DNA of 42,675 bases from an uncultured delta proteobacterium (lineage in GTDB: Bacteria; Myxococcota_A; Polyangia; Polyangiales; JADJMO01): the NCBI GenBank assembly GCA_903923175.1, contig CAIXWQ010000726.1, positions 1 through 42,675 on the forward strand, given 5' to 3'. The notes under the pieces were generated by a model that saw nothing but the letters and a program-made list of their open reading frames with translations, had not been told where the DNA came from and did not search any database. Shown here in pieces: positions 1 through 42,675 of the stretch (position 1 is its first letter; each line of letters begins with the position of its first letter). The position numbers were made by a program, and so were the translations under genes.

Positions 1-1610
1 GGCGGCGCGTGGTCGCGCGAGGGCTCGGGCGCGTGGCGCGGAACCAGCACCTCGGAGCGCTCCTGCGGGTCGTCGTCGGGGTCGGGCGGCGGCGCGGGCA
101 GCGGGTGTCGGCGCGGCGGCGGCGGCGTGGGCGCGTCGCGGGCGATCGGCCCGGTCTGGGTCTCCGCGCCGCGCGTGTGATCGGCGGCCTCTGGCGAATC
201 GCGCGACTCTCGCGAGTCTCGCGAATCTCGCGGCTCGCGACCGACGCGGCCGTCGCGCGTGTCCTCGGGCTCACGCGCCTCCCGGACGTCTCGCTCGTCG
301 TGGGCGGCGGGCTCCGCGCCCGCGCCGGTCTGACCGCTTGCGGTCGTCGCGCGACGCGCGCCGTTGCGCTCCCCCACCACGCCCGGGTTGGTCTTCCCGG
401 CCTCGTCGGCCGCGGGTGGTTGCGGCGTCTCGCGGCCGTGCCCCGTCGTGTGCGCCGCCGCGCGCCCCGCCTTCGCGCCGGTGTGCGGAGTGCCGCCGCC
501 GGTCTCCGAGCTCCCCCCTTCTTCGTCGTCGACGTCGATGTCGATCGGCTCGTCGAGCGACGCGAGGATCTCCGCGGGCAGGACCGCCTCGACCTCGTCG
601 TCGGGCGAGAGCACCTCGTCCTCGGCGAGCCCTCCGTCGGGCGAGCGCGAGAGCGGCCCGCCGAGCACGCGCTGCTCGGCCTCGCGGAGCAGCCGCTCGA
701 GATCGGGCGACAGGCGCTGCTCGGGCGTCCGCGTCGACGACACCCCTCTGCGCTCGATGGCGAGCACCGGCTCGTCGCGCAGCGACATCGGGGGCTCGCT
801 CGCGCGCACGCCACGGTCGCTTCGCTCTGCGCGGTCACCGCGATCGCCGCGATCGCCGCGATCGCCGAACGGCGCCGAAGAGACCGGCCCGCCCATCGAC
901 GATCCGGGTGGTAGCCCGATGGAGGTCGCGAGGCTCGCGGAGCTGACGGGCGCGCGCAGCGAGGGGGGCGGTGGCCGAGAGCTCGAGGGCGACGAGCCGG
1001 GCGCGAAGAGGTCGTCGCCACGAACGCTGGGCGCCAGCGCTTCGATCTTGCGCAGCAGCGCGTCGACGTCGATCGGCCGCTCGAAGCGCGCGACCGCACC
1101 TGCGTCGCCGTCCGGCAACCCGGCGCCACCGGCGTAGATGATGCCGATGCCGGCGGCGTCGGGGAGCTGGCGCACGCGCGCCGCGACCTCGAGCGCCCCG
1201 GCGGCGTCGACGTCGAGCAGGATCAGCTTGGGCCGCTGCACCGCGACGCGACCGACGAGCATCGCGAGCGGCACGTCGATCACGTCGTAGCCACGCGCGC
1301 GCAGGTCCCACTCGATGCGCGCCGCTTCGACCGTCGGATCGGTGACGAAGATCGTCGCCCCGGCGCGCGGCTCGCCTCCGTCGTCGGTGGCGGGCGGGAG
1401 CGGGGTCGCGAACGCCGGGGCTTCCGCGAGTACGAGGAGCGCCGTCGAGGGCGGAGCCGAGGGCACGGCGAGCGGCTCCTCGCCCAGCGGGGCGGGGCCG
1501 AGAGCGGGCGCTTCGGGCGGCGCGGCGGGCGCGAGCGTCTCCGGCGGGCCCGGATCCGGGCCGTCGGGCGTCTCCCCGTTCTGCTCCCTGTCGCCCGTGT
1601 CCACGCTCAT
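1..1610 (-). CDS. Receiver-like (pseudo-receiver) domain protein with long low-complexity tail; 3' end outside window
   Basis: Open minus frame from ATG at 1610 to the window edge (not in the ORF track because it has no stop here). Translation MSVDTGDREQNGETPDGPDPG...ATIFVTDPTVEAARIEWDLRARGYDVIDVPLAMLVGRVAVQRPKLILLDVDAAGALEVAARVRQLPDAAGIGIIYAGG, then GDRGDRGDRGDR and other charged/Pro-rich stretches. Confidence 0.7.
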   Translation of the reverse strand, partial: MSVDTGDREQNGETPDGPDPGPPETLAPAAPPEAPALGPAPLGEEPLAVPSAPPSTALLVLAEAPAFATPLPPATDDGGEPRAGATIFVTDPTVEAARIEWDLRARGYDVIDVPLAMLVGRVAVQRPKLILLDVDAAGALEVAARVRQLPDAAGIGIIYAGGAGLPDGDAGAVARFERPIDVDALLRKIEALAPSVRGDDLFAPGSSPSSSRPPPPSLRAPVSSASLATSIGLPPGSSMGGPVSSAPFGDRGDRGDRGDRAERSDRGVRASEPPMSLRDEPVLAIERRGVSSTRTPEQRLSPDLERLLREAEQRVLGGPLSRSPDGGLAEDEVLSPDDEVEAVLPAEILASLDEPIDIDVDDEEGGSSETGGGTPHTGAKAGRAAAHTTGHGRETPQPPAADEAGKTNPGVVGERNGARRATTASGQTGAGAEPAAHDERDVREAREPEDTRDGRVGREPRDSRDSRESRDSPEAADHTRGAETQTGPIARDAPTPPPPRRHPLPAPPPDPDDDPQERSEVLVPRHAPEPSRDHAP

Positions 1611-1694
1611 CGTTGGTAGCAGACGTGCCGGGCCTGCGGCGGGGAAAATGCGGGCGGAAGGAGCCGCCCGGCCGCCCGTGCTATGCGGGGCGCG

Positions 1695-2192
1695 ATGACG
1701 ACCGCCCGGGGTACCAAGGGGCGCGAAGGCGGTGAGCGGCTCGTGGCGCAGAACCGGCGCGCCACGTTCGACTACGAGATCGAAGATCGCTTCGAGGCCG
1801 GGATGGCGCTCATGGGCAGCGAGGTCAAATCGCTGCGCGCCGGCCGCTGCGAGATCGGCGACGCCTACGCCACGATCGAGGGGCGCGAGCTGTGGCTCCA
1901 CCAGCTCTACATCGCGCCGTTCGAGCAGGCGGCGCACTTCGGCCACGAGCCGCGTCGCAAGCGCAAGCTGCTGCTCCACCGCGCCGAGCTCACGAGGATC
2001 GGCAAGTCGCTGGAGCGCGGCGGCTGGACGCTGATCGCGATCCGCGTCTGCTTCAAGGACGGTCGCGCGAAGGTCGAGCTCGGCCTCGCGCGCGGCCGCT
2101 CCCACGGCGACAAGCGCCAAGCGATCGCGAAGAAGACCGCGGATCGTGAGGCCCGCGATGCGATTGGTCGTGCCATGAAGGGGAAGCGATGA
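1695..2192 (+). CDS. smpB: SsrA-binding protein SmpB
   Basis: LVAQNRRATFDYEIEDRFEAGMALMGSEVKSLRAGRCEIGDAYATIEGRELWLHQLYIAPFEQA...RKRKLLLHRAEL is characteristic of SmpB. ATG at 1695 preferred over the upstream start in the track. Confidence 0.97.
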   Translation: MTTARGTKGREGGERLVAQNRRATFDYEIEDRFEAGMALMGSEVKSLRAGRCEIGDAYATIEGRELWLHQLYIAPFEQAAHFGHEPRRKRKLLLHRAELTRIGKSLERGGWTLIAIRVCFKDGRAKVELGLARGRSHGDKRQAIAKKTADREARDAIGRAMKGKR

Positions 2193-2572
2193 GCGCGAAG
2201 CCGGTCGACATCGAGCTCACGGGCGCGCTGCGCGTGCGCGGCACCTTCTCGCGGTGGGACGGCACGGAGCTCGTCGTGCGCGCCCCCTCCCCCGCGCCGC
2301 CCGGCGCGCGGCTCGACGCGGTCATCGCGCACGCGTCGGCCGAAGGGGCCGAGGCGGAGACCGGACGCGCCGCGGCGGTGCCCTTCAAGATGAAGGCCAT
2401 CCGCTGCCGCAAGGTCGAGGACGGTCGCTTCGAGATCACGCTCCGCGTGCTCGAGCTGTCGCGCGCCGCGCGGGAGGAGCTCGAAGCGGTCGCGGCGCTC
2501 GCTGCCGCCGCGGCCGGCGCGGCCAGCGGCGCGCCGGAGCGGGCGCGCGACGGCGAGCCCAAAGAAAGTTGA
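2189..2572 (+). CDS. Small hypothetical protein, possibly PilZ-like
   Basis: Overlaps the smpB stop (ATGA-type). MSAKPVDIELTGALRVRGTFSRWDGTELVVRAPSPAPPGARLDAVI...; beta-rich pattern only weakly reminiscent of PilZ. Confidence 0.6.
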   Translation: MSAKPVDIELTGALRVRGTFSRWDGTELVVRAPSPAPPGARLDAVIAHASAEGAEAETGRAAAVPFKMKAIRCRKVEDGRFEITLRVLELSRAAREELEAVAALAAAAAGAASGAPERARDGEPKES

Positions 2573-2612
2573 CGCTTCGACCGTCATACCCGACGGACGA
2601 CCGGAGGATCCC

Positions 2613-3266
2613 TTGGAGCGACGACGCCGAATCTCCCCGCCGGGCCTGGTGATCGCCACGCTCGCGCTCGCCGTGCTCCCCGCGCTCTCGAGCGCCGGCT
2701 GCCAGAAGGGCGAGAACAAGGGGGAGGCGAACGCGACGAGCGGCGCCGGCGAGAGCGCCGCCGAGCCCTCCGCGTCGACCAGCGCGTCGGGCTCCGGCGC
2801 GGCCGAGCCCTCCGCCTCCGCGAGCGGCACGGCGTCCGCGAGTGCCAGTGCGACGACCACGGGCAGCGCGAGCAGCACCAGCCCCGCGCCGACGACCGAC
2901 GCGACGGCGACCGGCGGCGCGACCTCGACGGCGAGCGGGCCCGCGTCGGGCAGTGCCGCCACGAGCGCCAGCGCGGCGCCCACGTGCGGCGAGAAGGGGC
3001 AGCCCAAATGCCCCCTGCAAGGGTGGATGTCGAGCGTGATGCAGCCCGCGATGGCGTCCAAGGACGCGACCAAGCTCGCGGCGGCGCTGCGCCAGTCGGC
3101 CAAGTACGCGCCGCCCGGCTACGCGAGCTGGGCGAAGATCGCGAACGACGGCGCCGCGGCGGTCGAGGCTTCGCACGACGTGACGTCGGCGAAGAAGTCC
3201 TGCACCGACTGTCACAACTCCTACAAATCGAAGTTCAAGACGGAGTCCCGGGCGCGCCCGCTGTGA
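2613..3266 (+). CDS. Putative lipoprotein with C-terminal class II cytochrome c-like CXXCH motif
   Basis: Lipobox LSSAGC, ~100-aa Ala/Ser/Thr-rich linker, then a helical domain ending KKSCTDCHNSYKSKFK (CXXCH near C-terminus). TTG start. Confidence 0.75.
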   Translation: MERRRRISPPGLVIATLALAVLPALSSAGCQKGENKGEANATSGAGESAAEPSASTSASGSGAAEPSASASGTASASASATTTGSASSTSPAPTTDATATGGATSTASGPASGSAATSASAAPTCGEKGQPKCPLQGWMSSVMQPAMASKDATKLAAALRQSAKYAPPGYASWAKIANDGAAAVEASHDVTSAKKSCTDCHNSYKSKFKTESRARPL

Positions 3267-3530
3267 CCCCGCTCGTGGGCGCCGCGCGATCCGCGGATGG
3301 CGTCGCGCACGGCGCGAACGAGCGCACGCTCGTGCCGCCCTGCCCCGGGGGAGTGTCCGCGTAGCGTTCAGAACGGACGCCTCGCCGTGCAGTCCGGAGG
3401 TCTGACATCCCGGCGCAAATCGAGTACGAGCGGCGCGTCGTTCTTCTCAGGGCGCGCCGTACCGGGTGAGCCCGCTCATCGAATCAGCGCCGCTCATCGC
3501 GCAAGCCCGAGAATCTCTAGGGAGGTCGTC

Positions 3531-4745
3531 ATGTTCCGTAAGGCGTCGTTCGCTTGGTATGCCCTGCTCGCTCTGTCGCTCGCTTCGATGGGTTGCCCCA
3601 AGAAGGACGACGCTGAGAAGGACAAGACCGACAAGGCCACGAAGGACAGCAAGAAGGGCAAGAAGGCCGCCGACGACGACGACAAGAAGTCCGACGACGA
3701 CGACGACAAGAAGTCGAAGAAGGGCAAGAAGGCCAAGAAGGGCGACGACGACGACAAGAAGGGTGACGACGACGACAAGGGCGCGAAGAAGGGCGACGAC
3801 GACAAGCCCGCCGCGGACACGAGCGCTCCGCTGTCGGTCGAGCTCGAAGGCAAGAAGTACGAGTTCAAGTACGGCCACGCCAAGCCCGACAACGACAACA
3901 TCGACATCACCCTGTCGACCGAGAAGCTCCCCTGCGACAAGTGGAAGGCCGGCGACGACGCCTTCACGCTCGAGTTCCACATCGGCCCGGGCACCGATGG
4001 GAAGTTCTTCGCGGGCCAGAAGGTCGGCGTGCAGCTCTACTGGAACAGCGAGACGCGCAAGTTCAAGCGCAACTTCGCCTACGCGTACGAGACCGCGCTG
4101 ACGATGTCCGCGTTCAAGCTCGACTCCGGCGAGAAGGTGAAGGGCACGCTCGACTTCGACTCGCCCTACAACGACTTCTCGGATCCGACGAAGAAGTTCA
4201 ACTACAAGGGCGCTGGCAAGTTCGAGGTCGAGCTCTGCTCCTCGGACAACGACTACAAGACGCTGAAGGCCCTGCCTGCCGCCGGCAGCGACGACGTCGC
4301 CGGCGCGTGGGGCACCGACAAGTTCGAGTCGAAGGTCGCCTACGCCTACGTCAGCAAGGACGCGTACTCGAAGGAGGCCTACGTCCGCGAGGTCTACTTC
4401 TTCGAGAACGACAAGGTCGCGTGCGACGAGTACATCAAGAGCGAGACGCTGAAGAACGAGAAGTATCTCTACGTCAGCGGCATCGGCGGCTCGGGCGAGA
4501 AGCACAAGTGGGACGGCCCGCAGCCTGCCGAGGGGCACTTCTCGATCCCCGTGAAGGGGAAGGACATGGGCAACTCGCACTACTTCCACGAGGGGCGCGT
4601 CGTCGTGAAGCTCGACGCGATCTCGTACAAGAAGGGCGGCAAGATCAGCGGCACCGTGACCGCCAAGACCGCCGCCGGCAACTACGACGGCGAGGGCGCG
4701 TTCAGCGGCAAGTTCGAGGCGAAGGTCTGCAACGAGCCGTGGTGA
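3531..4745 (+). CDS. Lipoprotein with Lys/Asp polyampholyte linker; paralogue of the next gene
   Basis: MFRKASFAWYALLALSLASMGCPKKDDAEKDKTDKATKD...; SD-like ggaggtcgtc upstream of ATG 3531. Ends GKFEAKVCNEPW, matching GQFEAKICNLTW in the next gene. Confidence 0.88.
   Translation: MFRKASFAWYALLALSLASMGCPKKDDAEKDKTDKATKDSKKGKKAADDDDKKSDDDDDKKSKKGKKAKKGDDDDKKGDDDDKGAKKGDDDKPAADTSAPLSVELEGKKYEFKYGHAKPDNDNIDITLSTEKLPCDKWKAGDDAFTLEFHIGPGTDGKFFAGQKVGVQLYWNSETRKFKRNFAYAYETALTMSAFKLDSGEKVKGTLDFDSPYNDFSDPTKKFNYKGAGKFEVELCSSDNDYKTLKALPAAGSDDVAGAWGTDKFESKVAYAYVSKDAYSKEAYVREVYFFENDKVACDEYIKSETLKNEKYLYVSGIGGSGEKHKWDGPQPAEGHFSIPVKGKDMGNSHYFHEGRVVVKLDAISYKKGGKISGTVTAKTAAGNYDGEGAFSGKFEAKVCNEPW
3600..3812 (+). 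repeat. Low-complexity Lys/Asp repeat (gacgacgacgacaagaag-type) inside lipoprotein CDS
   Basis: Repeated GAC/AAG runs encode AADDDDKKSDDDDDKKSKKGKKAKKGDDDDKKGDDDDKGAKKGDDDK. Confidence 0.9.
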
Positions 4746-4837
4746 TCACGTAGCTCTCGCCGCGCCCGCGGTCGGGAGCGCGAAGAGAGCGTCGTTCGCT
4801 CGTCCGCATCGAGCGTCGAGCGACGCCCGCGTCACGG

Positions 4838-4872
4838 CCTCGCACCCCCGGGTGCGGGGCCGTTTCGTTTTC
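4838..4872 (+). terminator. Rho-independent terminator
   Basis: cctcgcaccc-cc-gggtgcgggg hairpin followed by ccgtttcgtttt; 93 nt after the lipoprotein stop at 4745. Confidence 0.75.
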
Positions 4873-4899
4873 GCGCGCGCGAAGTATCCTGCGACCCCG

Positions 4900-5997
4900 A
4901 TGCGCACCGCACGCCCGCTCCTCTCGCTCGTCGTCGTCGCGCTCGGCCTCGTGGCGTGCGGCAAGTCGCAGGGCTCGGCCGGCGCGCAGCCCGCGGCCAG
5001 CTCGTCGTCCGCGATCGCTTCCGCCTCGGCCAGCGCCTCCGCGAGCGTCGCTGCCAACAAGCTCGGCTCGTTCGTCGCGGAGCTCGAAGGGCGCACCTTC
5101 ACCCTCGGAGGGATCAAGATCGTCCCCTACGCGAACTACCTGCACGTGGTGCTCTCGTCGGGCGCGCTCGACTGCGAGAAGACGCCGCGTGACGAGGACG
5201 TCATCGTCGAGCTCGATATCCCGCCCGGTCCCGGCGGGAAGTTCCTCGCAGGCCAGAAGCAGGGCGTGCCGGTGCGCTGGGCCTCCGAGAAACTCCCCTT
5301 CAAGTGGAAGCAGGCGACGCCCTACCAGACGATCGCGACGGTCGAGCCGTTCACGCTGGCGGCCGGCGAGAAGCTGAAGGGCACGCTCGAGTTCTCGCTG
5401 TCGTACACCGATCCGCGCGAGGACGCCGGAGCGCGCACGTACAAGGCCTCGGGCGGGTTCGAGGGGGTCATCTGTCCTGACTTCAACGGCTTCAAGACGC
5501 TCAAGGGCTCGCCCGAGGACGCCGGCGCAGCGCCCTTCGCGGGGGCCTTCGGCACGCAGAAGTTCGCGTACAAGAAGGCGCTCGCGATCGTCTTCAAGGA
5601 CCTGCAGAGCCGCGAGGAGTACGTCGAGTCGATCGAGCTCTACGACGACGACGCCGTCACGTGCGCCAACCGCTACGAGAAGAAGAACGCCGCGCGCTAC
5701 GTGTCGGTGACCTCGATCGGCGGCGCCGGCGCGAGCCACGCCCTCGGCGGCGTGCAGACCGCGGACGCTTCGTTCTCGACGCCGGGGCACGACAAGGCCG
5801 GCGAGAAGAAGGGGGGCGGCAAGTGGCATTTCTTCGCACGTCGCCGCGCCTGGGTGAAGGTCGACAAGTACGCCTTCAAGGGCGGCGAGACGCTCACGGG
5901 CAGCCTCTTCGCGGAGACGACGCCCGACACCAAGCCCGACGAGGCGGGGCTGATGCAGGGGCAGTTCGAAGCGAAGATCTGCAATCTCACGTGGTGA
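4900..5997 (+). CDS. Lipoprotein, tandem paralogue of the 3531-4745 product
   Basis: MRTARPLLSLVVVALGLVACGKSQGS lipobox. Shared blocks such as LEGRTFTLGGIKI/LEGKKYEFKYGHA, AFGTQKFAYKKALAIVFKDLQSREEYV/AWGTDKFESKVAYAYVSKDAYSKEAYV and FEAKICNLTW/FEAKVCNEPW. Confidence 0.88.
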   Translation: MRTARPLLSLVVVALGLVACGKSQGSAGAQPAASSSSAIASASASASASVAANKLGSFVAELEGRTFTLGGIKIVPYANYLHVVLSSGALDCEKTPRDEDVIVELDIPPGPGGKFLAGQKQGVPVRWASEKLPFKWKQATPYQTIATVEPFTLAAGEKLKGTLEFSLSYTDPREDAGARTYKASGGFEGVICPDFNGFKTLKGSPEDAGAAPFAGAFGTQKFAYKKALAIVFKDLQSREEYVESIELYDDDAVTCANRYEKKNAARYVSVTSIGGAGASHALGGVQTADASFSTPGHDKAGEKKGGGKWHFFARRRAWVKVDKYAFKGGETLTGSLFAETTPDTKPDEAGLMQGQFEAKICNLTW

Positions 5998-6043
5998 CGC
6001 GCGTTCGCCACGACGCGACGACCGCGCTGGACAGGGAGCCTCG

Positions 6044-7108
6044 GTGAACGATCCGACGACGCGGCCGCACGCGACCTTCAAACAGTCTCCAGAGGATTTC
6101 GTCGTCGAGGAGCTCGACGCCTACCCGGCCTCCGGCGAGGGCGAGCACGTCTACGTACGCATCCGCAAGCGCGCGCTCACCACCGACGCGGCGCTCGATC
6201 GGCTGGCGCGCGCGCTCGGGCTCGATCCGCGCGCGTGCGGCGCGGCGGGCATGAAGGACCGCGAGGCGATCGCGACGCAGCGGCTCTCGCTGCACGGCAC
6301 GACGGAGGCCGCCGTGCAGGCGCTGGCGGGGCGCTTCGACGATCTCGAGATCCTCGAGGTCGCGCGCCACGCGAACAAGCTCCGGCCCGGGCACCTGCGC
6401 GGCAACCGCTTCACCATCCGGCTCCGCGATCTCGACGACGCGGCCGTCGGCGCGATCGAGGCGACGCTCGGCGGGCTCGCGCGCACCGGCTTCCCGAACG
6501 CGTTCGGTCCGCAGCGGTTCGGTCGCGACGGCGACAACGCCGATCGCGCGCTCGCGTTCGTCCGCGGCGAGGCGCCGCCACCGCGCGACGCTCGCCTGCG
6601 TCGGCTGCTGTTCTCGGCGCTCCAGGCGCGCTGGTTCAACCGCGTGCTCGACGCCCGCGTCCGCGAGGGGACGTTCGCGACGCCGCTCGCCGGCGATCTG
6701 CTGCAGAAGCACCCGGGCGGCGCGCTGTTCGTCTGCGAGGACGTCGAGACGGATCGCGCGCGCGCCGCGGCGTTCGAGGTGTCGCCGACCGGCCCGATCT
6801 TCGGCGCCAAGATGGCGCAGCCGACCGGCGAGGTCTGGACGCGCGAGCGCGCGGCGCTCGCCGCGGACGGCGTGGGCGACGCCGACCTCGAGCGACACCG
6901 GGCGCTCGGCGAGGGGACGCGACGGACGCTGCGGGTCCCGATGGAGGAGCTCGCCCTCGAGCGCGCCCCGGGCGGCTTGATCGTGCGCATGGTGCTCCCG
7001 AAAGGGGCCTACGCGACCACGGCGCTCGGGTTGGCAGCGGAGCTCGTGCAGGCTCGGCCGGGCGGCGGCGGAGAAGGCGAGCGCGGCGACGAAGCGCCCG
7101 CAACGTGA
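6044..7108 (+). CDS. truD: tRNA pseudouridine(13) synthase TruD
   Basis: FKQSPEDFVVEEL, CGAAGMKDREAIATQRLSL, LRGNRFTIRLRD and FPNAFGPQRFGRDGDN are TruD signatures. GTG start. Confidence 0.95.
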   Translation: MNDPTTRPHATFKQSPEDFVVEELDAYPASGEGEHVYVRIRKRALTTDAALDRLARALGLDPRACGAAGMKDREAIATQRLSLHGTTEAAVQALAGRFDDLEILEVARHANKLRPGHLRGNRFTIRLRDLDDAAVGAIEATLGGLARTGFPNAFGPQRFGRDGDNADRALAFVRGEAPPPRDARLRRLLFSALQARWFNRVLDARVREGTFATPLAGDLLQKHPGGALFVCEDVETDRARAAAFEVSPTGPIFGAKMAQPTGEVWTRERAALAADGVGDADLERHRALGEGTRRTLRVPMEELALERAPGGLIVRMVLPKGAYATTALGLAAELVQARPGGGGEGERGDEAPAT

Positions 7109-7408
7109 AATTGCGTGTCGACGCCCTGGAAGCGGGACGCCGCCATCGACGACGCAGCCGGGCGGCTCTATGAGCCGAGCCGCCCCTGCCACCCGCGCCT
7201 TCGCGCGTTCGCTTGGAAGAAACCCGCTCCCGAGTACGCTCTCTCACCTTCGCGGAGCCCCCGCGAAGGGGAGTCACGAGCAAGCGGCGGCAAATCGTCG
7301 CCGCCGTCGCCGCCCACCGGGAACGTCCAGCCGCCTCCGGTGCTCCAACGAAGTGATGCGCCCAGCCTTCGGGGCGCGCTTCCCCGCGGATCGCCTCAGG
7401 AACCTCGA

Positions 7409-8200
7409 ATGAACATCGTCTCCAAATCCAAGGCCGTGCTGCTCGCGATGGGCGCGTCGCCCGTCATGTACCTGATGATCGCCCTCAGCGTGCTGAGCCT
7501 CGCGATCATCCTCGAGCGCGCCTACTTCTTCTATTCGATCCGCGACGACCTCGAGCGCCTCGCGGGGCAGCTGCGCTCGTTCCTGCGCGCGCACGACTAC
7601 TCCGAGGCGCGCAAGATGCTCGAGGCCTCGCCCTCGGCCGAGGCGGCCGTGGTGATCGCCGGGCTCGCCGAGCTGGACCACGGCCCGCACGCCGCCGAGG
7701 AGGCCATGGCCGGCGCGACCGCGCTGCAGCGCATGAAGCTCGAGCGACGCCTCGCCTACCTCGGAACGCTGGGCAACAACGCCCCGTTCATCGGGCTCTT
7801 CGGCACCGTCATCGGCATCATGCAGGCCTTCGAGCGCGTCGGCGAGGCGGGCAAGGCGGGGGCGCAGGTCGCGTCGAACTCGCTCGCCCCGACCGAGGTC
7901 ATGAACGCCATCTCCGAGGCGCTCGTCGCGACGGCGATCGGCCTCGGCGTGGCGATCCCGGCCGTCGTCGCGTTCAACTACTTCGGGCGGCTCATCAAGG
8001 CGACGGTCACCAACACCGACGCGCTCAGCCGCGTGCTCCTCGCGCACATGAAGGCCGAGGACGCCCCGCTCGAGGCCGCCGCGCCGCGCCGCGTGACGCC
8101 GACGAAGAAGCGCGAGGCGGCGCCCGAGAAGAGCGACAAGGGCGGCAAGTCCGAGAAGTCGGAGTCGCGCGCGGCCGAGTCGGGCGACGAGGAGAGCTGA
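7409..8200 (+). CDS. exbB: ExbB/TolQ/MotA-family proton channel protein
   Basis: N-terminal TM, RMKLERRLAYLGTLGNNAPFIGLFGTVIGIMQAF, EALVATAIGLGVAIPAVVAFNYF; charged C-terminal tail. ATG 7409. Confidence 0.92.
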   Translation: MNIVSKSKAVLLAMGASPVMYLMIALSVLSLAIILERAYFFYSIRDDLERLAGQLRSFLRAHDYSEARKMLEASPSAEAAVVIAGLAELDHGPHAAEEAMAGATALQRMKLERRLAYLGTLGNNAPFIGLFGTVIGIMQAFERVGEAGKAGAQVASNSLAPTEVMNAISEALVATAIGLGVAIPAVVAFNYFGRLIKATVTNTDALSRVLLAHMKAEDAPLEAAAPRRVTPTKKREAAPEKSDKGGKSEKSESRAAESGDEES

Positions 8201-8202
8201 GC

Positions 8203-8649
8203 ATGGCCGGCGGCGCGCGCAGCGACGGCGACGACGAGATGATCACGGCGATCAACGTGACGCCGATGGTCGACATCACGCTCGTGCTCTTGATCATCTT
8301 CATGGTGACCGCGAAGGTCATCGTGTCGCAGGCCATCCCCCTCGATCTCCCGAAGGCAGCGAGCGGCGGCGAGACGCAGGTCGTCTTCGCGGTCTCGATC
8401 GACAAGGAAGGGCACCTGCTGGCCGACAAGCGCCCCATCGCGACGGACGAGGAGCTGCGCAAGGTGGCGGCCGAGGCGCTCGCGAAGAACAAGGATCTTC
8501 GCACCGTGATCCAGGCGTCGTCCCAGACGACCCACGGCACCGTCATCCACGTGCTCGACCAGCTGCGTCAGGCCGGCGTCGTGAAGATCGGCTTCGCCAT
8601 CGACAAGACCGCGTCGGCGACCGGCGTGAAGGTCACCCCTAAGCAGTGA
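8203..8649 (+). CDS. exbD: ExbD/TolR biopolymer transport protein
   Basis: INVTPMVDITLVLLIIFMVTAKVIVSQAIPLDLPKA is the ExbD/TolR signature; directly follows exbB. Confidence 0.95.
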   Translation: MAGGARSDGDDEMITAINVTPMVDITLVLLIIFMVTAKVIVSQAIPLDLPKAASGGETQVVFAVSIDKEGHLLADKRPIATDEELRKVAAEALAKNKDLRTVIQASSQTTHGTVIHVLDQLRQAGVVKIGFAIDKTASATGVKVTPKQ

Positions 8650-8782
8650 GCCCAGGCGCGACACGGGCTCGCCCGAGCGGGCGCGACGTGTCAGAACTCC
8701 GGGCCGGACTCGCGGTAGACCATTTCACGCAGCTCGTGCGTATCCAGGCAGCCCGCCGACGAATCGGAAGCAGACGATCGCC

Positions 8783-9667
8783 GTGAACCCCGACACCCTC
8801 GAGAGCGACGCGAGCTACGCCCCCGCGCGAGCGACCCCCGTGCCCGGCACGTCGCCGTCGCCGTTCGAGCGCGTGCTGCATTTCGGCGAGTCGCGCTGGG
8901 GCGTGGCGGTGCTCGGCGGCAGCCTCGCCCTCGCGCTCGCCGCCCACCTCGCGATCGGCCAGGCGCGCGTGCTGCTCGCCGTGCGCGTGTCGCTGCCGGC
9001 GTTCTACAAGACGGCCGAGTACATCGACGTGCAGGAGCTCCCCAAAGAAGAGCCGAAGGAAGAGAAGGCCCCCGAGCCGAGCCCCGAGGCCAAGTCGCCG
9101 AACGTCCCCCAGGACACCAAGCCGACGCAAGAGCCCCCCCCGCCGCCGGCGGCCAAGGCCGGCAACCTGCTCACCGACCCCGATCCGAACGGCGACAAGG
9201 ACGTGCCCACGTTCGTCACCGACCCGAACGGGAACGCCTACGGCGACGGGGTCGTGGCGAAGGGCGGGACCGCGGAGCACGGCGACCCGAAAGGCGCAGC
9301 CACGGGCGTGCCGAAGGGGCCCGGCACCGGGACCCCGGCGAAGGGGCCGCCTGCGCCGCCGCCCGCGCCGACCATCGTCGCGGCCGCAGATCTGAGCCGC
9401 AAGCCGTCGCTCTCGAACTCGGGCGCCTGCAACGGCTACTTCCCGAACGACGCCGACGACAACGAGGCCACTGTGCTGGTGAGCGTCGTGGTGAAGCCCG
9501 ACGGCGGCGTGTCGTCGGTGGCGCTCGTGTCGGAGGACCCGCGCGGGCAGGGCTTCGGCGCGGCCGCCAAGAAGTGCCTCTCGGCGCAGAAGCTCGCGCC
9601 AGGGCTCGACAAGGGCGGCGCCGCGGTCACCTCCGCGACGCAGTTCCGCATCCACTTCACGCGCTGA
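8783..9667 (+). CDS. TonB-like energy transducer
   Basis: Single N-terminal TM, Pro/Glu-rich spacer (PKEEPKEEKAPEPSPEAKSPNVPQ), C-terminal VLVSVVVKPDGGVSSVALVSEDPRGQGFGAAAKKCLSAQKLAPG...FRIHFTR. GTG start. Confidence 0.85.
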   Translation: MNPDTLESDASYAPARATPVPGTSPSPFERVLHFGESRWGVAVLGGSLALALAAHLAIGQARVLLAVRVSLPAFYKTAEYIDVQELPKEEPKEEKAPEPSPEAKSPNVPQDTKPTQEPPPPPAAKAGNLLTDPDPNGDKDVPTFVTDPNGNAYGDGVVAKGGTAEHGDPKGAATGVPKGPGTGTPAKGPPAPPPAPTIVAAADLSRKPSLSNSGACNGYFPNDADDNEATVLVSVVVKPDGGVSSVALVSEDPRGQGFGAAAKKCLSAQKLAPGLDKGGAAVTSATQFRIHFTR

Positions 9668-9737
9668 GAACGCGCGTCTGACCGGTGCCGCTCGCGGGTC
9701 GCGCACCTCGCGGGCGCGCCGACGCGCGACGCGCAGC

Positions 9738-10046
9738 TCAGTCCTTCTTCTTGGACCCGCAGGCGCACCCGCATGGGGCGCCGGTGTTCACGTCGGGTGG
9801 CGGGGCGACCCCGGCCTCGCGTTCGAGGAAGCCCCAGAGCGACGCCTCGCAGTCGGCGGGCATGGTGGCGAGCACCTCGACGCGCGCGATCTTCTTCGTG
9901 GCGAGGAAGGTGCGGAGGAAGGCGGCGCACGGCGGGCACATCTGGATGTGCAGCTCGAGGCTCTGCGCCGTGTGGTTGTCGAGCTCGCCGTCGACGTACG
10001 ACGACAGGAGGTTCTCGATCAGCTGGTTGCAGGTGTCGACGTCCAT
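9738..10046 (-). CDS. Small zinc-finger anti-sigma-like protein
   Basis: MDVDTCNQLIENLLSSYVDGELDNHTAQSLELHIQMCPPCAAFLRTF: HxxxCxxC ZAS-type motif; Cys-rich tail CGCACGSKKKD. Confidence 0.82.
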   Translation of the reverse strand: MDVDTCNQLIENLLSSYVDGELDNHTAQSLELHIQMCPPCAAFLRTFLATKKIARVEVLATMPADCEASLWGFLEREAGVAPPPDVNTGAPCGCACGSKKKD

Positions 10047-10335
10047 CTCTCGACCAGTGCGCAGCAGATGCTTGCTTCGCGAGCGCCGTTACGCGCGCGG
10101 TCGAAGATCGGCGCGACCTTCTCTGCAGACTAGCGATTCCACGGCGAACGTCGAAACATCCGGTGGGTACGCAGACTCGCACGCGCACGTGAGGTTCGCC
10201 CTTGCCCCACCCGCTCGAGCCTGCCTCGGCCCGCCGACACGCGACGCTCCCCGCGCACACCGCGCTGGGGGGCGGTGGCCGCACCGAAAGTGCCGTGATA
10301 CGCGCGCCGCGCACGAACTTCCCAGGAGAGGCACC

Positions 10336-11436
10336 ATGTCGCGAGCGCACCACCATCTCTTCCGTCTGCTCGGGGTCGGCACCGTCGGCGCGGCTCTGCT
10401 CGTCGCCTGCGGCGGCGAAGAGCCCGAGCCCAAGGTCGCCAAGCCGCCGGTCGCCGCGAGCACGTCGGCGCCGGCTTCTGCGTCGGTCACGACGCCGCCC
10501 CCGCCGGCCGAGCCGACGCTCGACGAGCGCAAGGCCAAGGCGAAGGCCGCCATCGACGCGAAGGACTGGGCGACCGCGAAGGCGGAGCTCCAGGCCGTGA
10601 TCGCGAAGAAGCCGGACGACGCCGTCGCGCAGCGATGGCTCGGCGACGTGCACACCGCGCAGGGGAACTACCCGGGCGCCACCGACGCGTACCTCGCGGC
10701 GTCGAAGGCGGACGGCGGCAAGGACGAGGGGCTCGCGCTGGCGGCGCTCGACGGGCTGCGCAAGGCGAAGCGCTGGGACGACGCGATCTCGCTCGCGCAG
10801 CTCGCGCTCAAGAGCAACGACAAGTCGATGCCGCTGTGGCTCAGCCTCGGCCTCGCCCAGCAGCACAAGGGCGACCACGAAGCGTCGATCGACACGTACT
10901 CGAAGATGACCGTCGCGTTCCCCGACGAGCCCGAGCTCTGGGCGCGCCTCGCGCTCGCGCAGGCCCACGCCGGCAAGAAGGACGAGGCGAAGAAGTCGGC
11001 GAAGGCCGGCGTCGACGCGTGGCTCGCCGCGCGCGACCCGAAGAAGAAGAAAGACGTGAAGCTCGGCGCCGGGGCCGAGGAGATCGCGATGCTCGCGCGC
11101 GCGTATCGCCGCGCGGGCGACGCGAACGGCGCTCTCGGCGCGCTGGGCAAGTACGCGATCCCGAAGGACGAGACGGCGACGGAGCTCGAGATCGAGAAGG
11201 GCTTCGCGCTGCGCGCCAAGAAAGATCTCAAGGGCGCCGAGGCGCAGGTGAAGAAGGCGCTCGCCTCCGGTGGCGACGGCTACGCGCCGGCGCACCTGCT
11301 CTGGGCGGGGATCTCGGTCGACCAGAAGAAGCTCGACGACGCGAAGAAGCACTTCGCCGATTACAAGTCGCGCGTCGGCGAGGGCGCGCCGGCGTGGTGG
11401 GCGGACGCGAAGGAGATCGAGGCTTCGATCAAGTAG
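10336..11436 (+). CDS. TPR-repeat lipoprotein
   Basis: MSRAHHHLFRLLGVGTVGAALLVACGGEEPEPKV lipobox; successive TPR helices (AQRWLGDVHTAQGNYPGATDAYLAASKAD, LWLSLGLAQQHKGDHEASIDTYSKM). Confidence 0.88.
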   Translation: MSRAHHHLFRLLGVGTVGAALLVACGGEEPEPKVAKPPVAASTSAPASASVTTPPPPAEPTLDERKAKAKAAIDAKDWATAKAELQAVIAKKPDDAVAQRWLGDVHTAQGNYPGATDAYLAASKADGGKDEGLALAALDGLRKAKRWDDAISLAQLALKSNDKSMPLWLSLGLAQQHKGDHEASIDTYSKMTVAFPDEPELWARLALAQAHAGKKDEAKKSAKAGVDAWLAARDPKKKKDVKLGAGAEEIAMLARAYRRAGDANGALGALGKYAIPKDETATELEIEKGFALRAKKDLKGAEAQVKKALASGGDGYAPAHLLWAGISVDQKKLDDAKKHFADYKSRVGEGAPAWWADAKEIEASIK

Positions 11437-11545
11437 CTGCGCGGGTCGAACGCGCCCCACCTCCCCGGCTACGAGGGGGCCGGCGTGCAGATCTGAAAGT
11501 CGCCGGACGGCCTCGCGCTGCAGGCGCGAACGGCGGCGAGCAACG

Positions 11546-11580
11546 GCGAGAGGCGCAACACGCGCCTCTCGCGCGTTTTT
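11546..11580 (+). terminator. Rho-independent terminator
   Basis: gcgagaggcgc-aacac-gcgcctctcgc (11-bp perfect stem) followed by gcgttttt, 110 nt after the TPR lipoprotein stop. Confidence 0.85.
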
Positions 11581-11731
11581 GGCCTCTCCACGCAACGAGT
11601 GCGCTCGGCACGGCCCCTGCAAAGGAATGCGCCAGCGGGGGGCGCTTCCACGCCGACCCCGCGTCAAGTTCCTCCGTCCCTTCCTGGCTCTCCGGCCAGG
11701 CGCGGGCGGTCGCAACCCGGGTGGGCACGCC

Positions 11732-12127
11732 ATGCCGAGGGTTCTGGTCGTCGACGATCACAGCGAGAAGCGCGAGGACCTCGCCCGCAGCTTGCGGATG
11801 GCGGGGTTCGACGCGCACGTGACCGACAGCCAGACCGCGCTCGCCGCGGCGGCGAGCTCGGGCGCCGATCTGGCGATCGTCGATCTGATGCTCCACGGCA
11901 CCAACGGCTTCGAGCTCGCACGGCGGATGCGCGCGTCGAGCCCAGCGGTGCGGGTGGTGCTCACGAGCGACTACCATTTCAGCGCGACGCAGCTCGAACG
12001 GATCGACTGCGGCGCGGTCGGCTTCGTGCCGCGACCGTTCGAGCTCGAGGAGCTGACGAGCTTCCTTTGGGCGAAGCTCGCCGCCGTGAGCGCGAACGTG
12101 CTGGAAGCCGCCATCGATCGGTCGTAA
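11732..12127 (+). CDS. Stand-alone response regulator receiver domain
   Basis: MPRVLVVDDHSEKREDLARSLRMAGFDAHVTDSQTAL...DLAIVDLMLHGTNGFELARRMR...VVLTSDYHF...GAVGFVPRPFELEEL. ATG 11732. Confidence 0.9.
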   Translation: MPRVLVVDDHSEKREDLARSLRMAGFDAHVTDSQTALAAAASSGADLAIVDLMLHGTNGFELARRMRASSPAVRVVLTSDYHFSATQLERIDCGAVGFVPRPFELEELTSFLWAKLAAVSANVLEAAIDRS

Positions 12128-12175
12128 AGGCTCGCGCCTCGCGCGCCCGTTCGGCGCGCATCGCCGAGGGAATTC

Positions 12176-13420
12176 GTGCGCGTCGCTCTGCTCGATTACG
12201 CCCTGCCCCCGGAACGAATCGCGCAGAAGCCTCCCGAGGCGCGTGAAGGCGGGCGCTTGCTGGTGGTCGATCCGCGCGCAGCCGACGACGTCGCGCTGCA
12301 AGACGAGGTCGTCGAAGATCTCCCGCGGCTGCTCCCCCAGGGCGCGCTGCTGGTGGTGAACGACACGCGCGTGCTCCCCGCACGCCTGCTGGCGAAGAAG
12401 GCCGAGACCGGCGGAAAGGTCGAGATCTTCCTGGTCCGCCAGGAAGAGCCCGAGCCGCCCGCTGGCGAGGACGGCGTCCTCGAGCACGAGCCGCCGCCCG
12501 AAGGGGCCGAGCACTGGCGCGCGCTCGGCAAGTCCTCGAAGCCGCTGCGGTTCGAGCAGGATCTCGAGGTCGGCGAGGACCTCGTCGTGCGCATCCTCGG
12601 GCGCGCGGAGGACGACGGCCTGCTCCGCGTGCGACTCAGCTCGCCGACCGGCATGCCGATCCTGAAGGCGATCGAGTCGTACGGTCACATCCCGCTCCCG
12701 CCGTACATCAAGCGCGCCGACGAGGGCGACGACGCGGAGCGCTACCAAACCGTCTTCGCGCGGAACACCGGCGCGGTCGCGGCGCCGACGGCGGGGCTGC
12801 ACCTCTCTCGCGCGCTGCTCGGCCGGCTCGCGATCGCCGGGATCGAGCTCGCGTCGGTGACGCTGCACGTCGGGCTCGGCACGTTCCAGCCGGTGACGGC
12901 GGAGGACTTCGACGCCCACGCGATGCACGAGGAGCGGGTCGACGTGCCGCGCGCAGCGGTCGAGGCGATCGCGCGTGCGAAGCGCGAGGGGCGACCGGTG
13001 ATCGCCGTCGGCACGACGGTGGTGCGCGCGCTCGAGGCCGCGGCCCGCGAGGCCGAGCGCGTCGGCGCGCACGAGCTCCAGCCGTTCCACGGCGCGACGA
13101 GGTTGCTGCTGCAGCCCGGCGAGCGCCTGCGCGTCGTCGACGCGCTGCTCACGAACTTCCACCTGCCGAAGTCGACGCTGCTCGCGCTGGTCGCGACGTT
13201 CCTCGGCGTGCCGAACCTGCACCGCGTGTATCGCCACGCGATCGACGCGGAGTACCGCTTCTACTCGTACGGCGACGCGATGCTCATCCGCCGCGCGCTC
13301 GACCCCGAGGCGGCGAAGGCCACGGTCGCCGTCGCCGAGGCCGCCGACGCCGCGGAGACCGCCGCACGCGCGCAAGCCTCGGCGCAGGCCGACGCGACGC
13401 CGAAGCCCGAGGCCCCGTGA
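12176..13420 (+). CDS. queA: S-adenosylmethionine:tRNA ribosyltransferase-isomerase QueA
   Basis: LLDYALPPERIAQKPPEAREGGRLLVVD, LLVVNDTRVLPARLLAKKAETGGKVEIFLV, GHIPLPPYIKRADEGDDAERYQTVFARNTGAVAAPTAGLHLS. GTG start. Confidence 0.96.
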   Translation: MRVALLDYALPPERIAQKPPEAREGGRLLVVDPRAADDVALQDEVVEDLPRLLPQGALLVVNDTRVLPARLLAKKAETGGKVEIFLVRQEEPEPPAGEDGVLEHEPPPEGAEHWRALGKSSKPLRFEQDLEVGEDLVVRILGRAEDDGLLRVRLSSPTGMPILKAIESYGHIPLPPYIKRADEGDDAERYQTVFARNTGAVAAPTAGLHLSRALLGRLAIAGIELASVTLHVGLGTFQPVTAEDFDAHAMHEERVDVPRAAVEAIARAKREGRPVIAVGTTVVRALEAAAREAERVGAHELQPFHGATRLLLQPGERLRVVDALLTNFHLPKSTLLALVATFLGVPNLHRVYRHAIDAEYRFYSYGDAMLIRRALDPEAAKATVAVAEAADAAETAARAQASAQADATPKPEAP

Positions 13421-14616
13421 CCGCGCCCGTCACGCCGGGGTTCTCGTTCCGCACCGAGGCGAGCGACGGCCACGCGCGCGTCGGCCGCTTCACGACGCCC
13501 CACTTCGACGTCGAGACGCCGACCTTCATGCCGGTGGGGACGCAGGGCTCGGTGAAGGGGCTCTCGCCCGCCGAGGTCGAGTCGACGGGCGCGCAGATCG
13601 TCCTCGGAAACACGTATCACCTGTGGCTGCGGCCAGGCCCAGAGCTCATCGCGAAGCTCGGCGGGCTGCACGGGTTCACCAAGTGGCCGCGCGCGATGCT
13701 CACGGACAGCGGCGGCTTCCAGGCGTTCTCGCTGGCGCAGGAGGGGCCGCGCACCGCCGCGACCGCCGGCAAGTTCAACGCGGGCGCGAAGATCTCCGAA
13801 GAGGGCGTGGTGTTCCGCTCGCACCTCGACGGCTCGCGCCACGCGATGACGCCGGAGACGTCGATGCTCGTGCAAGGGCAGCTCGGCGCCGACGTCTCGA
13901 TGCAGCTCGACGAGTGCACGCCGCTCTCCGACGAGAAGGTGCGCGATCGCGCGGCGCTCGAGGGCGCCGTCGCGCGCACGACCCGCTGGGCCAAGCGCTG
14001 CCTCGACGTGTGGAACCGCGATTACCGGCACCAGCAGAAGGCGCTCTTCGGCATCGTGCAGGGCGGCACCTTCGTCGACCTGCGCATCGCGCACGCGGAG
14101 GAGCTCGCGGCGCTCGATTTCGACGGTCTCGCGCTCGGCGGCTTCTCGGTCGGCGAGCCGATCCCGATGATGTACGAGGCGCTCGCCGAGGTCGCGCATC
14201 GGCTCGACGCCGAGCGGCCGCGCTACCTGATGGGCGTCGGCACGCCGCTCGATCTGCTCGAGGGGGTCGAGCACGGCGTCGATCTGTTCGACTGCGTCCT
14301 GCCCACGCGCAACGCGCGCAACGGTCAGGCGCTCACGCGCTTCGGCACGGTGAACATCAAGCAGGCGCGCTTCCGCGAGGATCCGCGCCCGCTCGACGAG
14401 GCGTGCGGTTGCGCGTGCTGCGCAGGCGGCTACGCGCGGGCGTACCTTCGGCACCTCTTCGTCGCGGGCGAGATGCTGGTGCTGCGGCTGCTCTCGATCC
14501 ACAACCTGTGGACGTACGGCGCGCTCATGCGCGAGGCGCGGGCGGCGATCCGCGAGGGGCGCTACGCGGCGTTCAAGCGGAGCTGGATCGAGGGGTGGAA
14601 TCGCGGGGTCGAGTAA
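13417..14616 (+). CDS. tgt: tRNA-guanine transglycosylase (queuine tRNA-ribosyltransferase)
   Basis: TPTFMPVGTQGSVKGLSPAEVESTGAQIVLGNTYHLWLRPG, MLTDSGGFQAFSL, FDCVLPTRNARNGQALT, Zn site CGCACC...H. GTG start overlaps queA stop. Confidence 0.97.
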   Translation: MTAPVTPGFSFRTEASDGHARVGRFTTPHFDVETPTFMPVGTQGSVKGLSPAEVESTGAQIVLGNTYHLWLRPGPELIAKLGGLHGFTKWPRAMLTDSGGFQAFSLAQEGPRTAATAGKFNAGAKISEEGVVFRSHLDGSRHAMTPETSMLVQGQLGADVSMQLDECTPLSDEKVRDRAALEGAVARTTRWAKRCLDVWNRDYRHQQKALFGIVQGGTFVDLRIAHAEELAALDFDGLALGGFSVGEPIPMMYEALAEVAHRLDAERPRYLMGVGTPLDLLEGVEHGVDLFDCVLPTRNARNGQALTRFGTVNIKQARFREDPRPLDEACGCACCAGGYARAYLRHLFVAGEMLVLRLLSIHNLWTYGALMREARAAIREGRYAAFKRSWIEGWNRGVE

Positions 14617-14640
14617 GACGTCGCGACGGCGCGGGCGATC

Positions 14641-14662
14641 GAGGAACCCGCCCCGGGTTCTT
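14641..14662 (+). terminator. Weak terminator-like hairpin after tgt
   Basis: aggaaccc-gcccc-gggttctt hairpin (one G-T wobble) 25 nt after the tgt stop; no real U-tract. Confidence 0.3.
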
Positions 14663-14700
14663 CACGGCCGTGCTCGGGGCATGTAGAACCCGCGTCGCAG

Positions 14701-16167
14701 ATGGGCGACCCCTCGATCGGAAACCGCGCGACCCGTGGCGCGATGTGGAGCATCGGGGCCAGCGTCGGCGCCCGCGTGATCGGGCTCGTCGGCACGATCT
14801 TCATGACGCGGGTGCTCGCGCCCGACGTGATCGGCGAGGTCTCCGCCGCCGCGGTGCTCGCCTCGTCGACCAACGCGCTCTCGCACGTCGGGTTCAACCA
14901 GTACCTGCTCACGCAGGCGCACGAGAGCTCCGAGCGCACGTACCACGTCGCGGTCGTGAACGCGGTGTTCGGCACCGTGGGGCTCGCGCTCATCGCCTTC
15001 TCGGGCTCGCTCTTCGCGGGGATGTTCAGCGCGCCCAACCTCACGGCGTATCTCCCCGGCCTCGCGCTCGCCGTGCTCCTGCGCCGCTACGGCGCGATCG
15101 CAGACAAGATCCTCGTGCGCGACCTGCGCTTCCGGGAGCTCGCGGTGGCGAGCGCCGCCGGCGAGCTCGTCTACACGTTCAGCGCGGTCGCGCTCGCCGC
15201 GACGACGCGCCTCGGCGGCCAGGCCATCGTCGTCGGCAACCTGCTCCAGTCGATCGTCACCACCGGGCTCATCGTGCACGCGACGGGGTTCGGCTGGCTC
15301 GTGCGCGCGCCGTGGAGCTGGCGTCGCGCGAGGGAGATCCTGACCTACGGCTACCCGATCGGGCTCGGACAGCTGCTCTACTTCGGCGCGCGCTACTGGG
15401 ACAACCTGGCCTTCGGCGCGTTCTTCGGCCAGCGGGTGCTCGGCCTCTACAACATGGCCTACAACCTCGCCGACATCCCCGCGGTGCAGTTCGGCGAGCA
15501 GATGGCCGGCGTGCTGCTGCCGGCGATGCAGAAGGTGAACGAGACCGAGCGCAAGCGCGCAGTGGTGCGCGCGTCGGCGCTCCTCGCGCTGGTGGTGTTC
15601 CCGATCGCGATCGGGCTCGGCACGATCGCGCAGTCGCTCATGGCGGTGCTGCTCAAGCCCGCCTGGCAAGGGGTGGCGCCGCTGCTGACGGTGCTGAGCG
15701 CGCTCTCGGTGTTCCGCCCGCTGACGTTCGCGCTCTCCTCGTACCTGACCACGCTCGGCCGCAACAAGACGACGATGGCGCTCGAGGCGGTGAAGCTGGT
15801 GCTGCTCCTCGGCTGCATCGCCGCGTTCGCGCGCTGGGGGCCGCTCGCGTCGGCGACCGCGGTGGGGCTGGCGTTCGCGGCGCACGCGCTGCTCACCGCG
15901 GCGCTGCTGGTGATCACGGACGGCATCTCCGGGCGCGCGCTCTTCGGCGGGTTCCTGCGGCCGCTGGTGGCTTGCCTGGTCATGTCGGCGGCCGTGCTCG
16001 GGGCGCGCCACGGGCTGCTCGCGCGGGGCGTGAGCTCGCGCTGGCTGCTGCTCGCGGTCGAGATCGTGGTCGGCGCGCTCGTGTACGTGCCGATGGCGCT
16101 GCTCGTGGCGCGCGAGACGAGCCTCGAGTTCGTGGGGCGCGTGAGGAAGGCGCTCGGCCGCGGCTGA
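14701..16167 (+). CDS. Oligosaccharide flippase / polysaccharide biosynthesis (Wzx-like) membrane protein
   Basis: IGNRATRGAMWSIGASVGARVIGLVGTIFMTRVLAPDVIGEVSAAAVL and >10 hydrophobic segments, including GQLLYFGARYWDNLAFGAFFGQRVLGLYNMAYNLADIPA. Confidence 0.88.
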   Translation: MGDPSIGNRATRGAMWSIGASVGARVIGLVGTIFMTRVLAPDVIGEVSAAAVLASSTNALSHVGFNQYLLTQAHESSERTYHVAVVNAVFGTVGLALIAFSGSLFAGMFSAPNLTAYLPGLALAVLLRRYGAIADKILVRDLRFRELAVASAAGELVYTFSAVALAATTRLGGQAIVVGNLLQSIVTTGLIVHATGFGWLVRAPWSWRRAREILTYGYPIGLGQLLYFGARYWDNLAFGAFFGQRVLGLYNMAYNLADIPAVQFGEQMAGVLLPAMQKVNETERKRAVVRASALLALVVFPIAIGLGTIAQSLMAVLLKPAWQGVAPLLTVLSALSVFRPLTFALSSYLTTLGRNKTTMALEAVKLVLLLGCIAAFARWGPLASATAVGLAFAAHALLTAALLVITDGISGRALFGGFLRPLVACLVMSAAVLGARHGLLARGVSSRWLLLAVEIVVGALVYVPMALLVARETSLEFVGRVRKALGRG

Positions 16168-16209
16168 GCGGCGCGCGCGTCGCGCTCGCGCGCCACGACA
16201 CGCTCGGCG

Positions 16210-16244
16210 CGCGTCATCGGCGCGGGTGACGCACCGATGACGCG
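16210..16244. repeat. Inverted repeat, 11-bp arms with 13-nt spacer containing a smaller dyad
   Basis: cgcgtcatcgg (16210-16220) ... ccgatgacgcg (16234-16244); spacer contains ggtg-acg-cacc. Confidence 0.7.
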
Positions 16245-16360
16245 TCAGCCGCGTCCATGGGGGGAATTTCACGCGCAGCCGAGCACCGAATCCGCTCGCC
16301 TCGCGTCGACCGGCCGATACGTTCGATCGGCAGGGCCGTGGTCCGATCGGGGAGGCGCGC

Positions 16361-17851
16361 ATGTATCGAGAACGAATCCAGCTCAAGTCGCTCTGGGGTC
16401 GCGTCGTGGGGGCCGAGGAGGCCGCGCTCCACATCCGCGACGGCATGACCGTCGGCATGAGCGGGTTCACCCGCGCGGGCGACGCGAAGGTCGTCCCGCT
16501 CGCGCTCGCGGAGCGCGCGACCGAGGAGAAGCTCAAGATCACGCTGATCACGGGCGCCTCGCTCGGCAGCGACGTCGACCGCACGCTCGCGACCGCCGGC
16601 GTGCTCGCGCGACGCCTCCCGTTCCAGGCCGATCCCGTGCTGCGCGCGGCGATCAACCGCGGCGAGGTGATGTTCGTCGATCAGCACCTCTCGGAGACCG
16701 TCGAGCTGCTGCGCTCACGACAGATGAAGGGGATCGACGTCGCGGTCGTCGAGGCGGTCGCCATCCGCGAGGACGGCGGCATCATCCCCACGACCTCGAT
16801 CGGGAACTCGGCGAGCTTCGCGATGCTCGCCGACAAGATCATCGTCGAGATCAACCTCAGTCAGAGCATGGACCTCGTCGGCCTGCACGACGTGTACATC
16901 CCCGGACGGAGGCCCAACCGGGATCCGATTCCGATCATGGCGCCCAGCGATCGCCCCGGAATCCCCTACATCCCGGTCGACCCCTCGCGAATCGCGGCGA
17001 TCGTGATCACGAAGAAGCTCGACAGCTCGGCGCCGATCCTCCCCGCCGACTCCGAGACGGACGCGATCGCAGGGCACCTCGTCGAGTTCTTCCGCCACGA
17101 GGTTCGCCACGGGCGGCTCGGGACGAGCCTGCAGCCGCTACAGGCCGGCATCGGCACGATCGCGAACGCGGTGCTGCACGGCTTCCTCGACTCCCCCTTC
17201 CACGACCTGACGATGTACTCCGAGGTCCTGCAGGACTCGACGTTCGAGCTCCTCGACGCCGGCAAGATGACCTTCGCCTCGGGCTCGTCGATCACGCTCT
17301 CGGGCCCGCTGTCGCAGACGGTGTTCGGCGACATCGGGAAGTACAAGAGCCGCCTGGTGCTGCGGCCGCAGGAGATCAGCAACCACCCCGAGGTCATCCG
17401 GCGGCTCGGCGTGCTCGCGATCAACACCGCGCTCGAGGCCGACATCTACGGCAACGTGAACTCCACGCACGTCGGCGGCACGCACATGATGAACGGCATC
17501 GGGGGCTCGGGCGACTTCGCGCGCAACGCCCACCTCGCCATCTTCGTCACCAAGTCGATGGCGAAGGGCGGCGCGATCTCGAGCATCGTGCCGATGGTCA
17601 CCCACGTCGACCACAACGAGCACGACGTGGACGTGATCGTCACCGAGCAGGGGCTCGCGGATCTGCGCGCGCTCGCGCCACGCGAGCGCGCCGAGACCAT
17701 CCTGCGCAACTGCGTCCACCCGGACTACCGCGAGCTCGCGGGCGACTACTTCCGCGAAGCTTGCCGTCGCGGCGGGCACACGCCGCACGTGATGGAGCGC
17801 GCCTTCGCCTGGCACCTCGCGTTCAAGGAACACGGCACGATGCGCGGGTGA
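16361..17851 (+). CDS. Acetyl-CoA hydrolase/transferase (succinyl-CoA:acetate CoA-transferase-like) family protein
   Basis: MYRERIQLKSLWGRVVGAEEAALHIRDGMTVGMSGFTRAGDAKVVPLAL, GGTHMMNGIGGSGDFARNAHLAIFVTKSMAKGGAISSIVPMVTHVDHNEHDVDVIVTEQGLADLR. Confidence 0.93.
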   Translation: MYRERIQLKSLWGRVVGAEEAALHIRDGMTVGMSGFTRAGDAKVVPLALAERATEEKLKITLITGASLGSDVDRTLATAGVLARRLPFQADPVLRAAINRGEVMFVDQHLSETVELLRSRQMKGIDVAVVEAVAIREDGGIIPTTSIGNSASFAMLADKIIVEINLSQSMDLVGLHDVYIPGRRPNRDPIPIMAPSDRPGIPYIPVDPSRIAAIVITKKLDSSAPILPADSETDAIAGHLVEFFRHEVRHGRLGTSLQPLQAGIGTIANAVLHGFLDSPFHDLTMYSEVLQDSTFELLDAGKMTFASGSSITLSGPLSQTVFGDIGKYKSRLVLRPQEISNHPEVIRRLGVLAINTALEADIYGNVNSTHVGGTHMMNGIGGSGDFARNAHLAIFVTKSMAKGGAISSIVPMVTHVDHNEHDVDVIVTEQGLADLRALAPRERAETILRNCVHPDYRELAGDYFREACRRGGHTPHVMERAFAWHLAFKEHGTMRG

Positions 17852-17870
17852 GCCGCCGCGCCGCGGGCGA

Positions 17871-18905
17871 TCAGCGCGCGTCGCGGGCGCCGACGACGCG
17901 GTTGCGGCCGCCCTTCTTGGCCTGGTAGAGCCGCTCGTCCGCGCGCGCGAGGAGCGACTCGACGCTGGCCGGCCCCTGCGCGCCGAGCTCGGCGTGGAGC
18001 TCCTGGAGCCCGGCCACGCCGAGGCTCGCGCTGACCGGGATGAGCGTCCCCTGCCACGAGATCGAGAGGCGCTCGATCTCGCCGCGCAGCCGCTCGGCGA
18101 ACGCGGTCGCCCCGGGCTCGTCGACGCCGCGCGTGAGCAGCACGAACTCCTCGCCGCCGATGCGCGCGAAGAGGACGTCGACGCGGATCACCTCGGAGAG
18201 GCGCGTGACGAGCGCCTTGAGCACGGCGTCGCCCGCGGGGTGCCCCCACCCGTCGTTGATCCGCTTGAAGTGATCGATGTCGAGGATGATCAGCGAGAGC
18301 TGCGCGCCGTGGCGGAGCGCGTGCGCGACCTCGGCGCGCGCGCGGTCGTCGAAGAACTTGCGGTTGTGCGCGCCGGTGAGCGCGTCTCGCACGGCCCCCT
18401 CGTAGAGCTGGCGCTGCAGCCGCGACTCGTTCTCGTCGAGGAAGGCGAACCGCATCACGACGTGGGTGCCGATGCGCACGCGGTCGCCCGGCTGCAGCGC
18501 GTGGAACCGGACGCGGACGTCCTCGCCGCCGTCCTGCTGGAGGAAGGTGCCGTTGGTGCTGCCGAGATCCTCGAGCACGTACTCTCCGCCCTGGCGGACG
18601 ATCCGCGCGTGCTTGCGGGAGACGCCGTCGCTGTCGAGGTACAGGTCGCTCTCGCGCCCTCGCCCGATCGAGATCTCGTCGCCCTCGAGCGCGTAGACCT
18701 CGCCCGCGCTCGGCCCGGCGATCGCCGTCAGGTGGGGCGCGCGGGCGGCCACCGGCGCGATCGCCGAAGGGAGACGCCCGTCCACGGCGAGGTTGGTGGT
18801 GCGCGTCTGCTCGAAGTCCTCGCCGCCCCAGCCGACCAGCTCCGGCGGGCGGCTCGAGGGCCGTTGAGCGACGGGACGCTTCGGCTCCGGGGGGCGTGAC
18901 GCCAT
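17871..18905 (-). CDS. FHA-domain diguanylate cyclase (FHA-GGDEF)
   Basis: FHA: ISIGRGRESDLYLDSDGVSRKHARIVRQGGEYVLEDLGSTNGTFL. GGDEF: DALTGAHNRKFF...ILDIDHFKRINDGWGHPAGDAVLK...ARIGGEEFVLL. Start chosen at MASRPPEPKRP (ATG 18905). Confidence 0.93.
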   Translation of the reverse strand: MASRPPEPKRPVAQRPSSRPPELVGWGGEDFEQTRTTNLAVDGRLPSAIAPVAARAPHLTAIAGPSAGEVYALEGDEISIGRGRESDLYLDSDGVSRKHARIVRQGGEYVLEDLGSTNGTFLQQDGGEDVRVRFHALQPGDRVRIGTHVVMRFAFLDENESRLQRQLYEGAVRDALTGAHNRKFFDDRARAEVAHALRHGAQLSLIILDIDHFKRINDGWGHPAGDAVLKALVTRLSEVIRVDVLFARIGGEEFVLLTRGVDEPGATAFAERLRGEIERLSISWQGTLIPVSASLGVAGLQELHAELGAQGPASVESLLARADERLYQAKKGGRNRVVGARDAR

Positions 18906-18989
18906 CGAACGCGCGAGGGTACGCCAGGGCACCGGCGAGCGTCGAGGCGCCACGCGGGCGCGCGCGACGCCGGGGCCCCGGGCGCAGGC

Positions 18990-19748
18990 TCAGCCGCGCG
19001 ACTCGTACACGTTGAGCGCGGGGAGCTCGATGGCGGTCAGGAATCCGCCGCTGCCGCAGCCCGTGTCGATGCCGATGACGTTCTCGCCGGCCCAGAGATC
19101 GGTGGGATCGTCGGGGGTGTACTGGGAGAGCTCCTGCGGCAGGCACTCGGTGGTGGTGTGCCCGAAGACGACGCGCTTGCCGCGGTAGCCGAGGAAGAAC
19201 TCCTCCGTGCGCAGCCACAGGAGCGGCGTCTTGTCGGCGAGCTCGGAGGGGTGCGACCAGCGGCCGCTCTCGTGCTTGGTGAGCCCGGCGTGCACGTAGA
19301 TCGCGTGCTCGTCCTCGTAGAAGTAGGGGAGCTCGCCCAGCCAATCGAGCACGTCCATGGGGAAGAACGAGCCGGTGCGCAGGGGCTGGAGCTCCTCGCG
19401 TTTGGGCTGTTCGTCCTCGACCGGGAGCGGACCGCCGAGGTACGAGCGGAGCGTCGCGAGGCAGCCGTTGCCGGGCGGATCCACGAAGGCGTTCCAGCCG
19501 TTGGAGACGACCTTGAGCCATGCGTCCTCGTGGTTGCCGCGCAGGGCGACGACCTTCGCGGGGGTCTGCGCCGGCAGCCCGGTGCGCACGTAGTCGAGCA
19601 CCTGCGCGGACTGGGGACCGCGGTCGAGGTAATCGCCGACGAAGACGATGGTGTCGCCGGCGTCGAGCTCGGGAAAGCTGCCGAGGAGGGCGAAGAGCTG
19701 CTGGAGCTCGCCGTGGACGTCGCCGATGGCGAAGGTGCGATTGGCCAT
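18990..19748 (-). CDS. PPP-family metallophosphatase (serine/threonine protein phosphatase-like)
   Basis: FAIGDVHGELQQL (GDxHG), VFVGDYLDRGPQS (GDxxDRG), VVALRGNHEDAW (GNHE). Start MANRTFAIGD at 19748. Confidence 0.92.
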   Translation of the reverse strand: MANRTFAIGDVHGELQQLFALLGSFPELDAGDTIVFVGDYLDRGPQSAQVLDYVRTGLPAQTPAKVVALRGNHEDAWLKVVSNGWNAFVDPPGNGCLATLRSYLGGPLPVEDEQPKREELQPLRTGSFFPMDVLDWLGELPYFYEDEHAIYVHAGLTKHESGRWSHPSELADKTPLLWLRTEEFFLGYRGKRVVFGHTTTECLPQELSQYTPDDPTDLWAGENVIGIDTGCGSGGFLTAIELPALNVYESRG

Positions 19749-19845
19749 TCTCGCGGGGAGCATACGCGAGGCGCGGTCGCAGGGCGGGCGCGTCCGTGTC
19801 CGACCGCGCGAACCGCTGCGGCGGGCGAGCGGGGCGCGCGGTACG

Positions 19846-20715
19846 ATGGCGCGCATGAATGCCCGCTGGCGGTGGTCGCTGCTCCCGGTTCTGCTGGGCA
19901 CTGTCTCCTGCAGCTCGTCGAGCTCGCCCGGCGCAGGCTCGTCCGACGGCGGGGAGGACGCGAGCGTGACCGACTCGGCCACGGCGGCCGACGCGAGCAG
20001 CGAGGTCGCGCCCGACGTCGGCGCGGAGGCCTCGGACGGGCCGACCGACGTCGCGCAGGACGTCGCGCCCGACGTTTCGCCGACCGCGTGCGGTGCTGCG
20101 AGCGCGTGCGACCCGCTCAGCGCGCGGGGGTGCGGGGGCGCGAAGCCGGCGTGCGACGTAGACAAGGGGGTCACTGCCTGCCGCGCCGCCGGCACGGCCA
20201 GCCGCGGTCAGGCGTGCGATCTCGCGACGGGGCCCGCCTGCGCGGCGGGGCTCCGCTGCGACACGACCGGCACCGCGACGTCGGGGCTCTGCCGAGCGTA
20301 CTGCTGCGGCAACGCCGACTGCGTCGAGCCGGGGACGAGCTGCCAGCTGACGATCGGGCTCGGCGCACTCGGGCTGTGCACGCTGCACGCGGGCACGTAC
20401 CTCCCCGCCTTCTGCGGCGTGCTGGGCCCCGTGGGCTGCGATCCGTTCTCGGGCGCGGGGTGCGACGCGAGCTCCTCGCTCTGCGGGTCGCCCGGCGGAG
20501 GCTCGCCGCTCGCCTGCGCCGGCTTCAGCACGCTCCTCACCGAGGGGGCCTCGTGCGGCCCCGCCGTGGCGGGGAGCTGCCCGCTCGGGACGACCTGCGC
20601 GCTCGGCCCCCGCGCCTGCCGTCGCTGGTGCTGCAGCGACGGCGACTGCGACGGCGGCTTCAGCTGCATCAGCATCGACACCGCCAACCTCGGCAGCCTC
20701 GGCTTCTGCGACTGA
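19846..20715 (+). CDS. Cysteine-rich lipoprotein with two homologous 13-Cys repeats
   Basis: MNARWRWSLLPVLLGTVSCSSSSS lipobox, Asp/Ala/Ser linker, then CDPLSARGC...CCGNADC...LGALGLC and CDPFSGAGC...CCSDGDC...LGSLGFC. Confidence 0.85.
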   Translation: MARMNARWRWSLLPVLLGTVSCSSSSSPGAGSSDGGEDASVTDSATAADASSEVAPDVGAEASDGPTDVAQDVAPDVSPTACGAASACDPLSARGCGGAKPACDVDKGVTACRAAGTASRGQACDLATGPACAAGLRCDTTGTATSGLCRAYCCGNADCVEPGTSCQLTIGLGALGLCTLHAGTYLPAFCGVLGPVGCDPFSGAGCDASSSLCGSPGGGSPLACAGFSTLLTEGASCGPAVAGSCPLGTTCALGPRACRRWCCSDGDCDGGFSCISIDTANLGSLGFCD

Positions 20716-20740
20716 CCGAGCACGAGGCCTCGGCGAGCGA

Positions 20741-21406
20741 TCACCCCGCGAGCGCCACGACCTTCTCGACGAGCCGCTCGATCCCGGCCGCGGCCTCCGA
20801 GATCCGATGCGCGAGCATGTACGCGGGGGTCGAGACGATCCGGTTCTCCGCGTCGAGCTCGATCTCCGCGACGCCGCGCGCGACGTGCCTCGCCCCCATC
20901 TGCTCGATCGCGGCGGCGGTCTCGGCGTCGTCGCCGATCGTGAGCCGCGGCGACACCGACGAGCCGCGGAAGATCGCCGCGGCCACCGCGGGCGCGATGC
21001 AGATGAACCCGAGCGGCTTCTGCTGGGCGTGCACCTCGCGGACGAGCCGCGCGACCTCGGGGTGCACCTCCGCGCGCGCGCCCGCGCTCGCGAAGTCCGA
21101 GAGGTTGGTCGCCGCGCCGAAGCCGCCAGGGAGGATCAGGCCGTCGAGCTCGCGCGCGTGGACCGTGGCCGCGTCGCGGATCTTGCCCCGCGCGATGCGC
21201 GCCGCCTCGTGCAGCACGTTGCGGTGCTCGCCTTCGCGCGGCTTGCCCGTGAGGTGATCGACGACCTTGCGCTGCTCGACGTTCGGCGCGAGGCAGACCG
21301 CCTCGACGCCGAGCCGGTCGAGCGCGAGCAGCGTGAGGACCGCCTCGTGGATCTCGCTGCCGTCGTGCACCCCGCATCCCGAGAGCAGCACACCGATCTT
21401 CTTCAT
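20741..21406 (-). CDS. elbB: Isoprenoid biosynthesis glyoxalase ElbB (DJ-1/PfpI superfamily)
   Basis: MKKIGVLLSGCGVHDGSEIHEAVLTLLALDRLGVEAVCLAPN...RNVLHEAARIARGKIRD...LDGLILPGGFGAATNLSDFA...KPLGFICIAPAVAAAIF. Confidence 0.94.
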   Translation of the reverse strand: MKKIGVLLSGCGVHDGSEIHEAVLTLLALDRLGVEAVCLAPNVEQRKVVDHLTGKPREGEHRNVLHEAARIARGKIRDAATVHARELDGLILPGGFGAATNLSDFASAGARAEVHPEVARLVREVHAQQKPLGFICIAPAVAAAIFRGSSVSPRLTIGDDAETAAAIEQMGARHVARGVAEIELDAENRIVSTPAYMLAHRISEAAAGIERLVEKVVALAG

Positions 21407-21529
21407 GGCGCGACCTCCCGCGGGGGCGCGCGTCGCGCGCTCCGACCCGCTCCGGACGAACGAGAGAATACCACCGCGCCCTGGCCGAAGCGCCGTTGAA
21501 TTGCGGCGCTCGCGCCCTACTTTGAGCGC

Positions 21530-22891
21530 GTGGCCCAGCTCGCACGCCTCTCGTCCGCGCAGCTCGTCGCGCGGCTCCTCGACGAGCCCGAGCTCGTCAC
21601 CGTGGTGCAGGCGCTCGACCCCCCCGTGCTGCGCGCGCTGGTCGAGCACGTGGGGCTCGAGGACGCCGGCGAGCTCGTCGCGCTCGCCACCTCCGCGCAG
21701 CTCGAGCGCATCTTCGACGACGACCTCTGGCACGCCGCGCGCCCCGGCGAGGACGAGCGCTTCGACCCCAAGCGCTTCGCGCTCTGGCTGGAGGTCCTGA
21801 TGGGCGCCGGCGAGGCTCGAGCGGTGGAGCGGGTCGCGGCGATGGACGAGGACCTCCTCGCGCTCGGCCTCTCGAATCAGGTCCTCGTGATCGACATCGA
21901 CGCCCTCGCGACCTCGGTCTCCGAGTCGAGCGACGACGACTACGTGCAGCTCGAGAAGACGCTCGAAGGGTGCCTCTACGAGGAGCTCGAGGAGTTCCGC
22001 GTGATCGCCCGCGACGCCTCGACCTGGGATCCGATCGTGAACCTCCTGGTGGCGCTCGATCGCGATCACCACGACCTGCTCCGGCGGCTCCTCGAGCGCT
22101 GCTGCGCGATCGCGGCCGAGCACATCGAGGAGAACGGCGGGCTCTACGAGGTGCTCACGTCGGCGGAGATGCTCGAGTCCGACGTGGCCTTCGATCGCGA
22201 GCAGCGGCGCGAGCGCGAGGGGTTCGTCGCCCCCTCGGCCGCGGCGGCCTTCCTGCGGCTGGCGCGCGTGACGCCGCTCGCCGACCTGCTCGCGGACCGC
22301 GCCGCCGACCCGCTGACCAAGGCCCACTTCCGCGCCGCGCCAAGCGTGACGAGCGCGACGAGCGCGACGAGCGCGACGAGCGGTTCGCGCGCGTCCGGCA
22401 GCGCGCTGCCGACCATCGCACGCGCGGCCCCCACGGCGAAGGTGCAGGCCTTCCTGCGGGAGCTGCGCGCGGCGGGCGTGCTCGAAGCGCCGGCCTCGCC
22501 GCGACGTCGCCTCTCTGCGAGCACGGACGCGACGCGAGCCACGCTGCGCCGCGCGATGGAAGGGCTGCGAGCCGATCCGCCGGCGCTCGGACGAGCGCTC
22601 GACGAGCTCGCGTACCTCGTGAACGTGCTGTTCGCCGCGCACGGTGGAGAGGGGCGCGGGCTGCGCGCGATCGAGGTGAGCGAGATCGTGACCTTCGTGT
22701 GCGAGCGCGGGCTCGAGCGGCTCCTCGGGCGCAAAGGGCCGACCGACGAGCACCTCGCGGCCACGCTGGCCGAGCGCGGCGTGGTGCTCGCGTTCCGCGT
22801 GGGCTGGCACCTCGTGGGCGGCGACGACTGGAGCGCCAAGGGGCTGCGCGCGGTCGCCAAGGCCGCGAAGAAGGCGCGCAGGCCGGCGTGA
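21530..22891 (+). CDS. Hypothetical protein resembling the DUF6178 family
   Basis: GTG start; LARLSSAQLVARLLDEPELVTVVQALDPPVLRALVEHVGLEDAGELVALATSAQLERIFDDDLW...FDPKRFALWLEVLMGAGEARAVERVAAMDEDLLALGLSNQVLV. Family name recalled, not searched. Confidence 0.8.
   Translation: MAQLARLSSAQLVARLLDEPELVTVVQALDPPVLRALVEHVGLEDAGELVALATSAQLERIFDDDLWHAARPGEDERFDPKRFALWLEVLMGAGEARAVERVAAMDEDLLALGLSNQVLVIDIDALATSVSESSDDDYVQLEKTLEGCLYEELEEFRVIARDASTWDPIVNLLVALDRDHHDLLRRLLERCCAIAAEHIEENGGLYEVLTSAEMLESDVAFDREQRREREGFVAPSAAAAFLRLARVTPLADLLADRAADPLTKAHFRAAPSVTSATSATSATSGSRASGSALPTIARAAPTAKVQAFLRELRAAGVLEAPASPRRRLSASTDATRATLRRAMEGLRADPPALGRALDELAYLVNVLFAAHGGEGRGLRAIEVSEIVTFVCERGLERLLGRKGPTDEHLAATLAERGVVLAFRVGWHLVGGDDWSAKGLRAVAKAAKKARRPA
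22348..22383 (+). repeat. 9-bp tandem repeat (gacgagcgc x4, last copy imperfect)
   Basis: gacgagcgc gacgagcgc gacgagcgc gacgagcgg, encoding SATSATSATSG within the DUF6178-like CDS. Confidence 0.9.
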
Positions 22892-22904
22892 ACGCGGGTC
22901 GCGC

Positions 22905-23795
22905 TCAACCGATGCGCTCGAGCTCCACGTCCGCGCCCTCGTCACGGAGGCGCCGCAGCGAGGTCGCGATCGCCTCGTCTCCGACGTCGATCCCGAGCGC
23001 GCGTCGCCCCGCGCGGACCGCCGCGACCAGGCTGGTTCCGCTGCCGCAGTACGGATCGAGCACGAGCTCGCCCGCGCGCGTGTGGGCGCGCACCAGCGGT
23101 TCGAGGAGCGCGAGCGGCTTCTGCGTCGGGTAGCCCGTGCGCTCCTTCGCCATGTTGTTGATCGCCGCGACGTCCCACACGTCGGCGAGCGAGCGCGCCC
23201 CCTCGGCGAGGTCGTCGAGGGCGGGCGGCCCCACGAACACGTCGAGCTGCTTCTTCGACTGGCCGCGCATGCGCACCGAGCGCGCGGCGATGCGCGGCGC
23301 GACGAAGGTCCAGGCGCTCCCCTTGGTGTACCAGAGGATGGTGTCGTGCTTGCGCGGGTAGGCGCGCGACGAGCTGCCGCCGAGCCCGTAGGTCCAGATG
23401 ATCTCGTTGCGGAAGCCAGCCCGCGGAGCCCCGCCGCGCGGATCGCGATCGCCGACGCCGAACAGGTCGTCGAGCGCGACCGCGACGAGGTGCGCGATGC
23501 GCGCGTCGAGGTGCACCAGCACGGAGCCATCCTCGGCGAGCAGCTCGCGCACGAGCGCGAGTCGGGCCACCACCGACTCGACCAGCGCCGAGCGCCCGCC
23601 CGCCCAGCGGTCGTCGTAGGCGCCGAAATCGCGGCCGGTGCCGAACGGCGGATCGAGGTAGGCGAGCGCGACGCTCCCGCGCGCGCGGCCGTCCTCGACC
23701 AGCGCGCGAAGGCCGGCGAGGTTGTCGCCGTGGAGCAGTCGGGCCCGCGCGGTCACGGCCGACTCATCGCCGCGCAGGCGTGCGTCCGCAAGCAC
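22905..23795 (-). CDS. DNA methyltransferase, beta class (N6-adenine/N4-cytosine type)
   Basis: Motif IV LAYLDPPFGTGRDF precedes TRD; then TGYPTQKPLALLEPLV and motif I ELVLDPYCGSGTSLVAA (order IV-TRD-I). GTG start at 23795. Confidence 0.92.
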   Translation of the reverse strand: MLADARLRGDESAVTARARLLHGDNLAGLRALVEDGRARGSVALAYLDPPFGTGRDFGAYDDRWAGGRSALVESVVARLALVRELLAEDGSVLVHLDARIAHLVAVALDDLFGVGDRDPRGGAPRAGFRNEIIWTYGLGGSSSRAYPRKHDTILWYTKGSAWTFVAPRIAARSVRMRGQSKKQLDVFVGPPALDDLAEGARSLADVWDVAAINNMAKERTGYPTQKPLALLEPLVRAHTRAGELVLDPYCGSGTSLVAAVRAGRRALGIDVGDEAIATSLRRLRDEGADVELERIG

Positions 23796-23852
23796 GCTGT
23801 GATAGCTCGTCTCGCGAGAACCGGCGGGATCGCCCGGCGAGAAGCACGAGAC

Positions 23853-24881
23853 ATGGGTCAAGCGCTCGGGGCATCCAGCACAACCGGTGGACAGGCGCGC
23901 GGCGGGCGCGGGCGTCGCGTCGCCGCGGCCGTGCTCTTCGGGCTCGTCCCGCTCGCCGGGGTCGCGGAGCTGGTGGCCGGCGAGCGCCAGCACGCAGCGA
24001 TCGCGCCCTGGACCGACTGGACCCGCGCCGCCGACGCCGCGAAGGCCGCCCGCCGGCCCGGCGACGCCATCATCGTCGCGCCACGCTGGGCCGGCTCGCT
24101 CGGCCGCATGGCGCTCGACGCCCAGCGCATCACGCTCGGCAAGCCCCTGGACGACGGCATCGACGTGCGCCTCGCCGCCCGCTCGGGGCTCGAGACGTAT
24201 CGCCGCGCGATCGAGCTCTCGATCCGCGGCAAGGACGACCCCGACGTGAAGGGCTGGCGCCTGCTGTCCGAGCAGCGCTTCGGGCTCGTGTCGGTGCGCA
24301 CGCTCGAGAACCCCGCGCCGCAGCGGCTCGTGCGCGATCTCGCCGACGAGATCGACGCCACCGCGACCGTGTACCGCGCCTCGCCGCTCGGCGCACGCGA
24401 TCCGTGCCGCTGGGAGGTGGGCGCCAACCCCGGGATGGCCTCGCTCGCCAACGGCCCGCGCCCGCCGAGCGACCGCTGGTTCTGCTCTCCGTGGGATCCG
24501 GGTTGGACGACCGTCGGCACGACGGTGATCACGGATCTGAGCTACACGCCCCGTCGCTGCATCTGGATGCACCCGAACGCCGAGCTGATCACGACCGTCG
24601 AGCTGCCGCCGCGGCCGATCGGCGGCAAGGTCGTCGGTCACATCGGGCTGCACGCATTCCACGAGCGCGAGCTGAAGGGCGCGCCGGTGTTCGCGCGCGT
24701 CAGCATCGGCGGCCAGAAGATCGTCGAGGTGCGGCACGCCGACGGCGACGGCTGGCTCCGCTTCGAAGGCGCGACGCCGACGCTCGCGGGGCAGAAGCTC
24801 CCGGTGAAGCTCGAGGTCTGGGCCGAGGCGGGCAAGGCCCAGTTCCGCACGGCCTGCATGGCCGTCGAGCTGCGCGAGTAG
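23853..24881 (+). CDS. Membrane-anchored/exported protein of unknown function
   Basis: MGQALGASSTTGGQARGGRGRRVAAAVLFGLVPLAGVAELVAG (N-terminal TM) plus soluble domain; 11 nt upstream of the GT39-like gene. Confidence 0.82.
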   Translation: MGQALGASSTTGGQARGGRGRRVAAAVLFGLVPLAGVAELVAGERQHAAIAPWTDWTRAADAAKAARRPGDAIIVAPRWAGSLGRMALDAQRITLGKPLDDGIDVRLAARSGLETYRRAIELSIRGKDDPDVKGWRLLSEQRFGLVSVRTLENPAPQRLVRDLADEIDATATVYRASPLGARDPCRWEVGANPGMASLANGPRPPSDRWFCSPWDPGWTTVGTTVITDLSYTPRRCIWMHPNAELITTVELPPRPIGGKVVGHIGLHAFHERELKGAPVFARVSIGGQKIVEVRHADGDGWLRFEGATPTLAGQKLPVKLEVWAEAGKAQFRTACMAVELRE

Positions 24882-24892
24882 AGGGGCGCACG

Positions 24893-26878
24893 ATGATCCG
24901 ACTGCTCGTCGTCGTCTCGATCTGCGCCTTCGTGCTCGCCCTCGTGGGCGGCGCGACGGGGAGCTTCGCCGACGGCTTCTTCGTGCCGCTCGGCAAGCCC
25001 GGCGCGCGCAAGCACGGCAAGCTCGGCCCCACGTGGGCCGACCACGCGCTCGGGCTCTCGATCGCCACGGCGTTCATCGCGATCGTGCTCGCGAGCGCGC
25101 ACACGCTCGGGTTCATGCGCGACGAGGGGATGTACTTCGACGCGTCGAAATCCTACGCGGCGTGGTTCGAGAAGCTGCTGTCGAAGAACCCCGCCGACCG
25201 CGCCTGGGCCATGGAGCGACCGAACTCCGACTCGCTCTGGCAGCCGAACTCGGAGCACCCGTCGCTGATGAAGTCGGGCTTCGCGCTGAGCTGGATCTAC
25301 CTGTGGAAGACCTGGCCGAACGGCCTCGTCGAGCTGCTCTCGCGGGTCTGGATCACCAAGCCCCTCGCCTGGCTCGTCGCCGCGATCGGCGCGCGCGCGC
25401 CCAAGCTCTTCGTCGAGGAGAGCGCCGCGTTCCGCTTCCCCGGCATGGTCGCCGGCGGGCTCATCCTCTATCTGACGTATCTCTTCGGCGCCGAAGCGCG
25501 CGGCCGCGCGGCCGGGCTGTGCGCCGCGCTGTTCTACGCCGCCCTGCCGCGCCCGTTCTTCGACGCGCACCTGGCGGGCTTCGACGCCGCCGCCGCGCTC
25601 GCCTGGCTCGCGGTCGCGTACGCCTACTGGCGCGGGCTGAGAGACCGAGGGTGGGCCGTGGCGGCCGGCGTCGTGTGGGGGCTCGCGCTCCTCACGAAGC
25701 ACAACTCGTGGTTCCTCCCCGTCGTCTTCATCGCGCACTACGCGTGGGTCGCCTACGACGTCCTGCGCGGTCGACCGGGCGCGAACCCGACGCTCGCCGG
25801 GCGCGCGAAGAAGCTGCCGATCCCCTGGCCGTTCCTCTTCATGGGGATGCTCGGTCCGGCCATCTTCATGTATGGCTGGCCTCGCGTCTGGTACGACACC
25901 TGGGCGCGCGTCGACTGGTACTTCTCGTTCCACGCGCACCACGACTATTACAACCTCGAGTACCTGCATCAGACGTACTTCCAGCCCCCGCAGCCGATCA
26001 CGCTGCCCGTCGTGCTGGTCCTCGCGACGGTCCCCGCGGCGATCCTGTTCGCCGCGGCGGTGGCGGCGGGCGAGCGCTGGCGGGCGCTGCTCTCGCCCCT
26101 GCTCCCCTCGCGACGCCTCCCCGCGATCGAGCTCGAGCAGGACGCGACGACGGTCGCCGGCGCGCTGGCCGACGGCCGCACCGTCGAGGATCCGCGGCGC
26201 ACGTCGTTCTTCTGGTTCTTCAACATGGTGCTGCCGATCGCATTGATCTCGCACCCGAAGGTCCCCCACTTCGGCGGCACCAAGCACTGGCACCCCGCGT
26301 ATCCGTTCATCTGCCTGTTCGCCGGCGCGGGGATCGTCCTCGCCGCCGAGCGGCTCGCGGCGCTCGCCACGCGCGCCTCGCGAGCGACGCCACCGCGCTG
26401 GCTCGTGTACGTGCTCGCCGGCGTGACGTTCGGCCTCGTCTTCACCCCTGCGGCGCTGGAGACCGCGCGCTCGCACCCGCACGGCCTCACGCACTACACG
26501 CCGCTCGTGGGCGGGCCCGCGGGCGGCGCCGATCTCGGCCTCATGCGCGGCTTCTGGGGCTACGAGACGGGTGCGCTCGTCGACTGGCTGAACACCCACC
26601 TGCCGAACGGCGGCCGCGTGTACCCGAACGACACGTTCTGGTCGTCGTTCGAGCAGCTGAAGGTCGACGGGCGACTGCACGCGAACATCGAGCAAGAGTG
26701 GGGGAGCGCGAGCTCCTGCGACGTCGCGGTGGTCGAGCACGAGCAGCACATGGACGAGTGCGAGCACCAGATCTGGATGGTCTTCGGCACGGTCACGCCG
26801 GCCTACGTCGTCACGCTCGACGGCGTTCCCGCGCTGACCGTGTACGTGAACCCGAAGAGCCAGCGCTTCGTGCCGTAG
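24893..26878 (+). CDS. Multi-pass membrane glycosyltransferase, GT39/PMT-like
   Basis: Many TM segments; GFMRDEGMYFDASKSYAAWF acidic first-loop motif; RFPGMVAGGLILYLTYLFGAEARGRAAGLCAALFYAALPRPFFDAHLAGFD typical of GT-C enzymes. Confidence 0.87.
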   Translation: MIRLLVVVSICAFVLALVGGATGSFADGFFVPLGKPGARKHGKLGPTWADHALGLSIATAFIAIVLASAHTLGFMRDEGMYFDASKSYAAWFEKLLSKNPADRAWAMERPNSDSLWQPNSEHPSLMKSGFALSWIYLWKTWPNGLVELLSRVWITKPLAWLVAAIGARAPKLFVEESAAFRFPGMVAGGLILYLTYLFGAEARGRAAGLCAALFYAALPRPFFDAHLAGFDAAAALAWLAVAYAYWRGLRDRGWAVAAGVVWGLALLTKHNSWFLPVVFIAHYAWVAYDVLRGRPGANPTLAGRAKKLPIPWPFLFMGMLGPAIFMYGWPRVWYDTWARVDWYFSFHAHHDYYNLEYLHQTYFQPPQPITLPVVLVLATVPAAILFAAAVAAGERWRALLSPLLPSRRLPAIELEQDATTVAGALADGRTVEDPRRTSFFWFFNMVLPIALISHPKVPHFGGTKHWHPAYPFICLFAGAGIVLAAERLAALATRASRATPPRWLVYVLAGVTFGLVFTPAALETARSHPHGLTHYTPLVGGPAGGADLGLMRGFWGYETGALVDWLNTHLPNGGRVYPNDTFWSSFEQLKVDGRLHANIEQEWGSASSCDVAVVEHEQHMDECEHQIWMVFGTVTPAYVVTLDGVPALTVYVNPKSQRFVP

Positions 26879-27043
26879 GCTCGCTCGGTCGCCCGGGTCC
26901 GAGACTGCTCCGGGGTACGGGGGCGCTGGGCTCGACCCAGCTTCGCAGACGGCTCCGTCGAGGCCGGCGCCGCGCCCACGTCGTCGGCGTAGATCCGAAC
27001 GCGCGCCTCGCTCGTAAACCCAACGAGCGGAGACGACGCGACG

Positions 27044-27655
27044 ATGAGCCACCTCGACCAGACGCTGCTGCACGATCTGGCGCTCGGCGCGCCGGGCAGC
27101 GAGCTCGACGTCGCGCACGTCGAGCGATGCTCGGAGTGTCGACGCACGCTCGACGAGCTTCGTCAGGCGTGGGCGCGCTTCGCGAGCGCGCAGCCGCCGT
27201 GCGCGCCACCGCCGGCGCTGCGGGCGACGCTCCTCGCCGAGATCGAAGGGGGGCATCGCTACGCGCCGTTCACCTCGCGGGTGGCGAAGCTGTTCGCGAT
27301 CGAGGAGGCGCGCGCCGTCGCGCTGCTGGCGCGCGCGGCCGATCCGGCCTCGTTCCGCGCGCAACCGGTCGCTGGAGTCACGCTCGCCAGCGCGGAGGTC
27401 GGTGCGCCGTTGGGCGCCGCGCGCGCTTGCTTCCTGCGGGCCGCGCCGGGCACGCGCTACCCGCGGCACGAGCACGGGGGCGAGGAGCGCGTGCTGGTGC
27501 TCGAAGGGGGCTTCCGTGACGACGCCGGGCACGAGGCGCATGCGGGCGATCTCGAGCTGAGCCCGGCGGGCTCGACGCACGCTTTCGTCGTGCTCGAGGA
27601 CGCCCCGTGCGTGAGCGCGATCGTCTCGACCGGGCCGCTGCGGCTGGTCGGCTGA
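27044..27655 (+). CDS. ChrR-like anti-sigma factor 1 (ZAS zinc finger + cupin)
   Basis: HVERCSECRRTL (HxxxCxxC) and cupin RHEHGGEERVLVLEGGFRDDAGHEAHAGDLELSPAGSTHAF. Confidence 0.9.
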   Translation: MSHLDQTLLHDLALGAPGSELDVAHVERCSECRRTLDELRQAWARFASAQPPCAPPPALRATLLAEIEGGHRYAPFTSRVAKLFAIEEARAVALLARAADPASFRAQPVAGVTLASAEVGAPLGAARACFLRAAPGTRYPRHEHGGEERVLVLEGGFRDDAGHEAHAGDLELSPAGSTHAFVVLEDAPCVSAIVSTGPLRLVG

Positions 27656-27763
27656 ACGGTGACCCGCGGGCCCTGCAGCGCCGCCGCGCGTCGCATCCCG
27701 CCGCGCACGGGGGTGGCGAATCGCCCCGATCCGGGCGATGCTCGCCCGTTCAGGCCGAACACG

Positions 27764-28339
27764 GTGGGGGGCAGGTTGGAGCCGGAGACGAACGAACTCG
27801 ACGTCGAGCTCGTGCAGGCGGTCGCCCGAGGCGATCGTGCGGCGCTCGCGCGCCTGTACGATCTCTACGCGCCCCTGATGATGGCCGTCGCGGCGCGCAT
27901 CCTCGGCGATCGACGCGAGGCCGAGGACCTCCTCCACGACGTGCTCCTCGAGGTCTGGCGCCACGCCGACGAATACGCCGCGGCCCGCGGCTCGGTGCGC
28001 TCGTGGCTGCTGATCCGGCTGCGCAGCCGAGCGCTCGACCGCCGCAAGTCGGCGGCGTCGACGCGCACCGTCCCGCTGAACGCCGGGCACGGTCACGAGG
28101 AGCGCGCGTCGGCGGGCGACGATCCCTCGCTCGGCCCCGATCACGCGGCGGTTCGTCGGGCGATCGCTGCGCTCCCCGAAGAGCAGCGCGTCGTCCTGGA
28201 GCTCGGATACTTCGAAGGGCTCTCGTCCTCCGAGATCGCGGAGCGCATCGCCGCGCCGATCGGCACGGTGAAATCGCGGGTCGCCGCCGCTCTCGCGAAG
28301 CTTCGGGCTGGGCTCGGCGGAAAGGAGGAAGCGCGATGA
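27764..28339 (+). CDS. ECF-family RNA polymerase sigma factor
   Basis: ELVQAVARGDRAALARLYDLYAPLMMAVAARILGDRREAEDLLHDVLLEVWRHA (region 2) and LPEEQRVVLELGYFEGLSSSEIAERIAAPIGTVKSRVAAALAKLRAGL (region 4). Start uncertain (GTG 27764 or TTG 27776). Confidence 0.95.
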   Translation: MGGRLEPETNELDVELVQAVARGDRAALARLYDLYAPLMMAVAARILGDRREAEDLLHDVLLEVWRHADEYAAARGSVRSWLLIRLRSRALDRRKSAASTRTVPLNAGHGHEERASAGDDPSLGPDHAAVRRAIAALPEEQRVVLELGYFEGLSSSEIAERIAAPIGTVKSRVAAALAKLRAGLGGKEEAR

Positions 28340-28980
28340 ACCACGTCGTCGACCTCCTCCCCGAGCTCGCCCTCGGCGCCCTCGGCTCGATCGACGCATC
28401 GATGCGCGCGCGTGCCGAGGCTCACCTCGCGACCTGCCCGAGCTGCTCCGCCGAGGCCCAGGCCTGGGAAGAGATCGGCGTCGCGCTGGCCGAGTCGCTG
28501 CCGGGCAGCGCCGCCCCGACCACGATCCGCGCGCGCGTGCTCGCCGCCGCGGCGGCCAAGGGGCGCCTCGCCCGCTTCGCCGACGCCGTCATGCACCTCT
28601 TCGAGGTGCCGGAGGAGAAGGCCCTGGCCCTCCTCGAGGCCGTCGACGCCATCGAGGCTTGGGAGCCGGGTCCCGTCCCTGGGCTCGCGCTGATGCACCT
28701 GAAGGGCGGGCCCGCCCTGGCCGGCGCCGACACCGGCTTCGTGCGCTTCCCCGCTGGCATGCCCTGGCCGCTGCACAAGCACCTCGGCGACGAGCTCATG
28801 CTCGTCCTGGAGGGCGGGTTCGTCGACGACGGTGGGCGCGCGTTCGGTCCTGGCGACGTGGTGCGCATGCCGCCCGGGAGCCAGCACTCGTTCGACATCG
28901 CGCCCACCCGCGACTGCGTGGCAGCGGTGGTCGTGCACGTCGGGATCGAGCTCCCGCCAGGCCATCGCCTGGTCATTTGA
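28336..28980 (+). CDS. ChrR-like anti-sigma factor 2 (ZAS zinc finger + cupin)
   Basis: HLATCPSCSAEA (HxxxCxxC) and cupin PLHKHLGDELMLVLEGGFVDDGGRAFGPGDVVRMPPGSQHSF. ATGA overlap with the sigma gene. Confidence 0.93.
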   Translation: MNHVVDLLPELALGALGSIDASMRARAEAHLATCPSCSAEAQAWEEIGVALAESLPGSAAPTTIRARVLAAAAAKGRLARFADAVMHLFEVPEEKALALLEAVDAIEAWEPGPVPGLALMHLKGGPALAGADTGFVRFPAGMPWPLHKHLGDELMLVLEGGFVDDGGRAFGPGDVVRMPPGSQHSFDIAPTRDCVAAVVVHVGIELPPGHRLVI

Positions 28981-29046
28981 GCCGGCGCACGGAGCCGGCT
29001 ACGGCGGCCGCCTCGTCCGGGCCAGGCGACGAAGGCCAGCGCGGAT

Positions 29047-30930
29047 ATGCTCCGCGGCATGGAGGAAGCTGCTAGCCGCCTCGTGCTCGGCGACGCGCTC
29101 GAGACGCTGCTCTCGCACGCCGTCGAGCCTCTCCTGGTGGCGCGGCTCACCGGCGAGGTCGTCGCGGCCAACGACGCCGCGTGCGCCTTGTTCGACCACT
29201 CGCACGCCGACCTGCTGCGCCTACGGCGCGACGATCTCATCGACGCGAGCGATCCGCGCTTCGCGGCGAGGCTCGCGACGCGCGAGCGGAGCGGACGCGC
29301 GTCCGGCGAGCTCCGGGTGCGCAGGCGTAGCGGGCAGCTCGTCGACGTCGAGGTGACGAGCACCGTCTTCGAGATCACCGCCGAGCCGATGCTGTGGCTC
29401 TGCTTCGTCGATCTCTCGGAGCGACGGCGCGCGGAGGCGGCCGAGGAGCGATTCCGCGCCCTGTCGGAGGCCTCGCAGGAGGCCGTCCTCTTCCATCGGG
29501 ACGGCCGGGTGGTGATCGCGAACGACGCGGCGTGCGTGCAGTACCGCATCGAGCGCGACGCCTTCATCGGCCGCCCGCTGCACGACTTCGTCGCCCCCTC
29601 CTCTCGCGCACTCGTCGCGCAGCGCGCTCGCGACGGCCACCCGGGCCCCTACGAGGCGGACGGGCTCCGCGCCGACGGAACGATCTTCCCGGCCGAGGTC
29701 GTGGCGCGCACGACGGTGTTCCGCGGCGAAGCGGTCCGCGTGGTGTGCGTTCGCGACCTGAGCACGCGCAAGCGCATGGAGGCCGAGCTCGCGCTGGCAG
29801 ACCGCCTCGCGGCGATCGGCACCCTCGCGGCCGGCGTCGCGCACGAGGTCAACAACCCGCTGACGTACGTGCTCCTCAACCTCGCGATGGTGATCGATCA
29901 GCTCGAGCACACCGCTCCGAACGAGCCGTTCGACGCCGCGAAGGGGCTGGTGGCGCTGCACGACGCGCGAGCCGGTGCCGAGCGCGTCCGCGACATCGTG
30001 CGGGGCCTGCTCGCCTTCTCACGCTCCGACGACACGCATACAGGGCCAGTCGACCTCGCGCGCGTGATCGAGCGCACGACCAAGCTGGTGGCGAGCGGCC
30101 TGCGGCATCGCGCGCGGCTGCACGTCGAGGTCGCCCCCGTCGCGCGCGTCTTGGGGACCGAGACGAAGCTCGGTCAAGTGCTGCTCAACCTCCTGGTCAA
30201 CGCCGCGCAGGCGATCCCCGAGGGCGCCGTCGATCGCCATCGCGTCGACGTCCGCGTGCGCGCCGCCGAGTCGGGCATGATCGCACTCGAGGTCCGCGAC
30301 ACGGGCCCGGGGATCGCGTCGCAGGTGCAGACGCGGATCTTCGATCCGTTCGTGACGACCAGAGCGCCCGGCACCGGCACGGGGCTCGGCCTCTCGATCT
30401 GCCACGGCATCGTGACGCAGCTCGGCGGTCGCATCGAGGTCGAGCGCCGTCCGGGGCACGGCACGACGTTCCGCGTGCTGCTGCCCGCGGCGGACGCGAC
30501 CCCGCAGTGGCACGCCGAGCCGAGCGCCCCGCGGGCCTCACCAGAGCGCCAAGCCCGCGCGCGGTTGCTGGTGGTCGACGACGAACCGAAGCTGCGCGAG
30601 CGCCTCACGAGCCTGCTCGCGGAGGACTACGACGTCGTGTCGCTCGCGTCGGGACGGGAGGCGCTGGACCTCCTCGAGCGAGACCGCCGCTTCGACGTCG
30701 TTGTGTGCGATCTCCTGATGGCGGAGCTCACGGGGATGGACGTGTACGAGGCGCTCTGGGAGAGCGCGCCGGCGCTCGCGGAGCGCGTGCTGTTCCTCAC
30801 CGGTGGGTTCGCTTCGCCGCTCGCGGAGGCCTTCGTCGTCGCGCATGCCGCGCGCGTCGTGGCGAAGCCGTTCGAGATGCCCCAGCTGCGCGCCGCGATC
30901 GAGCGAGTGATCGCCGGCTCGAACGACTGA
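29047..30930 (+). CDS. Hybrid sensor histidine kinase (two PAS domains, HisKA-HATPase, C-terminal receiver)
   Basis: FRALSEASQEAVLFHRDGRVVIANDAAC (PAS), AAGVAHEVNNPLTYVLLNL (H-box), LLNLLVNAAQAIP, DTGPGIASQVQTRIFDPFVTTRAPGTGTGLGLSI, RLLVVDDEPKLRERL...VVCDLLMAELTGMD...VVAKPFEMPQL. Confidence 0.95.
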   Translation: MLRGMEEAASRLVLGDALETLLSHAVEPLLVARLTGEVVAANDAACALFDHSHADLLRLRRDDLIDASDPRFAARLATRERSGRASGELRVRRRSGQLVDVEVTSTVFEITAEPMLWLCFVDLSERRRAEAAEERFRALSEASQEAVLFHRDGRVVIANDAACVQYRIERDAFIGRPLHDFVAPSSRALVAQRARDGHPGPYEADGLRADGTIFPAEVVARTTVFRGEAVRVVCVRDLSTRKRMEAELALADRLAAIGTLAAGVAHEVNNPLTYVLLNLAMVIDQLEHTAPNEPFDAAKGLVALHDARAGAERVRDIVRGLLAFSRSDDTHTGPVDLARVIERTTKLVASGLRHRARLHVEVAPVARVLGTETKLGQVLLNLLVNAAQAIPEGAVDRHRVDVRVRAAESGMIALEVRDTGPGIASQVQTRIFDPFVTTRAPGTGTGLGLSICHGIVTQLGGRIEVERRPGHGTTFRVLLPAADATPQWHAEPSAPRASPERQARARLLVVDDEPKLRERLTSLLAEDYDVVSLASGREALDLLERDRRFDVVVCDLLMAELTGMDVYEALWESAPALAERVLFLTGGFASPLAEAFVVAHAARVVAKPFEMPQLRAAIERVIAGSND

Positions 30931-30950
30931 GCGAGGCGCACCGCGACGCA

Positions 30951-30994
30951 GACAAAAACGAACTCGGCGAGCGACGTGACCGCCGCTCGCCGAG
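30951..30994 (-). terminator. Rho-independent terminator of the giant TPR gene
   Basis: Minus strand: ctcggcgagcg-gcggtcacgt-cgctcgccgag (11-bp perfect stem) followed by ttcgtttttgtc, just past the stop at 31010. Confidence 0.85.
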
Positions 30995-31009
30995 GCTCCG
31001 TGACGCGCG

Positions 31010-34000
31010 CTACTTGGCCGCCTTCAGCTCCGCGATGCGCTCCTTCGCGGTGACGAGCGTCGGCTCGGTCTCCACCGCGCGCTCGTACATCTGGATGGCC
31101 TTGGTCTTGTCACCCTGCTTGTGGCTGATCTCGCCGAGGTAGAAGAAGACCTCGCCCTTGGTGATGCCGCTGCTCCCATCGAGCTTCTGCAGCAGTAGCG
31201 CGCGGAACGTCCTCTGCGCACGCTCGAGATCGCTCGTCTCGAGCGCGAGCTTGCCGAGATCGCGCAACACCAGCACGTTGCCGGGATCGATCTTGAACGC
31301 GAGATCGAACTCCTGCAGCGCGGCGTCCTTCTCGCCCTGCGCAGACAGCGCCTGGGCGAGCCGGTGGTGATAGACCGCGAGCTCCTTGGTGCGCTTGCCA
31401 CCGAACGACTCGATGACCTTGCGCAGCACGTCGGCCGCGTCCTTGCCGCGACCGCTCGCCGAGAGCGCATCGCAGAGGAGGAGCAGCAGCGGCCGATCGT
31501 CCGGGACGAGCGCGCTCGCCTTCTCCAGCAGCGCGGCCGCCTCACCGGGCGCCTCGCGCTTCTGCATGTGGATCTCCGCCGCCTGCTTGTAGAGCGCGGA
31601 CTTCGGCGCGGCCTCGCTCTCGATCTCGGCCTCGAGCACCAGGATCGCGGCGAGCTCTCCCCACGCCTGCGTGCCCTGGTAGTGCGTGCGCAGGTCCTTG
31701 CGCGCGCGCGCCGCCAGGTCCTTCGCCTCCGCCTTCTCGGCGAGATCGAGCGCGCGCCGAAGCGCCTTCTCGCGCCCGCCGTCGTCCTTCAGCTCACCGC
31801 GCAGCTCGGCGAGCTCGAGCGCCAGCTCGGCCCCCTCTGCCCCCGTCGACTCCTCGACCAGGCGCGCCAGCGCCTCGGCCTTCTTCTCGCGGTCGCCACG
31901 CTGACCGTGGATCTTCACCAGCGCCCGGAGCGCGCCGACGTGCTTCTCGTCCTTCGCGAGGACGGCCTCGTACGTCTCGATGGCGCGCGCCGGATCCTTC
32001 AGCCGGTTCGCATAGAGCTCACCGAGCCGTACGCGCAGCGACAGCTCCGCGCTTCGATCGCCGGCGGTCGACGCCCGTTCGATCTGCGCCCCGAGCAGCT
32101 CCGCGAGCGGCTCGTCGCGCCCGAGCGACTCGTAGAGATCACCGAGCTTGAGGACGGCCTCGGTGTTCGAGGGCTCCTCTTCGATGACGGCGCGGAGCGT
32201 GTCGACCGCGTCCTCGGGCTTCTGCAGTTGTTCGTGTTGCAGCGAGGCGAGCTCGAGGCGCAGCACGCTGCGCCCGTCGGGCGAGCGGGCTGCGTCGATG
32301 AGTCGGCCGATCAGCTCGGCGAGATCGTCGAACCGCTTCGCGTCGAGGTACAGCGCCCGAAGCTCCTTGGCCGCGACCTCGTCGCCGACGCCACCGTCGG
32401 ACGAGTCGAGGAGCTCACGATAGAGCTCGATGGCCTGCGCGACGTCGGCGAGCTCGCTGCGCGCCACCTTCGCGGCCTCGTGACGGAGCTTCGACTGCTC
32501 GTCGGCCTCTGCCGCGAGCTCGGCGCGGCGGAGCAGGAGGGCGAACACTTCCTTCCAGTCCTTCGCCTCCGCCCGCGCTGCCGTGAGCTGTTCGAGGGCC
32601 CACGCGTTCGCCTCGTCCTCCTTGAGAAGCTCGCGCAGGATGACCTCGGCGAGCACGGCGTCCTTGAGGACCGTGACCGCGAGCGTGTGCGCCTCGCGCA
32701 GCAGGACCCGCTTCTCCTCCGGCGCCCCTTCGAGCGCCGAGCGCCGTCGCAGCGTAGCGACGAGGTCGGCCTCGCGCCCCGCGCCGCGCTGGAGCGACTC
32801 GATGGTCTTGAGGATCTCGAGGTTCTCCGGATCGTGGGCGAGCGCCTTGGCGTAGGCCTCCTCGGCGCCGCGCTCGTCCTTCGCACGATCGCGACGCCAG
32901 CCGGCGACCTTCAGCCAGAGATCGCGCGCCGTGTCGCTCGGAAGCGACGCGTTCGCGGCGAGGATCTCGGCGACGACGTCCGCCGCCTCCTTCCACTGGT
33001 CGGTGATCGGCAGCAGGCGCTCGAGCTCGGCGAAGGCCTCGGGCTCGGTGGGCTCGTCCTTGAGCGCGCGCTCGACCTGACGCTGCGCCGCCTTCGGGTC
33101 CTCCGCCTTCTCCTCGAGCACGCGCGCGAGGTCGAGGCGGAGGCGCGTCCGGTCGCGCGGCGCCGCGCGATCGATCCGCTTCTCGAAGAGCGTCGCGAGC
33201 TTGTGGTGATCGTTCGCCGCTCGATAGACCGGCTCGAGGGACTCCGACACCTCTTCGAAGAGCTCGGCGTCGTCGAGGAGCTTCTCGAGCGCCGCGCGCG
33301 TCGCCGCGTGCTCGGGGACCTCCTCGATCGCCGACCGCAGGGTCGCGAGCCCCTCGCGCTTGTGGTTGAACTTCTCGATCTGCAGGAGCGCCAGGCGACG
33401 GCGGAGATCCGCGCGGGCCGCAGCCTCGGTCGAGACCTCGATGCGCCGCTGCAGCACGTCGGCGAGATCCTCGAACTTGTCGAGTCGGCCGTAGAGGCGA
33501 TCGAGCCCCTCGAGCAGCTCGGGGAGATCCCCCGCCTGCTCCGTGGCCTTCGCGAGCGCAGCCGCGGCGCGCGCATCGTCCTTGAGCTTCTCCTCGGCCA
33601 CGCGAGCCAGCGTGACGAGGAGCTCCTTGCCGAGGTCCGCGTCGTAGCCGCCGGCCGCGCGCTTCTCGAGCGCGTCGGCCCACGCGCGCCAACCCGCGTC
33701 GCCCGGCTCGTGGCCGGCCATCCGCTCGAGCTCGTCGCGCAGCTCCTTGTCGTCGGGGGTCTCCTCGAACGCGCGCAGCAGCGCGTCGCGCGCGGCGGCG
33801 ACGTCGTGGCGCCCTTCCTCGTGAACGCGGGCGATCGACTGCAGCGTGCGGGCGCGATCGATCGGATCCTGCTGCCCGCCGAGTCGGAGCTCGAGCACGG
33901 CGACCAGGTCGTCGTGGCGCCCAGCGCCGCGGAGGACCGGCTCGAGGATGTCGGCCGCGGTACCGCGGAGCGCCTCGTCCTTCTCGCCGATGGCCCGCAC

Positions 34001-37000
34001 GGCCGCTACGGCACCCTCGTCGCCCGGTGCTTCGTCGAGCACCTGGCGGTAGATCTCGAGCGCAGCCGCCGCGTCGTCCAGCTCGCGCGCCTGCAGCTCG
34101 CCGATGCGCTTGCGGACGGCGATTCGCTCGGCGGCGTCGCCCGTCGTCGCAGCGCGCAGGCGCATGGCGTCGAGGAGCTCCAGCCACATCTTCTCGGACT
34201 CGTAGAGCCGCTCGAGCGCCCGAGATGCCTCGGTGTCGTTCGGCCGGACGTCGAGCGCTGCGCGGAGCGAGCCGATCGCCTCGCGCGGGTCGACGAGCCC
34301 CTTCTCCGCGCGCTTGGCGCGACGCATCAGCAAGTCGTAGCGGAGGTCCGCCTCGTTCGCGCCCGCCGCGTCGACGCGGCGCTGATAGAGCTCGACCAGC
34401 TTCTCGTTGTCGTCCTTCGCCTCGTAGAGCTCGATGAGCGCGTCGAGGGTGGCGGTCGACTCGGATTCGACCTCGAGCGCGTGCTCGAACGCGGCGATCG
34501 CCTGCGCCGCCTCGTCGAGCATGTCGCGACGGAGGCCGCCGAGGCGGCGCCACGCGAGCGCCTGCTCGGACGGATCACCGTGGATCTCGGCCTTCTTCGC
34601 GAGCACCCGGTCGAGCGCGCGCCAGTCACCGAGCAGCGTCGCGAGCTTGTCGAGCCGCTCGACGACGCTCAGGTCGTCAGGGTCGAGCGTGTGGAGACGC
34701 TCGAGCGTCTCGAGCGCCTTGCGGGGATCGTCGCGGCGACGATCGTGCAGGTCGGCGAGACCGCGCAGCAGGTCGGGCTTCGCGACGTCGTCGACCGCGG
34801 CGGTCGCGGTCTCGTAGGCGGCGACGAGCCCGTCCCAATCGCCAAGCGCCTCGGCGAGGCGATCGGCCTCGGTCCGCAGCGAACCGTCCTCCGGATCGAG
34901 GGCCCATGCCCTGCGGATGGCGTCGAAGGCCTTGGCGCGGTCGCCGCCGCGGTCCTCCCAGAGCTTCGCGGTCTCGCGGAGGATCGTCGTCCGGTCGCCG
35001 AGGTCGGTGGCGAGCGCGAGCCGCTCGTCGCCGAGGTCGATGAGGCGTCGCCAGTCGTCTGCCCCCTCGTAGAGGGGACGGAGGATCTCGGCGACGCGAG
35101 GCTTGAGCTCCTCGCGCTTGAGCATCGCCTCCAGGGCGTCGATGGCGCCGCGGTGCGAGGGGAGCGCCTGGACGATCTCCTCGTAGCGGTCGATGGCCCC
35201 GTTCGCGTCGGAGAGCTTGCCGTCGAGCACGCCGCCGAGCTTCAGGCGGAACGGCGCCCCCTTCTCGGGCGAATCGGCCGCCTCGGCGCGGCGCTCGAGC
35301 AGCTCGGCGAGATCGCGCCAGCGATCGGTCTTGGAGTACAGCGCCTCGAGCGCGTCGAGCGCGCCGCCATCACGGTCGTCGACCTCGAGCAGCTCGCGGA
35401 ACGCGTCGATCGCCGCGCCGTCGTCGTTGCGGACGTCGCGGTGGAGCTCGGCGATGTTGCGGAGCAGCGCGCTGCGCTCGGCCGGCTCGAAGCGGAAATC
35501 GAGCGCCTCGCGGTAGAGCGCGATGCGGTCGTCGGGGCGGCCGAGCGGCTTCAGCAGCCGCTCGATGGCGTCGAACGTCACGCGCCCAGCGGCGTCGACG
35601 GCGTGTGCGCGGCGGTAGAGCGCGAGCGCGCGCTCGGCGTCGTTCAAGCCCTCGGCGAGCTCGCCCGCGCGGAGCGCGAGCTTGGCGGTCGAGCCGTCGT
35701 CGCTCGTGATCTTCGCGAGCTCGCGCTCGTAGATCTCGAGCAGATCCTTCTGCAGGGCGCCCGACTTCGCGACGCGCTCGAGCTCGCTCCAGGTCGCCTC
35801 GTTCGAGGGATCCTCGGCGAGCACGCGCGCCCACGCGGCGAGGGACGCGGAGAGATCCTTCCCCTCGTCCTCCAGCATGTTGGAAATGCGCGTGAGGAAG
35901 CTGCGACGCTCGGCCGGCTCGTCGGCGTCGAGGAGCCGGACCTCCAGCGTGTGCATCACCTTGCGCCAGTCGCTGCGCTGCAGGTAGACCGGCTCGAGGA
36001 TCTCCGCCGCGCGGGCGCGGAGGTCCTTGTCGTCGAGCATCCCCTCGAGCTGCTCGATGGTCGGCGCGTACGTCGCGTCGATCGTGAGCGCCGTGCGGAA
36101 CTCGTCGAGCGCGCGGTCGACGTCGCCGAGGTGCTTGCGGGCGACGACCCCGAGCTCGTGGTGCAGCTCGACGTCGTTGCGCCACGTGGCGCCGCCCGAA
36201 GGAGGGGCGTCCGGCGCGTTGCCGAGCTGACGCTCGAGCAGGCCGACCACGTCGCTCCAGCGACCCACCTGGCCGTAGAGGCGTTCGAGCGAGGTCAGCG
36301 CCTTGAACGGCGGCTGCCCTTCACCCTCGACGAGCTGCTCGAGGGCGTCGATCGCCCCTTGCGCATCGGCGAGCCCCGTCTCGCAGAGCTCCGCCTGCTT
36401 GAACAGCAGCGCCGTCTTCTTGGCCGGATCGGCCTCGATCTCCACGCGACGCTTCAAGACGTCGAGCAGCGCCGGCGCGTCCTTCTCTTCTTCGTAGAGC
36501 GTCTCGAGCGCCTGCAGCGCCCGGACGTCGTCCGCGCGGAGCTCGAGCGCTCGCACGTAATAGGTGCGCGCGACCGCGCGGTCTTCGAGCCGGGTGCGCG
36601 CGAGCTCGGCGACCCGGAGGTTCACGTCGAGCTTCGCCTCGTCGTCGACGATCTCGGGCTCGACCTTGCGGAAGAGGGCCACGAGCTCGCCGTGCGCCGA
36701 GGTCTCCGCGGACAGCCGCTCGGCTCGCTCGAGCCACGCACGCACACCTTCGGTCGCCGCCGCGCCCTCGAGGCCGCGCGCAGCGAGCCCGAAGGCGCGC
36801 TTCGGATCGCTCAGCGTCGACTCGGCGACCTGGACGGCCGTCGCGAGAATCTCGAGCCGATCGGCCCCCTCGCCCGCGGCGTCGGCCTGGATCTCGAGCA
36901 CCCCGAGCAGCTTCTCGCCCAGGTTCTCGGCCTCGTAGAGCGGGCGCAGCAGCCCCGCCGCCTCGGCGCGCGCCTCGGCGTTCTCGAGGAGCTTCTCGAG

Positions 37001-40000
37001 CGCCGCGCGCGTCGGCGCATGCAACGTGTCGAGCGTGAGCGCGTCGCGGTAGGCCTCGAGGCCGCCCGAGAGCTCCTCGAGGTGCGCGATGCGCAGCGTG
37101 CCGAGGCTCGAGAGGAGCGACACCCGATCGCTCGGCTCCGACGCGAGCTCGAGCTGCTTCTCGATCGCATCCGCGAGATCGCGGTGCTGACCGGCCTTCT
37201 CGTACAAGGCCGAGAGGGCGGCGAGGGTGGGCCGGTCCGGCCCGAAATCCTCGAGCAGCGTGCGATAGGCGTCGATCGCGCCTTGCACGTCCTCGAGCTC
37301 CCGCGACAGCACCTCGGCGCAGCGACGCAGCAGCGTTCGGCGCAGCTCCGCATCCTGCGCGAGCCGCTCGCGGGCCCGCAGCACGGTCACGAGCTCGCGG
37401 TGGCTCGCGGTGGCCGAGTAGAGCCGATCGAGCGCCTCGAGCGCCTCGAGGTCGGCCTCGTCCATGTCGAGGCGGCGCTTCCACGCGGCGATCGCGCCCG
37501 TGTTGTCGGCGAGCGGCCCCTCGCGCAGCGTGCCGAGTCGGCCGAGCAGCGCCTTCTTGGCTGCGTCGTCCTCCTCGAGATCGACCTCGGCGGCGAGGAT
37601 GCCGTCGAGCAGCTTGTGCTCGTCGCCGAACGCGTAGATGCGCTCGAGCGCCTTGAGCGCAGGGCGAACGATGGCCGGATCGGCCCCTTCGAGCGCCACG
37701 ATGCTGCGGAACACGCGCTCGGCGGCCGCGCGATCGTCGAGGAGATCCTCGAACACGCGCGCCTGGTCGAGCAGTATCTCGCCCTTCGTCTCGACGTCCT
37801 TCGCGGCCACCGCGGCGGCACCGAGCACCTCGGCGACACGCGCGTGGGCGACGGCGCGACGGCCGACGTCGAGGAGCTTCTTGCGCGCGTCGGTGTCGCG
37901 CGGATCGAGGGGGACGAGCTGCGCGAGCGCGTCGAGCGCCCCCGCGTCGTTCTTGAGACGATCGTCGCGGAGCTGCGCGAGCCGGCGGAGCAGCTCGATG
38001 CGCTCCTCGACCTCGAGCACGCCCTCGACGAGCCGGATGGTCGAGACCTCGTCGAGCTCGCGCGGCTCGTCGCGCGAGACGTAGACGCGCTCGAGCACCT
38101 CGGCGGCGCGGACGCGCGTCTCGGGGCGATCCATGACGATGCGAGCGATCGCGCGGGCGTCGACGTGGTTGACGTCACGCTCGAGGATCGCCGCCGCGTA
38201 GCGGAGCGCCTCGGCGCCGTTCTCCAGGCGCTCGAGGTACAGCCGGGCGAGGCGTCCTTCGAGCGCGGTGCGGTGGGCGTCGTCGCCGCGATCGAGCTGG
38301 CGGACGAGGAGCGCCGCGAGCTCGGCGAAGCGGGCCGTCCGCTGATAGAGCTTGTCGAGCGAGCGGATCGCCGGATCGTTCTCCGGATCGATCGCGACCA
38401 CGCGCTCGTAGGCGGAGGCCGCGCGGCCCGGATCGTCGAGGATGTCCTCGAAGACGAGCGCGACCTCGGCGAGCAGCTCCACCCTGCGGTGCGTGTCGTC
38501 CGACGCCTCGATGGCGCGGTCGTACATGCGCTGCAGATCGTCCCAGCGCTCGCGCGCCGTGAGGATCTGCTTGAGGCGGGTGAACGCGTGCGTGTCTGCC
38601 GGGTCCGCGAGCAGGATGCGCTCGAGGTACGGGATGGCTGCGTCGGACTCGTTGAGCTTGTCCTCGAGCAGGATGCTCGCGCGCTCGCAGAGCTCCCGCT
38701 CGACGTCGGCCGCGACCTTCGACTCGCCCGACGAGCGATCGAGCGCCGTCGCGTAGGCGGCGGCGACCGCGGCCAGCTGACCGGTCATCCCGCCGAGCTC
38801 GCCGAGCCGATCCCAGAGCTCGAGATCGCCAGCGAACTCGGCGACCGCGCGCTGCAGCACGCCGAACGCGGCCGCGTCGTCGTGACGCTGCTCGCGGTGG
38901 ACCGACGAGAGGCGCCCGAACAGCGAGCGGCGCTCGCCCGCCTCGGTCGCGCCAGCGAGGACGACCTCGAGGACGCGCGCTTGCTTGTCGTACGCGCCGA
39001 GGGCTTCGTACTCGTGCTCGAGCTGCCGGGCGGCGCGCTGCGCGAGGGTCGGGTTGGCCTCGAGCGACTCGAGGACCTCGATCGCACCGGCGTCGTGTGG
39101 CGCGATCTCGAGCGCGCGAACGGAGGCCTCGAGGGCCGCGTCGGGCTTCTCGAGCTTGGTCGCGTAGAGCCGGGCGAGCTCGACCTCGCGCTCCGCCCGC
39201 TCGGTGCCGACCGCGAGGTCGCGGTCCTTCTCGAGCGCCACGGCCGCCTCCGCGGCGTTGCCCGCGGCGAGCTCGAGGCGCGTGATCGCACGCAGCGCGC
39301 CGCGGTGGTCGGCCGCGAGCCCGAGCGCCTTCTTGTAGATCTCGAGCGCGCGCGCGGCCTCGCCGAACGCCTCTTCCTCGAGCTGCGCCCACTCGAACAG
39401 CAGGGAGACCTGCGCCGAATTCGACTCGGCGCGCTCGAGCCGGAGCTCGTACAGCGCGCGCAGATCGTCGCTGCGCCGCGCCTCGCGAAGGAGCCGGTCG
39501 AGGGCGAGGATCGCCTCCTCGTCCTCCGCATCGGCATCGACGACGCGTCGGAGCTCGGTGACCGCCTCGTCGATCTTGCCGAGCTCGGCGCTCAGCACGC
39601 GCGCGAGCTCTGCCTGGAGCTTGCGCTTCTCTTCGATCGAAGCCTCGGAGCGCTTGCCCGCGTTGAGGCCGGCGAGCCGCTCCCGGAGCGCCTCCACGTA
39701 GCCCTCGAAGGCGTTGGCCGGACGGGCCGCCCCCTCGAGCTCTAGGCGCATGTCCTCGGTCGGCTGCAGCGCGTACGCGCGCCGCGCGTAGGCGAACGCG
39801 CCCTGGCGATCGCCGAGCGGGCCTGCCGCGAGCTCACGCAGGCGGCGGAGGATCCGCACGCGCTCGTCGAGGTCTTCGGTGCCGCGAAGCAGCACGTCGT
39901 ACACCGCGGGCAGGCGCGGCCACGCCGACTCGTGCTCGAGGATCGGGACGAGCTCGCGTGCCGCCCGCACGTCGTCGGGCTGCACGGCGAGGACGCGCTC

Positions 40001-42325
40001 GTAGGCGCGCGCGGCGCGCTCGGGGCGCTTGATCTTGTCGACGTACACCGCCGCCACGCGCCACGAGAGATCGACGCGAAGCTTGGGATCTTCCGCGCGG
40101 TCGGCCGCTCCGGAGAGCGCGTCGGCCAAGCCCTCCCAGTCCTCCTGCTGCGAGTAGACGTCGGTCAGACCGTCGTAGTCGCCGAGCTTGAGGTACTCGT
40201 CGCGCAAGATGCGCAGCGCCTTCGGGTAGCCGGGGCGCAGCTGCAGGATGCGACGCCACGTCTCGATCGCCTTCTGCGGATCGGAGAGGCGCGACTCGTA
40301 GAGCGCGCCCAGCTTCTCGAGCAGCTTGACCTTCGAGTCGTCGCCGTCGGCCTGCTCCACGCGGTGGCCGAGCACGCGCGCGAGGGTCGCGAAGTCCTTG
40401 TCGCGCTCCGCCTGCTTCTCGAGGGCGTCGAGGACGCCGGGCGCGTGGGAGTCCTCGTCGAGGAGCTCCCAGTACAGCGCGATCGCGTCGGCGCCCTTGT
40501 CGAGGCGCTCGGCGGCGAGCTTCGCCATCTCGATGGTGAGCTCCCGCTTCGCGTCCGCGCTCGCGTGGGCGCGCATCGAGGAGAGGAGGTCGTAGAGCGG
40601 CTTGAACGCGCGGCGCTTGGCGTAGAGCTCGCGGAGCCGCGCGGTCGCCTCTTCGTCGTCGGGCTTTTGCGCGTGGAGGTGCTCGTACGCCTCGACGGCG
40701 TTCTGCACGTTCGAGAACTTCTCGAGCCACTGCCGCGCGACCGAGCGCCACAGCTCGGCCTTCACCTCGGAGTCGGTCTCGAGCTCGGCGAGGCGCGCCT
40801 GCGCGCCGACGAGGTCGCGCGGGCGGTTGAGCGCCTCGAAGATGCGGACCTGTTCGCGGACCGCATCGAGGTTGTTCGGATCCAGCTGGACGAGCTGGTT
40901 GAGGATCGGGACGAGCGCGGTGTCCTGCTTCGTGCGGTCACGATGCAGGACGAGGATCTCCGCGAGGATCGGCACGCGCGCCGGGTCGGTCGCGGGGAAG
41001 CGATCGAGCTGCCCACGAAGCAGATCGACGATCGCCGGCCACGCCTCGGTGCGGTAGTAGAGCCGCTTGAGCGACTCGCGCGCCTCGACGTTCGCGGGGT
41101 CGCCGCGCACGACTTGCTTCCAGTGCTCGATCGCCTTGCCGGCGCCCTGGGTCTCCTCGGAGAGCTTGGCGAGCTCCGAGGCGATCGTCTGGCGCTCCGG
41201 CCCGTCGCCGAGCGCGCGCTGCGCGTCGGTGAGGATCTGCACGAGGCGCGGCTGCTCGTTGCGACCGGGGAGGAATTCGCGGAAGAACGAGAGCATCGCC
41301 GGGTGCGCCGGCTCCGCCTTGCGGATCTTCTCGAACCAGGGCTCGGCGAGCTCGGGCATGCCGCGCATGCGCCAGTTCGTCATCGCGATCTGGAAGTGGA
41401 GCTCGTTCTCCTTACCCGGGCGCAGACGCGCCTTGAGCGCGTCCTCGTAGAGCGCGACGACGCGCTCCCACTGCTCGTGCTTGCCGAGGTAGTCGACCAG
41501 GAAGCCGATCGCCTCGTCGTTGCCGGGGGCGAGCTCGAGGACCTTGTCGTACGCGGCGGCGGCGCCAGCCTCGTCCTGGAGGCTCCGGAGCTTGACGCGC
41601 GCGAGGCGGATGCGCGCGGCGAGGCGCGCTTCCTTGTCCGACGCGAGCTGCGAGACCGACTCCAGCACGCGCGCGACGTCGGCGTACTGACCGTCGGCGC
41701 GATAGAGGCGCTCGAGCAGCGCGGCGGACTCGACGCGCGCCGGGTCGAGGGTGCGGGCCTCCTCGAGGCGGTCGATGATCACGCCACGCGTGGCGGCGAG
41801 CTCCTCCTTCGTCCCCTGGAGGCCGTAGCGGAACGCGGTCTGCGCCGCCGAGTAGAGCATCGCGGCCTGCGGCTCGGGCTTGCCGGCCATGCGCTCGGCC
41901 GCCTCCATCAGCTCCTTGAGCTGATCGGCCCAGTGCAGCTTCTCGGCCTCGATCGCCTCGATCTTGGCTTCGACGTTCGCGTCGCCTGGGCGAAGCTTCG
42001 CCAGGCGCTGCAACGCGCCGAGCGCCTGCTTGGCGTCGTCGAGGACCTCGTTGAGGACGCGAGCGAGCTCGGCCTGCAAGTCGGCCTCGCGCGGGGTCCC
42101 GTCGGCGATCACGATCTCGAGCTCGAGGAGCTTCGCGACCGCATCGTCTTCGTGGCGCCCCGCATGCTCTCGGCGCGCGGCCTCGAGCAGGTCCAAGAGG
42201 GCGTCGTTCGACATCCCGGCGCCGGACGGGTCGGTGACCGCATCCTGCAGCTCGGTCCACGCCCCCTCGTGGTCGGGGTCTTCCTGCAGCTTGCCGAGGG
42301 CTCGACGGATCGTCTGGTCGCTCAT
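31010..42325 (-). CDS. Giant TPR-type repeat protein (3771 aa)
   Basis: Single uninterrupted frame with SD-like ggagaaacg before ATG 42325. Repeated pattern such as RVELLAEVALVFEDILDDPGRAASAYERVVAIDPENDPAIRSLDKLYQRTARF; canonical TPRs at the C-terminus (AVYHHRLAQALSAQGEKDAALQEFDLAFKIDP). Confidence 0.95.
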   Translation of the reverse strand: MSDQTIRRALGKLQEDPDHEGAWTELQDAVTDPSGAGMSNDALLDLLEAARREHAGRHEDDAVAKLLELEIVIADGTPREADLQAELARVLNEVLDDAKQALGALQRLAKLRPGDANVEAKIEAIEAEKLHWADQLKELMEAAERMAGKPEPQAAMLYSAAQTAFRYGLQGTKEELAATRGVIIDRLEEARTLDPARVESAALLERLYRADGQYADVARVLESVSQLASDKEARLAARIRLARVKLRSLQDEAGAAAAYDKVLELAPGNDEAIGFLVDYLGKHEQWERVVALYEDALKARLRPGKENELHFQIAMTNWRMRGMPELAEPWFEKIRKAEPAHPAMLSFFREFLPGRNEQPRLVQILTDAQRALGDGPERQTIASELAKLSEETQGAGKAIEHWKQVVRGDPANVEARESLKRLYYRTEAWPAIVDLLRGQLDRFPATDPARVPILAEILVLHRDRTKQDTALVPILNQLVQLDPNNLDAVREQVRIFEALNRPRDLVGAQARLAELETDSEVKAELWRSVARQWLEKFSNVQNAVEAYEHLHAQKPDDEEATARLRELYAKRRAFKPLYDLLSSMRAHASADAKRELTIEMAKLAAERLDKGADAIALYWELLDEDSHAPGVLDALEKQAERDKDFATLARVLGHRVEQADGDDSKVKLLEKLGALYESRLSDPQKAIETWRRILQLRPGYPKALRILRDEYLKLGDYDGLTDVYSQQEDWEGLADALSGAADRAEDPKLRVDLSWRVAAVYVDKIKRPERAARAYERVLAVQPDDVRAARELVPILEHESAWPRLPAVYDVLLRGTEDLDERVRILRRLRELAAGPLGDRQGAFAYARRAYALQPTEDMRLELEGAARPANAFEGYVEALRERLAGLNAGKRSEASIEEKRKLQAELARVLSAELGKIDEAVTELRRVVDADAEDEEAILALDRLLREARRSDDLRALYELRLERAESNSAQVSLLFEWAQLEEEAFGEAARALEIYKKALGLAADHRGALRAITRLELAAGNAAEAAVALEKDRDLAVGTERAEREVELARLYATKLEKPDAALEASVRALEIAPHDAGAIEVLESLEANPTLAQRAARQLEHEYEALGAYDKQARVLEVVLAGATEAGERRSLFGRLSSVHREQRHDDAAAFGVLQRAVAEFAGDLELWDRLGELGGMTGQLAAVAAAYATALDRSSGESKVAADVERELCERASILLEDKLNESDAAIPYLERILLADPADTHAFTRLKQILTARERWDDLQRMYDRAIEASDDTHRRVELLAEVALVFEDILDDPGRAASAYERVVAIDPENDPAIRSLDKLYQRTARFAELAALLVRQLDRGDDAHRTALEGRLARLYLERLENGAEALRYAAAILERDVNHVDARAIARIVMDRPETRVRAAEVLERVYVSRDEPRELDEVSTIRLVEGVLEVEERIELLRRLAQLRDDRLKNDAGALDALAQLVPLDPRDTDARKKLLDVGRRAVAHARVAEVLGAAAVAAKDVETKGEILLDQARVFEDLLDDRAAAERVFRSIVALEGADPAIVRPALKALERIYAFGDEHKLLDGILAAEVDLEEDDAAKKALLGRLGTLREGPLADNTGAIAAWKRRLDMDEADLEALEALDRLYSATASHRELVTVLRARERLAQDAELRRTLLRRCAEVLSRELEDVQGAIDAYRTLLEDFGPDRPTLAALSALYEKAGQHRDLADAIEKQLELASEPSDRVSLLSSLGTLRIAHLEELSGGLEAYRDALTLDTLHAPTRAALEKLLENAEARAEAAGLLRPLYEAENLGEKLLGVLEIQADAAGEGADRLEILATAVQVAESTLSDPKRAFGLAARGLEGAAATEGVRAWLERAERLSAETSAHGELVALFRKVEPEIVDDEAKLDVNLRVAELARTRLEDRAVARTYYVRALELRADDVRALQALETLYEEEKDAPALLDVLKRRVEIEADPAKKTALLFKQAELCETGLADAQGAIDALEQLVEGEGQPPFKALTSLERLYGQVGRWSDVVGLLERQLGNAPDAPPSGGATWRNDVELHHELGVVARKHLGDVDRALDEFRTALTIDATYAPTIEQLEGMLDDKDLRARAAEILEPVYLQRSDWRKVMHTLEVRLLDADEPAERRSFLTRISNMLEDEGKDLSASLAAWARVLAEDPSNEATWSELERVAKSGALQKDLLEIYERELAKITSDDGSTAKLALRAGELAEGLNDAERALALYRRAHAVDAAGRVTFDAIERLLKPLGRPDDRIALYREALDFRFEPAERSALLRNIAELHRDVRNDDGAAIDAFRELLEVDDRDGGALDALEALYSKTDRWRDLAELLERRAEAADSPEKGAPFRLKLGGVLDGKLSDANGAIDRYEEIVQALPSHRGAIDALEAMLKREELKPRVAEILRPLYEGADDWRRLIDLGDERLALATDLGDRTTILRETAKLWEDRGGDRAKAFDAIRRAWALDPEDGSLRTEADRLAEALGDWDGLVAAYETATAAVDDVAKPDLLRGLADLHDRRRDDPRKALETLERLHTLDPDDLSVVERLDKLATLLGDWRALDRVLAKKAEIHGDPSEQALAWRRLGGLRRDMLDEAAQAIAAFEHALEVESESTATLDALIELYEAKDDNEKLVELYQRRVDAAGANEADLRYDLLMRRAKRAEKGLVDPREAIGSLRAALDVRPNDTEASRALERLYESEKMWLELLDAMRLRAATTGDAAERIAVRKRIGELQARELDDAAAALEIYRQVLDEAPGDEGAVAAVRAIGEKDEALRGTAADILEPVLRGAGRHDDLVAVLELRLGGQQDPIDRARTLQSIARVHEEGRHDVAAARDALLRAFEETPDDKELRDELERMAGHEPGDAGWRAWADALEKRAAGGYDADLGKELLVTLARVAEEKLKDDARAAAALAKATEQAGDLPELLEGLDRLYGRLDKFEDLADVLQRRIEVSTEAAARADLRRRLALLQIEKFNHKREGLATLRSAIEEVPEHAATRAALEKLLDDAELFEEVSESLEPVYRAANDHHKLATLFEKRIDRAAPRDRTRLRLDLARVLEEKAEDPKAAQRQVERALKDEPTEPEAFAELERLLPITDQWKEAADVVAEILAANASLPSDTARDLWLKVAGWRRDRAKDERGAEEAYAKALAHDPENLEILKTIESLQRGAGREADLVATLRRRSALEGAPEEKRVLLREAHTLAVTVLKDAVLAEVILRELLKEDEANAWALEQLTAARAEAKDWKEVFALLLRRAELAAEADEQSKLRHEAAKVARSELADVAQAIELYRELLDSSDGGVGDEVAAKELRALYLDAKRFDDLAELIGRLIDAARSPDGRSVLRLELASLQHEQLQKPEDAVDTLRAVIEEEPSNTEAVLKLGDLYESLGRDEPLAELLGAQIERASTAGDRSAELSLRVRLGELYANRLKDPARAIETYEAVLAKDEKHVGALRALVKIHGQRGDREKKAEALARLVEESTGAEGAELALELAELRGELKDDGGREKALRRALDLAEKAEAKDLAARARKDLRTHYQGTQAWGELAAILVLEAEIESEAAPKSALYKQAAEIHMQKREAPGEAAALLEKASALVPDDRPLLLLLCDALSASGRGKDAADVLRKVIESFGGKRTKELAVYHHRLAQALSAQGEKDAALQEFDLAFKIDPGNVLVLRDLGKLALETSDLERAQRTFRALLLQKLDGSSGITKGEVFFYLGEISHKQGDKTKAIQMYERAVETEPTLVTAKERIAELKAAK

Positions 42326-42607
42326 CGTTTCTCCGAGACGGACGCTCTCGAGGGGTCGGCGCGCGCGCCCCGCGCACCGACGTCTGGATCGAAGGGTTCG
42401 ACTCCCTCGCTCGCCAAGCCCGCGGCCTCACCGCACCGCTCGCAGGGGACGTATAAACGCCGGAAACCGACGCTCACACGGGGCTTTTTGAGCCAACTGC
42501 GCGGCGAGCCTACACCGTTTGGTTTCCTCGGTGGGGTCGATTCCTGCCGCATCACGCAGACGGCGGATACGTCGGGCACACGTCCGGGACGTGGTGCGGC
42601 CGCGACG

Positions 42608-42675
42608 CTACTGCGCCTGCTGGGGCCAGCGGAGCTCCAGGTTCCCCAACGGCCCCGCAAAGCGAAGGGTCACGA
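42608..42675 (-). CDS. Possible C-terminus of an upstream minus-strand gene (partial)
   Basis: Minus frame from the window edge reads ...VTLRFAGPLGNLELRWPQQAQ then TAG; plausible but very short. Confidence 0.3.
   Translation of the reverse strand, partial: VTLRFAGPLGNLELRWPQQAQ

Follow-up and report, generated by a model that had tools for sequence, protein, structure and literature searches.

The closest described counterpart of the locus reported here is the RpoE-ChrR (ECF11) system of Rhodobacter sphaeroides, in which each ECF sigma factor has one cytoplasmic anti-sigma factor, built from a zinc-binding domain and a cupin domain, and in which autoregulation proceeds from a promoter with the core TGATCC-N16-CGTA. 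In that system ChrR binds and inhibits the sigma factor, which is released by singlet oxygen, and the core regulon comprises photolyase, cfa-like genes, and rpoH2. RpoE-ChrR serves as the model for singlet-oxygen sensing, but how the cupin domain chemically reads the signal is not settled. A functional precedent from another protein family is the general stress response of Sinorhizobium meliloti, where one ECF sigma factor, RpoE2, has two anti-sigma factors of the NepR type, rather than cupin proteins. These paralogs are RsiA1 and RsiA2; the gene of the former shares an operon with that of the sigma factor (rsiA1-rpoE2) and is expressed in a sigma-dependent manner, and, unlike in the system considered here, regulation involves partner switching via the response-regulator anti-anti-sigma factors RsiB1 and RsiB2 (PMC3616915). 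In Azospirillum brasilense, two zinc-binding ChrR-type anti-sigma factors coexist in one cell and cross-talk to non-cognate sigma factors, but they belong to two separate pairs, RpoE1-ChrR1 and RpoE2-ChrR2, and not to one sigma factor with two anti-sigma factors in one operon (PMC10252715). For one ECF sigma factor with two ChrR-type anti-sigma factors, no precedent was found in the literature searched, which comprised non-subscription papers.

The window, a stretch of 42,675 nucleotides from the genome designated G000, carries an ECF sigma factor gene flanked by genes for two such proteins, cupin anti-sigma 1 (ASF1) and cupin anti-sigma 2 (ASF2; Table 1). This three-gene order had been put forward in the original prediction and is confirmed by the open reading frames and motifs, as is the ATGA overlap between the sigma factor stop codon and the ASF2 start codon (28336-28339). 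The sigma factor start had been placed near 27764; it is more plausibly the TTG codon given in Table 1, because a TTG-GA(A/G) start is also found in G003, a genome of the same family. Both anti-sigma factors match Cupin_7, the Pfam family of the ChrR cupin, and the zf-HC2 match of ASF2 lies only just above the threshold. Judged by Pfam domains and the ATGA overlap, the locus thus shares with RpoE-ChrR (ECF11) a sigma factor with sigma2 and sigma4 regions encoded beside cupin anti-sigma genes. The sigma factor is 66% identical to that of G003 and forms one clade in the tree with the sigma factors of other family members. Within the 10.7 Mb genome, matches to ASF1 at E ≤ 1e-3 are confined to the ASF1 and ASF2 genes themselves; because of this, and because two further genomes show the three genes in this order, the arrangement is not a product of chance.

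Table 1. Coordinates of the genes and predicted promoter of the locus, its neighbors, related loci and candidate target genes (window positions unless a locus is named).
Feature	Position	Strand	Remarks
Predicted sigma-dependent promoter, AGATCC-N16-CGTA (-35/-10)	26991..27016	+	27 bp upstream of ASF1 start
ASF1, additional (5′) zinc/cupin anti-sigma of ChrR type	27044..27655	+	203 aa; Cupin_7 1.7e-12
ECF sigma factor (sigma2-sigma4), most likely TTG start	27776..28339	+	Sigma70_r2 7e-15, r4_2 1e-14
ASF2, ChrR-type zinc/cupin anti-sigma	28336..28980	+	214 aa; zf-HC2 + Cupin_7 1.1e-11
PAS-histidine kinase-response regulator hybrid	29047-30930	+	directly downstream
Repeat protein	31010-42325	-	3771 aa; TPR-like by eye
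1-Cys peroxiredoxin, G003	L032 6514-7152
Tandem cupin anti-sigmas following sigma, G264	L091 5194-6350
Sigma without adjacent cupin anti-sigma, G004	L111 4679-5802
DoxX-family protein, G000	L149 2170-2607	-	ECF11-type motif
DoxX-family protein, G003	L179 1062-1490	-	ECF11-type motif
Glyoxalase, G003	L176 1550-1930	+	TGATCC-N16-CGTA 10-24 bp before start
Cytochrome P450, G003	L178 144-1490	-	TGATCC-N16-CGTA 10-24 bp before start

The metal ligands of ChrR (zinc H6/H31/C35/C38; cupin H141/H143/E147/H177; PMC6852236) have counterparts in both window proteins. For ASF1 these are H3/H25/C29/C32 in the zinc site and H142/H144/E148/H179 in the cupin, and for ASF2 H3/H30/C34/C37 and H147/H149/E153/H184, respectively. 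The HxxxCxxC motif and cupin metal site ascribed to both flanking proteins are therefore real, and, with both sites intact in each, the description of two divergent cupin anti-sigma factors around one sigma factor stands. The four cupin ligands of ASF1 and ASF2, arranged as H-x-H-x3-E plus a distal histidine, are invariant in 23-row alignments, and HxHxxxE occurs in 52 of 52 distinct cupin anti-sigma factors. The full zinc signature, His...HxxxCxxC, is present in both window proteins and lost in ASF2 of G003. Across the phylum sample, 44 of the 52 cupin anti-sigma factors beside the sigma factor lack the HxxxCxxC motif (for example, at L041, L043, and L050); many in that sample have a shorter N-terminal anti-sigma region, and all retain the cupin HxHxxxE.

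AlphaFold2 models of ASF1 (pLDDT 89.5, with low confidence of about 50 for the first 20 residues) and ASF2 (pLDDT 92.6) both find ChrR (2q1z) as the best fold in the PDB, at E-values of 2e-9 and 2e-10, respectively. Because superposition of the models on 2q1z gives TM-scores of only 0.4-0.5 and an rmsd above 15, the fold assignment is based on a match spanning both domains rather than on superposition; such low TM-scores would be expected if the domain orientation differs between model and crystal. Strict membership in the RpoE-ChrR group is less clear, because neither ASF1 (57.5 bits) nor ASF2 (51.9 bits) reaches the curated cutoff of 124.5 bits set for TIGR02451, which models the ChrR family, and because the nearest solved relative of the sigma factor is SigK (3.9e-24; RpoE, 1.7e-19).

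The original prediction proposed a search for the three-gene architecture in relatives, and the architecture proves uncommon: among 318 genomes of the class, the ASF1-sigma-ASF2 order is present in at least three, namely the window genome, G003, and G529, a member of another family. Weak second anti-sigma copies could have escaped this search and that of a 377-genome sample of the phylum, because scoring was limited to the top 8-10 candidates of each genome. In G003, both order and flanks are those of the window with one gene inserted, as a PMT-like gene is followed by ASF1, a 1-Cys peroxiredoxin gene, the sigma factor gene, ASF2, and, convergently, a long repeat protein gene. A scan of genome contigs with the ASF1 pair yielded JANYDK010000108.1 as the sole match, corresponding to G003:C143. 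The G529 locus has a cupin anti-sigma gene on either side of the sigma factor gene, and G264, from the phylum sample, has a sigma factor gene followed by two anti-sigma genes in tandem, both products of which lack the zinc motif. Other members of the window's family differ: G002 has the sigma factor gene followed by ASF2 alone, G004 has a sigma factor gene without an adjacent cupin anti-sigma gene, and in G001, of the same genus and 87% complete, other open reading frames fill the interval between the shared flanking genes. Nearly all other relatives have a single cupin anti-sigma gene next to the sigma factor gene. On the 3′ side of the window locus, the hybrid kinase was considered as a partner of the system and dropped, having no match in the G003 locus; the C-terminal region of the repeat protein is found in five of five family genomes.

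A predicted promoter, the most informative feature of the locus and one absent from the original prediction, lies directly in front of ASF1. GATCC-N16-CGTA occurs exactly once in the window, where 0.08 occurrences are expected, and this core is identical to that of the published RpoE-ChrR (ECF11) promoter, the consensus TGATCC-N16-CGTA having been reported for Pseudomonas syringae, Shewanella, and Rhodobacter. The first base of the window -35 element is A instead of T, so that five of its six bases fit TGATCC; the autoregulatory element of RpoE-ChrR thus has its equivalent, as AGATCC-N16-CGTA, before ASF1. In 41 sigma/anti-sigma loci from across the phylum the motif occurs at 33 sites, 23 of which lie no more than 330 bp upstream of a sigma factor or cupin anti-sigma gene. 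The binomial probability of this placement (4e-34) is only indicative, because the loci are related and the motif was chosen after it had been seen in two of them; the better argument is the spacer control, in which neighboring spacer lengths gave 0-2 sites in the same 41 loci.

Most two-gene loci that have the motif carry it upstream of the sigma factor gene, whereas in the window and in G003 it precedes ASF1, and in G264 it precedes the extra, second anti-sigma gene. A relaxed form, GGAACC-N16-CGTA, lies upstream of the 5′ anti-sigma gene in G529 and upstream of the sigma factor gene in G530, a sister of G529 that lacks the 5′ anti-sigma gene. On the simplest reading of these sequences, an extra anti-sigma gene lies between the autoregulatory promoter and the sigma factor gene; since the motif precedes ASF1 in both the window and G003, an autoregulated operon probably begins with this gene. 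The motif is found elsewhere as well: at L036 and L037 it lies between the sigma factor and anti-sigma genes, where the anti-sigma gene alone may be sigma-controlled, and in G004 it precedes an open reading frame located ahead of the sigma factor gene.

The original prediction also considered that ASF1 might belong with a sigma factor elsewhere or that the arrangement might not be conserved in relatives. The conserved linkage and the ECF11-type promoter make the first possibility less likely, and the second fails, as the arrangement is kept in G003 and G529. A related scenario, in which ASF1 is left over from a different sigma/anti-sigma pair that lost its sigma factor, and in which its present neighbor is incidental, could draw on the free tree, which places the 5′ anti-sigma factors outside a supported set (98/83) of 46 sigma-adjacent anti-sigma factors. 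It is nevertheless highly improbable, given that two genera retain an intact ASF1, with its ligands conserved and the promoter type of this very sigma factor upstream, and that none of the three loci has a second sigma factor gene beside ASF1.

Identity between ASF1 and ASF2 is only 36% in each of the two domains. A supported clade (98/93) unites the downstream, sigma-adjacent anti-sigma factors of G000, G003, and G002, and a duplication of ASF2 confined to the window is 26 log units worse, with p 0.085, so that a recent tandem copy is disfavored; a duplication at the family level is compatible with the tree (AU p 0.495). The zinc motif HxxxCxxC is present in three of three 5′ anti-sigma factors vs five of 49 others, a count of non-independent observations that leaves out the duplicate locus L114. 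In G003 and G529, the 5′ protein consistently has the zinc site and the 3′ protein does not. These data bear on whether ASF1 and ASF2 might be functionally redundant copies that affect dosage and contribute neither an input nor a feedback function of their own. Such redundancy would agree with a family-level duplication and with the full domain layout common to both proteins, but it appears quite unlikely in light of their low identity, the poor fit of a window-only duplication, although its p value is 0.085, and the consistent difference in zinc ligands between 5′ and 3′ copies.

The rates of divergence differ between the two proteins. Between G000 and G003, ASF1 is 38% identical overall and ASF2 50%. 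The anti-sigma halves are equally conserved (36.6% for each), whereas the cupin halves are not (39% for ASF1 vs 57% for ASF2), which suggests that the faster-changing part of ASF1 is its sensor half rather than its sigma-binding half. The overall difference could also be taken to mean that ASF1, though a member of the sigma regulon, has ceased to inhibit the sigma factor and acts instead as a cupin sensor or ligand-binding protein, as a decoy, or as an inhibitor of another ECF sigma factor. The poorly modeled N-terminal 20 residues of ASF1 would fit such a role, as would the presence of ASF2 alone beside the sigma factor in G002 and of one anti-sigma factor in most relatives. We regard this alternative as rather unlikely, because ASF1 of both G000 and G003, like the 5′ anti-sigma factor of G529, retains every zinc ligand of the anti-sigma domain, this domain of ASF1 equals its ASF2 counterpart in conservation, and the linkage to the sigma factor persists in G003.

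Taken together, the intact metal ligands, ChrR-like folds, conserved gene order, promoter placement, and equal conservation of the two anti-sigma halves favor, with a probability of roughly 0.58, an autoregulated RpoE-ChrR (ECF11-like) operon in which both anti-sigma factors would hold the sigma factor and ASF1 would act as a sigma-induced feedback inhibitor. The operon would run from the promoter through ASF1 and the sigma factor gene to ASF2, with the second ChrR-type anti-sigma gene between promoter and sigma factor gene. ASF2, translationally coupled to the sigma factor, would be the basal cognate inhibitor, and ASF1 is predicted to bind the same sigma factor via its anti-sigma domain. The promoter directly upstream points to sigma-driven feedback by ASF1, which, as the first product of a sigma-dependent promoter, would allow a quick return of inhibition. 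It is important to note that this model assumes read-through from the ASF1 promoter into the sigma factor gene, across a gap of 120 bp in the window and across the peroxiredoxin gene in G003. Because the two cupin domains have diverged, the sigma factor may be freed only once both anti-sigma factors are relieved or removed, an AND-type logic. Of the roles suggested in the original prediction, dual-input gating and a decoy function are both compatible with the sequence. An extended version of the feedback model is possible but tentative: the locus could be an ECF11 switch with two locks, released only when both differently tuned anti-sigma factors are inactivated, with the sigma-induced ASF1 as the fast feedback lock. 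The locks would then have specialized further in G003 and G529, where only the 5′ protein has a zinc site.

Candidate targets were chosen by motif position near start codons and by orthology (DoxX), after inspection of about half of the 46 exact motif sites of G000 and the full set of 22 from G003. Genome-wide, the motif shows no excess over an N17-spacer control (46 vs 52 in G000; 22 vs 30 in G003); a regulon defined from such counts was rejected, and because most exact matches thus represent background, the target list is tentative. The candidates include genes for DoxX-family membrane proteins, clear homologs in G000 and G003, whose start codons follow the motif at a distance of 10-13 bp; in G003, genes for a glyoxalase and a cytochrome P450 are further candidates (Table 1). 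A glyoxalase is also among the ECF11 targets of P. syringae. A role in oxidative stress would fit these candidates and the G003 peroxiredoxin, a correspondence that is suggestive only. The peroxiredoxin gene inside the G003 operon and the candidate targets suggest that reactive oxygen or peroxide are likely inputs.

The system is RpoE-ChrR-like in its ligands, fold, gene pairing, and promoter, and its new element is the second, promoter-proximal anti-sigma factor. The promoter code of RpoE-ChrR is thereby extended to a lineage for which the literature searched held no experimental description. More generally, a natural operon in which two cupin sensors act on one sigma factor with a defined promoter would offer a direct route to establishing which sensor reads what.
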